Source: Streptosporangium album
GTDB lineage: Bacteria; Actinomycetota; Actinomycetes; Streptosporangiales; Streptosporangiaceae
Reading direction: 5' to 3'
Assembly (NCBI RefSeq): GCF_014203795.1
Contig: NZ_JACHJU010000001.1
Span: 2,046,001-2,110,000 of the forward strand
DNA: 64,000 nt
Part shown: positions 1 through 64,000 of the stretch, one piece after another
Numbering within the stretch: position 1 is the stretch's first letter
How the letters are laid out: every line of letters begins with the position of its first letter
Made by a program: the position numbers and the translations under genes
The notes under the pieces: generated by a model
What the model saw: only the letters and a program-made list of their open reading frames with translations
Databases searched by the model: none
What the model was told of the DNA's origin: nothing

Positions 1-2
1 AC

Positions 3-560
3 CCGAAGCTGGCGCCGATGTACGCGCAGATGCTCGTGGGCATGGTGGCCCTGACCGGGCAGTGGTGGCTGGACGTGCGCACGCCCCCGCGGGAGGAGGT
101 CGCCGCGCACCTGGTCAACCTGGCGTGGAACGGCCTCGTCGGACTGGATCCGCGCCCCCGGCTGACCGCCTCCTCCCGCGGCATGGAACAGCGGCGGGCG
201 CCGCTGCCCTCGCACCCGACCGACAGGGAACTGCGAGAGATGGGCAAGGCCCGCGAGCGGGAACTCAAGGAACAGGAGAAAGTCCGCGAGCGGGAGTTCA
301 AGGAGCAGGAGAAGATCCGGCAACGCGAGCAACGCGAGGCCGAGAAGCTGGCGAAGGAGCAGGAGAAGGCACGCGAGCGGGAGCTCCGCGAGCAGGAACG
401 GCTGTTCAAGGAGCAGGAGAAGATCCGCGAGCGGGAGCTCAAGGAGCAGGAGAAGATCCGGCAACGCGAGGCCAAGACCGCCGACCGGGAGACGGCGCGG
501 CAGGCCAAAATCTCCGGACACCCGGACGAGACAGGCCCGGAACATGAGTCCAGCGGATAA
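3..560 (+). CDS. TetR-family regulator, C-terminal part (5' end outside window)
   Basis: The reading frame is open from the left edge, so the DNA-binding N-terminus is missing. The visible start (around YAQMLVGMVALTGQWWLD and then LVNLAWNGLVGL) looks like the C-terminal ligand-binding helices of TetR/AcrR regulators. From about residue 65 on, the protein becomes an unusual charged tail of repeated units such as ARERELKEQEK and RQREQREAEK, predicted to form a long single helix or coiled coil of about 100 residues. This tail is not part of the TetR fold; its role is unknown. The gene ends 62 bp before ppk on the same strand. The family call is from pattern recognition only, because the helix-turn-helix cannot be seen here. 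Confidence 0.6.
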   Translation, partial: PKLAPMYAQMLVGMVALTGQWWLDVRTPPREEVAAHLVNLAWNGLVGLDPRPRLTASSRGMEQRRAPLPSHPTDRELREMGKARERELKEQEKVREREFKEQEKIRQREQREAEKLAKEQEKARERELREQERLFKEQEKIRERELKEQEKIRQREAKTADRETARQAKISGHPDETGPEHESSG

Positions 561-622
561 GCAACAACGGCCGTTGCGACAAAATTAACGTTAAGTTCAA
601 CTAAAGCGGGCATTCTGCTCAT
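561..622 (+). promoter_or_regulatory. AT-rich ppk upstream region
   Basis: This 62-bp gap is clearly AT-rich against its surroundings and holds TTAACGTTAAG followed directly by TTCAACTAAAG (about 584-605), two imperfect 11-bp direct repeats. Actinobacterial PhoP boxes are 11-bp direct repeats and ppk is a known Pho-regulon gene in Streptomyces, so a Pho box is possible but not proven. A short palindrome AACGGCCGTT lies just before. Confidence 0.3.
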
Positions 623-2686
623 ATGTCCGCAGAACCCGCACTGACCACCGACGAAGGACTGCCCCTTCCACAGGAACGCTTCCTCAACCGCGAGGAGAGC
701 TGGCTGCAGTTCAATCAGCGGGTCCTGGAGCTGGCGGAGGACTCGTCCCTCCCCCTGCTGGAAAGGGTCAGGTTCCTGGCGATCTTCGCCAGCAACCTGG
801 ACGAGTTCTTCCGGGTACGCGTAGCAGGCCTCAAACGGCGGATGGCCACCGGCCTTCTCCTGCGGACCAAGAGCGGACTGAAACCCCGCGAGGAACTGGC
901 CAGGATCGCCTCCATCGCCAACGACCTCGCGCAACGGCACTCGGTCTGTTTCCACGACCGGCTCTGGCCCCAGCTGGCGGCCGAGGGAATCCAGATCATG
1001 CGCTGGGAGCATCTGGGCCGTGACGAGCGGACCGAGATGCGCAAGCTGTTCCGCGAGCGGATCCGGCCGGTGCTGACGCCACTGGCCGTCGATCCCGCCC
1101 ACCCTTTTCCCTATATTTCCGGCTTGTCGCTCAACCTGGCTGTCACCGTCCGCAACCCCACGACCGGTCACACGGTGTTCGCCCGGGTGAAGGTGCCAAG
1201 CCAGCTCCCCCGTTTCGTGGCGGCGTCCAAGGACCGCTTCGTCCCGCTCGAAGAGGTGATCGCCGCACACCTCGGCCAGCTCTTCAAGGGCATGGAGGTC
1301 GTAGAGCACCATGTCTTCCGGGTGACCCGCAACGAGGACCTGGACGTGGACGAGGACGTCACCGAGAACCTCATGCAGGCCCTGGAGCGGGAACTCCTCA
1401 AACGCCGGTTCGGCCCGCCGGTCCGGCTTGAGGTCGAGGACACCATCACCCCCGAGGTGCTCGACCTGTTGGTGGACGAGCTGGGGGTGGCCGAACACGA
1501 GATCTACCGGCTGCCCGGCCCGCTGGACCTGACCGGGCTGCACGCCATCGCCGATCTCGACCGGGGCGAGCTGAGCTTCCGTCCCTTCGTGCCCGCGGAG
1601 GTCGTCCACGTCGAGGACGACATCTTCGCGGTGCTCCGCGAGCGGGACGTGCTGTTGCACCACCCGTACGATTCGTTCTCCACGAGCGTGCAGCGCTTCA
1701 TCGAGCAGGCGGCGGCCGACCCGAGCGTGCTGGCCATCAAACAGACGCTCTACCGGACCAGCGGCGACTCACCGATCGTGGACGCGCTGATCGACGCCGC
1801 CGAGGCGGGCAAGCAGGTCGTCGTGGTGGTGGAGATCAAGGCGCGCTTCGACGAGCGCGCCAACATCACCTGGGCACGCAAGCTGGAACGCGCCGGATGC
1901 CATGTGGTCTACGGGATGGTGGGGCTGAAGACCCACTGCAAGCTGGCCCTCGTCGTACGGCAGGAGCCCTCCGGCGAGCTCCGCAACTACTGCCACATCG
2001 GCACCGGCAACTACAACCCCAAGACCGCCAGGCACTACGAGGACCTGGGGCTGCTCACCGCCGACCCGCTGGTCGGCGAGGACGTCACCGACCTTTTCAT
2101 CCACCTGACCGGATACTCCAACCACTCGGCCTACCGGCGGCTGCTGGTCGCCCCGCACTCGATGCGCGGTGGGCTGCTGGCCAGGATCGAGCGGGAGATC
2201 GCCCACCAGCAGGCGGGCCGCCCGGCCAGCATCAGGATGAAGACCAACTCCCTGGTGGACGAGCCGGTCATCGACGCGCTCTACCGGGCCTCTCAGGCGG
2301 GCGTGCCGGTGAACCTGTGGGTGCGCGGGGTGTGCACGCTGCGGCCGGGCGTCCCGGGGCTGTCGGAGAACATCCGGGTCAGGAGCGTGCTGGGCCGGTT
2401 CCTCGAACATTCGCGGATCTACGAGTTCGGGCGAGGGCGCAGGCCGGAGACCTGGATCGGCAGCGCCGACCTGATGCGCCGCAACCTGGACCGCCGGGTC
2501 GAGGCGCTGGTCAAGGTCACCAGCCAGCAGCAGCGGGTCTACCTCAGCGATCTCCTCGACCTGGCGATGTCGGAGGAGACCGCCACCTGGTGGCTCAACC
2601 CGGACGGGACCTGGACCCGGCACCGGGGTGAGGACCTGCAGACCCATCTGATCGCCACCCGGCGATGGAGGACGATCGATGACTGA
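623..2686 (+). CDS. ppk: Polyphosphate kinase 1
   Basis: PPK1 reversibly transfers the gamma phosphate of ATP onto inorganic polyphosphate. The 687-aa product has the normal family length. The N-terminal domain carries the [16 protein letters not shown] signature. The two phospholipase-D-like catalytic domains hold the two conserved histidines: His458 in [12 protein letters not shown], the likely autophosphorylated residue, and His596 in [25 protein letters not shown] is also a family signature. The start at 623 is the first ATG of the conserved N-terminus, although the ribosome site is weak. The stop overlaps the next gene by 8 bp, which suggests translational coupling to the Nudix gene, the same order as ppk1-mutT1 in mycobacteria. 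Confidence 0.97.
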
Positions 2687-3557
2687 GCTGGACGTCCATC
2701 CGACCGACATGATCCGCGCCGCCGGGGCGGTGGTGTGGCGGGGCACGGAATCCGCACCGGAGGTCGCGCTCGTTCACCGGCCGAAGTACGACGACTGGAC
2801 CTTCCCCAAGGGGAAGCTGAAGCCCGGCGAGCACGTCATCGCCGGTGCCCTGCGGGAGGTGGCGGAGGAGACGGGGATCACCGCGCTGCTCGGCCGGTCG
2901 CTGCCGCCGATCCACTACCTGAAGGGCAGGCGGCTCAAACGCGTCGACTACTGGACGGCCCGGGTGGCCTCCGGGGGGCGATACACCGCGGTGGACGAGG
3001 TCGACAAGGTCATCTGGCTGCCGATGAAGGAGGCCAGGCGGCGGCTGACCTACGAGTGGGACGCCGGACTGCTCCGCGCGCTCACCGCGGTCCCCCTGCG
3101 GACCACGCCGCTCATCCTCGTCCGGCACGGCCTGGCCGGGTCGCGCCAGGAGTGGGAGGGCGACGACGACGAGCGGCCGCTCGACGAGGCCGGCAGGATG
3201 CAGGCCGAGGTGCTGGCGGACGTGCTGTCCGGCTACCACCCCACGGAGCTGCTCAGCTCTCCCAGCAGGCGGTGCGTGGAGACGCTGGAACCGTACGCCG
3301 AACGGGCCGGCCTGGAGATCCGCCGTGAGCGTCTCCTGTCGGAGACCCACTACGATCCCCGCGCCTCGCTGCGCCTGGTCTCCAAGGCCATGGACTCGGA
3401 GCAGCCGACGGTTCTCTGCAGCCACGGCAAGGTCCTGCCCGAGCTGATCACCGAACTCAGCGACCGGCCGGGAGACGTGCAGCTGCGCAAGGGCGCGTTC
3501 ATGGTGCTGCACCGCGCCGGCGGCAGGGTCGTGAGCGTGGACCGCTACATCACCTGA
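2679..3557 (+). CDS. mutT1: Nudix hydrolase fused to histidine phosphatase domain (MutT1-like)
   Basis: The protein of 292 aa has two domains. An N-terminal Nudix domain (about residues 8-140) carries the box G-x5-E-x7-REVAEETGI within GKLKPGEH...[10 protein letters not shown]-terminal histidine-phosphatase domain (about 147-290) starts with the catalytic LVRHGLAG and includes the later SHGKVLPEL histidine. This architecture is that of mycobacterial MutT1, which removes oxidised guanine nucleotides (8-oxo-(d)GTP and related diphosphates) and can act on dinucleoside polyphosphates. The ATG overlaps the ppk stop, and ppk-mutT1 adjacency is conserved in mycobacteria, so both are probably one transcript. 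Substrate choice is inferred from family and context. Confidence 0.9.
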
Positions 3558-3559
3558 GG

Positions 3560-3575
3560 GTCGCCGCCCGGCGAC
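3560..3575 (+). terminator. Short hairpin between convergent genes
   Basis: GTCGCC-GCCC-GGCGAC forms a 6-bp GC-only stem with a 4-nt loop directly after the Nudix stop codon, between two convergent genes. There is no T tract, so it is at best a weak or actinobacterial-type terminator. Confidence 0.35.
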
Positions 3576-3623
3576 GGGCGGGCGCGCGGAAGACGGCGGG
3601 CGCGCCGCCACCTCGGCTGAGGA

Positions 3624-5102
3624 TCACAGGAGCTTGGCGACGGCCTCCGTGGTCTCGGCCCAGAGGCGGGGGAACTCCTCGAAGGCGCGCTCGGCGGCGG
3701 CCCGTTCCAGGCCGCTCAGCACGCCGTAGGTGAAGGTGTCCTCCCCGAGCCGCCGGGCGGCCTCGGCCTCGGCCGCGAGCCGTCCCTGCGCGACGACGCC
3801 GTCCAGGTGCGCACCCAGCGTCTCCTGCACGGCCTCCGCCCGTCCGGCGAGCTTCTTCATGCCGAGCGTCTCGGCGGTGTAGCGGGCCCGCTTGGCCGCC
3901 TTGCGCACGTCGTGCATGGCGGGTTCGCGCACGACGGGGTCGTCGGCCGCCTGAGCCCTGGCGTAGGCCCGGGTGACCCTGCGCCAGCTCTTGGCGGCGA
4001 GGGCGTCCAGCGTGCCGGCGGGCCGGCGGGCCGCCTGGGTGAGCGTGGGGCTGCCGGTCAGGTCGTCGAGAGCGTCAAGCAGGGCGAAGTAGCGTTCCCC
4101 GCCGAGCATCTCCCTGATCCGGTCGTAGGCCTCGTGCTCGGCGTCCAGCAGGTCGGAGCTGAGGCGAGCCCGGACCGGGCCCACGATCAGCTCGCCGTCC
4201 AGGCTGTCGAGCCTGCGGGCGAAGCGCTCCCGGACAACCTCCAGATCGCGCACCTCACCTAGGATCTGGCCGAGCCACTTGAGCTCCTCCTGGAGAGGGT
4301 CTGTGCCCTCGATGACCGAGGCGAACGACTTCAGCGCGCTGCGGAGCCGGCGGCTGGCGACGCGCATCTGGTGCACGGCGTCCTCCTCGGCCTGCCGTAC
4401 CCTCGGGTCCTGCGCGAGCAGGGCGTCCGCCTGGGCGGAGAGGTAGTTCATGACGAGCTCTCCGGCGGAGCCCGGCCTGGTCGCGGCGCGCGGGGGCCCG
4501 GGGACGGGGGCGACGGCGTTGAGCAGGCGGGCGAGCTTGCTGGCGGAGCCCGCCGGGGCCGCTCCGGCCTTGACCAACCGCCTGCCGACCTTGCGGAGCA
4601 GCTTCTCGTCGCCTTCGACCAGCTCCGCCTCGACCTCGCGCCAGCGCTCGACGTGCGGTTCGGCGCCGAACACCGTGCCCTTGACCCGGTCGTCGGCGAT
4701 CTCCACCAGCCGTACGCCCGCGCCGTTGACCGGCGTGGTCACCCCGCGGCGGGTGTCGAGTTCGGCGATCGGGACCAAGGGGGCGCCCCTGGTGTAGGCG
4801 AGAACGAGGTCCGCCAGCTCGGTGGGGACGGTCTTGATGCTCCGGGTCAGGGGATGGGCGATCTCCTGCCGGACCCCCTTGGCCTTGGGCAGTTTGAGAT
4901 GCCAGCCCGCGTCGGTTCCGCCTCTGCGCCGCCGCAGGGTGATCCCCCGCGCGGCGAGCCTCAGATCGGGGGTGTCGAAGTAGAGCGCGACAAGCTGGTA
5001 GGTCCTGGGGCCCACGACGTCGACGACTCCCGGGAGACCGGTCAGCTCGGGAGTTTCGTAGTCCACCGGTACGTCGAACTTGTCCTCGATCTCTATCGCC
5101 AC
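3624..5102 (-). CDS. CYTH and CHAD domain protein
   Basis: The product has 492 aa. Residues 1-200 form a CYTH (triphosphate tunnel) domain starting with the ExExK signature in EIEDKF; these bind triphosphate groups with metal. Residues 220-490 form a CHAD domain with the conserved histidine helices HQMRVASRRLRSALKSF and HDVRKAAKRARYTAE. CHAD domains bind inorganic polyphosphate and locate proteins to polyphosphate granules. The gene sits convergent to ppk-mutT1, which supports a role in polyphosphate metabolism or granule association. Whether the CYTH half has triphosphatase activity is not visible. The ATG at 5102 directly precedes the ExExK motif, as is usual. Confidence 0.93.
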   Translation of the reverse strand: MAIEIEDKFDVPVDYETPELTGLPGVVDVVGPRTYQLVALYFDTPDLRLAARGITLRRRRGGTDAGWHLKLPKAKGVRQEIAHPLTRSIKTVPTELADLVLAYTRGAPLVPIAELDTRRGVTTPVNGAGVRLVEIADDRVKGTVFGAEPHVERWREVEAELVEGDEKLLRKVGRRLVKAGAAPAGSASKLARLLNAVAPVPGPPRAATRPGSAGELVMNYLSAQADALLAQDPRVRQAEEDAVHQMRVASRRLRSALKSFASVIEGTDPLQEELKWLGQILGEVRDLEVVRERFARRLDSLDGELIVGPVRARLSSDLLDAEHEAYDRIREMLGGERYFALLDALDDLTGSPTLTQAARRPAGTLDALAAKSWRRVTRAYARAQAADDPVVREPAMHDVRKAAKRARYTAETLGMKKLAGRAEAVQETLGAHLDGVVAQGRLAAEAEAARRLGEDTFTYGVLSGLERAAAERAFEEFPRLWAETTEAVAKLL

Positions 5103-5125
5103 AGGTCATCCCCTGATGTACCGAG

Positions 5126-5153
5126 ATAAATACTTATTTCCAGCAGTATTTAT
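5126..5153 (-). promoter_or_regulatory. Perfect AT-rich inverted repeat upstream of CYTH-CHAD gene
   Basis: ATAAATACT (5126-5134) and AGTATTTAT (5145-5153) are perfect 9-bp arms around a 10-bp spacer, in a 90-bp gap between the CYTH-CHAD start and the end of the methyltransferase gene. The AT content is extreme for this genome. It lies 24-51 bp before the CYTH-CHAD start codon, where an operator would act. It could also be a terminator for the upstream gene on the same strand. Confidence 0.45.
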
Positions 5154-5192
5154 TGATGCCCGGTTATCTGTCGAGAAACTCTGGGCGGCCGA

Positions 5193-5957
5193 TCAATTCT
5201 GGGCCACCACGAAGATCCGGCGGAACGGGAAGACCGTCCCGTACGGCCGCCGCGGATAGGCCTCGTTCAGCAGGGCGGCGCAGTCGCCGAGGAACGCCTC
5301 CGCCTCGTCGGGGGCCAGCCGGTCGAGCATGGGGCGCAGGGCGGTGCCGGTGATCCACCGGAGCACGGCGTCCTCGCCGGGGAGCACATGGAGGTAGGTG
5401 GTCTCCCAGGCGTCCACCCGGCAGCCCAGCGCGGTGAGCAGGTGGAGATAGCCGGCCGGGTCGTCGACCGGGGACTCCCTGGCCAGGTCGCCGAGCCGGT
5501 CACGCCATTCCGTACGGCACAGCTCTCGGACCAGCGCATGACTGGGAGCGTCGAAGTTGCCCGGCACCTGGAAGGCGAGCCAGCCTCCGGGGGTCAGTGC
5601 CCCGGTCCAGCGCGGCAGCAGTTCCCGGTGCTCGGGCACCCACTGCAGGACCGCGTTGGACACGATCACGTCCACCGGGCGCTCGGGTTGCCACCGCGTG
5701 ACATCGCCGACGGAGAAGGTCAGCCGCTCCCCCGCCGGAGCCTTCCCGATCATCGCGGGTGAGGAGTCGAAGCCGTGGACCTCGGCGTCCGGCCAGCGCC
5801 GGGCGAGTTCGGCGGTGAGCTCGCCGCTGCCGCAGCCCGCGTCGACCACGCGGCCGGGACGCTCGGCGGATATCCGGGCGACGAGATCGAAGAAGGGCCG
5901 CGAACGCTCGTCGGCGTAGCGGCCGTAGATGACTGGGTCCCACATATCTCTCGACAT
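5193..5957 (-). CDS. tam: Trans-aconitate 2-methyltransferase
   Basis: A 254-aa class I SAM-dependent methyltransferase. Motif I is VVDAGCGSGEL at residues 37-47, followed by an acidic motif II (VHGFDSSPAMI) and the post-motif SNAVLQWVPEH typical of Tam. Tam methylates trans-aconitate, which forms spontaneously from cis-aconitate and inhibits aconitase. A longer open frame reaches 6482 but runs through the divergent marR gene; the ATG at 5957 (MSRDMWDP) gives the usual Tam N-terminus with W-x-P near the start. It diverges from a MarR regulator across a palindrome (5965-5996), so MarR is the likely regulator. Confidence 0.88.
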   Translation of the reverse strand: MSRDMWDPVIYGRYADERSRPFFDLVARISAERPGRVVDAGCGSGELTAELARRWPDAEVHGFDSSPAMIGKAPAGERLTFSVGDVTRWQPERPVDVIVSNAVLQWVPEHRELLPRWTGALTPGGWLAFQVPGNFDAPSHALVRELCRTEWRDRLGDLARESPVDDPAGYLHLLTALGCRVDAWETTYLHVLPGEDAVLRWITGTALRPMLDRLAPDEAEAFLGDCAALLNEAYPRRPYGTVFPFRRIFVVAQN

Positions 5958-5964
5958 AAAGATA

Positions 5965-5996
5965 CTTGATATCGAGAAAGATATCTCGATGTCAAG
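5965..5996. promoter_or_regulatory. Inverted repeat, probable MarR operator
   Basis: CTTGATATCGAG (5965-5976) and CTCGATGTCAAG (5985-5996) are inverted arms matching at 11 of 12 positions around an 8-bp spacer. They fill the 57-bp gap between divergent tam and marR. This is the classic layout of an autoregulating MarR repressor acting on its neighbour. Confidence 0.6.
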
Positions 5997-6014
5997 AAAG
6001 ATACACTCTGCCGT

Positions 6015-6557
6015 ATGACCCTGCACCACGCGGATCACGACGCCGACCGCCCCGCGGACGAGGTCGATCACCTGGTCGCCGCCTGGCGCCAGGAGCGGCC
6101 CGACCTGGATGTGGAGCCGCTCCAGGTGCTCAGCCGGGTCTCCCGGCTCGCCCGGCACCTGGACCGCGCCCGCCGGGCCTCCTTCGCCGAACACGGCCTG
6201 GAGACCTGGGAGTTCGACGTGCTCACCGCCCTGCGCAGGGCCGGCGAGCCGTACGAGCTGAGCCCCGGAGCGCTGCTGCGCGCGACTCTGGTGACGTCCG
6301 GGACGATGACCAACCGGATCGACCGCCTCGCCACCGCCGGGCTGGTCCGCAGGCGCCCCGATCCCGAGGACCGGCGCGGAGTCCTGGTGTCCCTCACCGA
6401 CGCCGGACGGTCCCGGGTGGACAGCGCCTTCGCCGACCTGCTCCGGCGCGAGCGCGAGCTGCTGGCAGGCCTCGGAAAACATGAACAGCAGGCCCTGTCG
6501 GGCCTGCTGCGCACACTACTCATCCCTTTTGACGCGACCGGCACCGGAGCGCACTGA
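6015..6557 (+). CDS. MarR-family transcriptional regulator
   Basis: The product of 180 aa has the MarR winged-helix core: the recognition region LSPGALLRATLVTSGTMTNR followed by the wing RRRPDPEDRRGVLVSLTDAGR. An N-terminal helix with a WRQERPDLD-type segment and a C-terminal dimerisation helix complete the fold. Such regulators typically repress a divergent neighbour and themselves and are released by small phenolic or oxidative ligands. The divergent partner is the trans-aconitate methyltransferase gene and a good palindrome lies between them. The ligand is unknown. Confidence 0.9.
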   Translation: MTLHHADHDADRPADEVDHLVAAWRQERPDLDVEPLQVLSRVSRLARHLDRARRASFAEHGLETWEFDVLTALRRAGEPYELSPGALLRATLVTSGTMTNRIDRLATAGLVRRRPDPEDRRGVLVSLTDAGRSRVDSAFADLLRRERELLAGLGKHEQQALSGLLRTLLIPFDATGTGAH

Positions 6558-6587
6558 GCACTATGCCCCTCGGAGAGGGATGAACGT

Positions 6588-8390
6588 TCACTCACCGAGG
6601 CGGTCGGCCGCCTCCAGCCATTCGGCCTCGACGGTGTCCTTCTCGGCGATGATGTCCTTGAGCTCCGCGTCGAGGGAGGCCAGCCGGCCGTAGTCGGCGG
6701 CGGCGTCGGCCATGGAGGCGTGGAGTCTGGCCTCGCGGCTGCTCAGCTTGTCGAGCTGACGCTCCAGACGGGAGAGCTCCTTGCGGAGCTCGCGCTCCTC
6801 CTTGGCCGACAGGCCGGTCTCGGATGCCTGCGGGGCCGGCCCGGCGGGCGCGGGAGCCGAGGCGCCGGACGCCGCCCGGGCCGACAGCGCCGCCCCCGAG
6901 GCGCGCCGCGCCAGGTATTCGTCCACACCACCCGGGAGCATCGACAGCTTGCCGTCGCCGAGCAGCGCGACAGTCCGGTCGGAGACACGCTCCAGGAAGT
7001 AACGGTCGTGGCTGACCAGGATCAGCGTGCCGGGCCAGCCGTCGAGCAGGTCCTCCAGCTCGTTCAGCGTCTCGATGTCAAGGTCGTTCGTCGGCTCGTC
7101 GAGCAGCAGCACGTTCGGGTCGTCCATCAGCAGGCGCAGCAGCTGGAGCCGCCGCCGCTCGCCGCCGGACAGATCGCCGACGACCTTCCACTGGGCGTCG
7201 CCCTTGAAGCCGAGACGCTCCAGGAGCTGGGAGGCGGTCCACTCCTTCTTGCCGACCTGGATGAACTTGCGGATCTCCTCGACGGTCTCCAGCACCCTGC
7301 GGGTGGGATCGAGCTCGCCCAGCTCCTGCGACAGGTGCGCCAGGCGGACCGTCCTGCCCCGCACCACCCTGCCGGAGTCGGGCTGAACGGTGTCGGCGAG
7401 CAGGCGCAGCACCGAGGACTTGCCCGAGCCGTTCACCCCGATCAGGCCGATCCTGTCTCCCGGGCCGAACTGCCAGGTGGAGTGGTCCAGGACCAGCGGG
7501 CCCCGTCCGGGACCACCGGCGTGCAGGGTGACGTCCTCAAGGTCGTAGACCGTACGGCCCAGCCTGGCGGCGGCGAACTTGACCAGCTCGACGCTCTCCC
7601 GGGCCGGGGGCTCGTCGGCGATCAGCGCCTGGGCCGCGTCGATGCGGAACTTGGGCTTGGATGTGCGCGCGGGCGGACCCCGGCGGAGCCAGGCGATCTC
7701 CTTGCGCATCAGGTTCTGCCGGCGGGCCTCGGAGGCGGCGGCTACCCGGGCGCGCTCGGCCTTGGCCAGCACGTAGGCGGCGTATCCGCCTTCGTAGCGC
7801 TCGACCGAGCCGTCCACGACCTCCCAGGTCCGGGTGGAGACCGCGTCCAGGAACCACCGGTCGTGCGTGACGACCAGCAGCGCGGTCTTCCTGCCGGACA
7901 GGTGCCTGGCGAGCCAGTCGATCGCCTCGATGTCGAGGTGGTTGGTGGGCTCGTCCAGGATGATCAGGTCGTGCTCGCCGATGAGCAGCCTGGCGAGCGC
8001 CGTGCGGCGCCGCTCACCACCCGACAGGCTCGCGGCGAGCGCGGTGAGGTCGATGTCGCCGAGCAGGTTGGCGAGGATCTCGCGGATGCCCGCCTCGCCC
8101 GCCCATTCGTGCTCGGGCCTGTCGCCCAGGACGATCTCCTGCACCGACAGCGCCGGATCGAGGTCGTCCCCCTGCGACAGAGTCGCCACGTGGAGGCCCC
8201 GGTTGTGGGTGACCCGCCCGCCGTTGGGCTTGAGATCACCGGCGATCACCGAGATGAGCGTGGTTTTTCCGCCGCCGTTGCGGCCGACCACCCCGATGCG
8301 GTCGCCCGACTCGATGCCGAGGGAGACGTCGCGCAGCAGCGGCTTGGGACCGTAGGAGTGGGAGACCGACTCAAGGTTGACCAGATTCAT
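6588..8390 (-). CDS. ABC-F family ATPase
   Basis: A 600-aa soluble protein with two ABC domains and no membrane segments. The first has Walker A GRNGGGKTT (residues 37-45), signature LSGGERRRTAL and Walker B LIILDEPTNHLD; the second has GVNGSGKSS, LSGGERRRLQL and VLLLDEPTNDLD. About 80 residues connect them, containing the basic ABC-F linker. A C-terminal coiled coil (about 530-600, ELRKELSRLERQLDKLSSR) resembles Uup. ABC-F proteins bind the ribosome E site or act on DNA and translation; this subtype is probably a housekeeping Uup/EttA relative rather than an antibiotic-resistance factor. It follows ispE on the same strand after 27 bp. Confidence 0.93.
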   Translation of the reverse strand: MNLVNLESVSHSYGPKPLLRDVSLGIESGDRIGVVGRNGGGKTTLISVIAGDLKPNGGRVTHNRGLHVATLSQGDDLDPALSVQEIVLGDRPEHEWAGEAGIREILANLLGDIDLTALAASLSGGERRRTALARLLIGEHDLIILDEPTNHLDIEAIDWLARHLSGRKTALLVVTHDRWFLDAVSTRTWEVVDGSVERYEGGYAAYVLAKAERARVAAASEARRQNLMRKEIAWLRRGPPARTSKPKFRIDAAQALIADEPPARESVELVKFAAARLGRTVYDLEDVTLHAGGPGRGPLVLDHSTWQFGPGDRIGLIGVNGSGKSSVLRLLADTVQPDSGRVVRGRTVRLAHLSQELGELDPTRRVLETVEEIRKFIQVGKKEWTASQLLERLGFKGDAQWKVVGDLSGGERRRLQLLRLLMDDPNVLLLDEPTNDLDIETLNELEDLLDGWPGTLILVSHDRYFLERVSDRTVALLGDGKLSMLPGGVDEYLARRASGAALSARAASGASAPAPAGPAPQASETGLSAKEERELRKELSRLERQLDKLSSREARLHASMADAAADYGRLASLDAELKDIIAEKDTVEAEWLEAADRLGE

Positions 8391-8417
8391 CGCTTTACAA
8401 GGGTATCCGGTCCCGGC

Positions 8418-9320
8418 CTACACAACCGTCGGCCCGGAGACCGGGCCGTAGGCGGTGATGACGTCACGGGCCACGCCTGTGGCCGTGAGGGACACGGCCA
8501 GCTCCTCGGCGTGGGCCTCGGAGTCGGCGAGGAAGGCGCAGGTGGGCCCGGAGCCGGAGACGAGCGCGCCGAGGGCGCCGTGCTCGCGGCCGGCGTCCAG
8601 GGTGCGGGCCAGGGAGCGCCGGAGCATCACGGCGGCGGGCTGCAGGTCGTTGACCAGTTCGGCGCCCAGCGCCTTGGCGTCTCCCCGGCGGAGCGCGGCC
8701 AGCAGCGGGTCGGAGGCCCGGGGCCAGGCGACCGTCTCGCCAAGGGCCTCGCGCATGCGGTCGCACTCGGCGTAGACCTTGGCCGTGGACAGGCCGCCGT
8801 CGGCCAGGGCGAACACCCAGTGGAACCTGCCACCGACCTCCAGCGGGGTGAGCCGCTCCCCCCTGCCGATGCCGACGGCCGTCCCGCCGAGCAGCGCGAA
8901 CGGGACGTCGCTGCCGAGGTCGGCGGCGATCTCCAACAGGTCCTCGATCGGCAGGCCGAGGCCCCACAGCTCGTTACAGGCGACCAGCGCGGCGGCGGCG
9001 TCGGCGCTGCCGCCGGCCATGCCTCCCGCCACCGGGATCGCCTTGCGGATGACCAGGTTCACGCCGTAGGACCGCCCCGCGTGCCCGGCCAGCGCGAGGG
9101 CGGCCTGGATGGCGAGGTTGTTGTCGTCATCGGGCACCTGGTCGGCGCACTCGCCCTCGACCCGGACGCTCATCCCGGTCTTCGCGGTGGCCGTCACCTC
9201 GTCGAAGATCGACACGGCGTGGAAGACGTTCACCAGGTCGTGGTAGCCGTCATCCCGCAGCGGACCCACCGCGAGCTGCAGGTTGACCTTGGCGGGCACC
9301 CGGACGGTCACGGAGTTCAT
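8418..9320 (-). CDS. ispE: 4-diphosphocytidyl-2-C-methyl-D-erythritol kinase
   Basis: A 300-aa GHMP kinase that phosphorylates CDP-methylerythritol at the 2-hydroxyl in the MEP isoprenoid pathway. It starts with VRVPAKVNLQLAVG, a typical IspE N-terminus with the catalytic lysine region. The ATP-binding loop PVAGGMAGGSADAAAAL lies near residues 95-112, and a C-terminal GSGPTCAFL motif closes the active site. The order rsmA-ispE-ABC-F on one strand is common in actinobacteria, so the three genes are likely co-transcribed. Confidence 0.95.
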   Translation of the reverse strand: MNSVTVRVPAKVNLQLAVGPLRDDGYHDLVNVFHAVSIFDEVTATAKTGMSVRVEGECADQVPDDDNNLAIQAALALAGHAGRSYGVNLVIRKAIPVAGGMAGGSADAAAALVACNELWGLGLPIEDLLEIAADLGSDVPFALLGGTAVGIGRGERLTPLEVGGRFHWVFALADGGLSTAKVYAECDRMREALGETVAWPRASDPLLAALRRGDAKALGAELVNDLQPAAVMLRRSLARTLDAGREHGALGALVSGSGPTCAFLADSEAHAEELAVSLTATGVARDVITAYGPVSGPTVV

Positions 9321-9427
9321 GCGCGCCTCGTCGGCATCGGCGCTGGCTTGCTCGTCACGGTCTCCGATCGTAACGGGGTCTCCTCCCCCTCGCGCGAGAC
9401 ACCCTCCGCCCGGGGCGGGAGCACGCC

Positions 9428-10273
9428 CTACGCGCGGTTCTCGGCGATCCGCGCGAAATCCTCGACGGTGAGTTGCTCGCCCCGCTCCGAGGGGTCGATC
9501 CCGGCGGCGCGGAGCGCCTGCTCGGCGGCGGCGGCCGTACCGGCCCAGGAGGCCAGGGCGGCGCGCAGGGTCTTGCGACGCTGGGCGAAGGCGGCGTCGA
9601 CGACGGCGAAGACGTCCTCGCGGGCGGCCCTGGTCGAGGGCGGCTCGCGGCGCGTCATCGCGACGAGGCCGGAGTCGACGTTGGGGATCGGCCAGAAGAC
9701 CGTACGGCCGACCGGACCGGCCCGGCGGACGTCGGCGTACCAGGCCGCCTTGACCGAGGGGATGCCGTAAACCTTGGAACCGGGCCCGGCGGCCAGCCGG
9801 TCGGCGACCTCGGACTGGACCATGACCAGGATGGTGCGCAGGGACGGCAGGGTCTCCAACAGGTGTAACACCACCGGAACGGACACGTTGTAGGGCAGGT
9901 TGGCGACCAACGCGGTCGGCTTCTCCTGGGGCAGGTCGTCCGGCAGGACCCGCATGGCGTCGGCGAGCACGACGGTGAGACGGTCGGCGAACTCCGGAGC
10001 CCGCTCGGCGACGGTCAGCGGGAGCTGAGCGGCCAGGACCGGGTCGATCTCCACCGCCACCACGGCGCGGACCTCGGGAAGCAGCGCGAGGGTGAGCGAG
10101 CCCAGCCCGGGGCCGACCTCGATGACCACGTCGTCAGGCCGCAGCCCGGCGACCCGGACGATCCGGCGGACCGTACCGCCGTCGATCACGAAGTTCTGGC
10201 CGAGCTTCTTCGTCGGACGGATATCCAGCTTTTCCGCCAGATTACGTATCTCCACCGGACCCAGAAGGCTCAT
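9428..10273 (-). CDS. rsmA: 16S rRNA dimethyladenosine transferase
   Basis: RsmA (KsgA) dimethylates two adjacent adenosines in the 3' hairpin of 16S rRNA (A1518 and A1519, E. coli numbering). The 281-aa product has [13 protein letters not shown] at the N-terminus, the SAM-binding [15 protein letters not shown] (about residues 50-64) and the catalytic [16 protein letters not shown] motif that flips the target base. Length is normal. It is followed 107 bp later by ispE on the same strand. Confidence 0.96.
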
Positions 10274-10429
10274 GCTGGTTCCCCGTCCGGCAAGATGCCG
10301 CCCGCCGGGCCGCCGGGCCCACGGAATCGTTCGCTGCGCTCACTCACGGATGCACTCCCCACGTCATCCGACAAGTTTCGCGCATCGAACACACTGTGAC
10401 GACGCGTCGGGAACACGGGAGACCCCGTT

Positions 10430-12025
10430 GTGGATAACGTTGCCATACGGGGGCTTGTCAGTATGGGAGGGAATCCGCCCCGTGATGAACACGTGAACCA
10501 GCCCGGTGTCGAGGGATTACGCCCCGGCGATCCCGAGCAGGTCGGGGGTTACCGGCTGCTCGGACGGCTCGGCGAGGGCGGCATGGGCACCGTCTATTTC
10601 GCGCTGGCCCCGACCGGACGGCCGGTGGCGGTCAAGATGGTCAAGGCGGAGTTCGCGGTCGAGGACGGGTTCGCCGCGAGGTTCCACACGGAGGTGGAGA
10701 ACGCCCGGCGCGTGGCCTCCTTCTGCACCGCCCAGGTGCTCGACAACGGCAACGGCGAGGACGGCCGGCCGTACATGGTCACCGAATACATCGCGGGCAC
10801 CCCGCTGTCCCGCCAGATCACCCAGCACGGCGCACTCGACCCCGGTCCCCTGCACGGCGTGGCCCTGGGGGTCGCCGCCGCGCTGGCCGCCATCCACGTC
10901 GCCGGGCTGGTCCACCGCGACCTCAAGCCCGCCAACGTGATCCTGTCCATGTCCGGCCCCCGCGTGATCGATTTCGGCATCGCCCGGGCACTGGACGCGA
11001 CCCACGGCTTCACCCGGTCGGGCGAGGTGCTCGGCAGCCCCGGCTGGTGGGCTCCCGAGCAGGTGCGCGGCCTGGAGATCACCCCGGCCGCAGACGTCTT
11101 CGCCTGGGGCTGCCTGATCGCCTACGCGGGCAACGGCCGCCACCCGTACGGCCGGGGCGATCTGATCACCATGGCCACCCGGCTGCTGAACACCCCGCCC
11201 GACCTGGGCGCGCTCCCCGCCCCGCTCGACGGCCTGGTGCGCCGGGCCACCGCGATGGACCCCTACCGGCGGCCCAGCGCGCAGGACCTGCTGATCGCAC
11301 TGGTCGGCGGCGGGATAGCGGCACCGGGCGAGGCGGCACCGGTCCCGGAGGACCCGCCCACCCTGATCGCCATCGACATGCTCAGCCGGTCGTGGCGGGC
11401 GCCGGCCAATGTGGAGCCCGACTCCACCCGGATCCTCGGCGTGCCCGCCGTGGACGCTCCCCCGGCCGCTCCCGCCCCGTCCGCTCCGGCCGGCGCCGGG
11501 GAGCGGCCGGCCCGGCGGCGGTGGCCGCTCGTCGGTGCGGCCGTCGCGGCGGCCCTGGCGGTCACGGCCGCCGTGCTGGTCAACGCGGGTGGCGGAGCCG
11601 GCGGGGCGACGCCGTCCACGGCCGTCGCCACCGCGGGCGCGGGCGTCACCGACGTGGGCCGGCGGATCGCGACGGGCTCCTTCGTCGAGGATCCACAACT
11701 GCTCATCCCCCAGGCCCCCCGGTGCGGCCTGACCGGTTACCAGGGCGCCGTCCCGGCCCGCGGCCGGTTCTGCGCGGTCCGGTGGACCCTGCTCAACACG
11801 GCGGGCCAGGCTTTTCCGATCAGCCGCGCCCCGCTCACCCTGGTGGACGACCGCGGCTCGGCACACAGCCCCGAGCCGGTCTCCACGGGCCTGCCGGGCA
11901 CGCTGGCTCCCGGCGGCAAAGTGGACGGAGTCCTCGTCTACGACCTGCCCCCGGCCCGTAGACCGCTGAAGCTGACCGGCCGCGTGATCGAGGGCGGCAA
12001 GAGCATCGAGGTGAGGCTGTCATGA
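10430..12025 (+). CDS. Membrane-anchored serine/threonine protein kinase
   Basis: The product of 531 aa starts with a PknB-type kinase domain: glycine-rich loop GEGGMGTVY (residues 48-56), ATP lysine K69, catalytic HRD with D164 in VHRDLKPANVIL, and DFGIA. A proline-rich linker leads to one membrane helix (about 362-385, WPLVGAAVAAALAVTAAVLV) and an extracytoplasmic domain of about 145 residues without PASTA repeats; it resembles an immunoglobulin-like domain with two cysteines (PRCGLTGY and RGRFCAVRW). The GTG at 10430 has GGGAGA upstream; ATG 10463 or GTG 10493 are possible later starts. The stop overlaps the FG-GAP gene by 4 bp (ATGA), implying coupled expression. Confidence 0.92.
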   Translation: MDNVAIRGLVSMGGNPPRDEHVNQPGVEGLRPGDPEQVGGYRLLGRLGEGGMGTVYFALAPTGRPVAVKMVKAEFAVEDGFAARFHTEVENARRVASFCTAQVLDNGNGEDGRPYMVTEYIAGTPLSRQITQHGALDPGPLHGVALGVAAALAAIHVAGLVHRDLKPANVILSMSGPRVIDFGIARALDATHGFTRSGEVLGSPGWWAPEQVRGLEITPAADVFAWGCLIAYAGNGRHPYGRGDLITMATRLLNTPPDLGALPAPLDGLVRRATAMDPYRRPSAQDLLIALVGGGIAAPGEAAPVPEDPPTLIAIDMLSRSWRAPANVEPDSTRILGVPAVDAPPAAPAPSAPAGAGERPARRRWPLVGAAVAAALAVTAAVLVNAGGGAGGATPSTAVATAGAGVTDVGRRIATGSFVEDPQLLIPQAPRCGLTGYQGAVPARGRFCAVRWTLLNTAGQAFPISRAPLTLVDDRGSAHSPEPVSTGLPGTLAPGGKVDGVLVYDLPPARRPLKLTGRVIEGGKSIEVRLS

Positions 12026-13395
12026 GGCTCCTGGCGTCCCTGCTGGTCGCGGTGGTGTTTACGGTGCCGCCGGTGCTCCCCGGACTGGCCGCGGCCTCTG
12101 CCGACTGCTCCGCGGCGAGCGGGAGCGACTTCGACGGCGACGGCACGGACGACGTGGCGGTCGGCGACCCGTCCGCGGATCTGGCCGGGGCCGGCGGCGC
12201 CGGAGCCGTGCACGTGCTGTTCGGCCGGGGTGCGGGCGGGACCGTCGTGAGCGCTCCCGAGCCCGGCGCGGGCGACGGTTTCGGATGGTCGGTGAAGCTG
12301 ACCCACCTGGATGCCGACCGCTGCGCCGACCTGCTGATCGGCGCGCCGTACGCGGACGTGGCGGGAGAGCGGGACGCGGGCGCGGTCTACGCCGTGTACG
12401 GCGGGGCGCAGCGCAGAACGGTCCGCGTGGTCGCCCCCCGGCCGGAGCCCGACGCCCACTTCGGCTGGTCCCTGGCCTCCGGCGGGACCCTCGTCGCGGT
12501 CGGCGCGCCGTACGAGGACGCCGACGGGGTCGCCGACGCGGGGTCGGTATACCTGTTCGAGGCCGGCGGGCTCGGCGGCGCCCGGCGGATCTCCCAGGAC
12601 AGCGCGGGGGTCTCCGGCAACAGCGAGGTCGGCGACATGTTCGGCTGGTCGGTGGCGATCGGCAGGCTGGGAGGCGTCGCCGAGGAGGCGGATCTCGTGG
12701 TCGGCGCCCCGTACGAGAACGACGACGGGGTGGGACGGCAGAACGGCGAGGGGAAGACCGACTCGGGATCGATCGCCGTGCTCTTCGATGTGCGGAACTC
12801 CCAGGGGAGGTACACCGGCAGGAAGTGGGATCTGCACGAGATCGTCGACACCGACGCGGGCGACCGGTTCGGCTACGCGATGGCCTACGCGCAGGAGGGG
12901 GACGTGGGCTACCTGGCGGTGAGCGCGCCGCTCGGCGACGGCGGGCGGGTGAAGGACTCCGGGCTGGTCACGCTCTTCCAGGCGTCCAGCACCGCGGAGA
13001 TCACCCCTGCGGGCACCTTCGACCAGGGTGCGGAGGGCGCGCCCGGAGAAGGGTACGGCTTCTCCCTGGCGCTCACCGCGGAGGGAGGGGTCCGGCTGGC
13101 CGTGGGGGTTCCGTTCGACGGGCCGGACCAGCGGGGTGGCGTGTGGGTGATTCCGGTGGGGGATCCGGGCCAGGCCCGGCTGGCCGCCCAGGGCGGGGCC
13201 GGCGACCACGTCGGCTGGGCGGTGGGGTTCAGCGGGAACCGCCTGGTGACCGGTGCGCCGGACAAGGGCACTCCGGGGGCGCTGACGCTGCTGGGCCGTA
13301 ACGACGCCACCGGAATCCCGCTCGCGCCCGGGGCCGGTCAGGTGCCCCTCATCGACGGCGGCGGCTCGGTCGACTTCGGCGCGGCGGTGGGCTGA
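12022..13395 (+). CDS. Secreted FG-GAP repeat (integrin-alpha-like beta-propeller) protein
   Basis: The first 27 residues form a Sec signal peptide ending in AAASA. The mature part has about seven FG-GAP blades with recurring FGWSV, FGWSL and FGYAM strands, and calcium-loop-like motifs such as DFDGDGTDDVAVGDP and LDADRCADLLIGAPYAD. These build a seven-bladed propeller used for binding to surfaces or ligands. The start codon overlaps the stop of the membrane kinase gene, so the propeller may act with or be sensed by the kinase's outer domain; that link is inferred from coupling alone. 457 aa. Confidence 0.88.
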   Translation: MRLLASLLVAVVFTVPPVLPGLAAASADCSAASGSDFDGDGTDDVAVGDPSADLAGAGGAGAVHVLFGRGAGGTVVSAPEPGAGDGFGWSVKLTHLDADRCADLLIGAPYADVAGERDAGAVYAVYGGAQRRTVRVVAPRPEPDAHFGWSLASGGTLVAVGAPYEDADGVADAGSVYLFEAGGLGGARRISQDSAGVSGNSEVGDMFGWSVAIGRLGGVAEEADLVVGAPYENDDGVGRQNGEGKTDSGSIAVLFDVRNSQGRYTGRKWDLHEIVDTDAGDRFGYAMAYAQEGDVGYLAVSAPLGDGGRVKDSGLVTLFQASSTAEITPAGTFDQGAEGAPGEGYGFSLALTAEGGVRLAVGVPFDGPDQRGGVWVIPVGDPGQARLAAQGGAGDHVGWAVGFSGNRLVTGAPDKGTPGALTLLGRNDATGIPLAPGAGQVPLIDGGGSVDFGAAVG

Positions 13396-13409
13396 GCTCC
13401 CGCGGCGGG

Positions 13410-14270
13410 TCACCAGGGACCGAAGACGGTCTCCCCGTTCGCGTTGATGGCCGAGGCGAGCTCGGCCGCCTCCATCCCCTTGACCTCGGCCAGGCAGCGC
13501 AGCGTGAGGGGGATGAGATAGGGCGCGTTGGGCTTGCCCCGGTGCGGGGTCGGCGGGAGGTAGGGGGCGTCCGTCTCGACGAGCATCAGCTCCCTGGGCG
13601 CGACCGCCGCCGCCTCGCGCAGGTAGGCGGCGTTCTTGTAGGTGACCGGGCCGGAGAAGGACATGAAGTAACCGGCCTCGGCGCACTTCCCCGCCATCTC
13701 CGCGTCACCGGAGAAGCTGTGGAAGACCACGATCTCCGGGGCGCCCTGGTCGGCCAGCACGCGCAGCACGTCGTCGTGGGCCTCGCGGTCGTGGATCACC
13801 AGGGCCTTGCCGGCCCGCTTGGCGATCTCGATGTGCGCCCGGAAGCTCGCGTGCTGGTCGTCCTTGGACGCCCAGTCGCGGTAGTAGTCGAGACCGGTCT
13901 CCCCCACCGCCCTGACGTGGGGGAGCCGGGCCAGCTCCTCGATCTCGGCGAGGGTCTCCGGCGTCGAGGCGTGCGCCTCGTTGGGGTGGATCGCCACCCC
14001 GGCGTAGACGTCGGCGTGCAGCCCCGCCGTGTCGGCGTTCCAGCGTGAGGACGGCAGGTCGTAGCCGATCGTGACGAGCCGGGTCACGCCGACCGCGCGG
14101 GCCTCCCTGAGGATCCCCTCGACGCTCGCCCGAGCCGCCTGGGCGGCTTGGGCGACGGGGTCTCCCGAGGACGCCTGGCGGTTTCCCACCATGATGTCCA
14201 GGTGGCAGTGGCTGTCGAACACCTCGGTGGCCAGAGGTTCGGGGGCGGCGGGAAGCTTCGTCGTGCTCAC
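13410..14270 (-). CDS. tatD: TatD family metal-dependent hydrolase
   Basis: A TIM-barrel amidohydrolase with two-metal site ligands in VFDSHCHLD, GETGLDYYRDW, VIHDREAHDD, VFHSFSGDAE and ETDAPYLPP, the standard TatD/YcfH set; members act as 3'-5' exonucleases or D-aminoacyl-tRNA deacylase-like enzymes. A longer frame reaches 14411 but its first 47 residues are arginine-rich and not conserved. The GTG at 14270 (VSTTKLPAAPEP) gives a 286-aa protein of normal length. It lies downstream of metG on the same strand, a common actinobacterial neighbour pair (metG-tatD-rsmA). Confidence 0.92.
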   Translation of the reverse strand: MSTTKLPAAPEPLATEVFDSHCHLDIMVGNRQASSGDPVAQAAQAARASVEGILREARAVGVTRLVTIGYDLPSSRWNADTAGLHADVYAGVAIHPNEAHASTPETLAEIEELARLPHVRAVGETGLDYYRDWASKDDQHASFRAHIEIAKRAGKALVIHDREAHDDVLRVLADQGAPEIVVFHSFSGDAEMAGKCAEAGYFMSFSGPVTYKNAAYLREAAAVAPRELMLVETDAPYLPPTPHRGKPNAPYLIPLTLRCLAEVKGMEAAELASAINANGETVFGPW

Positions 14271-14421
14271 GCAGCCCAACCTACCGAGGAGCCGGTACGG
14301 CTCCGCACCGTCCCGCCGATCCCACCCCGGCGGGATCGGGCCTCCCGGGCCGCGGGATCGGCGGCGTCCCCGCCGATCGCCGTGACGGGATCGGCGGGGC
14401 GCCTGCCGCATCGGAGGCGTG

Positions 14422-16203
14422 TCACCCGTTCAGGCGGGCGAGCTCCTCATCGACGATCTTCGAGTCGAGCTTGGGGAACAGCGGGGTCGGCGGGGCGAGC
14501 GGGGTACCGGCCTGGATCGGGGTCGACTCCCAGCGCGCGGCGCCCTCGTAGGAGCCGGTGATGATCGGGTAGGTCCGCCCGTCGTCGTCGGTGACCTCGT
14601 GGATCTCCGGCATGCCCGACCAGACGCCGGTGCCGCCGAGCATCGCGTAGATCTTGTTGGAGGAGTTGGGCAGGACCGGGGTGAGCAGGGTCTTGGCGTC
14701 GTCGACGACCTGCAGGGCCACGTGGAGGATGGTCGCGACCCGCGCGGGGTCGTCCTTGATCTTCCAGGGCTCCTGCTCGGCCAGATACTTGTTGGCCTCG
14801 CGGATGACCTCGAACGCCTCGTTCGTCGCGTTCTTGAACCGGCAGTGCTCCAGCTCGGCGGCGGCCTTGGGGAAGGCGGCGCGGCTGCGCTCCAGCATCG
14901 CCTGGTCGGCGGTGGTGAGATCGCCCAGCTCGGGGATGACGCCGAAGTTCTTGGCGGCCATCGAGATCGAGCGGTTGACCAGGTTGCCCCAGGCGGCCAC
15001 CAGCTCGCCGTTGTTGCGGTTGAGGAACTCCGACCAGGTGAAGTCGGTGTCCTGGGTCTCCGGGCCGGCCACCGCGATGTAGTAGCGCAGCGCGTCGGCG
15101 TCGTAGCGCTCCAGGAAGTCGCGCACGTAGATGACGACCTGGCGCGAGGAGGAGAACTTGCGCCCCTCCATGGTCAGGAACTCGCTGGAGACGACCTCGG
15201 AGGGCAGGTTCAGCGCGCCGAGAGAGCCCGGCTTGCCGTCACGGGCCCCCTTGCCGTTGTAGCCGAGCAGCAGCGCCGGCCAGATCTCGGCGTGGAAGAC
15301 GATGTTGTCCTTGCCCATGAAGTAGTAGCTGAGGGCCTCGGGGTCCTGCCACCACCGCCGCCAGGCGTCCGGGTCTCCGGAGCGGCGGGCCCACTCGATG
15401 GAGGCGCTGAGATAGCCGATGACGGCGTCGAACCAGACGTAGAGCCGCTTGTTGGGCTGGTCGCGCCAGCCGTCCAGCGGGATCGGCACGCCCCAGTCGA
15501 GGTCGCGGCTCATCGCGCGGGGCTGCAGGTCGCCGAGCATGTTGAGGGCGAACTTCAGCACGTTGGTCCGCCACTCGCCCTGCTTGGACTCGAGCCAGGA
15601 CGCCAGCACCTCGCCGAACGCGGGCAGGTCGAGCATGAAGTGCTCGGTCTCCACGAAGTCGGGCGTCTCGCCGTTGATCCTGCTGACCGGGTTGATCAGC
15701 TGGATCGGGTCGAGCTGGTTGCCGCAGTTGTCGCACTGGTCGCCGCGGGCGCTGTCGTAGCCGCAGATCGGGCAGGTGCCCTCGATGTAGCGGTCGGGCA
15801 GGGTGCGGCCGGTGGACGGTGAGATCGCGCCCATCGTGGTCTTGGGGAAGATGTAACCGTTGTCGTACAGACCCTTGAAGATCTCCTGCACGACGGCGTA
15901 GTGGTTCTCGGTCGTGGTCCGGGTGAACAGGTCGTAGGAGAGCCCCAGCGCCTGGAGATCCTCGACGATCACCCGGTTGTAACGGTCGGCGAGCTCGCGT
16001 GCGGTCACGCCCTCGTTGTCGGCCTGCACCTGGATCGGAGTGCCGTGCTCGTCGGTCCCGCTCACCATCAGGACCTTGTTGCCCGCCATCCGCTGGTAAC
16101 GGCTGAAGATGTCGGACGGCACGCCGAATCCGGAGACGTGCCCGATGTGGCGGGGGCCGTTGGCGTAGGGCCAGGCGACGGCGGTCAGGATGTGCTGGGA
16201 CAT
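14422..16203 (-). CDS. metG: Methionyl-tRNA synthetase
   Basis: A 593-aa class I aminoacyl-tRNA synthetase charging tRNA-Met. The HIGH-type motif is HIGH in [10 protein letters not shown] (about residues 17-26), and the second ATP motif KMSKS appears as KFSSSR. A zinc knuckle [18 protein letters not shown] sits in the connective domain. Length and the lack of a C-terminal tRNA-binding extension match actinobacterial MetG. The tatD gene follows on the same strand. Confidence 0.97.
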
Positions 16204-16228
16204 GAGGACAAGCCTAAGGGACGCGAGC

Positions 16229-17473
16229 TCAGGCCTTGGTGCTCTCCCGGTTTACGGTTTTGCCGCCCTCCCGGGTCACGGCTTCGGCGGCCTCCTCCGC
16301 GGCGGAGGCGGCCACGTCGATGGGCGTCTCCCTGGTGCGGCGGATGCCCAGGATGCTGATGAACAGCGACGCGAAGATGGTCTGGAAGCTCATGATCAGC
16401 GCGGTGGCCGAGGGCACGACCAGGCGCAGCGACTCCGACGGGATCAGCGTGCCGAAGCTGCGCGTCTGCCAGTGGACCAGCGAGGCGACCAGGCCGCCGA
16501 GACCGGCCAGGGCCAGCAGACCGCCGGCGATCAGGCCCTTCTCCAGGCTCACGATGTCGACGAGCTTGCGCACCCGCCTGTCCTCCGGCAGGAAGCCCTC
16601 CTCCGCCGCGTACACCTTGGTGAACACCGCGAACAGCACCGCCTGGAAGCCGATCACCAGCGCGGCCGAGGCGCCGACCAGGGTGTCGACGTCGAAGGCG
16701 AGCTTGCCGATGTAGACCGGCCCGAAGGTCAGGGCGGTGCCCCCGACCAGGCCGACGGTCATCAGGACCAGGCCGGGGATGAGGAACAGCCAGCGCGGGC
16801 TGTAGAGCATCAGGAAGCGCAGGTGGCGCCAGCCGTCACGCCAGGAACGCAGGTGCGGCGGGCGGGAGCGGCCGTCGGGCGACAGCGTGGTGGGCACCTC
16901 GCGCACGTCCAGCCCGGACAGCGTCGAGCGCACCACCATCTCGCTGGCGAACTCCATGCCGCCGGTCTGCAGACCGAGCTTGAGGATGGAGTCACGCCGG
17001 AAACCCCGCAGGCCGCAGTGGAAGTCACCGATGGCGCTGGGGAAGAACAGGCGGCCGATGAAGGAGAGCACCGGGTTGCCGAGGTAGCGGTGGAGCGGGG
17101 GCATGGCGCCCGGCGCGATGCCGCCCTTGAACCGGTTGCCCATCACCAGGTCGGCCCCGTCGCGCAGCTGCTCGACGAACGGCAGCAGCGCGGTGAAGTC
17201 GTAGGAGTCGTCGGCGTCGCCCATGATGACGTATCGGCCGCGCGCCGCCCGGATGCCGCCCATGAGCGCGTTTCCGTAGCCCTTGGCGTCCACGTGCACG
17301 ACCCGGGCACCCGCGTCTCGCGCGAGCTGCTGCGAGCCGTCGGTGCTGCCGTTGTCGGCGATCAGCACCTCTCCGTCTATCCCGTGTTCCCGCATGCAGG
17401 CCAGTGCCTTGCGTACGCAGGTCTCCACGGTCTCCGCCTCATTCAAACAAGGCATCACCACGGTCAGTTCCAC
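16229..17473 (-). CDS. GT2 glycosyltransferase with C-terminal membrane helices (DPM-synthase type)
   Basis: The N-terminal GT-A fold has [16 protein letters not shown], the nucleotide region [13 protein letters not shown] and the DXD-type GDADDSYDF. The family transfers sugars from nucleotide donors to polyprenyl phosphate, as in polyprenyl-phosphate-mannose or -glucose synthesis. From about residue 225 four hydrophobic helices follow, as in membrane-bound homologs. Two downstream protein mannosyltransferase genes need a polyprenyl-P-sugar donor, so this enzyme may supply it; the sugar is not proven. 414 aa, divergent from the next gene with about 100 bp between. Confidence 0.85.
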
Positions 17474-17573
17474 GTCTCAACCCCTCATTACGGCACAGAC
17501 CAATCTCATCATGATGCCCTCTGTCGTCTACTGCGCGGGTCAACTCCGTGAAACGACTGGCATCCTGTAATGC

Positions 17574-19109
17574 ATGGTGACCGTTGCCGAACGAGCACAC
17601 ATGGACACGCCTCCAGCGGACTGGGCCGCGCGTCTGTGGGCTTTCCTGCGCCGTCACCGCCTCTTCGCGGCCGTGCTCTCGCTGGCCTTCGTGCTGCGTG
17701 TGGTCGCCATGATCGGGTACGGCCCGGCTCTGTGGTTCAACGACTCCTTCGAATACGTCTCGGGGGCGATCAACCCCGGGAGACCCAGTGCCCTGCGCCC
17801 GAACGGTTATTCCTTCTGGCTCCTCCTGTTGCGGCCCTTCCACAGTTTCGGTCTGGTGGCCTTCACCCAGCATCTGATGGGCCTGTCCGTCGGGGTGCTG
17901 GTCTACGCCCTGCTGCGCAAGAGGTTCGGCCTGCCCGGCTGGGGGGCGACGCTGGCCACGCTACCCGTCCTGTTCGACGCCTACCAGATGCAGCTCGAAC
18001 ACCTGGTCATGTCCGACACGATGTTCATGCTGCTGGTGGTGGGCGTCATCACGCTGGTGCTCTGGCATCCGAAGCCGTCGTGGCGGCTCGGCGTGATGAT
18101 CGGCCTGCTGCTCGCCCTCACCGCGCTCACCCGATCGATCGGGCTGCCGATCCTCGTGCTGGTCGGGGTCTACATGCTGGTCAAACGGACCGGTTGGAAG
18201 CCGATCGCGGCCATGGTCACGGCGTGTGCGATCCCAGTGGTCGGCTACATGTCCTGGTTCGCCTCGACGTACGGCAACCTCGCGATGACCAACAGCGACG
18301 GCGCGATCCTCTACATGCGGACCGCGCTGTTCGCCGACTGCCAGAAGATGGGGGTCGACCCCCGCAAGGAGCTGGAGCTCGCCCTGCTGTGCATCAGCGC
18401 CCCGCCGGACCGGCGCGGCCTCTCCGGGCAGAGCTTCCTCTGGTGGGCCAGCGGGACCTCCGGCCAGCGCTTCCACGCGTTCGGGACGGGCAGCACGTTC
18501 ACCCCGCAGGTGAACCAGACCGCCGGGACGTTCGCCAAGCGGGCCATCCTGTCCCAGCCCGGCGACTACCTCGCCCGGGTCGGCCTCGACTTCGTCCGCG
18601 GTTTCCAGTGGGGAAGGCCGCAGTTCCCCGACGCCAAGACCTACCTGCAGTACGAGTTCCCCTTCGAGGACAGGGTGCTGCCGTCCTGGTCCTCCTACAA
18701 GGGCACCAGCGACGGCGACGCGCGCAAGTACGACCCGGGCCTGCCGACGGCCATGATCGACGGTATGCCGAAGGTGATCGGCACCCGGCTCCACGAGCCG
18801 TGGGCCACCTTCATGCAGGACTACCAGCGGATCGTCCGGCTGCCGGGCACCCTGATCGCTGTCCTGTTGCTGGTCGGCCTGGCCGGGGTGGTGACACACT
18901 GGCGCACGCTGGGAGGTCCGGTGCTCCTGCCCTGGCTGGCGGCCTTCGGCCTCATCCTGGCCCCGGCCGCGACCGCCGAGTTCGACTACCGCTACCTGCT
19001 GCCCGCCGTGCCCCTGGCCTGTCTCGCCGCCGCGATCTCCCTGCGCAGGGGATGCACTAGACCCAGCGCGCCAGCAGCATCCGTGCCCACCACTGAGCGT
19101 GCGGAATGA
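17574..19109 (+). CDS. Multi-pass membrane protein, GT-C (ArnT/PMT-like) glycosyltransferase
   Basis: A 511-aa protein with about ten membrane helices. An acidic motif WFNDSFEYVSG follows the first helix, at the place where GT-C enzymes carry catalytic aspartates that take sugars from polyprenyl-phosphate donors. A large loop of about 140 residues (approx. 240-380) between helices is probably extracytoplasmic. I do not recognise a specific family member. The gene overlaps the convergent pmt gene by 53 bp at their 3' ends. The divergent GT2 enzyme upstream could make its donor. ATG 17574 is used; GTG 17577 or ATG 17601 are alternatives. Confidence 0.75.
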   Translation: MVTVAERAHMDTPPADWAARLWAFLRRHRLFAAVLSLAFVLRVVAMIGYGPALWFNDSFEYVSGAINPGRPSALRPNGYSFWLLLLRPFHSFGLVAFTQHLMGLSVGVLVYALLRKRFGLPGWGATLATLPVLFDAYQMQLEHLVMSDTMFMLLVVGVITLVLWHPKPSWRLGVMIGLLLALTALTRSIGLPILVLVGVYMLVKRTGWKPIAAMVTACAIPVVGYMSWFASTYGNLAMTNSDGAILYMRTALFADCQKMGVDPRKELELALLCISAPPDRRGLSGQSFLWWASGTSGQRFHAFGTGSTFTPQVNQTAGTFAKRAILSQPGDYLARVGLDFVRGFQWGRPQFPDAKTYLQYEFPFEDRVLPSWSSYKGTSDGDARKYDPGLPTAMIDGMPKVIGTRLHEPWATFMQDYQRIVRLPGTLIAVLLLVGLAGVVTHWRTLGGPVLLPWLAAFGLILAPAATAEFDYRYLLPAVPLACLAAAISLRRGCTRPSAPAASVPTTERAE

Positions 19110-20619
19110 TCTCGCCGGTGAGCACCGGGTGGAGCCACCCGAAGTTGATCAGCGCGAGGATCATGAAGGCCCCGGCGAACGCGGCTCCGGCCGCCCTGCG
19201 GTTGGGCGCGGCCTCCGCCTTTCCGATGACCAGCCCGGCGGCCAGGGTCAGCGCGAGGATCATGAAGGGGACCATGGGGATCGCGTAGAACAGATACATG
19301 GTCCGGTTGTCGGCGATGGCGTAGTAGAACCAGGGCAGCCAGCCGGCGGCGTAGCTCAGCAGGACGGCTCCGGCCCGCCAGTCGCGGGTGGCGACGTACC
19401 AGGCGACCATCGCGATGAGCGCGGCCAGCCCGCCGTACCAGATGACCGGGGTGCCGACCCCGAGCACCGCCTGGGCGCATTTCTCCGCCCCGCACCCGCT
19501 CGGGGGCGTCTCCCAGAAGAACGCCACCGGACGGAGCAGCAGCGGCCAGCTCCACGGATCGGACTGGTAGGGGTGCGGGGTCGTCAGGCCGGTGTGGTAG
19601 CCGAGGACCTGCACCTGGTAGGAGAGCCACGACCGGATCGAGTCGAAGACGAAGTAGGCGGGCCCCTGGGAGGTCGCCCGCTCCCAGTTGCGCCCCCAGC
19701 CGAGTGCGGAGACGAACCAGCCGGTCCACGAGATCAGATAGGTGATTGCCGGGACCACCGCCACGGCCGAGAGCGCGGTGGGCAGGTCCTTGCTGAGCGT
19801 CCCGCTGTAGGGCCTGCGCAGTCCGATCGCCCTGCGGGCTCCGGCGTCCCAGACGAGGGACATCACGGCGAAGGCGAGCAGGAAGAAGATTCCCGACCAC
19901 TTGACCGCGCACGCCGCGCCCAGACAGGCGCCGGCCGTGAGCCGCCACGGCCGCAGGCCCAGCCACGGGCCGTGGTCGGTCAGCGGCGAGGTCTCGTACC
20001 AGTCGACGAGCCGGCCGCGTGCCCGGTCGCGGTCGACCACCAGGCAGGCGAATCCGGCCAGCACGAAGAACATCAGGAAGATGTCCAGCAGCGCGGTCCG
20101 CGACAGCACGAAATGCAGCCCGTCCAGCGCGAGGAGCAGACCGGCCAGGCAGCCCAGCAGCGTGGAGCGGGTCATCCGGCGGGCGACCCGGGCCAGGATC
20201 AGGATCGACAGCACGCCGACCACGGCCCCGGCGAACCGCCAGCCGAACGGGTTCATGCCGAAGAGCTGCTCGCCGATGCCGATCATCCACTTGCCCAGCG
20301 GCGGATGGGCCACGTACAGCGGGCAGGGGTCGGCGCCGGGCGGAGCGCACGCGACCCAGATGCCGGTGTCTCCCGCGAGAAGCTTGCGGTCGGCGATCGG
20401 GTTCTCGACATTGCCGACCGAGGCCCGTTCCACGCCATAGGTGATCAGTGCGAACGCGTCCTTGACATAGAACGTCTCGTCGAACATGACCGCGTGCGGC
20501 CGGCCCAGGCCGGCGAACCGCAGGATCGCTCCAAACCCGGCGACCAGCAGCGGTCCCAGCCAGCCCCACAGGACGCTGCCCGGCATGGGGGGCGACAGTC
20601 GGTTCCGCATTAATCCCAT
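19057..20619 (-). CDS. pmt: Polyprenyl-phosphate-mannose protein mannosyltransferase (paralog 1)
   Basis: A PMT-family (GT39) enzyme of 520 aa that transfers mannose from polyprenyl-phosphate to serine or threonine of exported proteins. The catalytic DE pair is in VMFDETFYVKDAF after the first helix, followed by VAHPPLGKWMIGIGE and about ten membrane helices. It lies 21 bp downstream of rsmI on the same strand. Its central part is almost identical in DNA to the second pmt at 21615-23231, in inverted orientation. The soluble loop before HPPLGK differs most between paralogs, which could change acceptor choice. Confidence 0.93.
   Translation of the reverse strand: MGLMRNRLSPPMPGSVLWGWLGPLLVAGFGAILRFAGLGRPHAVMFDETFYVKDAFALITYGVERASVGNVENPIADRKLLAGDTGIWVACAPPGADPCPLYVAHPPLGKWMIGIGEQLFGMNPFGWRFAGAVVGVLSILILARVARRMTRSTLLGCLAGLLLALDGLHFVLSRTALLDIFLMFFVLAGFACLVVDRDRARGRLVDWYETSPLTDHGPWLGLRPWRLTAGACLGAACAVKWSGIFFLLAFAVMSLVWDAGARRAIGLRRPYSGTLSKDLPTALSAVAVVPAITYLISWTGWFVSALGWGRNWERATSQGPAYFVFDSIRSWLSYQVQVLGYHTGLTTPHPYQSDPWSWPLLLRPVAFFWETPPSGCGAEKCAQAVLGVGTPVIWYGGLAALIAMVAWYVATRDWRAGAVLLSYAAGWLPWFYYAIADNRTMYLFYAIPMVPFMILALTLAAGLVIGKAEAAPNRRAAGAAFAGAFMILALINFGWLHPVLTGEIIPHAQWWARMLLARWV
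19800..20313. repeat. Inverted DNA repeat shared by the two pmt genes (left copy)
   Basis: This block inside pmt paralog 1 is nearly identical, in opposite orientation, to 21975-22484 in paralog 2, with only a few base differences seen over about 500 bp. More diverged blocks continue further toward the 3' ends. Such identity at synonymous sites suggests recent gene conversion or duplication. Confidence 0.85.
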
Positions 20620-20640
20620 TTAGGAAATTATGGAGATAAA

Positions 20641-21477
20641 TCAGCCTCGATGGACGGCATCATAAAGATCGCGCTTGGGAATTCCCGCCGCCTTGGCCAC
20701 ATCGACGATCGCCTGCTTCTTCGGCACCCCGGTCTCCTGGCGGCGGGCCACTTCGGCGACCAGGTCCTCCATCACCGGCGGCAGGTCCTCCGGGACGTGC
20801 CCGGCGACGACCACGGTGATCTCCCCCTTGACCCCCTTGGCCGCCCATTCGGCCAGCTCGCCCAGGCCGCCCCGCCGTACCTCCTCGTAGGTCTTGGTGA
20901 GTTCCCGGCAGACCGCCGCCGGGCGGTCGGCGCCGAACCCCTGAGCCATCGCCTCCAGCGCGACCTGCAGCCGGTGCGGCGCCTCGAAGAACACCATCGT
21001 GCGTTCCTCTCCGGCCAGGGCGTCCAGCCTGCGGCCCCGCTCGCCCGGCTTGCGCGGCAGGAAGCCCTCGAAACAGAACCGGTCACTCGGCAGGCCGGAG
21101 ACGGCCAGCGCGGTGGTGACCGCGGACGGGCCCGGCAGCGAGGTGACCGTGATGCCGGCCTCGACGGCCAGATGGGTCAGGCGGTAGCCGGGGTCGGAGA
21201 CGCCGGGCATCCCGGCGTCGGTGATGATCAGGACGGTCCTGCCGTCCCGCAGGGCCGCGAGGAGCTCGGCGGCCCGCCCGGCCTCGTTGGCGTCGTAGTA
21301 GGAGACGACCCTGCCCGTGATCTCCGCGCCCAGCTCGCCGGCCAGGCGGCGCAGGCGGCGGGTGTCCTCGGCCGCGACCACGTCCGCGGTCTCCAACGCC
21401 TCTCGCAACCGGGGTGAGGCGTCACCCACCTGCCCGATCGGAGCCCCCGCGAGCACCAGCCTGCCGTTGTCCGTCAC
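20641..21477 (-). CDS. rsmI: 16S rRNA (cytidine(1402)-2'-O)-methyltransferase
   Basis: RsmI methylates the 2'-O of C1402 in 16S rRNA with SAM. The tetrapyrrole-methylase-like fold is shown by LVLAGAPIGQVGDASPRL, VVAAEDTRRLRRL, ITDAGMPGVSDPGY and the SLPGPSAVTTAL loop. A longer frame reaches 21522, but GTG 21477 has a good ribosome site (GGGGGAGG, 8 nt upstream) and starts at the conserved core, giving 278 aa. A pmt gene adjoining rsmI is the conserved actinobacterial arrangement; here there is one on each side. Confidence 0.94.
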   Translation of the reverse strand: MTDNGRLVLAGAPIGQVGDASPRLREALETADVVAAEDTRRLRRLAGELGAEITGRVVSYYDANEAGRAAELLAALRDGRTVLIITDAGMPGVSDPGYRLTHLAVEAGITVTSLPGPSAVTTALAVSGLPSDRFCFEGFLPRKPGERGRRLDALAGEERTMVFFEAPHRLQVALEAMAQGFGADRPAAVCRELTKTYEEVRRGGLGELAEWAAKGVKGEITVVVAGHVPEDLPPVMEDLVAEVARRQETGVPKKQAIVDVAKAAGIPKRDLYDAVHRG

Positions 21478-21614
21478 AGTCCCATCCTCCCCCATCACCG
21501 ATGAGGTCCCGTCCCCGCGCATAGTGCCCGCCCGTTGGGGGGATGCTCCTCTAATTAGGCATGTAGGCGGTGTTTCTTGGGTTGCCCGGTTGGAGGGGCC
21601 CGTACGATGTCCGG

Positions 21615-23231
21615 GTGGCCGTGACCGACTTCAGCAACCAGGCTTTCGACCAGCCGGACCCCCAGCCGGACGGCGGATCCCCGGGCTCCGTGCGTGATCG
21701 GCTGGTGCCGCCGATGCCGGGCAGTGTCCTGTGGGGCTGGCTGGGACCGTTGCTGATCGCCGGATTCGGGGCGATTTTGCGTTTCGTCGACTTGGGCCGC
21801 CCGCGCGCGGTCATGTTCGACGAGACGTACTACGCCAAGGACGCATTGGCGCTGATCAAGTTCGGTGCCGAACGGGCCGTCGTCAAGGACGCCGACAAGC
21901 TGCTGATGCAGAACAGCACGGAGATCTGGCAGCAGTGCGCGCCCGCCGATATCTCCAAGTGCGCCTCCTACGTGGTCCATCCGCCGCTGGGCAAGTGGAT
22001 GATCGGCATCGGCGAGCAGCTCTTCGGCATGAACCCGTTCGGCTGGCGGTTCGCCGGTGCCGTGGTCGGCGTGCTGTCGATCCTGATCCTGGCCCGGGTC
22101 GCCCGCCGGATGACCCGCTCCACGCTGCTGGGCTGCCTGGCCGGTCTGCTCCTCGCGCTGGACGGGCTGCATTTCGTGCTGTCGCGGACCGCGCTGCTGG
22201 ACATCTTCCTGATGTTCTTCGTGCTGGCCGGATTCGCCTGCCTGGTGGTCGACCGCGACCGGGCACGCGGCCGGCTCGTCGACTGGTACGAGACCTCGCC
22301 GCTGACCGACCACGGCCCGTGGCTGGGCCTGCGGCCGTGGCGGCTCGCGGCCGGCGCCTGTCTGGGCGCGGCGTGCGCGGTCAAGTGGTCGGGGGTCTTC
22401 TTCCTGCTCGCCTTCGCCGTGATGTCCCTCGTCTGGGACGCCGGAGCCCGCAGGGCGATCGGACTGCGCAGGCCCTACAGCGGGATGTTCGGCAAGGACC
22501 TGCCCACCCTGCTGGGCAGCATGGGTCTGGCCCCCGCCGCCGTCTACGTGGCCTCGTGGACCGGCTGGTTCGCCTCGTCCTCCGGCTGGGGGCGCAACTG
22601 GGAGCGGGCGACCTCCCAGGGGCCCGCCTACTTCGTCTTCGACTCGATCCGGTCGTGGCTGGACTACCACTTCCAGGTCCTGGGCTTCCACACCGGGCTG
22701 GCGACCCCGCACAGCTACCAGTCCGACCCGTGGAGCTGGCCGCTGCTGCTGCGTCCGGTGGCGTTCTTCTACGAGACGCCCAAGTCCGGATGCGGGGCGT
22801 CGGGATGCTCGCAGGCGGTGCTCGGGGTCGGCACCCCGGTCATCTGGTACGGCGGGCTGGCCGCGCTCATCGCGATGGTCGCCTGGTACGTCGCCACCCG
22901 CGACTGGCGGGCCGGAGCCGTCCTGCTGAGCTACGCCGCCGGCTGGCTGCCCTGGTTCTACTACGCCATCGCCGACAACCGGACCATGTTCCTGTTCTAC
23001 GCGATCCCCATGGTCCCCTTCATGATCCTCGCGCTGACCCTGGCCGCCGGACTGATCATCGGACCGGTGGACGCCGCGCCTCGGCGGCGGATCGTCGGCG
23101 CCTCGGTCGTGGGCGCCTTCACGCTGCTGGCGCTGATCAACTTCGGGTGGCTCTACCCGGTGCTCACCGCCGAGGTCATCCCCTACGCGGAGTGGCACGC
23201 GCGCATGATGTTCAAAAAGGGCTGGATCTGA
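21615..23231 (+). CDS. pmt: Polyprenyl-phosphate-mannose protein mannosyltransferase (paralog 2)
   Basis: A second PMT-family enzyme of about 538 aa, divergent from rsmI. The catalytic DE pair lies in VMFDETYYAKDAL and is followed by VVHPPLGKWMIGIGEQLF and the same series of membrane helices as paralog 1. The acceptor-side loop differs and contains extra cysteines (QQCAPADISKCAS and SGCGASGCSQA). GTG 21615 is chosen because it follows GGAGGGG, though spacing is long; the frame is open back to GTG 21570. Position divergent from rsmI matches the mycobacterial pmt, so this is probably the ancestral copy. Confidence 0.92.
   Translation: MAVTDFSNQAFDQPDPQPDGGSPGSVRDRLVPPMPGSVLWGWLGPLLIAGFGAILRFVDLGRPRAVMFDETYYAKDALALIKFGAERAVVKDADKLLMQNSTEIWQQCAPADISKCASYVVHPPLGKWMIGIGEQLFGMNPFGWRFAGAVVGVLSILILARVARRMTRSTLLGCLAGLLLALDGLHFVLSRTALLDIFLMFFVLAGFACLVVDRDRARGRLVDWYETSPLTDHGPWLGLRPWRLAAGACLGAACAVKWSGVFFLLAFAVMSLVWDAGARRAIGLRRPYSGMFGKDLPTLLGSMGLAPAAVYVASWTGWFASSSGWGRNWERATSQGPAYFVFDSIRSWLDYHFQVLGFHTGLATPHSYQSDPWSWPLLLRPVAFFYETPKSGCGASGCSQAVLGVGTPVIWYGGLAALIAMVAWYVATRDWRAGAVLLSYAAGWLPWFYYAIADNRTMFLFYAIPMVPFMILALTLAAGLIIGPVDAAPRRRIVGASVVGAFTLLALINFGWLYPVLTAEVIPYAEWHARMMFKKGWI
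21975..22484. repeat. Inverted DNA repeat shared by the two pmt genes (right copy)
   Basis: Partner of 19800-20313. The pair flanks rsmI, so recombination between arms would invert about 1.7 kb carrying rsmI and exchange the pmt 5' parts. Confidence 0.85.
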
Positions 23232-23343
23232 CCGTCTATACATATGAGCTGCTTAGAGCCGATTCCATAGGGTAGGGGACGTGCACGATCCATTACGTCA
23301 CGTTCATCGTCAGAGCAGGCCTGGATACGGCAGACTTCGAAGC

Positions 23344-24558
23344 ATGCCTGCACCGGACGTGGCCGCGCTCCTCTCCGAGCTGGAGCGATCCGAGCCCGGC
23401 GACGTCGAGCACGCCCGGAGCGCCATCGACTGGCTGACCGGCGGCGAGCCCCTGGAGACCATCACCGAGCTCAACGTGTGCGAGTTTCTCTGGTACACGC
23501 TGCCGACCAAGGTCGTCGGCGACCGCCCCGCGATCGCCCGCGCGCTGGGCAGCCTGCTGCGGCTGGGCGGCATGGAGCGCTACGCCGCGCTCTGCCTGTC
23601 CTCGACGACCGCGCAGATCCTGCGCACCTACGCCCGTTCCGGCGAGGACGCGGGGACGGCCTCCTACCAGAGCGCGCTGGACGCCACGGGCGTGCTCCCA
23701 CCCGACGTGCCCGAACTGCGGTGGAGCTCGATCATGGGCCCTGAGGAGCTGGGCGCGCACGGCGCCTGCTCCGCCGCCCTGGAGCTCGCCATCGTCTCCG
23801 GCGAGCTCACCGCGGACTCGTCCGAGCGGCAGGCGCTGACCCGCCACTGGCTGACGACACCCCGCGCCGAACTCGGCGGGGACAACTGGCTCCACCGGGT
23901 CCAGGGCGAGCGGCTGAACCGCTGGGTGCTCGGCCGGGGCGCCGCCTGGCGCGAGCTCGCCCAGCCCTTCGAGGTCCGCCTGCACGCCCCGATCCCGGCC
24001 CCGGCCGAGGACCATCTCGACGCGCTGCGGTGGCTGCTGGAGCTGGGCCGCCGGCCGGGCGGCATCCCGCTGACCCAACGGCACAACCTGGCCCGCTCCG
24101 TGCTCGCGGAGAGCACCTGGAGCGGAGCGGAGCTGGCGGCGGTCCGCGAGGTGGCCCAGGGGCCGATGGGTGCGCTGCGCCGCGCCGGCAGACGGTTGGT
24201 GATCACCTCGGCCGGAGAACGCCTGTTGCAGGACAACGACCAGCTCTGGGAGGCCGCGGCGGCGGCCCTGCTGGCCCCCGAGGCCGGGGAGCACGGTTTC
24301 CGGGCCTCGGCTCGGGAGGTGGCGCTGATGCTGCTCGCCGACGGCTCTCCCGCCGACCGTGACCGCATCGCCGCGGTGATCGTCTGCGAGGAGTGGCAGA
24401 TCTCCGAGATGGACGCCTCGCTGGCCGAGCTGGAACGGCGCCTGGACGCCTTCGGTCTCCGGCGGTCGGACACGCTTACCCCGGCGGGCCGGTCGGCCGC
24501 CCTGGCCGCGCTGCGGAGCCACGCGCTGCGGCCCCGGCGGTACGTCAGCATGAGCTGA
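23344..24558 (+). CDS. Hypothetical protein
   Basis: A 404-aa soluble, helix-rich, acidic protein with no motif I recognise. It has no signal peptide or membrane segment. The frame is open back to 23281, but ATG 23344 (MPAPDVAALLSELERSEPGDVEHA) begins where sequence looks like a normal protein. The C-terminal part (about 225-404) has regular alpha-helical segments that could be HEAT-like or winged-helix modules. It stands alone between pmt and a secreted inhibitor gene. Codon bias matches its neighbours, so it is a real gene. Confidence 0.7.
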   Translation: MPAPDVAALLSELERSEPGDVEHARSAIDWLTGGEPLETITELNVCEFLWYTLPTKVVGDRPAIARALGSLLRLGGMERYAALCLSSTTAQILRTYARSGEDAGTASYQSALDATGVLPPDVPELRWSSIMGPEELGAHGACSAALELAIVSGELTADSSERQALTRHWLTTPRAELGGDNWLHRVQGERLNRWVLGRGAAWRELAQPFEVRLHAPIPAPAEDHLDALRWLLELGRRPGGIPLTQRHNLARSVLAESTWSGAELAAVREVAQGPMGALRRAGRRLVITSAGERLLQDNDQLWEAAAAALLAPEAGEHGFRASAREVALMLLADGSPADRDRIAAVIVCEEWQISEMDASLAELERRLDAFGLRRSDTLTPAGRSAALAALRSHALRPRRYVSMS

Positions 24559-24706
24559 GCCCCCGGGGCGGTCTCCCCGTGTGGCTCAGGGCGCCCTGCT
24601 ATGCCCCAACGAGTGGAAATCAGGGGCGGTCATCCCTTCCCTCAGCAAGATCGAGCCAGGTATGTTTGTGCGGTCATCGAAAGAAAGTTTCACCAATGGA
24701 GGAACA

Positions 24707-25120
24707 TTGGGAAAGAAGCTTCAGATGCTGGCACTACCGATCGTGGCCGCTGCGCTGGCCACCCTGACGAGCGTTCCCGCCCAGGCAGCCGACGGCTACA
24801 ACCGATGCCATGACGACCACTACTGCCTGTTCTCCGGCCTCGACGGCACGGGCGACATCATCGAGATCCAGAGCGATACGCCGGATCTCGCCTCCCTCAA
24901 CATGGCCAGCAGGGCCAAGTCGGACTGGAATCGCACGGATTCCTACATCCACCTTTACTCCGAAGCCAATTACGGCGGCTGCTCCGCTCTGACCACCCCC
25001 GGCGGGAAGGGCAACTTCTTCAGCACGTACCGCGACTTCTTCAATTCCGTCCGCATCGGCGGTCCGAACGGCCCGTCCTGCCTCACCTTCTCGGGTTCAC
25101 GGGCCGACTCACACGGCTGA
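24707..25120 (+). CDS. Secreted peptidase-inhibitor family I36 / beta-gamma-crystallin-like protein
   Basis: The likely start is TTG 24707, placed 5 nt after GGAGG, because it yields a clean signal peptide (MGKKLQMLALPIVAAALATL, cleaved after AQA) and a 137-aa product; the longer frames upstream have no such signal. The mature protein of about 110 residues contains CLFSGLDGTG and YSEANYGGCSAL, typical Greek-key strands of the I36/SMPI and beta-gamma-crystallin group, with four cysteines forming probable disulfides. The family includes Streptomyces metalloproteinase inhibitors. Inhibitor function is inferred from family only. Confidence 0.72.
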   Translation: MGKKLQMLALPIVAAALATLTSVPAQAADGYNRCHDDHYCLFSGLDGTGDIIEIQSDTPDLASLNMASRAKSDWNRTDSYIHLYSEANYGGCSALTTPGGKGNFFSTYRDFFNSVRIGGPNGPSCLTFSGSRADSHG

Positions 25121-25183
25121 CGGAGCCCCAGGCGGCCGGGCATCGCACAGAAGCACACCGGCGATGCCCGGCCCGACCTGCGG

Positions 25184-25426
25184 CTACCGGAAGCGGGCGA
25201 CGAAGCGGCGTTGCCAGGGTGTCTCCACGGTGTGTGACGCGTAGTGCTCCCGGACGTAGGCGACCGCCTCGCGGCCCGGCACCCCGTCCAGAACGGCGAG
25301 GCAGGCCAGCGCGAAGGTGGGCACCGGCCCTTCCGGAAGAGGGCGCCTGAGTCCCCGTCCGCGGACGAGCCGGCCCGAGGGCAGGCGTAGCACGCCCGCC
25401 GCCGCGGGCTCCCAGGAAGCGATCAT
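25184..25426 (-). pseudogene. Protein-tyrosine phosphatase-like gene with internal deletion
   Basis: An 80-aa frame whose N-terminal part (AGVLRLPSGRLVRGRGLRRP) and C-terminal part (ALACLAVLDGVPGREAVAYV then VETPWQRRFV) match the two ends of a small actinobacterial protein-phosphatase family as I remember it. In the full family, the middle carries the P-loop cysteine motif (C-x5-R, usually GGxGRTGTALACL). Here PTF is joined directly to ALACL, so the whole active site is gone while the frame is kept. It is either a dead remnant or a small protein with a new role. The family comparison is from memory, not from alignment. Confidence 0.55.
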
Positions 25427-25517
25427 GGAGCGAGCGTAGCCTTCTTCTCCCGGCCGAGGTGGGACGGGATTCGGACTCGTCCACCGGGCTGGATGATTCG
25501 GGCGGTGCGCCTTAACC

Positions 25518-26741
25518 TCAGTGCACGTGCGCGCGAGGGACGTCCTGCGCGCTGAGGATGCGTTGCAGCCGCTCCAGCCCGGTGTGCAGGCTCTGGTCGT
25601 CCAGGGCGTAGGAGAGGCGCAGGCATCCGGGGGCGCCGAACGCCTCGCCGGGGAGCAAGGCCACACCGGCCTCGTCCAGGATGAACGTCGCCAGTTGCAC
25701 GGTGTTGGCGAAGGACTGGCCGAGGATCTTCCCGGCGAGCAGCCGTCTGACCGAGGGGAAGCAGTAGAACGCGCCTATCGGGGTCGGGCAGTCGACCCCG
25801 CGGATGCCCTGCAGTACGTCGACCATGAGCCGTCGGCGCCGGTCGTAGGCGGCGATGACGTCGTCGAAGCCGGGCCGGCCCGCCCGCAGCGCCGTGATCG
25901 CGGCCACCTGCGCGACGTTGGCGACGTTGGACGACATGTGCGACTGCAGGTTGACGGCGGCCTTGACGGCCTCGGCCGGGCCGTACAGCCAGCCCACCCG
26001 CCAGCCGGTCATGGCGTAGGTCTTCGACACGCCCCCGATGACGATGCACCGATCCCTGATCTCCGGAGCCGCCACCGGCATGGAGTCGGCCACCGCGCCG
26101 TCGTAGACGAGGTGCTGGTAGATCTCGTCGCTGATCACCCAGATTCCCCGCCGCGCCGCCCAGGCCCCGATGGCCCGGGTCTCCTCCCGCGTATAGACGG
26201 TCCCGGTCGGGTTGGCCGGGGAGCCGAAGATCAGCACCCTGGTCCGCGGCGTCAGCTGCGCGTCCAGGAGCTCGGGCGTCACCTTGTAGTCCTGCCGGGC
26301 ATCGGTGCGCACCGTGACCGGGGTCGCGCCCGCGAGGCGTACGGCCTCCGGGTAGGTGGTCCAGTAGGGGGCCGGCACGAGCGCCTCGTCGCCGGGATTC
26401 AGCAGGACCATGCAGGCGAGATATACCGCTTGCTTCGCGCCGTTGGTCACCATGATTTCCGCGTCGTCCAGCGCGAGACCCGTGTCCACGTGAACGGCCT
26501 GAGCGATCGCCCGGCGCAACTCGGGCAGCCCCGCCGCCGAGGTGTACCGGTGATTGACGGGGTCCGCACAAGCCCGCTGCGCCGCTTCGACAATGTGGTC
26601 GGGGGTCGGGAAATCCGGCTCCCCGGCGCCGAAACTCACGATGCGATGTCCCGCGGAACGCAACTCGGCGGCCCTGGACGAAACCGCCATCGTCGCGGAC
26701 CCGCCAATGGCGCCTGCTCTTTCGCTCAGTCCGATGGACAT
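25518..26741 (-). CDS. Class I/II PLP-dependent aminotransferase (aspartate aminotransferase-like)
   Basis: A 407-aa fold-type I aminotransferase. It has FGAGEPDFPTPDHI near residues 38-51, NGAKQAVYLA for the PLP phosphate, GSPANPTGTVYTREE, and the Schiff-base lysine in GGVSKTYAMTGWRVGW. The C-terminal arginine for the substrate carboxylate is in APGCLRLSYAL. It fits the AspC 1-gamma group that transaminates aspartate, aromatic or related amino acids. It is the third gene of the gntR-hisC-aspC operon, 36 bp after the second aminotransferase. Substrate is unknown. Confidence 0.9.
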   Translation of the reverse strand: MSIGLSERAGAIGGSATMAVSSRAAELRSAGHRIVSFGAGEPDFPTPDHIVEAAQRACADPVNHRYTSAAGLPELRRAIAQAVHVDTGLALDDAEIMVTNGAKQAVYLACMVLLNPGDEALVPAPYWTTYPEAVRLAGATPVTVRTDARQDYKVTPELLDAQLTPRTRVLIFGSPANPTGTVYTREETRAIGAWAARRGIWVISDEIYQHLVYDGAVADSMPVAAPEIRDRCIVIGGVSKTYAMTGWRVGWLYGPAEAVKAAVNLQSHMSSNVANVAQVAAITALRAGRPGFDDVIAAYDRRRRLMVDVLQGIRGVDCPTPIGAFYCFPSVRRLLAGKILGQSFANTVQLATFILDEAGVALLPGEAFGAPGCLRLSYALDDQSLHTGLERLQRILSAQDVPRAHVH

Positions 26742-26777
26742 GGTTCTCCTCTCACGATCACAAAAGGGTGCTGGAAA

Positions 26778-27884
26778 CTAACGGGTGACGTCGGCCAGGG
26801 CTTTGAGGAACACGTCGTTCTCGTCGGGATGTCCGACTGTGACGCGCAGCCATCCACCTGGACCCAAGTCACGCACCAGCACGCCCCGCCCGGCCAGCCG
26901 CGCGGCCACCGCCGACGAATCGGCGCCGGTGTCGAAGAACAGGAAATTCGCGTCGCTCCGCGCGACCGTGTGGCCGGAGGAGACCAAGGCGTCGCGCATT
27001 CTCCCGCGCTCGGCGAGAATGACCGGAATATTCGCCAGCAGCTCATCGGCGTGGTCGAGGGCGGCGAGCGCGACCGCCGCCGTCAGCGTCGACAGGTGGT
27101 ACGGCAAGGCGACGATCCGCAACGGAGTCAGCACATCAGCCGACGCGACCAGGAATCCCACGCGAATACCAGCGAACCCGAAAGCCTTCGACATCGTCCG
27201 GGATATCACGAGCTGCGGGTACCGGCTGAGCAGCCCTGCCCGACTCCCGACGGCGGAGAACTCGATATACGCCTCATCCAGCACCACCAGCCCAGGCCCG
27301 GCGTGCAGGACGGTGTCCAGCGTCGCGGGATCCAGCGGCGTCCCGGTCGGATTGTTGAGCGCGCAGAGGAAGACGATATCGGGCCGGTCGCGTTCGATCG
27401 CCGCGGCGGCAGCCTCCGGACTCAGCCCGAAATGCGAGTCGCGATCAGCCTGAATCCACCGGGTGCCGGTAACGGTCGCGATCTGTTCGTGCATCGAATA
27501 GGTGGGCCCGAATCCCAGGGCGGTTCTGCCGGGGCCGCCATAGGTCTGCAGCAGGTGCAGCAGCACCTCGTTGGAACCATTTCCGGGCCACACCATGTCG
27601 GCGCCGACGCCATGTCCGATGTATCGCGCCAATGCCGATCGCAGTGCGGAGAGGTCGCTGTCCGGATAACGGTTCGCGGTGGTGAGCGCTTTGGCGGCGG
27701 CGGAACACAACGCATCCAGATGCCGTCCGTCCGGCGGGCAGGGACTCTCATTGTTGTTCAACAGCGCGACAGGATCGACTGCCGAGGGAAACCGCCGCGT
27801 CCCGATCGTGTCGTAGGGGGAGGCCGCACGCAGATCATCCCGGACGGGCAGGGGTGCCGTACGTTCCTCTGAGGGAGCCAACAC
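26778..27884 (-). CDS. Histidinol-phosphate aminotransferase-like PLP enzyme
   Basis: A 368-aa HisC-family aminotransferase: LNNNESPCPPDG at the N-terminus, the PLP-phosphate site PGNGSNEVLL, NNPTGTPLD, VVLDEAYIEF and the PLP lysine in SRTMSKAFGFAGIRVGF. It starts with GTG directly after the gntR stop codon, so translation is probably coupled. No histidine-biosynthesis gene is nearby and the operon is under a catabolic-type GntR regulator, so it more likely acts on another amino acid than in histidine synthesis. HisC-like enzymes can also transaminate aromatic amino acids. Confidence 0.85.
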   Translation of the reverse strand: MLAPSEERTAPLPVRDDLRAASPYDTIGTRRFPSAVDPVALLNNNESPCPPDGRHLDALCSAAAKALTTANRYPDSDLSALRSALARYIGHGVGADMVWPGNGSNEVLLHLLQTYGGPGRTALGFGPTYSMHEQIATVTGTRWIQADRDSHFGLSPEAAAAAIERDRPDIVFLCALNNPTGTPLDPATLDTVLHAGPGLVVLDEAYIEFSAVGSRAGLLSRYPQLVISRTMSKAFGFAGIRVGFLVASADVLTPLRIVALPYHLSTLTAAVALAALDHADELLANIPVILAERGRMRDALVSSGHTVARSDANFLFFDTGADSSAVAARLAGRGVLVRDLGPGGWLRVTVGHPDENDVFLKALADVTR

Positions 27885-28544
27885 TTAATCTCCGATTGCG
27901 TCTTGTGATCCGGTGATGCGCGCGACCAGACGGTGCATCGACGTTTTCCAATTGCTTTCCAGCTCTTGGAACGTCACCGCGAAATCCTGCTCCTGCAGAG
28001 CCCGCGCGATACGCTTGTGCTGTTCGATCGACTCTCGAACGCTATGCGGATCGCCGAGGTAGGCATGCTCGTAGCGGTGGACGATGCGCTTGGTGTCGGT
28101 GATCATCTCCAGGAGGCGGGCGTTCGGGCACGCCTCGAGCAAACTCGCGTGCCACTCGTCGTCGGCGCGTTGCACACCGCGGACATCTGCGGCCGTCGCC
28201 ATCTTCTCCGCGAGCTCGATGAGCTCTGGCGCGCGCCGGGCGAGCTCCTCGGGGTCGGAGAGCTTGACCGCGAGCACTTCGAGCTGAGCGATGATCGGAT
28301 AGGTGTCGCGGACTTCCTGCTCGCTCAGCACGGAGACCCAGTAGCCCCGGTTGGGCCGGGCGTCGAGAATGCCCTCCTGGGCCAGGCTCGCCAGCGCCTC
28401 ACGCAGCGGCGTACGGCTGACACCGATCTCCGCCGCGAGGTGTACCTCGTTGATGCGACTGCCCACCGGATACTCGCCTCGGAAAAGGCGGTCGAGAACC
28501 TCGTCTCTCACCTGCTCACGCAAAAGTCTGCGAGCGACCGCCAT
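27885..28544 (-). CDS. GntR-family regulator, FadR subfamily with FCD domain
   Basis: A 219-aa regulator. The winged helix spans residues 5-70 (IGVSRTPLREALASLAQEGIL is the recognition part, with VSRTPLREAL the GntR hallmark). The C-terminal FCD domain (about 80-210) has DDEWHASLLEAC and HKRIARALQEQDF, which supply the Asp and His ligands of the usual metal site. ATG 28544 is chosen because GGAGG stands 5 nt upstream; the frame is open to 28586. FCD regulators sense organic or amino acids. It heads the operon with two aminotransferases and likely binds the 17-bp palindromes at 28588, 30153 and 35792. Confidence 0.92.
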   Translation of the reverse strand: MAVARRLLREQVRDEVLDRLFRGEYPVGSRINEVHLAAEIGVSRTPLREALASLAQEGILDARPNRGYWVSVLSEQEVRDTYPIIAQLEVLAVKLSDPEELARRAPELIELAEKMATAADVRGVQRADDEWHASLLEACPNARLLEMITDTKRIVHRYEHAYLGDPHSVRESIEQHKRIARALQEQDFAVTFQELESNWKTSMHRLVARITGSQDAIGD

Positions 28545-28587
28545 TTTCGCCTCCAAGCATGCTTCCGATGCTGTCAAGATAAGCATA

Positions 28588-28604
28588 CTACATACTGAAC
28601 TCAG
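28588..28604. promoter_or_regulatory. Candidate GntR operator, divergent gntR/lyase promoter
   Basis: CTACATACTGAACTCAG matches 13 of 17 positions of the palindrome CTGCATTCTGAATGCAG found at 30153. It lies in the 123-bp gap between the divergent gntR operon and the lyase gene, where one bound dimer could control both. Confidence 0.55.
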
Positions 28605-28667
28605 TGTGCACGGAGCGCTAGGGTGGGGCCGAATCCCATCACTCCCCTATGCTCCGGAGGCGGCACC

Positions 28668-29867
28668 ATGCCAGGCTTCGCCATCACACGAACGCCAAAA
28701 AAACCCATGCCGAGCAGCGGTTCCGCGCTGACCGTCAGCGACGATCCCCGGGACGCTCCCCAGCGATTCCACCAATCGATGCCGGGCTACGCCCGCACCC
28801 CGCTTGTCGAATCGCCCGAGCTGGCACGTCGGCTGGGAGTGGGGCGAGTCCTCGTCAAGAACGAGCAGTCCCGCCTCGGGCTGCCATCGTTCAAGATCCT
28901 CGGGTCGTCCTGGGGGGTCTACCGAACGTTGTCCGAGCGGCTCGGCCTTGATCCGACGCTCACTTTCGAACAGGCGCGCCAGGCCGTACGGCCGTTGCGT
29001 GACCACGTGCTGACGTGTGCCACGGACGGGAACCACGGCAGAGCCGTGGCTCACATGGCGGCTCTCCTCGGCATGCGCGCCCGCATCTACGTTCCGATCG
29101 ACGTGTCGTCCTCGCGGGCGGAGGCGATCGAGGGCGAGGGAGCGGAGGTGATCCGGGTGTTCGCGAGCTACGACGACACGGTGCGCTATGTCGCCGTCCA
29201 GGCCGATCGGGACGACCACGCCATCCTGGTGTCCGACACCGCCTGGCCGGGGTACGAGACCGTGCCCCGCTATGTGATCGACGGCTACTCGACGATCTTC
29301 CACGAGGTGGACGAGCAGTTGACCGAGTTGGGTCTCGACCCTGCCGACGCCGTGGACCTGGTGATCGCCCCCGCGGGCGTCGGCGCGTTCGCCGCGGCGG
29401 TGGGCCTGCACTTCGGTCCCCGCGCGGCGACGCGCATCGCCACCGTCGAGCCTGACAGCGCCGACTGCGTCCACCGCTCACTCGCCGCCGGCGTGCGGAT
29501 GACGGTCCAGGGCCCTCACCACTCCATCATGGCGGGCCTGAACTGCGGCGAGACGAGCGTGGTCGCGTGGCCGATCCTGCTCGACACGGTCGACGCGACC
29601 ATCACGGTCGACGACGACAACGCGCGCCAGGCCATGCGGATCTTCGCCGACTGCGGGATCGAGTCGGGTGAGAGCGGCGCCGCCTCACTCGCGGGCGCGC
29701 TGCTGGTATCCGCGGATCCGGGCTTCCGTGACGACCTGGGACTGACCCGGAGCAGCACGGTCCTGTTGCTGAACACCGAAGGCGCGAGCGATCCGGTGAG
29801 CTATCGCAGCATCGTCGGAGATCAAGGCGCCGCGAACGTGCCGGTCACCGGCCGGTCGAGTGATTGA
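28668..29867 (+). CDS. Diaminopropionate ammonia-lyase-like PLP enzyme
   Basis: A 399-aa fold-type II PLP enzyme. The Schiff-base lysine lies in LPSFKILGSSWG, the cofactor loop in TCATDGNHGRAVAHMA, and a glycine-rich phosphate loop in APAGVGAFAAAVG; GLNCGETS is typical of DpaL/YgeX. The family converts 2,3-diaminopropionate to pyruvate and two ammonia; some relatives act on serine or threonine. ATG 28668 follows CGGAGG at 7-nt spacing, so the open frame back to 28623 is not used. It diverges from the gntR operon over a shared operator and precedes a peptide importer. Confidence 0.82.
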   Translation: MPGFAITRTPKKPMPSSGSALTVSDDPRDAPQRFHQSMPGYARTPLVESPELARRLGVGRVLVKNEQSRLGLPSFKILGSSWGVYRTLSERLGLDPTLTFEQARQAVRPLRDHVLTCATDGNHGRAVAHMAALLGMRARIYVPIDVSSSRAEAIEGEGAEVIRVFASYDDTVRYVAVQADRDDHAILVSDTAWPGYETVPRYVIDGYSTIFHEVDEQLTELGLDPADAVDLVIAPAGVGAFAAAVGLHFGPRAATRIATVEPDSADCVHRSLAAGVRMTVQGPHHSIMAGLNCGETSVVAWPILLDTVDATITVDDDNARQAMRIFADCGIESGESGAASLAGALLVSADPGFRDDLGLTRSSTVLLLNTEGASDPVSYRSIVGDQGAANVPVTGRSSD

Positions 29868-29946
29868 CGCGGTGAGCGGGGCACCGGCAGGCGTGCGCGC
29901 CGCCTGATCCGGACCGGCCCGGCGGCAGCTGTGGCCGTGGTCTGGA

Positions 29947-29986
29947 CACGTGCGTAGGACTCCCCCGTGCGGGGCCTGCGCACGTG
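29947..29986 (+). terminator. Long hairpin after the lyase gene
   Basis: CACGTGCGTAGG (29947-29958) pairs with CCTGCGCACGTG (29975-29986), 12 bp with one G-T pair, and an inner CCCC/GGGG stem extends it. It lies 80 bp after the stop codon. No T tract follows. The rest of the 29868-30131 gap shows no gene. Confidence 0.5.
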
Positions 29987-30131
29987 ATCTTCCAGTGCCC
30001 GCATCCGGCAAGCCGACGCCGTTCCGCACCTCCTCCGCGCCGGATCATCACCGGCGACAGCGGGCGTCGGTGAGGGCCTGTAACGCGGCCACCTCGCATA
30101 TTTCCCCAGAAGGTTCCTCTATCCATGTCCC

Positions 30132-30169
30132 TTGACAGCGACAGTGCCGTATCTGCATTCTGAATGCAG
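30132..30169 (+). promoter_or_regulatory. Promoter with GntR-type operator before the peptide importer
   Basis: A consensus TTGACA -35 box (30132-30137) is followed 18 bp later by CATTCT as a weak -10. The -10 lies inside CTGCATTC-T-GAATGCAG (30153-30169), a palindrome with perfect 8-bp arms around one base. A repressor bound here would block RNA polymerase. This is the best copy of the motif repeated at 28588, 35792 and, weakly, 39045. Confidence 0.65.
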
Positions 30170-30266
30170 CACGCAGTTGGAAGCGCGTGGGGAATGCCTC
30201 GACTGCCTGCGTCACACGACTGCCAGTTCTGGCGTCATGACGGTTTCCATCAAAGGTGGGTTGGCT

Positions 30267-31850
30267 GTGTTCCTGCGCGTCAGAAGTAGGGCGACCATCG
30301 GCTTAACAGCTGTCGTGTTAACTACGGTGGCCTCGTGCGGCGGCTCCGGAGCCGCGAAGAAGGCGGAGGCGTTCTCCGCCGCGATCCTGGAGCCGTCGTC
30401 GCTCATGCCGGCCAACTACTCCGAAATCTACGGAGCGCAGGTGGTGTCCGCGCTCTTCACTCCTCTGGTGACGTTCGACATCAAGACGAACCAGACCGAG
30501 CTGAAGGTCGCCGAGAGCATTGAATCCGCCGACAACAAGGTGTGGAAGGTCAAGCTCAAGCCCGGCTGGAAGTTCCACAACGGCGAGGCCGTGACGTCGA
30601 GGTCGTTCGTGGACGCGTGGAACTTCGCCGTGAACAAGAAGTCCGCCCAGCTGAACGCCTACGTCTTCGGCGAGATCAAGGGATACCCCGACGTCGTCTC
30701 CGGCGCTCAGCAGACGATGTCGGGGCTGCGCGTCGTGGACGATCAGAATTTCGAGATCACGCTGGTGAGACCGTGGTCGCAGTTCAAGCAGCTGCTGGGT
30801 TATCCCGCGTTCTCGCCGCTGCCGTCGGTTGCCTACCAGGACCCGAAGGGGTTCGAGCAGAAACCGATCGGGAACGGTCCGTTCGCCATCGAAGGCATCT
30901 GGCAGCACGACCAGCAGATCACGCTGCGCCGCTACGACCCCTATCCCGACGCCAAGGCCAAGGCCAAGGAAGTCCAGTTCAAGATCTACCAGAGCTTCGA
31001 CACCGCCTACAACGACCTGCTCGCCGGCAACCTCGACGTCCTGCCCGCCGTTCCGACCGCCAGGATCACCGAGGCCAAGAGCCAGCTGGGAGACCGGTTC
31101 CAGGAGTCGCCGAGCGGCCGGATGGAATACCTCGGGTTCCCCCTGGACAGCGACAAATTCAAGTCCGCCGGCGTCCGCAGGGCCATCTCGATGGCCATCG
31201 ACCGGGCGGCGATCACCAAGGCGATCTTCCAGGGCACGCGCACCCCGGCGACCGGCTACGTTCCGCCCGTCGTCCCCGGTGCGCCGAAGGACGCCTGTGG
31301 CGCCACGTGCGTTCACGACGCCTCCGCGGCCAAGGCAGCCTTCGACGAGGCGGGCGGCATCCCCGGCAACACCTTCACCATCGGCTACAACAGCGACGCC
31401 CCCGAGAACAAGGAGTGGGTGGAGGCCGCCGCGGGCCAGATCTCGAAGGATCTCGGCGTGAACGTCCAGACCAAGGCCTATCCCAAGCTCGCGGTGCTGC
31501 TCGGGGACCTGGGCAGCGGAAAGGTCGACAGTGCCTTCCGCACGGCGTGGACCTTCTACTTCCCCAGCCCGGAGAACTATCTCAAACCGCTGTTCACCCA
31601 GAACGCCGGCGAGAACTTCTCCGGCTACAAGAACGACAAGTTCGAAGCGCTGCTGCGCGACGGTGCGGCCGCCCCGAGCCCGGAATCCGCGAACGCCACG
31701 TACGCGGAGGCCGAGCAGGTGCTCCTCCACGACATGCCCTACGTGCCGCTGTGGTACCAGGGCGTGATGGTTGGACACTCCAAGCGGGTCAGCGACGTGA
31801 GCGTGGACTCCTTCCGCAGGTTGCGGGTCGAGTCCGTGGTCGCGAACTGA
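30267..31850 (+). CDS. Peptide ABC transporter substrate-binding lipoprotein
   Basis: A 527-aa SBP family 5 protein that captures peptides or similar solutes outside the membrane. GTG 30267 is the chosen start: it follows AAAGGTGGG and gives a short basic N-terminus, a hydrophobic helix and a lipobox ending TVASC, so the mature protein is lipid-anchored at that cysteine. KVKLKPGWKFHNGEAVTSRS is the family signature near residue 90. The frame is open to 30132 but that part overlaps the promoter and operator. It begins a dppABCDF-type operon; permease follows after 27 bp. Confidence 0.92.
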   Translation: MFLRVRSRATIGLTAVVLTTVASCGGSGAAKKAEAFSAAILEPSSLMPANYSEIYGAQVVSALFTPLVTFDIKTNQTELKVAESIESADNKVWKVKLKPGWKFHNGEAVTSRSFVDAWNFAVNKKSAQLNAYVFGEIKGYPDVVSGAQQTMSGLRVVDDQNFEITLVRPWSQFKQLLGYPAFSPLPSVAYQDPKGFEQKPIGNGPFAIEGIWQHDQQITLRRYDPYPDAKAKAKEVQFKIYQSFDTAYNDLLAGNLDVLPAVPTARITEAKSQLGDRFQESPSGRMEYLGFPLDSDKFKSAGVRRAISMAIDRAAITKAIFQGTRTPATGYVPPVVPGAPKDACGATCVHDASAAKAAFDEAGGIPGNTFTIGYNSDAPENKEWVEAAAGQISKDLGVNVQTKAYPKLAVLLGDLGSGKVDSAFRTAWTFYFPSPENYLKPLFTQNAGENFSGYKNDKFEALLRDGAAAPSPESANATYAEAEQVLLHDMPYVPLWYQGVMVGHSKRVSDVSVDSFRRLRVESVVAN

Positions 31851-31877
31851 CCACGCGGTTGAACGGAGAAAGCAATC

Positions 31878-32801
31878 TTGCCTCGTTATGTCATCAGCCG
31901 CGTCCTACAAGCGGTGCTGGTCCTGGTCGGCGCGACTCTGGTCATCTTCATCCTCACCTTCGCCCTGCCGGGTGACCCGGTACAGGCCCTGGCCGGGGAA
32001 CGGGCGGCCGATCCGGCGTTCGCGGAGGCGATCCGAGCCCGTTACCACCTCGACGAGCCGCTGTTGCAGCAGTACGGCCGCTTCCTGCTCGGGGTCGTCC
32101 AGGGCGATCTGGGTGAGACCTACAGCGGCCAGGACGTGGCCCAGATGCTCAGTGAGCGGATGTGGGTCAGCGGTCAGCTCGCGTTGTTCGCCCTGGCGTT
32201 CCAGATCATCATCGGTATCGGCGCCGGGGTGGTGTCCGCCCTGCGCCGTAACGGTGTCGCCGACGCGGGCGTCCGGCTCTTCACCCTCGCCGGGCTGTCC
32301 ATCCCGTTCTTCGTGACCGCGTTCGTGCTCCAGCTCGTGGTCGGCGTGAAGCTCGGCTGGCTTCCCGTGGCCGGAGCCGAGAGCGGCTTCCTCAGCTACG
32401 TCATGCCCGGGTTCGTGCTCGGGTCGCTGTCCACCGCCTATGTCGCCCGGCTGACCCGAGGCCAGCTCACCGAGGCGCTTCGAGAGGACTACGTCCGGAT
32501 GGCCACGTCCAAAGGCTTGACTCGAGTCCGAGTCGTGGCGTTCCACGCCCTGCGCAACAGCCTGATCCCGGTGGTCACCTTCCTCGGCCTGGAGGTCGGC
32601 GCGCTGCTCAGCGGCGCCGTCATCACCGAGAGCATCTTCAACCTCCCCGGCATGGGTCAGGCCATGGCGCGCGCCGTCTACCTGGGAGAACGCACCACGG
32701 TGGTCGGCGTGGTCACGGTCTTCGTGCTGATCTACGTCGTCGCCAACCTCGTCGTCGATCTGCTGTACGCCGTACTCGACCCGAGGATTCGCTATGCCTG
32801 A
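31878..32801 (+). CDS. Peptide ABC transporter permease (DppB type)
   Basis: A 307-aa inner-membrane permease with six helices. RVLQAVLVLVGATLVIFIL is the first helix, LPGDPVQALAGERA follows as in DppB/OppB, and the EAA loop EALREDYVRMATSKGLTRVR contacts the ATPases. Translation starts at TTG 31878, which follows GGAGAAAG at suitable spacing. It overlaps the DppC gene by 8 bp. It forms the channel with DppC for substrate handed over by the upstream lipoprotein. Confidence 0.93.
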   Translation: MPRYVISRVLQAVLVLVGATLVIFILTFALPGDPVQALAGERAADPAFAEAIRARYHLDEPLLQQYGRFLLGVVQGDLGETYSGQDVAQMLSERMWVSGQLALFALAFQIIIGIGAGVVSALRRNGVADAGVRLFTLAGLSIPFFVTAFVLQLVVGVKLGWLPVAGAESGFLSYVMPGFVLGSLSTAYVARLTRGQLTEALREDYVRMATSKGLTRVRVVAFHALRNSLIPVVTFLGLEVGALLSGAVITESIFNLPGMGQAMARAVYLGERTTVVGVVTVFVLIYVVANLVVDLLYAVLDPRIRYA

Positions 32802-33705
32802 GCTCGCTTCCGCCACCGGCGTCATGGAGCGCCCGGCGGCTCCGCAGAGAAAGCGGCGTGGTCACTGGCAAGCGGTTTGGAGAAGGCTCGCCCGCAGTCC
32901 GCTCTTCTATCTGTCCGCCACCCTGCTCGTGGTGATGGTGGGCATGGCCGTCGCACCGGGCCTGTTCGCGCCGGCCGACCCCCAGGACTGTGATCTCGGG
33001 CGGACCCTGGCCGATGCGGGTGCCGGGCAGTGGTTCGGCCGGGACCTGCAGGGCTGCGACGTGTTCTCCCGCAGCGTCCACGGCGCCCGGGCGAGTCTCG
33101 GCATCGGTATCGCCGTCTCGGTGGTGACAGGGCTGCTCGGCGGGGTCATCGGCGCCACCGCGGGCTACTTCGGCGGCTGGGTCGACGCGACCCTGTCCAG
33201 GATCACCGAGATCTTCCTGGCCATTCCGCTGCTGCTGGGCGCGAGCGTCCTGCTGACGCTGTTCGGCACCTCCGGCAGCGGCATGTGGACGGTGATCATA
33301 GCCCTGTCGGTCCATGGCTGGCCGCAGGTCGCGCGCATCACCCGTTCGTCGGTCATGGAGGCGAAGCAGCAGGACTACATGCTGGCCGCGGCGGCCATCG
33401 GCTGTTCGCGATCGCGGGCCCTGATCCGCCATGTCGTGCCGAACAGCCTCGGCCCCTGGCTGGTGGTCGTGACGACGAACCTCGGCGTTTTCATCACGTA
33501 TGAGTCGATCATCTCGATGCTGGGGATCGGCCTGCGCCCACCGACGATCTCCTGGGGGCAGATGATCCACGACGCTCAGGCCCGATTCCTGGAGGCGCCC
33601 CTGCCGCTCCTGGGCCCGGCTCTGTTCCTGAGCGTCACCGTCCTGGCCTTCATCCTGCTGGGCGATGTCGTCCGAGACGCGATCGATCCGAGGATCCACT
33701 CATGA
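32794..33705 (+). CDS. Peptide ABC transporter permease (DppC type)
   Basis: A 303-aa partner permease with an N-terminal cytoplasmic segment, a first helix near residue 40, and the periplasmic FGRDLQGCDVFSRSVHGARAS motif typical of DppC/OppC. The EAA loop is VMEAKQQDYMLAAAAIGCSR. Start overlaps the dppB-like gene; the ATPase gene follows after 40 bp. Confidence 0.93.
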   Translation: MPELASATGVMERPAAPQRKRRGHWQAVWRRLARSPLFYLSATLLVVMVGMAVAPGLFAPADPQDCDLGRTLADAGAGQWFGRDLQGCDVFSRSVHGARASLGIGIAVSVVTGLLGGVIGATAGYFGGWVDATLSRITEIFLAIPLLLGASVLLTLFGTSGSGMWTVIIALSVHGWPQVARITRSSVMEAKQQDYMLAAAAIGCSRSRALIRHVVPNSLGPWLVVVTTNLGVFITYESIISMLGIGLRPPTISWGQMIHDAQARFLEAPLPLLGPALFLSVTVLAFILLGDVVRDAIDPRIHS

Positions 33706-33745
33706 TCGCCGTATCCACCGGGCCACGAGGTCGAAGGGGAGAATC

Positions 33746-34786
33746 GTGACAACGGAACACGCCGAAGGCGGCTCGACGGCCGGCCACCTGCTGGAAGTGG
33801 ACGACCTGCGGGTCGAGTTCGGCGGCGACGACGGCCACACACCGGTGCTGCGCGGGGTGAGCTGGCACGTGGATCGCGGGGAGACGCTCGCCGTCCTCGG
33901 CGAGTCCGGGTCGGGCAAGAGCCTGACCGCGCAGGTGATCATGGGAATCCTGGAGACCCCGCCCGCGCGGATCGCGGGCGGAAGCGTGCGCTGGGAGGGC
34001 CGTGACCTGCTCGGCCTTCCGGAACCCGCCAGACGCGAGATCCGGGGGCAGGGGATCGGCATGGTCTTCCAGGACGCGCTGTCCGCGCTGAACCCGGTCC
34101 TCCGCGTCGGTCCGCAGATCGGCGAGACCCTGCGCGTACGCCTGGGCCTCTCCCGCCGGGAGGCGCGCGAGCGGGCGATCGAGTTGATGCGGCAGGTGCG
34201 GATCCCCGATGCCGAACAGCGGTACCGCCAGTACCCGCACCATTTCTCCGGCGGCATGCGGCAGCGCGCCGTGATCGCGATGGCGCTCGCGCTCTCGCCG
34301 GACGTGCTGATCGCCGACGAGCCGACGACCGCGCTGGACGCCACCGTCCAGGTCCAGATCCTCCGGCTGCTCCAGACGTTGCAGAGCGAGTCCGGCATGG
34401 GGCTGGTGCTGATCAGCCACGACTTCGGCGCGGTCGCGTCGATCGCCGACCGCGTGGCGGTGATGTACGCCGGTCGCGTCGTGGAGACCGGCGCGGTCCG
34501 CGACATCTTCCGCCGCCCGGCCCACCCCTACACCCGGGCACTGCTGGATGCGGTCCCGCGCGCGGATCGCCGGGCCGGGCAGCTCGCCGCCCTGCCCGGG
34601 CAGCCGCCGGTGCTCCGTAAAGGCGCGACCGGGTGCCCGTTCCGCTCGCGATGTCCGATGGCGGAAGCCGTGTGCGAGGAGCGGGAACCGGCCCTCGCGG
34701 AACACGCACAGGGCCGCTGGAGTGCCTGCCACCTGGGAAAGGACGTGATCGCTGGTGTGCTCCCAGCCCATTCTCGAGGTCACTGA
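33746..34786 (+). CDS. Peptide ABC transporter ATP-binding protein (DppD type)
   Basis: A 346-aa ATPase with Walker A GESGSGKS, signature [15 protein letters not shown], Walker [13 protein letters not shown] and switch histidine in LISHDFG. The C-terminal oligopeptide-type extension has the cysteine cluster [15 protein letters not shown] that may hold an iron-sulfur cluster or zinc. GTG 33746, after AAGGGGAGA, is the likely start; the frame is open further upstream but overlaps the permease gene. It pairs with the next ATPase. Confidence 0.93.
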
Positions 34787-35765
34787 CGTCACCCGCCACT
34801 ATGCGTCCGGGCGTCGGTGGCCGTTCGGTCCCCCGGCGCAGGTGCACGCGGTGGACGGCGTGTCCTTCGCCCTGGGCGAGCGGGAGACGCTCGGCCTGGT
34901 CGGTGAGTCCGGCTGCGGGAAGTCCACGCTCGGGCGGATGCTCGTCGCGCTCGATCGACCCTCTTCCGGGACGATCCGATACCGCGGCGAGGACATCCAC
35001 CGGCTCAGTCGCGCGGGCCTGAAGCACCTGCGGCGTAAGATCCAGATCGTCCTGCAGGACCCGTACACGAGCCTGGACCCGCGGATGACCGTGGGCGACA
35101 TCGTCGCCGAGCCGCTGTCGGTGCACGGCGAAGGCACGCGGGCGGAGCGCCGGCGCCGGACCCAGGAGCTCTTCGAGCTGATCGGGCTCAACCCGGACCA
35201 GGTCAACCGCTACCCGCACGAGTTCTCCGGCGGTCAACGTCAGCGCATCGGCATCGCCCGCGCCCTCGCGCTGGGGCCCGAGGTCATCGTCTGTGACGAA
35301 CCCGTCTCGGCGCTGGACGTCTCGATCCAGGCGCAGGTGCTCAACCTGCTGGCCGAACTGCAGGAGCGGCTCAACCTCTCCTACGTGTTCATCGCCCACG
35401 ACCTGACCGTGGTCCGCCAGATCAGTCACCGCGTGGCCGTGATGTACCTGGGGAAGGTCATCGAGATCGGCCCGGAGAACGCGGTCTACGCGGAGCCGCG
35501 CCACCCCTACACGCAGGCGCTGCTGTCGGCCGCGCCGCACGCGGATCCCGATCTGGCGCGCGAGCAGGAGGTGATCCTGCTCGAAGGCGATCCGCCCAGC
35601 CCCGCCGCCCCGCCCAGCGGCTGCCGCTTCCGCACCCGGTGCTGGAAGGCGGAGGAGGTGTGCGCCGTACACGAGCCCGCGCTCGTGGGGGCCACGGGTG
35701 ACGCCGCTCACCATCAGACCGCCTGCCACTTCGCCGCCCCGTCGCCCGTACACACGACGGGTTAA
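34755..35765 (+). CDS. Peptide ABC transporter ATP-binding protein (DppF type)
   Basis: A 336-aa ATPase, the second half of the importer motor: Walker [10 protein letters not shown], signature [15 protein letters not shown], Walker [13 protein letters not shown], and the C-terminal [15 protein letters not shown] cluster. It starts within the preceding gene (32-bp overlap), so the two ATPases are translationally coupled. The operon ends here; the next gene has its own palindromic promoter region. Confidence 0.93.
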
Positions 35766-35791
35766 TGCGGCAGTCGCGGGGTTGCGCATAA

Positions 35792-35830
35792 CTGCCTTCT
35801 GAATACAGAATATTGAATGCGATTGCATTC
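35792..35830 (+). promoter_or_regulatory. GntR-type operators before the amidohydrolase gene
   Basis: CTGCCTTCTGAATACAG (35792-35808) matches 15 of 17 positions of the importer-promoter palindrome. Next to it GAATGC-GATT-GCATTC (35815-35830) gives two more half-sites facing each other. The pair lies 17-55 bp before the start codon, in AT-richer DNA. Confidence 0.6.
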
Positions 35831-35846
35831 CAACCTTGGAGGAAAA

Positions 35847-37106
35847 GTGACCAAGCCCCTAGATGACCGACAGTTCGCCGTCCGGGCCTCCCGCGTGCTG
35901 GACCCCGCGAGCGGTGAGTACTACGAGGACGCGAGCGTCGTCATCGCCGATGGCCGGATCGTGTCGGTCGTCGACAACCCGCCCGCCGATGCCGAGCTCA
36001 TCGACGTCGGGCGGTTGACCTTGATGCCCGGGCTCATCGACTGCCACACCCACATGCTGCTCCGCCCCGAGGACCAGGTGTGGCCGCCGGCGCTCCTGTT
36101 CAAGACGCAGGTCTACCGGGTGATCGAAGGCGTCAACGCGTGCGACCGGGCGCTGCAGATCGGTTTCACCAGCGCCCGCGACACCGACAACGAGCAGGTG
36201 TGGCACGGCGACACCGCGCTCCGGGACGCGATCGAGGCCGGCATCATCCCCGGCCCGCGCATGGCTGTCGCCTCGGACGGCATCTCCATCACCGGCGGCG
36301 ACATGCGGATCGACGACAAGGTGAACCCGGAGCTCCACCTCCCGGACGTCGCCGGCATGGTCGACACCCGGGACGAGCTGATCAAGGAGGTCCGCCGCCA
36401 GATCAAGATCGGCGCGGACTGGGTCAAGATCTACGCGACCAGCACCCGCAAGGACGTGGAGCCGGAGGAGCTGGAGCCGCTGCACCAGTTCACGGAGGAG
36501 GACATCGCCGCCGTGGTCGCGGAGGCGAAGAGGTACCGGCGCGACGTCGCGGCCCACGCGTACGGCAAGGACGGCGCCCAGGCCGCGATCCGCGGCGGCG
36601 TCCGCACCCTTGAGCACGGCCCGCTCCTGACCGAAGAGGACCTGCAGGCCATGCTCGAGTTCGGCACCTTCTGGGTTCCGACGATGGGCACCTACTACAA
36701 GCGGCAGCACACCGACTTCGACCGGCGCTTCGTCAAGAGGCACGAGGGCGCGTTCAAGCGCGGCCTCGAACTGGGCGTCAAGATCGCTTTCGGCACCGAC
36801 GTCGGCTCCTTCCCGCACGGCGAGCAGATGGACGAGTTCAGCCTGATGGTGCAGTACGGCATGAAGCCCCTGGACGCCATCAGGTCGGCCACCGTGGTGG
36901 CGGCCGAGGTGCTGCGCAAGGAGGGCCAGATCGGCACCCTCGCCGCGGGCGCCCACGCGGACCTCGTCGCCGTGGATGGAGACCCTCTGCAGGACATCGA
37001 GGCGCTCAAGCGGGTGGGCTTCGTGATGAAGGGCGGCCGGGTCCACCGGGACGACTTCGCCGCCAGCGCGAAGACGCCCGACGTGCAGTGGACGCCGTCG
37101 CGCTGA
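35847..37106 (+). CDS. Metal-dependent amidohydrolase, Xaa-Pro dipeptidase/imidazolonepropionase-like
   Basis: A 419-aa amidohydrolase-superfamily TIM barrel with a binuclear site: HTH in LIDCHTHMLL, the carbamylated lysine in ADWVKIYATST, histidines in DVAAHAYG and TLEHGPLL, and the aspartate in AFGTDVGSFPHG. This set matches zinc carboxypeptidases that cleave N-acyl or Xaa-Pro/Xaa-Arg peptides. There is no signal peptide, so it acts in the cytoplasm on imported substrate. GTG 35847 follows TTGGAGG at good spacing. It has its own operators, 25 bp upstream, and is followed by a paralogous amidohydrolase. Confidence 0.88.
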   Translation: MTKPLDDRQFAVRASRVLDPASGEYYEDASVVIADGRIVSVVDNPPADAELIDVGRLTLMPGLIDCHTHMLLRPEDQVWPPALLFKTQVYRVIEGVNACDRALQIGFTSARDTDNEQVWHGDTALRDAIEAGIIPGPRMAVASDGISITGGDMRIDDKVNPELHLPDVAGMVDTRDELIKEVRRQIKIGADWVKIYATSTRKDVEPEELEPLHQFTEEDIAAVVAEAKRYRRDVAAHAYGKDGAQAAIRGGVRTLEHGPLLTEEDLQAMLEFGTFWVPTMGTYYKRQHTDFDRRFVKRHEGAFKRGLELGVKIAFGTDVGSFPHGEQMDEFSLMVQYGMKPLDAIRSATVVAAEVLRKEGQIGTLAAGAHADLVAVDGDPLQDIEALKRVGFVMKGGRVHRDDFAASAKTPDVQWTPSR

Positions 37107-37127
37107 ACATCCAGGTGTGACGATCGA

Positions 37128-37158
37128 GTCATCCCGCCGAACGGACCGGCGGGATGAC
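37128..37158 (+). terminator. Perfect 12-bp hairpin between the two amidohydrolase genes
   Basis: GTCATCCCGCCG (37128-37139) and CGGCGGGATGAC (37147-37158) pair perfectly around a 7-nt loop. It begins 21 bp after the first gene's stop and ends 20 bp before the next start, so it may attenuate or protect mRNA between the two. Confidence 0.55.
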
Positions 37159-37178
37159 GTGGACCGAAGCGGAGGGCC

Positions 37179-38396
37179 ATGACCGGGCTACGGGACGGAC
37201 TGGTGGTTTATGCGGGACGGCTGCGCGCCGATCCATGGTCGCGCGACCTCGGCCCCGCCTGGCTTCGCATCAGGAACGGCCGCTTCGAGGAGATCGCACG
37301 CGGCCACACCCGGCCGACGGACTGGCCCGACTGCCCCACCGTGGACCTGGGGGCTGCGGTCGTGCTGCCCGGGCTGGTGGACTCCCACGTCCACCTGACC
37401 GAGTCGGGCGACGGGACCGGTGAGGACGTTTCCGCGGCCAGGTCCACCTCCGAGCGGGTGGACCTGGCCATCAGGAACGCCCGGACCGCACTGCGCGCGG
37501 GCATCACCACCGTCGCCGACTGCGGAGGCTCGCCGGAGGCCGTGTTCGAGGTGCGCGCCCGCGCGGCCTCCCTTCCCGACTGCGCCCGGACGCTCGTGGC
37601 GGCGGCGCCGATCACCACGGTGCGCGGACACACCTGGCGCTTCGGTGGAGAGGCGCGCGACGACGAGGCCATGCGCGATCTGGTCAGGCGGTTCGCCGCC
37701 GCCGGGGCCGACTTCATCAAGATCATGGCCTCCGGCGGCGGTACGCCGGGGGCGCCCGCGTGGGAGCCGAGCTTCTCCGAGGAGTCGCTGCGCGGTGTGG
37801 TCGAGACAGCGGCGTCGCTCGGCCGTCCCCTGAAGGTCCACTGCCTGTCCGCTGACTCGATGCGCACCGCCGTCGCCGCAGGCGCGAGGCTGATCGAGCA
37901 CGGGAAGTTCCGCACCGCCATGGAGGACGGCAGCGGCTTCGACCCTGCCGTCGTGGACCTGATCGTGGGGGCCGGCGCCGTCGTCTGCCCGACGCTGTCG
38001 GTCGGCCATCATGTGCTCGCCGCGCCGCCCGAGGTCTCCGGGGACGCGGGGACGTTGTGGGGCAGGCGACAGCCGCATGACCTGGACGACTTCCGGCGGA
38101 TGGTCGAGAGCGGTGTCCGCATGGTGAGCGGCACGGATGCCGGCTGGCGGTTCACTCCGTTCGACGCGCTGCCCGGAGAGCTGCGGCTGATGGCCGGTTC
38201 CGGGATGACGAACCGGGAGACCCTGGCCTCGGCGACCACCGGCGCGGCCGACGCGCTCGGGGTGGGAGATCGGATCGGCCGGATCGCGGCCGGATACCAG
38301 GCGGACTTCATCGCTGTCGACGCCGACCCCGTGGACGACCTCTCCGCGCTGGATCGGCCGCAGGCGGTGGCGCGCGACGGGCACGTCATCCGATGA
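37179..38396 (+). CDS. Metal-dependent amidohydrolase (second paralog)
   Basis: A 405-aa amidohydrolase with the same metal-ligand pattern as its neighbour: HVH in LVDSHVHLTES, lysine in ADFIKIMASGGG, histidines in LKVHCLSAD and LIEHGKF, and aspartate in MVSGTDAGWRF. Family members are cytoplasmic peptidases, lactamases or imidazolonepropionase-like enzymes. ATG 37179 follows GGAGGG. The stop overlaps the next gene by 4 bp. Two related hydrolases beside a peptide importer suggest stepwise breakdown of one compound class. Confidence 0.87.
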   Translation: MTGLRDGLVVYAGRLRADPWSRDLGPAWLRIRNGRFEEIARGHTRPTDWPDCPTVDLGAAVVLPGLVDSHVHLTESGDGTGEDVSAARSTSERVDLAIRNARTALRAGITTVADCGGSPEAVFEVRARAASLPDCARTLVAAAPITTVRGHTWRFGGEARDDEAMRDLVRRFAAAGADFIKIMASGGGTPGAPAWEPSFSEESLRGVVETAASLGRPLKVHCLSADSMRTAVAAGARLIEHGKFRTAMEDGSGFDPAVVDLIVGAGAVVCPTLSVGHHVLAAPPEVSGDAGTLWGRRQPHDLDDFRRMVESGVRMVSGTDAGWRFTPFDALPGELRLMAGSGMTNRETLASATTGAADALGVGDRIGRIAAGYQADFIAVDADPVDDLSALDRPQAVARDGHVIR

Positions 38397-38989
38397 GCGA
38401 TGTCGAGCCGGCCGACCCGGTGACCGTCCTGCTCGACTGGCAGCGGGCCGCGCGGGAGGCCGACGATCCGCAGGCGGGGCTGATGGCGCTGAGCACCGTC
38501 AGTCCGGCGGGCGAGCCGCGCCTGCGGACCGTCTCGCTGAAGCTGCTCGACGGCCGCAGGATCGGTTTCGTCACCGACAGCCGTTCGCCCAAGGCCGGCG
38601 ACATCGCCGCCTGTCCCAGGGTGGCGGTGATGTTCGTCTGGATGTCACTACGACGGCAGGTCATGATACGCGGTGTCGCGGCACGCATGAGCGAGGCGGA
38701 GGCACAGGAGGAGTTTCACCGTCGCGCTCGGCCCGCCCAGCTCGCAGCCTGGGTGAGCCATCAGTCCGCACCGGTTCCGGGCCGGGCTGAGCTGGAATCG
38801 GACATGGCTGCGGCCTCCCGCCGCTGGCCTCCGGGCACACCCGTGCCGGTGCCTCCGCACTGGGCGGGGTTCGTCGTCACGCCTGTGGAGATCGAGTTCC
38901 TTCAGGCGGGCCGTCCTGACCGCCTGCATGATCGCCGGAGACATCGGCTCGTGGGGGACCAGTGGGTCCAGCGGATCCTCAGCCCTTGA
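38393..38989 (+). CDS. Pyridoxamine 5'-phosphate oxidase-family protein
   Basis: A 198-aa FMN-binding split-barrel protein of the PdxH type: LSTVSPAGEPRLRTVSLK, SLRRQVMIRGVAARMSEAE and the C-terminal dimer region HRLVGDQWVQRILSP. PdxH makes PLP from PNP or PMP with oxygen. C-terminal R-L and H residues used for substrate binding are partly preserved but the sequence deviates from housekeeping PdxH (for example PDRLHDRRRHR), so it may be a relative. It is coupled to the amidohydrolase by ATGA overlap. In a cluster with three PLP enzymes, cofactor supply is a sensible role. Confidence 0.83.
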   Translation: MSDVEPADPVTVLLDWQRAAREADDPQAGLMALSTVSPAGEPRLRTVSLKLLDGRRIGFVTDSRSPKAGDIAACPRVAVMFVWMSLRRQVMIRGVAARMSEAEAQEEFHRRARPAQLAAWVSHQSAPVPGRAELESDMAAASRRWPPGTPVPVPPHWAGFVVTPVEIEFLQAGRPDRLHDRRRHRLVGDQWVQRILSP

Positions 38990-39044
38990 GCTGAGGCCCT
39001 GGCCGTGGCGCATCGGGTCGTACGACTCCTGAAGACAGTAATCC

Positions 39045-39061
39045 GCATTCAGAAATTGGGG
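39045..39061 (+). promoter_or_regulatory. Weak GntR-type half-site before the secreted hydrolase gene
   Basis: Reading from 39044, CCGCATTCAGAAATTGG matches 12 of 17 positions of the reverse complement of the importer palindrome, with the GCATTCAGAA half intact. CCTGAAGACAG lies 18 bp upstream. This is a weaker site and could be chance. Confidence 0.35.
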
Positions 39062-39083
39062 TTAGCACCCAAGAGGAGCAAGA

Positions 39084-40142
39084 GTGAAGCGTCGCGAATT
39101 GTTGGGAAGCGCCGTGCCCGGCGTGATCGCCTTATCCGCCGGAGGAATGGCTCTGTCGAATGACGACGGCGGCATTCACGTGCGAGAAGTGGGCAGCTAC
39201 TTCGTCGGCGGAAAATCAATCACTCTCGCCGATGCGCCGTCCCGGGACGCATTCGTCGCGGCAGGGCGGTCCCCGGCCCGCGTGGATCCCAACGGGGATT
39301 TCGAAACCGGTCAGGTCTACGTCCAGTTCGTACGGCTGGCACGCCCCCGCAGTTCGTTGCCGCTGCTCATGTGGCACGGCGGCGGCCTCACCGGCGTCTC
39401 CTTCGAAACCACGCCGGACGGCCGACCGGGATGGCAGCAGCAGTTCCTCGCCGGTGGGCACGACGTCCACCTGGCCGACGGCTTCGGCGGTGGCCGCGCC
39501 TCATGGCAGCGCTATCCGGAAATCTCCCAGGCAGAACCACTGTTCCGCACCAAGCAGGAGCTGTGGGAGCTGTTTCGGATCGGCCCCGCCGGATCGTACG
39601 CCACCGATCCGGCGAAGCGTCGGCCGTATCCCGACACGCAGTTCCCCGTCGCCGCATTCGACCGGTTCGTCAAGCAGGTGGTGCCTCGCTTTCGGACGTA
39701 CGACCAGTCCACCCAGGCCGGGTACAACGCGCTCGTCGCCCAGGTCGGGCCGAACGTGGTACTCACCCACAGCGCCGCTGGACCGCTCGGATTCGCCTCG
39801 ACGATCGCCGCGCCCGACCTCGTCCGCGCCCACGTCGCGATCGAGCCGTCAGGCGCTCCCGACCCGGACTCCGTGGACCTCAAACGGCTTAGCCGGATTC
39901 CGCACCTCATCATCTGGGGCGACCGTCTCGGGCTGAACGAACCCGGCAACTCATGGACGGAGCTGTACACCTCTACCAGGAGGTTCCATGACGCCCTGCG
40001 GAAGGCCGGTGGCAAGTCGACCTGGATCGACCTGCCGTCCGAAGGCTACCGCGGGAACTCCCACATGATCATGATGGATCGCAACTCACGGCAGGTGTCA
40101 AACCTGATCAATTCATGGCTGAAAGAAAACGTGAACGATTGA
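39084..40142 (+). CDS. Exported alpha/beta hydrolase (esterase-like)
   Basis: A 352-aa hydrolase. The N-terminus MKRRELLGSAVPGVIALSAGG has a twin-arginine-like KRRELLG motif and a hydrophobic core, indicating Tat-type export. The fold shows the oxyanion region LMWHGGGLTG, the nucleophile serine in VVLTHSAAGPLG (variant H-S-A-A-G), the acid near IIWGDRLG and the histidine in NSHMIMMD. GTG 39084 follows AAGAGGAGC. Relatives are secreted esterases; natural substrate is unknown. Its place at the end of the catabolic cluster, with a weak operator, suggests it releases substrate outside for the importer. Confidence 0.83.
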   Translation: MKRRELLGSAVPGVIALSAGGMALSNDDGGIHVREVGSYFVGGKSITLADAPSRDAFVAAGRSPARVDPNGDFETGQVYVQFVRLARPRSSLPLLMWHGGGLTGVSFETTPDGRPGWQQQFLAGGHDVHLADGFGGGRASWQRYPEISQAEPLFRTKQELWELFRIGPAGSYATDPAKRRPYPDTQFPVAAFDRFVKQVVPRFRTYDQSTQAGYNALVAQVGPNVVLTHSAAGPLGFASTIAAPDLVRAHVAIEPSGAPDPDSVDLKRLSRIPHLIIWGDRLGLNEPGNSWTELYTSTRRFHDALRKAGGKSTWIDLPSEGYRGNSHMIMMDRNSRQVSNLINSWLKENVND

Positions 40143-40159
40143 GTTCGTGGCGTTCACGA

Positions 40160-40225
40160 GAAGACGACCGGGCGTCCGGACAACGGATATGCCGCTGGCC
40201 GCACCGGTCACCATGACCACCCGGC
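40160..40225 (-). pseudogene. Fragment of a short-chain dehydrogenase N-terminus
   Basis: On the minus strand this stretch encodes VVMVTGAASGIS, the NAD(P)-binding start of short-chain dehydrogenases (TGxxxGIG), then runs into unrelated sequence with no continuing gene. It looks like a small leftover at the boundary of the conserved cluster and the accessory region. Confidence 0.35.
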
Positions 40226-40335
40226 GCGCCTATCTCCGGGTGTCGCATGTCGAGGAGTCCTGACCTCAGGCCGGGGCTCTGAGGAGCCCGGCCACCCCCG
40301 GGTGTTCCGGGCCCAGTATGTTTTCCAGCCCTGCC

Positions 40336-40833
40336 TCATCCGTTGCCGTAGTCGATGATCCGCCACCGCTCCGAGGGAGCGTTTCGGCCGACCAGGAAGT
40401 CGTAACGACGTTCCCCGTCCATTTCGGGCCCCTCTTCCTCCAGATCGACCTTGTATCGGGTAGGAACAGCGGACACGAGCCGGGCATATGCAGAACTGTC
40501 TGTACGGGGTTCGCCAACCCAGATCAGGTCAAGACGGCGATAGGAGCAGCCGATGCCCCTATCGCCATGCCTCGCCAGGAAAGAGGGTGCGGACAGGGCC
40601 CGCGCGGTGTCGTCGTCCCTGGCCGCCACGGCTTGCAGGTATGCCGTGACGACCTGTTCCGGGGTTGCGTCGGGCGGTGGAGTGGCGACCGCGGAGCGCT
40701 GCTCGGGAAACAGCTTGCACCACTCGACCCGCAGCGTTGGCAGAACCTCATACGAGGTCGCGATGATCACGCCTGCCAGGACGACCGCGACCGCGACCGG
40801 TATCCAGATCTTGCGTGTCGTTCTGGCAGTCAC
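40336..40833 (-). CDS. Hypothetical membrane-anchored protein
   Basis: A 165-aa protein with one N-terminal helix (about residues 9-27, IWIPVAVAVVLAGVIIATSY) and an exposed domain. TPEQVVTAYLQAVAARDDDTARAL is the opening helix of a SnoaL/NTF2-like or DUF4878-type cone-shaped fold, and RWRIIDYG is a typical last strand. Two cysteines (EWCKLF, GIGCSYR) may form a disulfide. Function unknown. It is flanked by intergenic DNA on both sides, so it is probably monocistronic. Confidence 0.75.
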   Translation of the reverse strand: MTARTTRKIWIPVAVAVVLAGVIIATSYEVLPTLRVEWCKLFPEQRSAVATPPPDATPEQVVTAYLQAVAARDDDTARALSAPSFLARHGDRGIGCSYRRLDLIWVGEPRTDSSAYARLVSAVPTRYKVDLEEEGPEMDGERRYDFLVGRNAPSERWRIIDYGNG

Positions 40834-41213
40834 ACCGAAGTCCTGTCAGCGGTTGATACGCACAGCGTGGATTTTACCTTTCGGAACCGTGCTGTGAACT
40901 GGAACCGGGCCTTCCTCCTGATGAGAGCAGGGCCATTCGGACCTTGGGGTGATGGAGCATGGCCATCGCGGAGGCGTTGCGGAAAGACACGCACCATCTC
41001 GCCGGAATCGGAGGTCTCGCCGGCCAGCGGTCAGGGTCACCCGCCGAGGCCGCTGAGCGGTGGCCCAGCCCCGCCCAAGCAGGTCCGCGGGTGAGAACGG
41101 TTGAACGGCCCGGTCGGTGCGTATAAGTTTCCCCCTGGAGGCGCATAAGCGCCTGCCCCGGACGAGATGGGCGCCGTACCCGGACTGCCAAGACGACGCT
41201 CTCAGGAGACGTC

Positions 41214-42119
41214 ATGGGCGGAAGCACGCATCCGGTCGATTTCACGTCTGAGACGCCCGAGCCTCGCGCACTGGACGTCCGCTGGATCCACGGGTCGCCG
41301 TCAGCGAAGCACAACACCGATCCCGACATCCAGGTGTACTCCTACGACGAGCACACGTTCATCCTGCGCCAGAACATGGCGATCAACTACGAGGCGCCAT
41401 TCCTGTTCCTGATGTTCGGCAGCACCCGAGCCGTACTCATCGACACCGGAGCCACCGCGTCCGCCGAGTTCTTCCCTCTGCGCCGGGTCGTCGACGACCT
41501 GACCGGACGCCGGCTGGCCGAGCATCCCCGAGACGGCTACCCGCTGCTCGTCCTGCACACCCACGCCCACCGTGACCACATCGCCGGAGACGCCCAGTTC
41601 ACCGACCGCCCCGACACCGTCGTCGTGGGAGCGGATCTGAAAAGCGCCTGGGAGTACTTCGGGTTCGCCGACGCCCCCGACCGGGTGGCTCAAGTCGATC
41701 TCGGGGGCCGAGTACTGGAGTGCCTGGCCACCCCCGGGCACCATGAGGCGGCCGTCACGTTCTACGACCCCCACACCGGATTCCTGCTCACCGGCGACAC
41801 GGTGTATCCAGGACGGCTGTATGTGGAGGACTGGGCCGCCTTCGGCAGGACTATCGACCGCTTGATCGGGTTCGCCGACGTCCGGCCGGTCACCCACGTC
41901 CTCGGCTGCCACATCGAGATGACCAACGAGCCGGGTGTGGACTACCCCGTCCTCACCACCTACCAGCCGGACGAACCGCCGCTGCAGATGACCGTGGATC
42001 AATTACGCGGCATCCGCAAGGCGATCGATGCGATCGGCGACCGGCCCGGCCGACATGCCTTCGCCGACTTCGTCATCTGCCGCAAGGGCACTGCGCAGGG
42101 CTCAGGCGGTGTTGGCTGA
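41214..42119 (+). CDS. MBL-fold metallo-hydrolase
   Basis: A 301-aa metallo-beta-lactamase-fold hydrolase. The zinc motif HTHAHRDH lies at residues 115-122, a further histidine ligand in ATPGHHEAAV and the bridging aspartate in LLTGDTVYPG, with a last histidine in HVLGCHIEM. No signal peptide is present. The fold covers glyoxalase II, lactonases and others; substrate cannot be told. ATG 41214 follows AGGAGA. It is followed by a hairpin at 42212 and a 77-bp mobile-element-like repeat. Confidence 0.9.
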   Translation: MGGSTHPVDFTSETPEPRALDVRWIHGSPSAKHNTDPDIQVYSYDEHTFILRQNMAINYEAPFLFLMFGSTRAVLIDTGATASAEFFPLRRVVDDLTGRRLAEHPRDGYPLLVLHTHAHRDHIAGDAQFTDRPDTVVVGADLKSAWEYFGFADAPDRVAQVDLGGRVLECLATPGHHEAAVTFYDPHTGFLLTGDTVYPGRLYVEDWAAFGRTIDRLIGFADVRPVTHVLGCHIEMTNEPGVDYPVLTTYQPDEPPLQMTVDQLRGIRKAIDAIGDRPGRHAFADFVICRKGTAQGSGGVG

Positions 42120-42211
42120 CTTTTCGCCGGCTCCAGTCCGCGAGAGCCCTGCCGAGGCCGTACGGCCTCCCCCACGGAGGAACCGACCGCATAGCCGCTG
42201 AACAGCGAAAA

Positions 42212-42240
42212 GGCCCGGATCCATAATACGGAACCGGGCC
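42212..42240 (+). terminator. Hairpin after the MBL-fold gene
   Basis: GGCCCGGATCC (42212-42222) and GGAACCGGGCC (42230-42240) form an 11-bp stem with one mismatch and a 7-nt loop, preceded by AAAA. A similar hairpin precedes the same 77-bp repeat at 55351. Confidence 0.55.
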
Positions 42241-42257
42241 ACTCGACCTTGTGGAGA

Positions 42258-42334
42258 GTTCACGAGTGGCCCTTGCCAGGCGCGGAGTAGGTGCCAGGAA
42301 GATCGCTTCCCGGAATCAGGGTGATCGTTTCCCG
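42258..42334 (+). repeat. 77-bp dispersed repeat, copy A
   Basis: The copy starts GTTCACGAGTG, has AAGATCGCTTCCCG at 42299-42312 and ends GATCGTTTCCCG at 42323-42334. Box order and spacing are the same in copy B (55430-55506) and nearly so in copy C (58110-58185); copy D (58997-59050) is partial. All are in the same orientation. It is probably the end of an unidentified insertion sequence. Confidence 0.7.
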
Positions 42335-42732
42335 AGGACGACCCCGTCGGCGCGTGGCTAGCCCCGAGCGAGAACCAGGCCGATACGTTCGCCCAGCCCC
42401 TGGCCGTACCCGAACTGAAGCTGGACCAGACCCTGTCCGGTGAGGACGGTGACGACGGCTGGATGCAGCTCGGATTCCGGCACAACTGCTGGAAACACGA
42501 GGAAGACCTGACCATCCGCTACACGGGCGTGACCCGCTTCACGCTGCAGACCGCATCAGACATGCCTCGCGTGACCCGACTCGGTGAGGTCATCCTGGAC
42601 GAGGTGCTGCCGCACCCGGACGGATGCGCCCACGAGATCGCCTGCCACACCGGGTCCACCACCATCGTCTGCCGGGACCTCACCGCAACGTGGGTCGAGG
42701 CCAGCTGCCCGGACCAACCCCAAAAGGACTGA
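42325..42732 (+). pseudogene. 5'-truncated hypothetical gene next to repeat copy A
   Basis: A frame with normal coding bias is open from the last box of the 77-bp repeat through to 42732, but no start codon occurs before ATG 42463. The encoded 136 residues (including LAVPELKLDQTLSGEDGDDG and IRYTGVTRFTLQ) look like an immunity- or DUF-type beta protein with several cysteines. The gene was probably cut at its 5' end by the repeat. A shorter 89-aa product from 42463 is possible. Confidence 0.45.
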
Positions 42733-42752
42733 TCTTGAGAAGAGATGGCGCG

Positions 42753-43361
42753 ATGGAGCCCGGCTACGCCCTTGCCGGCTATCGGGTCGCCCCACGCGCT
42801 GATCGCCAGGACTGGCAGGACACCGCCCTTCCCAGCACGGGCCTGGTGTCGCTGAGCGACTGCGTGGTCGACCTGATGCCAGTAGACCCCAATGGCTGGG
42901 ACGACTGGTTCGCCAGCCCTCAGGAGGCTGAGATCGCGCGCGACCAGGCCGGCAAGCCGGGCTTGCACGTCCTCGCAGTCGGATTCGCCACCGCCGATGT
43001 TCCTGGGCTGCTGGCCGATATCGCCGATGGCGGCTGGGACACAGCAGCCGGCGGCCTACCGGAACGGCTGGCCCGGCACGAGAGGTTCCCGCATGCCGGC
43101 GGCCAGCGGCTGGGCTTTGAACTGGTCGGCTTCGACAGCGGGCGCTGGCACACCTGGACCTGTCTGGGAGGCCTTGTCGCCGACGTCCGCAGGGCCACCG
43201 GCGTCCAGCCGGGACAGTGGGGGCTGATCCAGGACGAGCAGGACGCGCGCCGCGCCGCTCAATGGCTCACCGGCTCAGGCCTCGGCGACCCCAAGGTATT
43301 GCTCTGGGCAGCCGCGCTCCTCACCGACGTCACCCGAGCATTGAACGCAGCAACTCCATGA
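42753..43361 (+). CDS. Hypothetical protein, first gene of coupled pair
   Basis: A 202-aa soluble protein rich in tryptophan (for example NGWDDWFASPQEAE, GRWHTWTCLGG). I recognise no family. ATG 42753 is chosen because the conserved-looking start MEPGYALAGYRVAPRAD follows it. The stop codon overlaps the next start (ATGA), so both proteins are probably made together. The pair resembles actinobacterial two-gene units of unknown function within islands. Confidence 0.65.
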   Translation: MEPGYALAGYRVAPRADRQDWQDTALPSTGLVSLSDCVVDLMPVDPNGWDDWFASPQEAEIARDQAGKPGLHVLAVGFATADVPGLLADIADGGWDTAAGGLPERLARHERFPHAGGQRLGFELVGFDSGRWHTWTCLGGLVADVRRATGVQPGQWGLIQDEQDARRAAQWLTGSGLGDPKVLLWAAALLTDVTRALNAATP

Positions 43362-44206
43362 CCGTCCACACCGGACCCGGTGGTGAGCCTGCGAATAATC
43401 CGCATGCCCCAGAACTGGCATCACGGCAGACTCCGACCATGACCGACGTTCTCGCCTGCGAGCTCATGCCCCTGGGGACGAAGACACCCCGGCTTGGGGT
43501 CGACTGGACCCAACGACCCAGCCGCTACCTGACGATCGACGGCAAGCCCGCCTACCGGATCGCCTACTCGTGCGGCACCTGCGGACTGGTCCTGCGCCGC
43601 CAACCCGGAGCGACCGCGGGCCCGCCGCCCGCAGAAGAGGTTCGCGACCGGCTCAGCACCGGACTCGACACATTGGACTCCGAGATCATCGGCGCCTTCT
43701 CCGCTCAGCTGCCCCATGGGGACTACCTCGTCATGCTGCTGGACGTCCAGCCGAGGCTCGTCACGCCCGGCTCAGCTGACGACTACTTCGCAGCCGAAGG
43801 CCCCAGCGCCTGGCGGAACGAAGAGTTCGAGTATCCGCTCGACCCAGCCAACACCGGCTATTACCGGCTCGGCCGCAACCGTGTCAACGAGCACGATGAA
43901 CTGTTCCAATTCGCCGTCCCCATCACCGACCCCGCACAGGCTGATCCGGCAACCACTGACCGCTACGCCAGCGCCGCCGACAGCCACCCCACAGCGGTCG
44001 CCCTCGGGCTCCTTGACATCCAAGGACCCTGGTTCCGCCGTGAACGCCACTGGGGGCTGTTCCACTACCTCCTCGACGGTCACCACAAGACAGCCGCCGC
44101 AGCAGGACGCACCGTCCGCCTGCTGACCTTCATCTCAGCAACCGAGTCCTTCGCCACCGAGGCGGAGCTCCTGCAGCTGCCAGAGACCCTCCAGGCCGAG
44201 GAATAG
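43358..44206 (+). CDS. Hypothetical protein, second gene of coupled pair
   Basis: A 282-aa protein with a zinc-ribbon-like YSCGTCGLVLRRQ segment and a long central beta-rich domain (FEYPLDPANTGYYRLGRNR). The C-terminal part HWGLFHYLLDGHHKTAAAA contains several histidines. I do not recognise it. ATG 43358 overlaps the stop of the previous gene, which decides the start over an open frame reaching 43217. Confidence 0.65.
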   Translation: MTVHTGPGGEPANNPHAPELASRQTPTMTDVLACELMPLGTKTPRLGVDWTQRPSRYLTIDGKPAYRIAYSCGTCGLVLRRQPGATAGPPPAEEVRDRLSTGLDTLDSEIIGAFSAQLPHGDYLVMLLDVQPRLVTPGSADDYFAAEGPSAWRNEEFEYPLDPANTGYYRLGRNRVNEHDELFQFAVPITDPAQADPATTDRYASAADSHPTAVALGLLDIQGPWFRRERHWGLFHYLLDGHHKTAAAAGRTVRLLTFISATESFATEAELLQLPETLQAEE

Positions 44207-44549
44207 TGCACGGTCGGAATAACACCCCTGCACCAGTAGCTCACCGGGCGCTCGGCCTCACCTGCCTCACCAGACACCGGGGACCGCAACCGGTCGACCA
44301 AGGCCACCAGCCGCAGCAACGCCTCCACGCTGAGTATCGCCCCAGGCCCAGACGGTGCAATAGAGAGCAGTCCAGCTACAGGTGCATCACCGGTGGCGGA
44401 TTGAAGCGGTCCAGCGCACTCCGTCAGGCAAGGTGTTCACCGCCAGGTTCGGAATCTGTCAAACCTGCTGCCTTTCCGCCGACTCGTCGGTGATCTCACC
44501 TCGTGTCGATTGCGACTGCACCGTGACGTTTGCCCTCGAAGATGACCGT
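44207..44549. other. Gap without recognisable gene
   Basis: No frame here has convincing coding bias or a recognisable product. Degraded coding DNA is possible. Confidence 0.5.
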
Positions 44550-45113
44550 GTGAATATAGAGAAGATGCGTCCCCGCGTTGAGGAGTTGTCCCGGCGGCTT
44601 GGTGTCAACCCACCTGACGTGGTCTACGGCCAGCCGCCCCAAGGAGCGGACTGCATGCTGAAGAGACGCGGCAAGAACTCACTGATTGTCATCGGAGCTA
44701 CCTTTGACGACCTGCCGGAGCATTTGCAGGACGTGGATCTCGGGTGGGCCATCGCGGCATCCGACCGCACACGTGTTCGCAAGGAGGGGGTATCAACTTC
44801 GGCCTCGGCTGGCATCGGCGCTGTGGCTGGCCTCGTTGGGGCCCCGTTGATCTTTCTGTTCGACTCACCCATCCCATTCGGCGTGGTGACTCTGACACTT
44901 CTCATCGTGATCGGAATGCCGATCATCATCAGAGGGCAGATATACGCGCTGGACCGCAGGGTGGCCGAGGTCTGCGGAAGGGAGGTGGTCCATCGCGCCC
45001 TGGAGTACTGGCAGAAGAACCCGCCTCAGATGCGAGGTCTCTACCAACTCGCGATAAAGCTGCAGCCTTCCATGGCGAAACGAGCTGCTCGGCTGGCCCC
45101 TGCGAACCTCTGA
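44550..45113 (+). CDS. M48-peptidase-like membrane protein lacking the catalytic HExxH
   Basis: A 187-aa product. EELSRRLGVNPPDVVYG and NSLIVIGATFDDLPEHL resemble the stretch before the active site in M48 (HtpX/Ste24) peptidases, and ALDRRVAEVCGREVVHRALEYW resembles the later ExxxD helix. Where HExxH is expected the sequence is DVDLGWAIAAS, so no zinc site exists. Two membrane helices (about 90-110 and 113-133) follow. GTG 44550 is a plausible start; the frame is open to 44382. It may be a pseudoenzyme. The M48 link is my reading of motifs and is not certain. Confidence 0.5.
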   Translation: MNIEKMRPRVEELSRRLGVNPPDVVYGQPPQGADCMLKRRGKNSLIVIGATFDDLPEHLQDVDLGWAIAASDRTRVRKEGVSTSASAGIGAVAGLVGAPLIFLFDSPIPFGVVTLTLLIVIGMPIIIRGQIYALDRRVAEVCGREVVHRALEYWQKNPPQMRGLYQLAIKLQPSMAKRAARLAPANL

Positions 45114-45361
45114 AGGCGAACCACACTCCCCGCCACGTGAGCAGCCTGCGTGCGCCCGCACAGTTTCCCCCGAGTCTCTCTCATCACTTCGTACGCCCTC
45201 GATCCACCACGGAGCGGCAGCGGGCTAGCGACGGAGGGGCTCGGCCTCACGTATATCGCTCCAAGGCCCCCTGCTTGCAAAGCAGGCGTGGTACCGGCTC
45301 GACATGGTTGGGGGCTTTGCTCTTCCTGCTGGGATCTTCCGCCATCGTCCATCAGTGTCCA

Positions 45362-46129
45362 CAGCGCGCTGCTCATCGACGGCTCCCTGGCCTGCCCGCT
45401 GATACCCGGCCGCCTCGCCACCGCCACCACCGGCCTGGACGACGCCGCCACCCGCACACCATCGGAAGAACTCACCGCGTTGATCACCGCGCGCCAGCCG
45501 TACTTGCTGCGTCTCAAACAGAGCCCGAACGCAGACCGCAACATCCGCTTCCAATGCCCGGCAGCAGGCACCTCCCCGTCGGTCACCTGCCCCCGCTTCG
45601 ACCGCCTCCACCAGCGCGGCCCCAGCCGACCCACCGCGGTCGACCTGACCGACGCCCGGCAGCGAGCCGCCCACCCAGCGGCCAAACCCCGCGTCTTGCC
45701 CCCGACCCCCGGCCCCCGACCACAAGACCGGTGAACTGCCGAAGATCTGCCACCAGCACACCATCACCCTGCGCAACGACGACCTCGGCCACCTCGACAA
45801 GTTCCGCCAGGATGCCTTACCTCAGCCCCTCGTGGCGGGGGACGTACTCCACTGCCAGGGCCATGACGGAGGGGCTGAACGGCCGTCTCAAGGGCCACGA
45901 CCTCGACCTGAGTGATCCGAAGAACCGGCTCGCCCACGGCCGCGTCGCCCAGACCATCCTGGTCGCTCTGCTCGTCACCGTCGCCAACGACCACTTCCTC
46001 GACCAGTGGCGCCACATCCACCAGCACCCAGACGAGCCCGACACATCCGCCGACATTCCCGAGATCCCAGCAGAGCACATCGACCGCACGCCGCTCACGG
46101 GCCGGAGCAGGCCACCACCCGCCCCATAA
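45362..46129 (+). pseudogene. Decayed transposase-like gene, several frameshifts
   Basis: Pieces of one protein occur in different frames: SALLIDGSLACPL and LTALITARQPYLLRLKQSPN in one, ITLRNDDLGHLDKFRQD in another, then TEGLNGRLKGHDLDLSDPKN and AHGRVAQTILVALLVTVAN in a third. The last part is repeated at 59097-59421. It resembles the C-terminal part of a DDE transposase whose family I cannot name. It directly precedes the left end of the Tn7-like element. The 45114-45361 stretch before it has no gene. Confidence 0.6.
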
Positions 46130-46297
46130 CCCGCATTTCAGATCACCTTGTCGCAACACCCAGCCCGGAGCCGACATCGCCATGCCCAGCGACGCGAACT
46201 CCAACCTCCACCAGCGCCCTGACACCACCCGGGCCTTCCCGGACACCTGCTCCGCGGCTCCCAAACCAAGACGAACCCGATTCGGAAACTCCTGAAC
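45808..46297 (+). repeat. Direct repeat, interrupted copy (left part)
   Basis: This stretch aligns with 59097-59588. The alignment breaks at CTGAA/C just before the Tn7-like left end and resumes at 55340 with the rest of the repeat (GAAACGACAAGATCC). The other copy is uninterrupted at this point. Confidence 0.75.
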
Positions 46298-46342
46298 TGT
46301 TCTGTCGCAGCGAAGGTTGAGCGATTCTCATCGAAGTTTGAG
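46298..46342 (+). repeat. Tn7-like left end: terminal repeat and two TnsB-type sites
   Basis: After the 17-bp terminal repeat come CGAAGGTTGAG (46311-46321) and CGAAGTTTGAG (46332-46342), 21 bp apart, one strand face as expected for TnsB binding sites. The second lies inside the 3' end of tniQ. Confidence 0.75.
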
Positions 46343-46960
46343 TGATCGTGGCTCAGCTGCCTTCTGGCGTTGCTTCCGACGTTCTCGGTAGGCCCATACT
46401 CGGCACGCGTCTGAGCACCAGAGCCGAGGCAGACCACGGGGGTCGTCACGAGGCAGCAGAGCATCGCATCGCCCGCATCGTCGGTGCGGCGGTTGGCTGG
46501 CTCGGCGGCAATCGCGAGAGTACCAATGGGACGGAGCAGGCGAGGTGAAGGAAGTTCCGCATGCCTCACATGAGTTCACGATTGGCGGTTGAGGCGCTGG
46601 TCGGAAACGTTCGGAGTGGCGCTGGCGGTATGCCATTTGGCGGCAAGTGGCCGAACACCAGCGAACGGCTCCCTGTACTCCAAGGCGGAGCGGGGCGAAG
46701 CACCTCTCGCAGAGGAATCCGGCAAGGGTGCGCCGCAACACGTCCTGACTGCGGCCACTTGCGGCCGCGAGTCGGTCCAGCTGCGGGCGCCCTCGGAAAT
46801 CCGATGATCCCTGCAAGTGTGCCCGCAGGAGGTTTGGTGCGAGGTGGTTGGCGATGGCAAGGCGTTCAACGTAGGAGGCGACGCTCTCACCCCGGCGGGG
46901 GCGGATGTTGATGGGCAGACGGGCGGGTAGGCGGCGGTCGTCCGGGCTGCTGGGCGGCAT
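46328..46960 (-). CDS. tniQ: TniQ-family transposition protein with tandem zinc motifs
   Basis: A 210-aa protein. LPINIRPRRGESVASYVERLAIANHL (about residues 15-40) is the start of TniQ/TnsD N-terminal domains, which link target recognition to TnsC. After residue 80 three zinc-type modules follow: C84/C87/C102/C106, a degenerate C131/C134/C151, and C162/C165/C182/C186, each ending in a C-R-x-x-A-Y-R-like stretch (CRQMAYRQRH, CRVWAYRERR). It is much shorter than TnsD, so it lacks a large DNA-binding tail. It lies 27 bp after tnsC; its last codons overlap the transposon's left-end repeat. Confidence 0.75.
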   Translation of the reverse strand: MPPSSPDDRRLPARLPINIRPRRGESVASYVERLAIANHLAPNLLRAHLQGSSDFRGRPQLDRLAAASGRSQDVLRRTLAGFLCERCFAPLRLGVQGAVRWCSATCRQMAYRQRHSERFRPAPQPPIVNSCEACGTSFTSPAPSHWYSRDCRRASQPPHRRCGRCDALLPRDDPRGLPRLWCSDACRVWAYRERRKQRQKAAEPRSLKLR

Positions 46961-46987
46961 GCCGAAGGCCTTTCCGAGTCGGCGGGG

Positions 46988-48001
46988 TCAGTCGAATTCG
47001 GAGCCGTGGTCGAGCGGGACAGCCTCCAGGCCCTTCTTCGTGATCCTCTCGCTGCCGGCCAGGAGCGCGTCCAGGGCCGCCCCGCGGATCAGGTGGGACA
47101 GCGAACCGATCATGCCGCCGGTGCGCTGGTGCAGGTAGCGGTCCAAGGAGGTGAGGGTTCCGGGGCGGTGCGCGTGCAGGCGGAGCGCGTTCTCCAAGGT
47201 GGCCACCAGGCCCTGCCACTCGGCGTTGTAGGTCAGCGGCGCGGTCGGGATCAGGGTGAAGCGCCCGGCGATCTGCTGCCCGCGGGTGCCGTTGAACAGC
47301 CCTTCGCGCTCGACGTTGATCCCCGCATAGACGAAGGTCGCCGGGATTCGCTCCGAGAAGTACTTGAGCGTGTCGGCGACCTCTGCGCCGGAGCGGGTCG
47401 TCAGCGAGATGTTGTGCAGTTCGTCCACGAGCACCAGGCCCACCCGGGCGTCGATGAGGACGCCGCAGACCGACTCCAGAACGTCGGTGATGTTCGCCCG
47501 GGTGCCGACCGGCAGTCCCAGGAATCGCGCGAACTCCACTGCCATCATCCGCGCCGTGGCGGCGGGCGGGACGGTGATGTAGACGACCGGGATGCGGTCG
47601 CTCACGCCCGGGTGGCGGGCCCGGTCCAGCAGTTCGTGGGCGAGGCCGAGTTGGGTGATGGCGGTGGTCTTGCCCGTGCCAGCCGGGCCGGAGATGATCA
47701 GTCCGCGGCGGGCGCTGACCGCGTGCCGGTTCAGCAACATCAGGCGCCGCCCGCAGATGGTCGTGTGCTTGATGGTTGAGGTCGCCACCACCAGCAGTCG
47801 GGTGTGGTGGTCGATCCGCTCCTCCTCGTAGCGGGTGCGCTCGGCCGGAGAGAGCGCGTCGCGGTCCGCGTCGGACAGCAGCACGGGGATCGAAGGCTGG
47901 TCGGCGACGAAGACTCGCCAGCCCGGCAGGCTCGTCAGGTGACGGTCCGGCTCCCTCAGTTCGTCGGCGGATGGGGGGCGCGGGGCGGAAGGGCGGGTCA
48001 T
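46988..48001 (-). CDS. tnsC: TnsC/TniB-type AAA+ transposition ATPase
   Basis: A 337-aa AAA+ regulator that links target-site proteins to the transposase. Walker A is GPAGTGKTT (residues 105-113), Walker B LVLVDELHN (190-198) with the catalytic acid in DE, and a sensor-like FVYAGINVE follows. Length is nearer TniB than Tn7 TnsC (about 555 aa). The start overlaps the tnsAB stop by 4 bp (ATGA), indicating coupled translation and balanced dosage. Confidence 0.9.
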   Translation of the reverse strand: MTRPSAPRPPSADELREPDRHLTSLPGWRVFVADQPSIPVLLSDADRDALSPAERTRYEEERIDHHTRLLVVATSTIKHTTICGRRLMLLNRHAVSARRGLIISGPAGTGKTTAITQLGLAHELLDRARHPGVSDRIPVVYITVPPAATARMMAVEFARFLGLPVGTRANITDVLESVCGVLIDARVGLVLVDELHNISLTTRSGAEVADTLKYFSERIPATFVYAGINVEREGLFNGTRGQQIAGRFTLIPTAPLTYNAEWQGLVATLENALRLHAHRPGTLTSLDRYLHQRTGGMIGSLSHLIRGAALDALLAGSERITKKGLEAVPLDHGSEFD

Positions 48002-50886
48002 GAAGACTTCCAGGGGTCGGCGAGCGGATCGAACAGTCCCAGCGGGATCACCTCGGCCAGCGGCTTGTCCTCACCCGCGGTCTCCTCGGCATCAAGCTCG
48101 GGCTCCGGGGCCGGCGGTGGGGTCGGGACGGGTTGGGCGGTTTTGGCGCGGGCGGCCACGCGCTTCTCCCGGCGTGTGCGCTTCTTCGGCTTCGCCCCGC
48201 CGTTCTCCGCGTCCTCGGGGCCTGCGTGGGCGCGGGTGAGCAAGGCGGCGCCCGCGTCCGCGATCTCCGCCTCGGTGCCCTCGGGCAGTTCACGGGCGGC
48301 GTGGTCCCAGGCCAGTTCCCCGAACGGGACGGGGGTGTGGCGCAGGTGCTTCCAGGTGGCTTCCAGCCATTCGCCGTTGCCGTGGTGGTTGCGTACCCAG
48401 ATGCGGGAGATGTCGTAGGGGTCGTGGTGGACCTCCCACAGGCCCTTCTTCGCCGTGACACCGGAGTGCTGACGCCGAATCAGACCCGGGCCGTCGTAGG
48501 TGCGCCGCTTGATCTTGATGCCGTAGTCGTTGACCGCCCGCCAGGTCGCCGGCAACAGTTCGATGTAGTCGGTGGCGCTGAGCGCGACTGGAACGTAGCC
48601 GCAGGCCTCCACCAGCGCGGCGTACTTCTCGTTCGATGTGAAGGACCTGCCCGGGTGCAGCGGGTCGCGTAAACCGTTGTGTTCGCGGTTCTGCCACGAC
48701 GCGATGAGCCATTCGTCGAGAAGCTCCTGCAACTCCAGCAGCGACCACAACCGCCGCTCTTCCAGGTTCCGGCCGCGGTGGTCGGTGCTGCGGCCGGTGA
48801 ACCCGGACACGAACTGAGCGAAGAGCGTGCCGACGGAGTCGAGCATCTTCTCCACGTGCCCCTTCTGGAACGGGGACGCCTTGTGCGTGGGCTGAAAGTC
48901 GATTTCCAGGAAGCGGCAAGAGGCGCGGAAGCTGTGGGAAACGAACGCTTTGCCGTGGTCGCAGACGATCATCTCTGGCACGATCACCGGCTGCGCGGCG
49001 GCGTGCTCCAGCCGCTCGTCCAGCCTCAGTAGCCGGCGGTGCGGCAGCACCGAGTGCGACATCCTCAGCGCGTCCACCCAGCCAGGCCGCATCAGCTCCG
49101 GCGTGACGGTGCGAGCCAGCAGTACGCTCGCATCCACCGCCTTCGTGGTGGGCCGCAGCACCGCAGCGGTCACGGTCCTGGTCGCGACATCGATCATGCC
49201 GGTGAGCTCGATCTTCCCGACCACGCCGTCGTCGAGACGGACCAGCACGTCCAGCGGGGTGGAGTCGATCTGTACCACCTCGCCCGGTGCGAACACCGTC
49301 CATTGGCCGAACGGTGCCTTCGCGCCGTGGGCGCGGGAGCGGCGGGCGCGAGCCGTGCCCAGGGCGTGCGTGCCCTGGGACAGCTTCGCCAGCAGCCGGT
49401 AGAGCGTCGCCTTCGACGGCAGTTCGACCGACGCACCCCGCTCGCGCAGGATCTCGCCGGTCCGCCAGATGATGTAGGTGCCGGTGCGGGTGGAGTCGTC
49501 CTCCCCTTCCTTGATCGCCTGCCGCATGGCGGCTACGACCGCGTCGCCCACCGACCCGAACTGCGGCTTCTTGCGGACCGGTCTCCGGTCCGCCAGCCCC
49601 AGCACCCCCTCGGCCTGGTAGCGGCGACGGAAGTTGCCGACCGTGCTCACGCTGACCTGGTGCCCCGCTGTGGTCAACTCGGCCGCCTTGGCCCGCTCGC
49701 GGGCGGTCAGCGAATGGCGGGCCGGGTCGTACTCGGGGCGAGGCCGCGCATCCTCGGCCACCTCAGGCCTCGTGCCGTGCAGAACCTCCAGGATGTGCCC
49801 CTCCCACCACAGAGCCTTCTCCACTGCATGCCGGGGCATCGCCTCCAGCAGCGAAAGCGGAGGGAGAGGCATCCGGACTGGGCTGGCGAACACTTTGAAG
49901 TCCGGATCTCCCAGCAGTTCCCCCAGCAGAACCTCACGCGCGGGTCCCTCCTCATCGGCCAGCGTCACCGCCCTTGCGGACACTGCGAGCACCGCCCGCA
50001 CCTGCCCGGCGAACCGCACCCGTTCACCCACCCCGATCGAGGCCGGCCGCGACAGCTTGCTCATCTCGTTCCTCCCGCCGTCCATGCCCCGTCCGCGGTC
50101 TGCAAGGACGCCCCGCGTCCCAACCCCAGACTCCAGGACAGCAACGGACCCGTCCGCCGTGTGCACCATGGTGCCGCTGCTCAGCAGACAGGTGTGCAAA
50201 TCCACCCGCAGCACACCAGCCCACAACAGGTGAAACAGCGTTGGCAGCACCGACAGCACATCGCCGACCTCCTCCGCACCTGCCCGCAGCGGAGTCGGCC
50301 GACGAAAGACCCTCTCCAGGCGCCCAACCACCTCGTCGCGGACGCATCGCGCGTGCCGGTAACGGGCCAGCCAACGCACGTTCGCCATGAACATCGGGTC
50401 AGGGACGCCCAGATGCTCAAACTCCCAGCCGACCGCCGCGCAGGCCTCGGCCGTGCCTGCGAACGCCTCCGCAGTCCGCTCGTTCACCTGGTCCGCAGCG
50501 CGGACATCAACCACCCTCGCGCGGCCATCCGCCAACCGTACGAAGTAGTCGGGCGCGTGACGACGAGCGTCGCCATCACGCCAGTGCAGCCAAAACGGCT
50601 GCGAGGCGATCCCCACCACCTGCGGATCGAAGTCCAGCAGGATCAACCGGTCCCGCTCCAGCCAGGATTCGTAGCCGACATGGTCGCCGGTAGTTGCTGA
50701 CCAGTACCAGCCGGCGAAGCCCCGGCCTCCCTTGGCCCAACGGAACCCCCGCACCGGCCGCACGTGCTCGAACCGGACGCTCCAGCCGTCGCCTAACCGG
50801 GTCCGCAGCCGCCGCTCGCCATCGAAGAAGTCCAGGTCGAAGGCGCTGAGCACAGGGTCGCCGTACGCACCTGCCTGTTCCCTCAA
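47998..50886 (-). CDS. tnsAB: TnsA-TnsB fusion transposase
   Basis: A 962-aa protein. Residues 45-170 resemble the TnsA endonuclease: E73 in GYESWLERDR, D113 in HAPDYFVRLADG and D127-V-R129 in ARVVDVRAAD; the lysine of the QxK/ExK motif is arginine here. TnsA cuts the 5' ends. After a linker, a helix-turn-helix region (about 390-430) precedes the DDE integrase core with D541 (QIDSTP), D643 (CDHGK) and E679 (HVEKM), spacing D-102-D-36-E as in TnsB/MuA, which cuts and joins the 3' ends. A Mu-type C-terminal barrel and tail follow. The fusion should give cut-and-paste rather than replicative movement, if the TnsA half is active. Confidence 0.9.
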   Translation of the reverse strand: MREQAGAYGDPVLSAFDLDFFDGERRLRTRLGDGWSVRFEHVRPVRGFRWAKGGRGFAGWYWSATTGDHVGYESWLERDRLILLDFDPQVVGIASQPFWLHWRDGDARRHAPDYFVRLADGRARVVDVRAADQVNERTAEAFAGTAEACAAVGWEFEHLGVPDPMFMANVRWLARYRHARCVRDEVVGRLERVFRRPTPLRAGAEEVGDVLSVLPTLFHLLWAGVLRVDLHTCLLSSGTMVHTADGSVAVLESGVGTRGVLADRGRGMDGGRNEMSKLSRPASIGVGERVRFAGQVRAVLAVSARAVTLADEEGPAREVLLGELLGDPDFKVFASPVRMPLPPLSLLEAMPRHAVEKALWWEGHILEVLHGTRPEVAEDARPRPEYDPARHSLTARERAKAAELTTAGHQVSVSTVGNFRRRYQAEGVLGLADRRPVRKKPQFGSVGDAVVAAMRQAIKEGEDDSTRTGTYIIWRTGEILRERGASVELPSKATLYRLLAKLSQGTHALGTARARRSRAHGAKAPFGQWTVFAPGEVVQIDSTPLDVLVRLDDGVVGKIELTGMIDVATRTVTAAVLRPTTKAVDASVLLARTVTPELMRPGWVDALRMSHSVLPHRRLLRLDERLEHAAAQPVIVPEMIVCDHGKAFVSHSFRASCRFLEIDFQPTHKASPFQKGHVEKMLDSVGTLFAQFVSGFTGRSTDHRGRNLEERRLWSLLELQELLDEWLIASWQNREHNGLRDPLHPGRSFTSNEKYAALVEACGYVPVALSATDYIELLPATWRAVNDYGIKIKRRTYDGPGLIRRQHSGVTAKKGLWEVHHDPYDISRIWVRNHHGNGEWLEATWKHLRHTPVPFGELAWDHAARELPEGTEAEIADAGAALLTRAHAGPEDAENGGAKPKKRTRREKRVAARAKTAQPVPTPPPAPEPELDAEETAGEDKPLAEVIPLGLFDPLADPWKSS

Positions 50887-51068
50887 CGTCTCTCCTGGAA
50901 CTCAAGCGTCCCTTCCGAGTGAAGTTGGCGGGAGGGACACGCGCTGACTTGCGGCACGTCACCTTGGTTCGGACGGTTCCGAACGCAGTCGTTCAGGTCT
51001 TCCTGTCGGTGAGAAGGTGTCTCCGCTGACCACGACACGGAGACATCACGACCCTGGGGCACTGCTAG

Positions 51069-52519
51069 TAGTACTTCGTTAGATTGTCGATCACCTAGCG
51101 TGATCATTTTGAGAAGTCACTTCGGGATCATGTTGTCGTGACACCTGACGAGATGGCGCCGGTGCGCCCGCGGCTTGAGAAGTTTGCAGATCAGATGCTG
51201 CGGAGGGTGCTTCGTCGCCGTGATCAACTCGCCACCGGCGAGTTGTATCTGCGGGGGCTGATGCTGGACGGGCGGCGCAAGTCGATGGATCCGATGGCGG
51301 AGCGTCTGGGAGTTGACACCCAGCGGTTACAGCAATTCATGGCCGACTCGACCTGGGACTACGAACCGGTCCGGGAAAACCTCACACATTGGGCGCTGGA
51401 ACGGATCGGTCCGCAGGCGGTCGTCATCGACGATGTCGGCTTCCCCAAGGACGGCCCGAATTCTCCGGGAGTGGCCCGGATGTATTCCGGGACGCTGGGC
51501 AAGACCGGAAACTGCCAGATCGGCGTCAGCGCACATCTGGTCACCGATCATGCCTCGTCCGCGGTCAATTGGCGGCTGTTCATCCCCGAGTCGTGGGACC
51601 CGGCCAAGATCGAGGATCCGGTTCAGGCGGAAACGGTCCACAAGCGCCGCGACCGGTGCAAGATCCCTCAGGACGTCGGTCACCAGGAGAAGTGGCGACT
51701 GGCGTTAAACATGATCGACCAGATGTACGACGAGTGGGGAGTCGGCACCGATCTTCCGGTGGTCTTTGACTCCGGTTATGGCGATTGCACCGCTTTCCGG
51801 CTGGGACTGGAGGACCGCGGCCTGTCTTACGTGGCGGCCGTCTCCGATGATCTGTCGGCCTACCCCGGAGATGCGGTGCCTGAACTGCCGGAATACAGCG
51901 GCAAGGGGCGCCCGCCGAGACCACGCTATCCAGGCAAGCCATCGAATCTGCGCAATCTCGCATTGGCGGCAGGGCGGGCGAATCTGCGGCGGGTGACCTG
52001 GCGGCAAGGCACAAGGAAGACCAGCGGTAATCCAGGCGCGAAAATGCGATCACGCTTCATGGCTCTACCGGTTCTCTTGGCCAACAAAGACATCCCCCGC
52101 AACCCCGACGGCAGCCTGCCTGCGCGTTTGCTGCTGGTGGAATGGCCGGCAGGCGAATCCGAACCCACCGATTACTGGATCACCAATCTCCCCGCCGAGA
52201 CTCCGCTGCGCGAACTCGTCCGGCTCGCCAAGATCCGCTGGCGGATCGAGCATGACTACCGGGAGCTCAATACCGGTCTTGGCCTCAAGCATTTTGAGGG
52301 GCGGAGCTTCTTCGGCTGGCACCGCCACGTCACCCTGGCCGCATTAGCGCAGGCATTCTGTACCGAACTACGGCTAGACCCAAAAGTCCCTGCGCCGGCC
52401 TGACCTTGTATGAGGTTCTCGGCGAACTCCAGGCTTTACTCGCCACCTGGACCGGCGCTTGCCACGTATGCCATCAAATGTACGCGCCCCATAACACTTC
52501 GTAACTTAACGAAGTACTA
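51069..52519 (+). mobile_element. IS701-family insertion sequence
   Basis: The ends are perfect inverted repeats TAGTACTTCGTTA, flanked on both sides by the 4-bp duplication CTAG (51065-51068 and 52520-52523), the known target pattern of the family. It has entered the Tn7-like element between the tnsAB start and the cargo gene and looks intact. Confidence 0.9.
51138..52403 (+). CDS. IS701-family transposase
   Basis: A 421-aa DDE transposase of the IS701 (IS4-related) group. VVIDDVGFPKDG holds the first catalytic aspartate, VVFDSGYGDCTAFRLGLED the second, and the Y-(2)-R-(3)-E-type region WRIEHDYRELNTGLGLKHFEGR the glutamate. No frameshift or stop is visible, so it should be functional. It lies in a complete element with perfect ends and target duplication. 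Confidence 0.93.
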   Translation: MTPDEMAPVRPRLEKFADQMLRRVLRRRDQLATGELYLRGLMLDGRRKSMDPMAERLGVDTQRLQQFMADSTWDYEPVRENLTHWALERIGPQAVVIDDVGFPKDGPNSPGVARMYSGTLGKTGNCQIGVSAHLVTDHASSAVNWRLFIPESWDPAKIEDPVQAETVHKRRDRCKIPQDVGHQEKWRLALNMIDQMYDEWGVGTDLPVVFDSGYGDCTAFRLGLEDRGLSYVAAVSDDLSAYPGDAVPELPEYSGKGRPPRPRYPGKPSNLRNLALAAGRANLRRVTWRQGTRKTSGNPGAKMRSRFMALPVLLANKDIPRNPDGSLPARLLLVEWPAGESEPTDYWITNLPAETPLRELVRLAKIRWRIEHDYRELNTGLGLKHFEGRSFFGWHRHVTLAALAQAFCTELRLDPKVPAPA

Positions 52520-52583
52520 CTAGGGCTCAGCGTCATGGTCACGGCGGTGGTATGCGATGCCGGCCCCGCTCAGCCTCGCGCGC

Positions 52584-53318
52584 CTATTCGTCCACGTCCG
52601 GATAGTTCGACTTGCGCGCCAGCCACCACCAGCCGTCACCCAGCCGGCTGCACCACCAGTAATCGTCGAACGTGGTCGCGGTGAGATCACAGGGACTTAC
52701 CCGCGCGGCGTCAGGCCGGTCATAGATGTAGAGGAACATGTTCTCCGACACTTCCTCGTTCGACAGTCCCATCATGAGAACACGTCCGGGATAAAGCTCC
52801 ATCGGTACATCCTGCGTACTGAGATGATCAAAATGCAGGACATCGAATTCATCAGGCAGACGCACCCAGCCACCCGAAGGCATGTCCGCCGACAGCTTCC
52901 TGTCCTTGGCCAGCTGGGCCAGCGCGGTGAACTTGCCGTGATGGACCGCGAACCACGTACGCCCGAAGATCCCGTTCCAGGGCAGCAGCACAACGGCGGC
53001 ACACAGAACGACCGCCGCACCGACCGCGACGTAACCGCGGATGTCACCACGTCGGCGTATGAGTCTCTGCGCCCACCACGACGTGGAAAGCACGGCCACG
53101 ACGAACACGATCCCAAGGATCAGCTGCTCGATGATCCGATCGTAGTACTCCAGCCACAGCAGATACCGTCCAGTCACGACCACGAGCCAGCTCGCCACCA
53201 TGGTCGCGGTCAACGCATGCGATCGCTTCTCGATCACGCCTCCAGCCCCGGTCGGCGAGCACTGCTTCACGTGAGGACGGCCTCCCGCCAACCTGTGAAC
53301 CCAACTCGCGCACTGCAA
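52584..53318 (-). CDS. Hypothetical membrane protein, transposon cargo
   Basis: A protein of up to 244 aa with three or four helices in its first half (MVASWLVVVTGRYLLWLEYY, LILGIVFVVAVLSTSWWAQRL, YVAVGAAVVLCAAVVLLPW) and an exposed C-terminal domain ending in DDYWWCSRLGDGWWWLARKS. I recognise no family. The true start may be GTG at VIEKRSHALTA, after GGAGG. It is the only non-transposition gene left between the Tn7-like ends, so it is the candidate cargo. Defence-island-like membrane effectors often look like this, but nothing proves such a role. Confidence 0.6.
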   Translation of the reverse strand: MQCASWVHRLAGGRPHVKQCSPTGAGGVIEKRSHALTATMVASWLVVVTGRYLLWLEYYDRIIEQLILGIVFVVAVLSTSWWAQRLIRRRGDIRGYVAVGAAVVLCAAVVLLPWNGIFGRTWFAVHHGKFTALAQLAKDRKLSADMPSGGWVRLPDEFDVLHFDHLSTQDVPMELYPGRVLMMGLSNEEVSENMFLYIYDRPDAARVSPCDLTATTFDDYWWCSRLGDGWWWLARKSNYPDVDE

Positions 53319-53424
53319 CCCGCCTCATCTAACGGGACACCGCACAACCCGCGGCCCTCCGCGACGTACCAGACCTCGAACGCGCTGTCGGTGAGGCGCA
53401 ACGGACATCAAGCCCCAGCAGTCA

Positions 53425-53465
53425 CTCAACCTTCGGTGAGACACCGTAGCCGTCATCAACCTTCG
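53425..53465 (-). repeat. Tn7-like right-end TnsB-type sites (inner)
   Basis: CTCAACCTTCG (53425-53435) is the exact inverse of the left-end CGAAGGTTGAG; TCAACCTTCG recurs at 53456-53465. The terminal site CTCAGTTTTCG lies at 55316-55326, separated by the later IS5-like insertion. Confidence 0.7.
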
Positions 53466-53575
53466 ATGACAATGAGATCGTTCCAACTTGAAGTTGCTGG
53501 TCAGGGGCCTGGTGTGATCCGTTGAGGGCATGCTCTGGCTGGTGGTGGGTACTGATCATGGTGGGTGATCATCGG

Positions 53576-54355
53576 TCAGCGGGTGTGTTCGGTGATGGCC
53601 AGGACCATCAGCGCGCGGAGCAGCTTGGTGACGTGGATGGCGTCCAGGCGGAGCTTGGTGAGGATGCGCCAGGCCTTCAACGTGGCGAAGCCGTGCTCGA
53701 CGGGGGCGCGTTCGGCGCTGATGAGCCGGTTGACCTGCTTTTGCGCGGGGGTGAGGGGCCTGCCGCGGGTGGCTTTGCGGCCGGTGATGATGACCGGATT
53801 GTCGTCATCGTCGTCCAGGCCGACGAAGCCGAGGTCGGCGATAGCGCCCAGCCCGGCCTCGCGCAGGCGGGCGGTGAGGCGGTTGTGCCGGGCGGTGGTG
53901 ATCTCCGATGCGCGACCAGGCCGGACGGCGGAGACCCACAGCAGGTTGCCGCGGGTGTCGGTGAGCGCCACCACGAGCAGCCCGTGGGCCTTGTGCTTGC
54001 CCGAGTAGTTCCTGCGGTTGTCGGCTCCGGTGCGGCGGCGGGTGCGGATCAGGGTGCCATCCAGCAGGACGACCTCACCACCGGCTTTGGCGATCTTCTT
54101 CAGGGCGCGGTCCAGGCGGGGTGCGCGGGCGGCGAGCAGTTCGACGGTCTCCAGCATCCAGCGTCGCACGGTGGAGGCCGAGACGTTGTTGGCGCCGGCC
54201 ATGTCGGCCAGGCGCTGGTCATGGCGTAAGACGGCCAGCACGATGGTGGCGATCTTCCCGGCGGGCAGTTTCCGCCAGCGCGAGCCGATGGTCTTGAGAT
54301 GAGCGCGCAGCAGGTCGGCCAGGAAGGTGAGGGTTTGGGTGGACAGCGGCAGCAT
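53576..54355 (-). CDS. IS5-family transposase (DDE_Tnp_4 type)
   Basis: A 259-aa transposase. An N-terminal helix-turn-helix region (NNVSASTVRRWMLETVELLA) precedes the DDE core: D in VVLLDGTLIRTRRR, D in AIADLGFVGLDDDDD, and E in ISAERAPVEHGFATLKAWRIL. ATG 54355 (MLPLSTQTLTFLADLLRAHL) is the usual start for this group; the frame is open to 54466 with a threonine-rich, unlikely extension. It seems intact. Confidence 0.85.
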   Translation of the reverse strand: MLPLSTQTLTFLADLLRAHLKTIGSRWRKLPAGKIATIVLAVLRHDQRLADMAGANNVSASTVRRWMLETVELLAARAPRLDRALKKIAKAGGEVVLLDGTLIRTRRRTGADNRRNYSGKHKAHGLLVVALTDTRGNLLWVSAVRPGRASEITTARHNRLTARLREAGLGAIADLGFVGLDDDDDNPVIITGRKATRGRPLTPAQKQVNRLISAERAPVEHGFATLKAWRILTKLRLDAIHVTKLLRALMVLAITEHTR

Positions 54356-54543
54356 GCAGGAGTAGACAGGCGAGGGCGTGTCTTCGGCGGACGTCGAAGC
54401 CTTCGACGTTGTCGATGTCGTGGTTTTGGTTGTGGTCACACGCCGCCAGGCCCCCGCCGGGGACACGCTCGGGATGTTTCACCCGGGCAGGGCCTGGCCA
54501 GGGGCTGCGGGAAGCGGCAGTGGGCGCAGTGGGCCGCCCGAGG

Positions 54544-55092
54544 TCAGGGGGCGAACGCGCCGCTGGGGGTCTTGCGCAGCCAGCCCCGCTCGGCCAGCCG
54601 GTTCAGCTTGGCCCGCACGCCTTCGACCTGCCCCGATTCGGTGGAAAGGCTGAGCTGGGCGCAGATCGCCTTGCAGATGAGGGGGCCGTCGGCGGCGCGT
54701 ACCGCGGCCAGTAGCGCCTGGTAGTCGGCGGGCAGCTCATCAGTGCCGGCAGCGTGGTGACGGTGCGGGATCAGCAAACCGCCGGGCACGGGCACGGACG
54801 CGGGTACGGGTACGGGTATGGGGCGCAGCTCTATCCCCTGGGAGGCCTGCTCTGCTGCCTGGGCTGGGGTGAGCATCACCTGGTAGAACGGCGTCGGCTC
54901 ACCGCCGGGCTCGCCGGGTGCGTTGAGCTGCTCGGCGGGATCGTCGGCGAGGAGTTCCTTGACCACCTGCTCGGCCACACGCAGCCGGTCCATCTCGTCT
55001 TCGGTCTCGGCCAGTTGCTCGCGCAACCGATCGGCGTGCGTGCCCAGCGCGACCAGGCGCATGGTGATGCGCTCCAGCAGCGGCGACGACAT
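54544..55092 (-). CDS. Coiled-coil and winged-helix protein, insertion-sequence associated
   Basis: A 182-aa protein. Residues 1-55 form a coiled coil (THADRLREQLAETEDEMDRL), a proline-rich linker follows, and residues 120-182 form a winged helix (EGVRAKLNRLAERGWLRKTP). ATG 55092 follows GGGGGAAG. It precedes the IS5-like transposase on the same strand, so it may be that element's regulatory first gene. Function is inferred from position only. Confidence 0.6.
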   Translation of the reverse strand: MSSPLLERITMRLVALGTHADRLREQLAETEDEMDRLRVAEQVVKELLADDPAEQLNAPGEPGGEPTPFYQVMLTPAQAAEQASQGIELRPIPVPVPASVPVPGGLLIPHRHHAAGTDELPADYQALLAAVRAADGPLICKAICAQLSLSTESGQVEGVRAKLNRLAERGWLRKTPSGAFAP

Positions 55093-55322
55093 GGCTTCCC
55101 CCGGCCGACAAGACAACGATTACCTGGCGAGATCACCAGGACACGGACGATAACGACCCCAGGCCGGGCAGCGCAGACGAAAGCCGGAAGATCCACATTT
55201 GCCCCCGGCGGACGATCGAGACCCATGATCCCAGCCGTCTACCAGGAGAGAGCACACTCAACACCGCCAGGCCACCCCCTCCGACCTGCGAGGACAGGAT
55301 GGAACTAGCTCAATGCTCAGTT

Positions 55323-55339
55323 TTCGCTGCGACAGGACA
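55323..55339 (-). repeat. Tn7-like right terminal repeat
   Basis: TTCGCTGCGACAGGACA, the inverse of the left terminal repeat with one mismatch, ends in ACA and is followed by TGAAA. Confidence 0.8.
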
Positions 55340-55430
55340 TGAAACGACAAGATCCCGCCCGATCGCGATGATCAGACGGGATCCCGTCAACTACAGCCCA
55401 GCCGTTTCAAGAACGGCCCTTGGCGGGGTG
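55340..55430 (+). repeat. Direct repeat, interrupted copy (right part) with hairpin
   Basis: Matches 59585-59669 closely. It contains GATCCCG (55351-55357) and CGGGATC (55377-55383), a hairpin reinforced by inner GATC pairs, probably a transposase-gene terminator. Confidence 0.75.
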
Positions 55431-55506
55431 TTCACGAGTGCTCATGACCTGGGGCGCAGCAGACCTTTCTAAGATCGCTTCCCGGACAGGAATTGATCGT
55501 TTCCCG
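55430..55506 (+). repeat. 77-bp dispersed repeat, copy B
   Basis: Boxes GTTCACGAGTG (55430-55440), AAGATCGCTTCCCG (55471-55484) and GATCGTTTCCCG (55495-55506), with the same spacing as copy A. This copy follows the decayed transposase remnant and its hairpin, which suggests the repeat is that insertion sequence's end. Confidence 0.75.
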
Positions 55507-55678
55507 GGCAGTCGGTACGGACGGGTGTCATCGGCGGGTCCTGCATGAGGGTTTCGCCCGGGCCGCCGCAGGCCAGGCCGCAACCGACGTGCCGCATTCC
55601 GGACACCTTTCCGATCAAACAGTCAGGACCGCAAAAGCCCAGCTCAGGTGCTCACTAGGACGAGGTGCACCTATCCAG

Positions 55679-57175
55679 TCATCCCAGCCAGCGTTGGATC
55701 GCCGCCCGGAGCGATGCGCGGGACGCCGCGTCCGGCTGCGGGACGTCGGTGGCCCATGCCACGTATCCGTCGGGCCGCAGCAGCAGCGCCGTGCACGGCA
55801 CGGCGGAGCCGGGCAGCCCCGCGGTTGCGGGGTATCCCCAGTCGCCGCCAGTGAAGTCGATCAGGTGCGGGCGGCCGTCCCTGGTCAGCTCGGCGAGCCG
55901 GACCCCGTCTTTGAGGTCCAGGTCGGGAGCCCACCGACCGGCCAGCGGATGGTCGCTGCCCACCTCGTAGCGGACGTCGGCGCCCGACATCAGGTCGGCG
56001 ATACGGCGGACGTTGCGCGGGTCGCCGAGCAGTTCGGTGAACAGCGCGCGCAGGCCGGTGACCTCGCTGCCAGGGGCGATCAGTGCGGATTGGGCGCGCG
56101 AGGACATCACCACCCGCTCAGCGACCGGGCGTCGTTCGGACTCGTAGGTGTCGAGGAGACCGGCGGGGGCCGTGCCGCGCGCTTCGGCCGCGAGTTTCCA
56201 GCCAAGGTTGACCGCGTCCTGGAGGCCGAGGTTGAGCCCAGGCCCGCCGATCGCCGAGTGCACGTGAGCGGCATCGCCGACCAGCAGCACCCGGCCGTCT
56301 CGGAAACGCTCGGCCAGGCGGGTGTTGCCGCCGTTGAGCTTGCGCATCAAGTGCGGCCCTTGGCCGTCGGGCGGGCCGAAAGCGATGTTCACACCGAGCA
56401 CGCGGTGGGCGCTGGCCTGCAGTTCCGCGAACGTGAGCGGCCCCTCGGCGTCCTGTCCGTTCCACTCCATAGTGGAGATCAACGGTGCGGGGGCACCCGG
56501 CAGGGGCGCGTACACGAACAACCCGCGGTCGGTCCGGTGGTGCAGTAACGGCGGGATGGGTCCGTACCCGGGAATGTCGAGGCCGCCGGTGGCCGGATCG
56601 ACGAACTCGGCCGGCACGACGGCGTGCGCGGTGCGCGCGATCGTGCCGTCGGTCGTCACGCCGGGGAAGGCGATCCCGGCCAGCTTGCGTACGATGCTGT
56701 GCCCGCCGTCGGCACCGATCAGGTAGCGCGTTTCGATCGTGTACGGCCCGGCCGGCCCGCTGACCTGGAGGGTCACGCCATCAGTGTCCTGGGTGAATCC
56801 GGTGAGCTCGTGGCCGCGCCGGATCTCGACGGCGAGTTCGACGGCCCGTTCCTCCAGCATCTGCTCGATCCTGCGCTGCGGAACCTGGAGGATGTAGAGG
56901 GGGTTGTCGTCCAGCACACTCAGGTCGATGGGCAGCGCGCCGAAGACGAATCCGGGAGCGGGCCGCGGTGGGTCCTGGTTACCAGCGAGCCGCTCGTACA
57001 GGCCTCGCCGGTCTAGCATCCGTACCACCTGGCCGACCAGGCCGTTGGCGCGGTTGTCCTGGGTGCGCTCTGGCAGGCGCTCCAGGACCAGGGGGCGGAT
57101 TCCGGCCAGGCTCAGCTCGCAGGCCAGCATCAGGCCGTTGGGCCCGGCTCCGGCTATGACGATATCGGCGATCAT
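55679..57175 (-). CDS. FAD-dependent aromatic monooxygenase
   Basis: A 498-aa flavoprotein hydroxylase of the PheA/RdmE/rifampicin-monooxygenase type. The FAD dinucleotide motif is VIAGAGPNGLMLACEL near the start, the DG motif is LIGADGGHSIVRKLAG, and GRVLLVGDAAHVHSAIGGPG binds the FAD ribose; a C-terminal thioredoxin-like domain completes the family length. Members hydroxylate polyketides, phenols or rifamycins using NAD(P)H and oxygen. ATG 57175 follows GGAAGG. The TetR gene 82 bp upstream on the same strand probably controls it, as in drug-inactivation modules. Confidence 0.92.
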   Translation of the reverse strand: MIADIVIAGAGPNGLMLACELSLAGIRPLVLERLPERTQDNRANGLVGQVVRMLDRRGLYERLAGNQDPPRPAPGFVFGALPIDLSVLDDNPLYILQVPQRRIEQMLEERAVELAVEIRRGHELTGFTQDTDGVTLQVSGPAGPYTIETRYLIGADGGHSIVRKLAGIAFPGVTTDGTIARTAHAVVPAEFVDPATGGLDIPGYGPIPPLLHHRTDRGLFVYAPLPGAPAPLISTMEWNGQDAEGPLTFAELQASAHRVLGVNIAFGPPDGQGPHLMRKLNGGNTRLAERFRDGRVLLVGDAAHVHSAIGGPGLNLGLQDAVNLGWKLAAEARGTAPAGLLDTYESERRPVAERVVMSSRAQSALIAPGSEVTGLRALFTELLGDPRNVRRIADLMSGADVRYEVGSDHPLAGRWAPDLDLKDGVRLAELTRDGRPHLIDFTGGDWGYPATAGLPGSAVPCTALLLRPDGYVAWATDVPQPDAASRASLRAAIQRWLG

Positions 57176-57257
57176 GGTGGTCCTTCCGGGCATGACGGAT
57201 CGACCGGCGGCAGGCCGGCTGATCTTCTATAGGGAAGATGGGAAAGGTCTGGAAGGG

Positions 57258-57860
57258 TCAGGGCGTGGGCAGGCCGGCGGCGACCTGACCGAGGGCGTCG
57301 CGCAGCAGTTCCTCGAACGGTGCCGGCGCATCGCCGTGGAGCCACAGATGGATGGCCGCGAGTATGGCGGCGCCGACCGCCCCGGCGACCAGGTGCGGAT
57401 ACAGATCTCGATCGGCATTGGTGCCGGTGCGCTCGGCGACCGCCGCGGCCAGCGCTTCCTGCGCGGCCGTGTGGGCCTTGAGGAACTCGCCCCGGTGCTC
57501 CGGGTGCTGGCTCATCAGCTTGACACCGGCGATCCAGCGCTCGTCGGCCGGACGCTCGGCCTCTTGCATGCCAAGCGCGAACCGGGCGAACACGGCGTTA
57601 GTGATGGCCTCCCACAGGGGTTCACCGTCCGGCCTGGACCTCAGCTCGTCTGCGATCTGCACCGCTCGGTCGAAGTGCCTGGCCGCGATCGCCTCCCCCT
57701 TGCTGGAGAAGTAGTTGTTGAACGTGCGGTGCGAGACACCCGCCTCGGCGGCGATGTCCTCCACCTTGACGTTGTCGAAGCCACGCTCGACGGTCAGCTT
57801 GATCGCCGCCCAGCTCAGCGCGATCCGGGTTTCTTCCTTCTTGCGCTCTCGCAGCCCCAT
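57258..57860 (-). CDS. TetR-family transcriptional regulator
   Basis: A 200-aa repressor with N-terminal helix-turn-helix (about residues 10-55: VEDIAAEAGVSHRTFNNYFSSK) and a helical ligand-binding domain. It lies upstream of the monooxygenase on the same strand, with a strong 11-bp inverted repeat (57882-57926) just before its start, so it likely represses both genes until a substrate-like ligand binds. It clearly matches the AcrR-like group; the ligand is unknown. Confidence 0.93.
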   Translation of the reverse strand: MGLRERKKEETRIALSWAAIKLTVERGFDNVKVEDIAAEAGVSHRTFNNYFSSKGEAIAARHFDRAVQIADELRSRPDGEPLWEAITNAVFARFALGMQEAERPADERWIAGVKLMSQHPEHRGEFLKAHTAAQEALAAAVAERTGTNADRDLYPHLVAGAVGAAILAAIHLWLHGDAPAPFEELLRDALGQVAAGLPTP

Positions 57861-57881
57861 GCGAATACTCTACACAAATTT

Positions 57882-57926
57882 GCGAGCCACGCAAAGATGC
57901 GAGATACGTAAAGATGCGTGGCTCGC
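57882..57926. promoter_or_regulatory. Inverted repeat, probable TetR operator
   Basis: GCGAGCCACGC (57882-57892) and GCGTGGCTCGC (57916-57926) are perfect 11-bp arms around 23 bp that also contain GATGCGAGATACGTAAAGAT. It starts 21 bp before the TetR start codon. Confidence 0.6.
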
Positions 57927-58121
57927 ATCTATGCGGCGGCCTTGCTCGATATCTCTTCCTCGGGCCACCACATCGAGCGGCTCGGCCGCGCGCACTCGCC
58001 CGCCCGGCACCTCGATGGCTTCCTCACCGATCTGGTCACTGGTGCCTCCGGGCACACCCGGCGCGCCTACCGTGGCGATCTGATCCGAGGACAAACAGGG
58101 TGTTGGGGTGTTCACAAGTAG
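57918..58121 (+). pseudogene. Tyrosine recombinase N-terminal fragment
   Basis: The 67-aa frame contains HLDGFLTDLVTGASGHTRRAY and RGDL, resembling the N-terminal core-binding domain of phage-type integrases. It is cut at its 3' end by repeat copy C and no catalytic R-H-R-Y domain follows. It is probably what remains of an integrase. Confidence 0.4.
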
Positions 58122-58185
58122 GGCTGGCCTGGGGCGCGAGAGGGGTTGCGAAGATCGCTTCCCGTGCCAAGAAGATCGCTTCCCG
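58110..58185 (+). repeat. 77-bp dispersed repeat, copy C
   Basis: Boxes GTTCACAAGTA (58110-58120), AAGATCGCTTCCCG (58151-58164) and GATCGCTTCCCG (58174-58185). Middle sequence CCTGGGGCGC matches copy B. Confidence 0.7.
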
Positions 58186-58294
58186 CTAAGCCTCTAGTCG
58201 CAGCAGGGCAGCGTCTGAGCGCTCAGGCCGTAGGTGGCCAAAGTTCCCTCCCAGGAGGAGAGAACTGGCGCTTCTATTTCGGTGGGTCATAGGC

Positions 58295-58786
58295 TCACGG
58301 CAGGACGCTTATGTACGCCATGTTGTCCATTGGCAGCCCTGTGGCTGCAACCTGCTCGCGTAGGTCGCTGCTCATGTGCGTCTTTTTGAGCTGCTCCACC
58401 GTAACGAGGGCAGAAGGCCATCTGGCCGACTCCAGCCAGATTTCAGGCGGCTCCCTGCGCGATACGGACCAGCCACTCTGGTTCAGCCGTTGCTCGGCCG
58501 CGGCGAGTATGTCGTCCTTCACGTTGCCGTCGAAGTAGATCACGAGGTCGTTCATTTCGACGTACGTGTTCTCCCACTCGTGGAGCATACTGGCGTCTTC
58601 GCCGACAACCCGGCCGATGGTTCGTAACTCCGAGAGCACGGCCGGGTCTACGCGCCGCACATCGGGCCCGAAGAAGAAGTACAGCGCGGCCCATCCCAGG
58701 CCAACCACCAAGAGGACAGCACCTAGCGGAACCACGAGCGGGGCCACGACGCTCTTCAGGCAGTTGTTTATGCGCGACAGCGCCAT
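58295..58786 (-). CDS. Hypothetical membrane-anchored protein
   Basis: A 163-aa protein with one helix (about residues 14-38, APLVVPLGAVLLVVGLGWAALYFFF) and an outer domain starting RRVDPAVLSELRTIG. The exposed part (VIYFDGNVKDDILAAAEQRL, EIWLESARWPSALVTVEQLK) has alternating helices and strands. Unknown family. It stands alone between repeat copies C and D. Confidence 0.7.
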   Translation of the reverse strand: MALSRINNCLKSVVAPLVVPLGAVLLVVGLGWAALYFFFGPDVRRVDPAVLSELRTIGRVVGEDASMLHEWENTYVEMNDLVIYFDGNVKDDILAAAEQRLNQSGWSVSRREPPEIWLESARWPSALVTVEQLKKTHMSSDLREQVAATGLPMDNMAYISVLP

Positions 58787-58996
58787 GCTACCTGCACCTC
58801 CTCAACCAAACGATCATGCTGCCGGACAACGTGCCCGACAATCAAGGGCGAGCGAGTTCGATCACCTGCCTGTGGGGTTGCGTCTGGCGCTGAAGGCTTT
58901 GCAGCGACAATGTTGCAGATCTGTCTTCACCGGCGTCTCACAGCCCTCTACAGTTACATTTTTGTAATCACTGCGCGACTCTTTGCGGTCGGGGCG

Positions 58997-59050
58997 TTCA
59001 TGAGTGTGGTTGGGCAGCGACGATGACGCCCCGGCGAAGATCGCTTTCCA
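58997..59050 (+). repeat. 77-bp dispersed repeat, copy D (partial)
   Basis: GTTCATGAGTG (58997-59007) and AAGATCGCTTTCC (59038-59050) remain; the last box is lost. It precedes the second transposase remnant. Confidence 0.5.
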
Positions 59051-59096
59051 GGATGGTCGTGACTCGAAGACTTCGCCCAAGCTGCCCACAGTGCCG

Positions 59097-59421
59097 CCAG
59101 GATCTGCCCTACCTCAGCCCCTCCTGGCGAGGGACGTACTCCACCGTCAGGGCCATGACGGAAGGGCTGAACGGCCGTCTCAAGGGCCACGACCTCGACC
59201 TGAGTGATCCGAAGAACCGGCTCGCCCACGGCCGCGTCGCCCAGACCATCTTGGCCGCGCTGATCGTCGCCGTCGCCAACGACCACTTCCTCGACCAGTG
59301 GCGCCACACCCAGCAGCCTCCAGGCGAGCCCGACACCTCGGCCGACGTCCTCGAAATCCCAGCAGAGCAGGTCGACCGCATGCCGCTCCCGGGTCGGAGC
59401 AGGCCACCACCCATCCCATAA
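59097..59421 (+). pseudogene. Transposase C-terminal remnant (second copy)
   Basis: This encodes the same end of a transposase-like protein as 45808-46129 (TEGLNGRLKGHDLDLSDPKN, AHGRVAQTILAALIVAVAN, VDRMPLPGRSRPPPIP). The catalytic front part is missing. The shared sequence continues past the stop to 59669, including the hairpin at 59596-59628. Confidence 0.65.
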
Positions 59422-59584
59422 GCCGCAATTCAGATCACCCTGTCGCAACACCCAGCCCAGCGTCGCCTTCGCCATGCCCAACGACGCGAACTCGGTCCTC
59501 GACCAGCGATCTGACACCACCTGCACCTTCCCGGACACCCGCTCCGCAGATCCCAAACCAGGACGAACCCAATTCGGAAACCCC

Positions 59585-59669
59585 TGAAACGACAAGATCC
59601 CGCCCGATCGCGATGATCAGACGGGATCCCGTCAACTTCAGTCCAGCCGTTTCAAGAACGGCCCCTGGT
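59585..59669 (+). repeat. Direct repeat, uninterrupted copy with hairpin
   Basis: CTGAAACGACAAGATCC here is continuous where the other copy is split by the Tn7-like element, so it preserves the empty target. It contains the GATCCCG/CGGGATC hairpin (59596-59628) and then runs straight into a tRNA-Ala 3' duplicate. Confidence 0.75.
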
Positions 59670-59710
59670 GGAGATGAGGGGATTCGAACCCCTGACCCCT
59701 TCGATGCGAA
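59664..59710 (-). repeat. Duplicate of tRNA-Ala 3' part (attachment-site repeat)
   Basis: These 47 bp are identical to 63544-63590, which covers the tRNA-Ala 3' end through the anticodon arm. Site-specific integration into a tRNA gene leaves exactly this pattern. The two copies bracket 3.9 kb. Confidence 0.75.
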
Positions 59711-60991
59711 GCCATTTCGCCCGGACGGAGACCTCGGTCGATGTGCCGCCTGAGCTGCGGGGGTGGTCCTCGACAGTCCACGATCGTCCAAGCTCGTCCG
59801 CGGTCGTTGTCACTCAGTTGGTCACTCAGTCCGCAGTGCTTGCCGTGCCCGAGCTAGTGCTTCGTTCCTCTTTGCATGGGTAGGTTTTGTTCCCAAAGGG
59901 TGCTGACCTGCTGTGTGGAGGCGAGCACGGTGCCGAAGTTTCTGCGGGCCCGTCCGCTGCAAGACGAGGCGGAGGCCAAGAAGGTTCATCAGCTCGCTCG
60001 GGCCCGGCATGCCCCGGCCGATTGGATCGAGCGAGCCCGGATCGTCACGCTGAGCTGGGACGGACTGGGAGTCCCGGCGATCGCAGCCGAGATCGGCTGC
60101 CATGAAAAGAAGGTGCGCCGCTGGCTGCACCGGTTCAACGCCGACGGCCTCGATGGACTGGGTGACCGTCCCGGAGTGGGGCGCAAGCGGCGGATCACCG
60201 AAGAGCAGCGCTCGGCCATCATCGCGCTGGCCCGGTCGGCGCCGCCCGGGCGCCTGGTCCGCGATGCGGCCGGGGAGCTGTCAGCCGCCGATGAGGACAA
60301 GCCGGCGGAGTGGACCTTGGACACCCTCACCCAGGCGGCCCAGGAGGCCGGGATCGAGGTGCATCGCAGCCAGGTACGGCGCATCCTGCTGGCCGAGGGG
60401 GTGCGCTGGCGCCATACCCGCAGCTGGGTGACCAGCCGGGATCCGGAATTCGCCCCAAAAGGACGGCCATCGTGGAGCTCTACACCGCCCCGCCGGAGGG
60501 CTCCACGGTGATCTGCGCCGACGAACTCGGACCGGTGATCCCGCGCACCTTCCCACCCTCGCCCGCCTGGTCGCCCGACGGCCATCGGATCAAAGCCGAG
60601 CTGGACTACTCGCGCGGCCCGGAGAAGACCTGGGTCTATGGCGGGCTCCGCGTCGCCGACGGCGCCGCGGTCACCATGACCGCCGCCTCCCGCAACAGCG
60701 ACCACTACCAACGGTTTCTCCAGCAGGTGGAAGAGGCCAACCCGCACGGCCAGATCGTCGTCATCACCGACAACCTCTCCAGTCACAACAGCGTCTCCAC
60801 CCGCACGTGGCTGATCGACCACCCCCGCATCCGGCAGGTGTTCATCCCGGTCGGCGCGTGCTGGCTCAACCTGCAAGAGGGCTGGTGGCGCCTGTTCCGC
60901 AAGACCGCTCCCCTCTCTGTCAGACTGCTGTGAGACATAGACGTATGAGTCCTTTTGATGTGAAGCAGGGCGAGACGGGACCACCAAGACA

Positions 60992-61450
60992 GTGACAATG
61001 ACCTTCGCTGATCAGACCGCCATGACGGGGCAAAATGGTCACGTGACCGATAAGCGGCCGAGCCGGCCGGTGCGCCGGACGTTCACCGCGGCCTACAAGA
61101 CGCGGATCCTCGCGGCCTACGACGCGCTGCCCGAGGGCAGCCCCGAACGCGGTGCCCTGCTGCGCACCGAGAAGCTGTACCACTCGCATATCGAGCACTG
61201 GCGCAAGCAGCAAGACAACGGAACCCTGGCCGCGTCGACCGGCAAACCGAAGAAGGACGCCGAATCGGAGGAGTTGGCCCGGCTGCGGGCCGAGAACAAG
61301 AAGCTCAAGGCGGACGCGGCCAAACTCGCGGCGCGAAACGACAAACTCGCCGGTGAACTCGGAAAGACCAGGACAGCGCTGGACATCGCGGGAAAAGCAT
61401 TCGCGCTGCTGGAGAACATCTCAAGCAGCGCGGACTCCGACGAGAGCTGA
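60992..61450 (+). CDS. IS3-family transposase OrfA
   Basis: A protein of up to 152 aa with the helix-turn-helix region RRTFTAAYKTRILAAYDALP and HSHIEHWRKQQDNG, then a leucine-zipper-like coiled coil (ELARLRAENKKLKADAAKLA) for OrfA-OrfAB pairing. GGA-AAA-GCA near 61390 offers a place for a -1 shift into the second frame, as in many IS3 elements. Later starts (61019-61043) are possible. Confidence 0.82.
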   Translation: MTMTFADQTAMTGQNGHVTDKRPSRPVRRTFTAAYKTRILAAYDALPEGSPERGALLRTEKLYHSHIEHWRKQQDNGTLAASTGKPKKDAESEELARLRAENKKLKADAAKLAARNDKLAGELGKTRTALDIAGKAFALLENISSSADSDES

Positions 61451-62487
61451 ACCAGGCCCTCGATGAGTATTTCCCCGGCCTGGAAGCCGCCGTCGGCACG
61501 CAGCACGCGTGCCGGATCCTCGGGAGATCCCGCGCCGGCGTGTATCGGAAACGCCATCCCCGGCCGCGCGTGGCGCGTGAGCGCACGCCGTTTCATCATC
61601 CGGCCGAGTTGTCGCAGGAAGAACGCGCGCACGTGCTGGCGGTGCTGGACTCGCCCCGGTTCGTCGACCGGTCCCCGGGCCAGGTGTGGGCGATCCTGCT
61701 GGACGAGGGCACCTACCTGTGCTCGCAGGCCACCATGTACCGGCTCCTTCGCGAACGCGGCTCCTCCGGCGAGCGCCGCGCCCAGGCCGTCCATCCGGCG
61801 AAGAAGAAACCCGAACTGGAAGCCGACGGGCCGAACCAGGTGTGGTCCTGGGATATCACGAAACTGAAAGGACCTTCGCGCGGCGTCTACTATCTCCTGT
61901 ACGTCATCATCGATATCTTCTCCCGTAAAACCGTCTGGTGGGAGATCTGGCCGACGGAAACAGGAACCCTTGCCAGAGAGTTCATCGAGCACGCCATTGA
62001 GGCCAATGGTGGGATTGCCCCGGGCGCGATTCACGCCGACCGCGGCACGTCGATGACGTCGAATACCGTCTCCGGCCTGCTCGCGTTGCTGGGGATCGAT
62101 CAGTCCCATTCACGGCCGCGCGTGTCCAACGACAACCCGTACTCGGAAGCGCAGTTCAAGACGCTCAAATATTGTCCCGCGTTTCCTGGAACGTTCGGGT
62201 CCATCGAAGATGCCAACGTCTTTTGCGGCCAGTTCTTCCGATATTACAATAACGAACACCGCCATTCCGGTATCGGAATGCACACCCCGGCGTCCGTGCA
62301 CGACGGCTCCGCGGCCGAGATCCACGCCAAACGGGTCGCCACCTTGAACGCGGCCTTCCTGGCCCACCCCGAGCGGTTCCGCGGTCGTCGGCCCTGCCCG
62401 CCGCCGCTGCCCACCCGAGTGTGGATCAACAAGCCATCCACGACCCTCCAGACCGAGACCTCAGTACAAACACCGCAAGTAGCCTGA
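61411..62487 (+). CDS. IS3-family transposase OrfB (made by -1 frameshift)
   Basis: The frame overlaps the end of OrfA and starts with EHLKQRGLRRELNQALDEYF-type sequence but has no good start codon, so it is probably expressed as an OrfAB fusion by -1 frameshifting. The DDE integrase core has D in VWSWDITKLKGP, D in IHADRGTSMTS and E in NPYSEAQFKTLKY. The element could be active. Confidence 0.82.
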   Translation, partial: GEHLKQRGLRRELNQALDEYFPGLEAAVGTQHACRILGRSRAGVYRKRHPRPRVARERTPFHHPAELSQEERAHVLAVLDSPRFVDRSPGQVWAILLDEGTYLCSQATMYRLLRERGSSGERRAQAVHPAKKKPELEADGPNQVWSWDITKLKGPSRGVYYLLYVIIDIFSRKTVWWEIWPTETGTLAREFIEHAIEANGGIAPGAIHADRGTSMTSNTVSGLLALLGIDQSHSRPRVSNDNPYSEAQFKTLKYCPAFPGTFGSIEDANVFCGQFFRYYNNEHRHSGIGMHTPASVHDGSAAEIHAKRVATLNAAFLAHPERFRGRRPCPPPLPTRVWINKPSTTLQTETSVQTPQVA

Positions 62488-62679
62488 TGTCTCAATCAGT
62501 TTGACAGCTTCCGCTCTGGCCGGGACCTCCTTCGCCGATCCCGATGAGATCGACCACGCCACCCGCGTTGCCACCGCCCAGCTCAACGCCCGCGCCCGCC
62601 CCTGGATCTGGGGACGCCTCCAGCCCACACCTCGCTCATACCGCCGCCACTTCGTGTACACCCTTTGAGGAACGCAGCA

Positions 62680-63090
62680 CTAGTCGCGCTTGGGCCAGAT
62701 CGGGCCCTGGTCGGTCCAGATGACGCCCTTGTTGCGGCACAGGCAGAAGGGGTGGCCGATCGGGTCGGTGTAGATCCGCCAGCCGTAGCCGTTGTGGCCG
62801 ATGAAGTCCTGCTGCAGCGTCGCGCCGAGATCGAGGACGCGGCGCTGCTCGGACTCGATCTCGTCCACTTCGAAGTCGAGGTGGAACTGCTTGGGGTGCT
62901 CGCTGTCGGGCCACTGCGGAGCGCGGTAGTCGTCCACCCGGATGAAGGCCAGCTCGACCTCGCCGAACTTGATGCCGGCCCAGTTCTCGTGGCTGCCTTC
63001 CTTGATCGCGCGGCCCGTCACCTCAGAGTAGAAGGCCGCCAGCTTCATCGTGTCCGGGCAGTCGATGATGAAATCGGTGAGTCGCAGCAT
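62680..63090 (-). CDS. VOC-family (glyoxalase/bleomycin-resistance fold) protein
   Basis: A 136-aa protein with two beta-alpha-beta-beta-beta repeats: LRLTDFIIDCPDTMKLAAFY begins the first and QFHLDFEVDEIE the second; GHPFCLCRNKG is the typical last strand. The metal-ligand positions appear partly lost, as in many actinobacterial members. Function unknown. The stop codon TAG at 62680-62682 contains the TA duplicated by the IS630 insertion, so the element entered right at the 3' end of this gene. Confidence 0.87.
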   Translation of the reverse strand: MLRLTDFIIDCPDTMKLAAFYSEVTGRAIKEGSHENWAGIKFGEVELAFIRVDDYRAPQWPDSEHPKQFHLDFEVDEIESEQRRVLDLGATLQQDFIGHNGYGWRIYTDPIGHPFCLCRNKGVIWTDQGPIWPKRD

Positions 63091-63127
63091 TTCGCGATTT
63101 TGTCACAAGATATCTGATACAGGAGCC

Positions 63128-63412
63128 TTAGTCCGGGTTCCCATCGGTGTAGTGGAAGTGCTCCTGCTGCGCGGTCGTGAAGCGCCCGACGAACGAGGGG
63201 GTCTGCTGATGGGCGGCGCGGGGCTGGAAGTGGCCATGCTCGATCGCCCAGTCGTAGACACCCGTGTCGAGGGGGTACTCCGTGATCATCCCCGTCAGCT
63301 CGCCGGTCTTGATCCACGACTCTGCGCGCTCTCGCGTCCGGAACACGCCTGACGGCCACTGCGCACCCTGGCCCAGGAAGACCCACACGGTCACGGGACT
63401 GGAATCGCTCAC
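63128..63412 (-). CDS. Small conserved protein (DUF7710-like)
   Basis: A 94-aa protein starting SDSSPVTVWVFLGQGAQWPSG and containing RERAESWIKTGELTG and YPLDTGVYDWAIEHGHF, features of a small family common next to mobile regions in actinobacteria. I recall it as DUF7710 but am not certain. Cytoplasmic, probably a single domain. Function unknown. Confidence 0.65.
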   Translation of the reverse strand: MSDSSPVTVWVFLGQGAQWPSGVFRTRERAESWIKTGELTGMITEYPLDTGVYDWAIEHGHFQPRAAHQQTPSFVGRFTTAQQEHFHYTDGNPD

Positions 63413-63509
63413 CGCTGAGACACCTCGTCACTGAACTCTGCGAAACCCGGAGGGGCACAGCCTCGGTGGATGGACCGTAGTCACTCAGTTGGTCACCCAG
63501 CAACGCAGA

Positions 63510-63539
63510 AGGCCGCTCCCGGTCTCTCGGAAGCGGCCT
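63510..63539 (-). terminator. tRNA-Ala terminator hairpin
   Basis: AGGCCGCT (63510-63517) and AGCGGCCT (63532-63539) form an 8-bp stem, extended by flanking bases, just downstream of the tRNA on its strand. Confidence 0.65.
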
Positions 63540-63543
63540 CTGG

Positions 63544-63590
63544 CCTGGTGGAGATGAGGGGATTCGAACCCCTGACCCCTTCGATGCGAA
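63544..63590 (-). repeat. Attachment-site repeat in tRNA-Ala
   Basis: Identical 47-bp partner of 59664-59710; this copy is within the intact tRNA gene. GTCACTCAGTTGGTCAC also occurs close to both copies (59810 and 63479 regions), probably element-end sequence. Confidence 0.75.
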
Positions 63591-63622
63591 CGAAGTGCGC
63601 TACCGGACTGCGCTACATCCCC
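63549..63622 (-). tRNA. tRNA-Ala (anticodon CGC)
   Basis: All arms fold: 7-bp acceptor with the G3-U70 pair that identifies alanine tRNA, D-arm GCGC/GCGC, anticodon stem CTTCG/CGAAG with loop TTCGCAT (anticodon CGC, reading GCG), and T-arm AGGGG-TTCGAAT-CCCCT. 74 nt; CCA is not encoded. Confidence 0.95.
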
Positions 63623-63679
63623 AAGACGTGCACTAGGTTAGCAAACTTCCGGGCGCGCTCGCGCCATCCGACGCACTGA

Positions 63680-64000
63680 TCAGTCGCCGACCGCACGGCG
63701 GGGAGCCTCGGCGTACTGGTCGAAGATCTCGTCGCGGTGCGCGTCCAGGTCGATGATCTCCGCCACCGGCCGCTGGGCCTCCTGTTCGGCGGCCCGGCGG
63801 CGGGCGCGCCTGGCGCGTTCCGCGCGGGCCTGAGCGGCAGCCGTACGCTGTTCGGCGTCGATCTGCACCGAGACCCTCAGGACGGCCAGATAGGACCCCA
63901 GGAGCACCAAAGAGGGCGAAACACCCCACCAGGGGATCACCTGGACGGCGGCCGTCACCACCGAGGCGAGGACCAGCAGCGTGCACCAGAGGGTCAGCCG
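63680..64000 (-). CDS. SepX/GlpR-like divisome membrane protein, 3' end (5' part outside window)
   Basis: The frame is open to the right edge, so only the last 106 residues are visible. They hold two hydrophobic segments (LWCTLLVLASVVTAAVQVIPWW, SPSLVLLGSYLAVL) and a charged tail (AQARAERARRARRRAAEQEA, then AEIIDLDAHRDEIFDQY). This resembles the C-terminal part of the actinobacterial SepX/GlpR divisome protein as I remember it. Most of the protein is unseen, so the call is tentative. Confidence 0.45.
   Translation of the reverse strand, partial: RLTLWCTLLVLASVVTAAVQVIPWWGVSPSLVLLGSYLAVLRVSVQIDAEQRTAAAQARAERARRARRRAAEQEAQRPVAEIIDLDAHRDEIFDQYAEAPRRAVGD

Follow-up and report, generated by a model that had tools for sequence, protein, structure and literature searches.

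A damaged Tn7-like element of Streptosporangium album and the attachment sites of its small relatives

A stretch of 64,000 nucleotides from the S. album genome (the window) holds a Tn7-like element at 46298-55339 with a fused transposase, a TnsC ATPase and a single TniQ. How does such an element select its targets? The initial annotation had presented it as complete and as the strongest candidate for an undescribed system, and left target choice open. A comparison with relatives, based on sequence, suggests that a fixed distance to one of two conserved promoter sequences is how part of the family picks its targets. The window element itself is a damaged member of this family.

Ends, genes and damage of the window element

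The features of the element and of its insertion site are listed by position.

46293-46297, no strand: left target duplication, TGAAC (TGAAA in the paralogue)
46298-46342, plus strand: left end with tip TGTTCTGTCGCAG and TnsB-type sites at 46311-46321 and 46332-46342
46328-46960, minus strand: tniQ, 210 aa, TniQ core (PF06527) followed by three CxxC...[C/Y]SxxC units
46988-48001, minus strand: tnsC, AAA+ ATPase (TniB/AAA_22 by Pfam) with Walker A and B motifs
47998-50886, minus strand: tnsAB, single-chain TnsA-TnsB transposase of 962 aa (Pfam, NCBIfam)
51065-52523, plus strand: IS701-family insertion upstream of tnsAB, transposase at 51138-52403
52584-53318, minus strand: ORF of 244 aa, the sole candidate cargo gene, with no family above cut-off
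53425-53465, minus strand: right-end TnsB-type sites 3 (53425-53435) and 2 (53455-53465), about 1.85 kb inside the terminus
53475-55310, minus strand: inserted IS of 1,836 bp, found by copy comparison, with the duplication CAATG at 53470-53474 and 55311-55315
55311-55339, minus strand: right end with its tip and TnsB-type site 1
55340-55344, no strand: right target duplication, TGAAA
59090-59668, plus strand: uninterrupted paralogue of the insertion site by sequence alignment, a transposase-remnant repeat

When the flanks of the element are joined and aligned to the uninterrupted paralogue farther along in the window, 519 of 579 positions agree, and the paralogue has TGAAA at the junction; both ends, 46298 and 55339, are therefore correct to the base, as had been claimed. 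The proposed 17-bp inverted ends agree at 16 of 17 bases by eye and form part of a 25-nt inverted repeat (46298-46322 and 55315-55339, 84% complementary). For the 5-bp duplication TGAAC/TGAAA the claim stands for the right copy, which equals the paralogue; the left copy differs and, judging from this alignment, probably arose by mutation. The repeat around the element resembles the remnant of a transposase gene when its translations are read by eye, and pieces of this repeat are found again at other places in the genome. An inverted sequence, GATCCCG...CGGGATC, was also seen by eye in the flank, 12-44 bp from the right tip.

The TnsB-type repeat CGAAGGTTGAG is not enriched across the window, where 12 copies with at most two mismatches compare with 15.9 expected; what carries the information is where the four copies with 0-1 mismatch lie and which way they point. 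Such repeats had been reported at both ends. This holds for the left array, which the 3' end of tniQ overlaps, and for right-end site 1, but sites 2 and 3 have been cut off by the 1.84-kb IS, which leaves the outermost site alone at the right terminus. A site array of its own at this terminus was rejected because the IS splits the array. When the IS is removed in silico, the right-end sites lie at 0, +20 and +51 (by eye), the same as in the relative L040.

The gene content named earlier, a fused TnsAB with TnsC and one TniQ, was confirmed by profile searches. TniB/AAA_22 in TnsC and the TniQ domain score above the Pfam cut-offs, the TnsA part matches the actinobacterial TnsA-like model NF033179 of NCBIfam with 297 bits (cut-off 110), and TnsAB has further Pfam matches to rve, below its cut-off, and to Mu-transpos_C. 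The TnsB catalytic residues D541, D643 and E679 are aligned to D, D and E in 99/99, 98/99 and 98/98 hits, respectively. For the TnsA part the catalytic residues are E77, D113 and D127-x-R129; among the aligned hits (window 48001-50886 and relatives) E and D are conserved, and 99 of 103 have Arg at the nuclease-motif position where Tn7 TnsA has Lys. The element thus combines a DDE transposase with a Mu-type C-terminal domain, a TnsA endonuclease, TnsC and TniQ with TGT ends, arrays of transposase sites (the right one interrupted in this copy) and a 5-bp duplication, as Tn7-like elements do.

In the second zinc-ribbon-like unit of TniQ a Tyr replaces a presumed zinc-binding Cys. The AlphaFold model of this protein (pLDDT 85, pTM 0.46) gave no match at E <= 0.001 in a fold search against the PDB, the best hit being the TniQ of a type I-B CAST with E 0.22. 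Pfam scans of seven element ORFs revealed neither cas genes nor TnsD or TnsE. No CRISPR array is seen in the 20 largest direct-repeat families of the window, a family list and not a CRISPR-specific search, and to this extent the earlier statement that CRISPR and cas are absent holds. The 244-aa ORF sits between the right-end sites and tnsAB; it has no second copy in its own genome and a plasmid search gave no match. The same genome contains two more diverged Tn7-like transposase sets, at G000:C4:214554-217191 and G000:C1:292636-295022 (about 47% and 30% identity).

What did not survive is the description of the element as complete. The IS at the right end encodes an IS5/DDE_Tnp_4-type transposase (53576-54466) and a further ORF (54544-55116), and 15 more copies of about 1.84 kb with 100% identity are present in the genome; its junctions were compared across eight copies, the one in the window included. 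The region from 53.5 to 55.3 kb was therefore rejected as cargo. The IS701-family insertion has 17-bp inverted ends, CTAG included, and four further full-length copies in the genome. Without both insertions the element would measure about 5.7 kb. In a complete copy the right end would be unbroken and all the genes seen in near relatives would be present; here the IS interrupts the right end and one of the two tniQ genes of several near relatives, the one called TniQ-A below, is missing, so that the TniQ complement consists of type B only. At present this copy is probably immobile by itself.

Ends and size of the relatives

Seventy-five relative loci, the majority with Streptomyces in the title, were drawn from GTDB contigs. 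Matches, which differ in length and similarity, were found in 35 of 200 genomes from the family to which the window belongs (its own genome included), in 44 of 150 Streptomyces genomes when a shorter query was used, and in 255 plasmid records. An end profile was built on eight tips, two of which are those of the window element. It gave 177 hits in 1,557,072 bases of the loci and the window, compared with 8 in 616,755 bases of 60 single-base-shuffled sequences. A search of genomes for related transposases and ends, as the initial annotation had proposed, finds like end sequences at homologous genes in many relatives.

Element calling on 105 sequences (104 loci and the window; 1,937,204 bases) yielded 48 elements, including four identical pairs (L052/L217, L062/L205, L070/L199, L090/L214) that were kept unless stated otherwise. 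An exact 5-bp duplication flanks 43 of the 48; pair calling gave a bonus to matching duplications, and duplications beside weak tips are thus not independent proof. These 43 elements have a median length of 5,834 bp, and 31 of them do not exceed 6.6 kb. Both tips reach at least 19.6 bits in 23 elements, 18 of which are also no longer than 6.6 kb. The tip on the TnsAB side lies 84-136 bp ahead of the estimated tnsAB start in 43 of the 48. The single-chain TnsAB was rejected as a mark of the whole family, with single-frame hits in six loci and the window.

One contig (L043, 1-4926) spans exactly one element from tip to tip, and its record name states a coverage of 242, which suggests a multicopy element. 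At four loci (L049 at 9801-9807, L063 at about 6685-6694, L044 at about 100-134, and L201) tip-like sequences that belong to another Tn7-like element are found within a few bases of the tips, which looks as though the two had one attachment site in common.

Attachment sites and TniQ types

Two short sequences, S1 and S2, recur beside the element ends, where tips of at least 7 bits were accepted. The S2 core TCTCGACATCGAGA occurs 16 times in the 105 sequences (1,937,204 bases) and adjoins an element end each time, the identical pair L062/L205 being counted. In 13 of these rows the S2 midpoint is 50-56 bp from the tip; in L094 and L097 the tip is unrecognised and the third site lies at 101-102 bp, and in L038 the tip has decayed. 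All 11 occurrences of S1, [T/C]CCGATATATCG, in the same sequences are located 40-46 bp from a tip. Of 20,000 random positions in these sequences, 409 (2.0%) had an outward tip no more than 115 bp away; for a limit of 60 bp the count was 237 of 20,000 (1.2%).

By profile match, each at one locus, the gene beyond S2 is the aconitase gene acnA (L042) and the gene beyond S1 encodes a PadR regulator (L046). S2 with its flank was detected in 101 of 101 Streptomyces genomes, as a single copy in 94, and the reversed control gave 0. It is located upstream of acnA in 20 of 20 loci examined out of 109 matches; two of these 20 score at least 12 as tip-like and may thus not be empty. No paper on acnA as a target was found in the literature searched. 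The gene that follows the S2 core in L038 is a different one, taken to encode a VOC-type protein, and therefore it may be the operator as such that is recognised. In the genome of the window element, neither exact nor one-mismatch matches to the S2 core ATCTCGACATCGAGAT occur, and all 19 matches listed have two mismatches (control, 2). With one of the two attachment sites present in every Streptomyces genome searched, target choice becomes directly testable with small elements.

Fifteen of the 48 elements (14 of 44 without the four identical copies) are inserted at S1 or S2 and 33 at neither. The two sites account for target choice in a large minority of the family, and for this part the question left open by the initial annotation is answered by two promoter sites, those of acnA and padR. 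This answer does not extend to the window copy, whose flanks contain neither S1 nor S2 and which has no end 40-56 bp from a site midpoint. A third flank motif, GGCAGAC[A/G]GG[A/C], is near a tip in 10 of its 18 occurrences and is the only one of the three motifs at 6 of the 33 remaining elements; the other 27, the window element among them, have none. This motif was seen close to the TnsAB-side tip in L067, L068, L076, L060, L090 and L214. Upstream of 9877 in L039 a long palindrome, which begins 35 bp away from the tip, precedes a ribbon-helix-helix gene and may be a further operator target.

The TniQ proteins were sorted into three types: type A consists of the core and a C-terminal part taken by eye as a helix-turn-helix, type B of the core and 2-8 tandem zinc-ribbon-like units (a zinc array), and type C comprises other, classical-looking forms. 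In the near relatives L035, L036, L038 and L042 an A-like tniQ is followed by a type B gene, the A-like gene being truncated in L035; in L037 type A alone is visible before the contig ends. The window TniQ, of type B, is closest to the second TniQ of L042 (57%), followed by that of L122 (45%). S1 hosts elements of all three types, and architecture does not map onto site in a simple way. That the number of zinc units alone fixes the target was rejected, as elements with 4, 5, 6 and 8 units are all found at S1.

A link may exist between the TniQ type and the orientation at the sites. At S2 the TnsAB end is presented to the site in 15 of 16 rows, the exception being the zinc-array element L063. 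Type A genes are found in most of these TnsAB-facing rows, with none on the L061 contig and fragments in L097 and L203. At S1 seven elements with a zinc array only present the TniQ end, and L080 (zinc array), L202 (A), L087 (C) and L095 (zinc array and C) present the TnsAB end. For both sites together the TniQ end faces the site in 8 of 9 zinc-array-only elements; the exception is L080, whose flanks lack a clean 5-bp duplication, and this count leaves aside L095 with its zinc array and classical TniQ as well as L036, L038 and L042 (A and B), all of which face the site with the TnsAB end. If this link is true, it informs the layout of the complex that TniQ, TnsC and transposase form on the target.

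Within the clade of the window element, type A and an adjoining S2 are found together in L036, L037, L042 and L038. In the window element, L122, L035 and L039 the type A gene is missing, truncated or was not detected, and none of these has S2. The link is based on these eight loci; L048 and L058 could not be scored. Its weak spots are L038, with a decayed right tip and a type A gene without a normal N-terminus, and L037, whose type A gene is cut by the contig end.

Probable homing by TniQ and comparison with known systems

The account that we favour as a whole, and consider likely, is that of a cut-and-paste Tn7-like element from an actinobacterial TnsA-like group, part of which would home by TniQ; the copy in the window would have lost its selector and then been damaged. 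By analogy with Tn7, TnsAB would bind the repeated end sites and cut, TniQ would pick the insertion site, and TnsC would connect TnsAB to the target-bound TniQ. From the fixed distance to S1 or S2 in a large minority of elements it follows that their TniQ is probably a TnsD-like homing protein; placement comes from the comparison, and reading of the DNA would fall to TniQ. As type A is present with S2 and no intact type A gene is seen without S2 in the window clade, we infer that TniQ-A is the S2 homing selector and was lost by the window copy. This copy may have reached the transposase remnant via TniQ-B or by relaxed targeting, and the two IS would have struck after insertion.

A different agent could act at S1 and S2, namely a host factor or a state of the DNA (a bound regulator, RNA polymerase or replication) that is contacted by TniQ or TnsC. 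A host regulator bound at the site is conceivable because three kinds of TniQ share S1, at nearly equal distances and in two orientations, and because the closely similar (by eye) zinc-array TniQs of L085 and L063 belong to elements at S1 and S2, respectively. However, it is two particular short sequences that recur and not promoters in general, and L063 is stacked beside a type A element that may have come first at S2. We regard a host factor as unlikely, though it deserves to be kept in mind.

Less probable still is that the window copy works as it is, with its zinc-ribbon TniQ alone directing it to the transposase remnant and the IS being tolerated. Its transposition ORFs are open and the catalytic residues are kept, the inverted sequence lies beside the right tip, and L122 likewise has a zinc-ribbon TniQ alone and is inserted at neither S1 nor S2. 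However, the IS puts 1.84 kb between the right tip and sites 2 and 3, the second zinc unit has lost a cysteine, and the element is single-copy though sequences like its flanks recur in the genome. That unrelated inverted repeats merely surround a defective gene cluster, as the imperfect duplication and the lack of repeat enrichment across the window might suggest, is close to negligible, being already contradicted by the paralogous empty site and by the many relatives in which homologous genes have similar ends.

Within TniQ homing, the orientation data allow a tentative and somewhat doubtful idea: unlike TniQ readers (helix-turn-helix, arrays of 2-8 zinc ribbons and classical forms) may have converged on the same conserved bacterial operators, at equal distance and with opposite ends, the architecture of the selector setting the orientation of the complex. 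If this were true, transposition would have a natural protein guide of a new kind in the zinc-ribbon array. With their ends and attachment sites defined, the elements of the family could also yield site-specific integration tools for antibiotic producers.

Among known systems, CAST have TnsC and TniQ in common with this element and some have a fused TnsAB; unlike in CAST, no cas gene was found among the seven ORFs and no array among the repeats viewed. With Tn7 of E. coli (described in Faure et al. 2023; PMC10293859), the element shares the TnsA/TnsB/TnsC logic, arrays of TnsB sites and a 5-bp duplication, and part of the family also inserts at a constant spacing from a conserved site in the chromosome. 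In difference to Tn7, TnsA is fused to TnsB, a TnsD of usual size and TnsE were not found, and the sites of the family are located upstream of acnA and padR instead of at glmS, with the window copy in a transposase-remnant repeat. The dual TniQ-TnsD elements in the same paper (PMC10293859) likewise have two TniQ-type genes each, and TnsF of Tn6022 also has several zinc fingers. Here, 2-8 tandem zinc-like units are fused to a TniQ core, the paired TniQs of near relatives are both short, and no TnsF-like protein was noticed among the ORFs listed.

The family also resembles a TnsB clade dominated by Actinobacteria, clade 2 of Benler et al. (2021; PMC8649781), with which it shares an actinobacterial Tn7-like transposase, TnsC and TniQ and to which it may belong. 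The existence of this clade and of an NCBIfam TnsA-like model limits the earlier claim of an undescribed system, which stands insofar as no member of the clade had been experimentally characterised according to that paper. The clade medians given there range from 14 to 29 kb, compared with a median of 5.8 kb for the 43 relatives with exact duplications, and two target sites can now be named. The window copy is at neither. For the Tn7-like elements of actinomycetes, the comparison of insertion sites among relatives that had been proposed at the outset establishes where the ends lie and what size is typical, and names two attachment sites.
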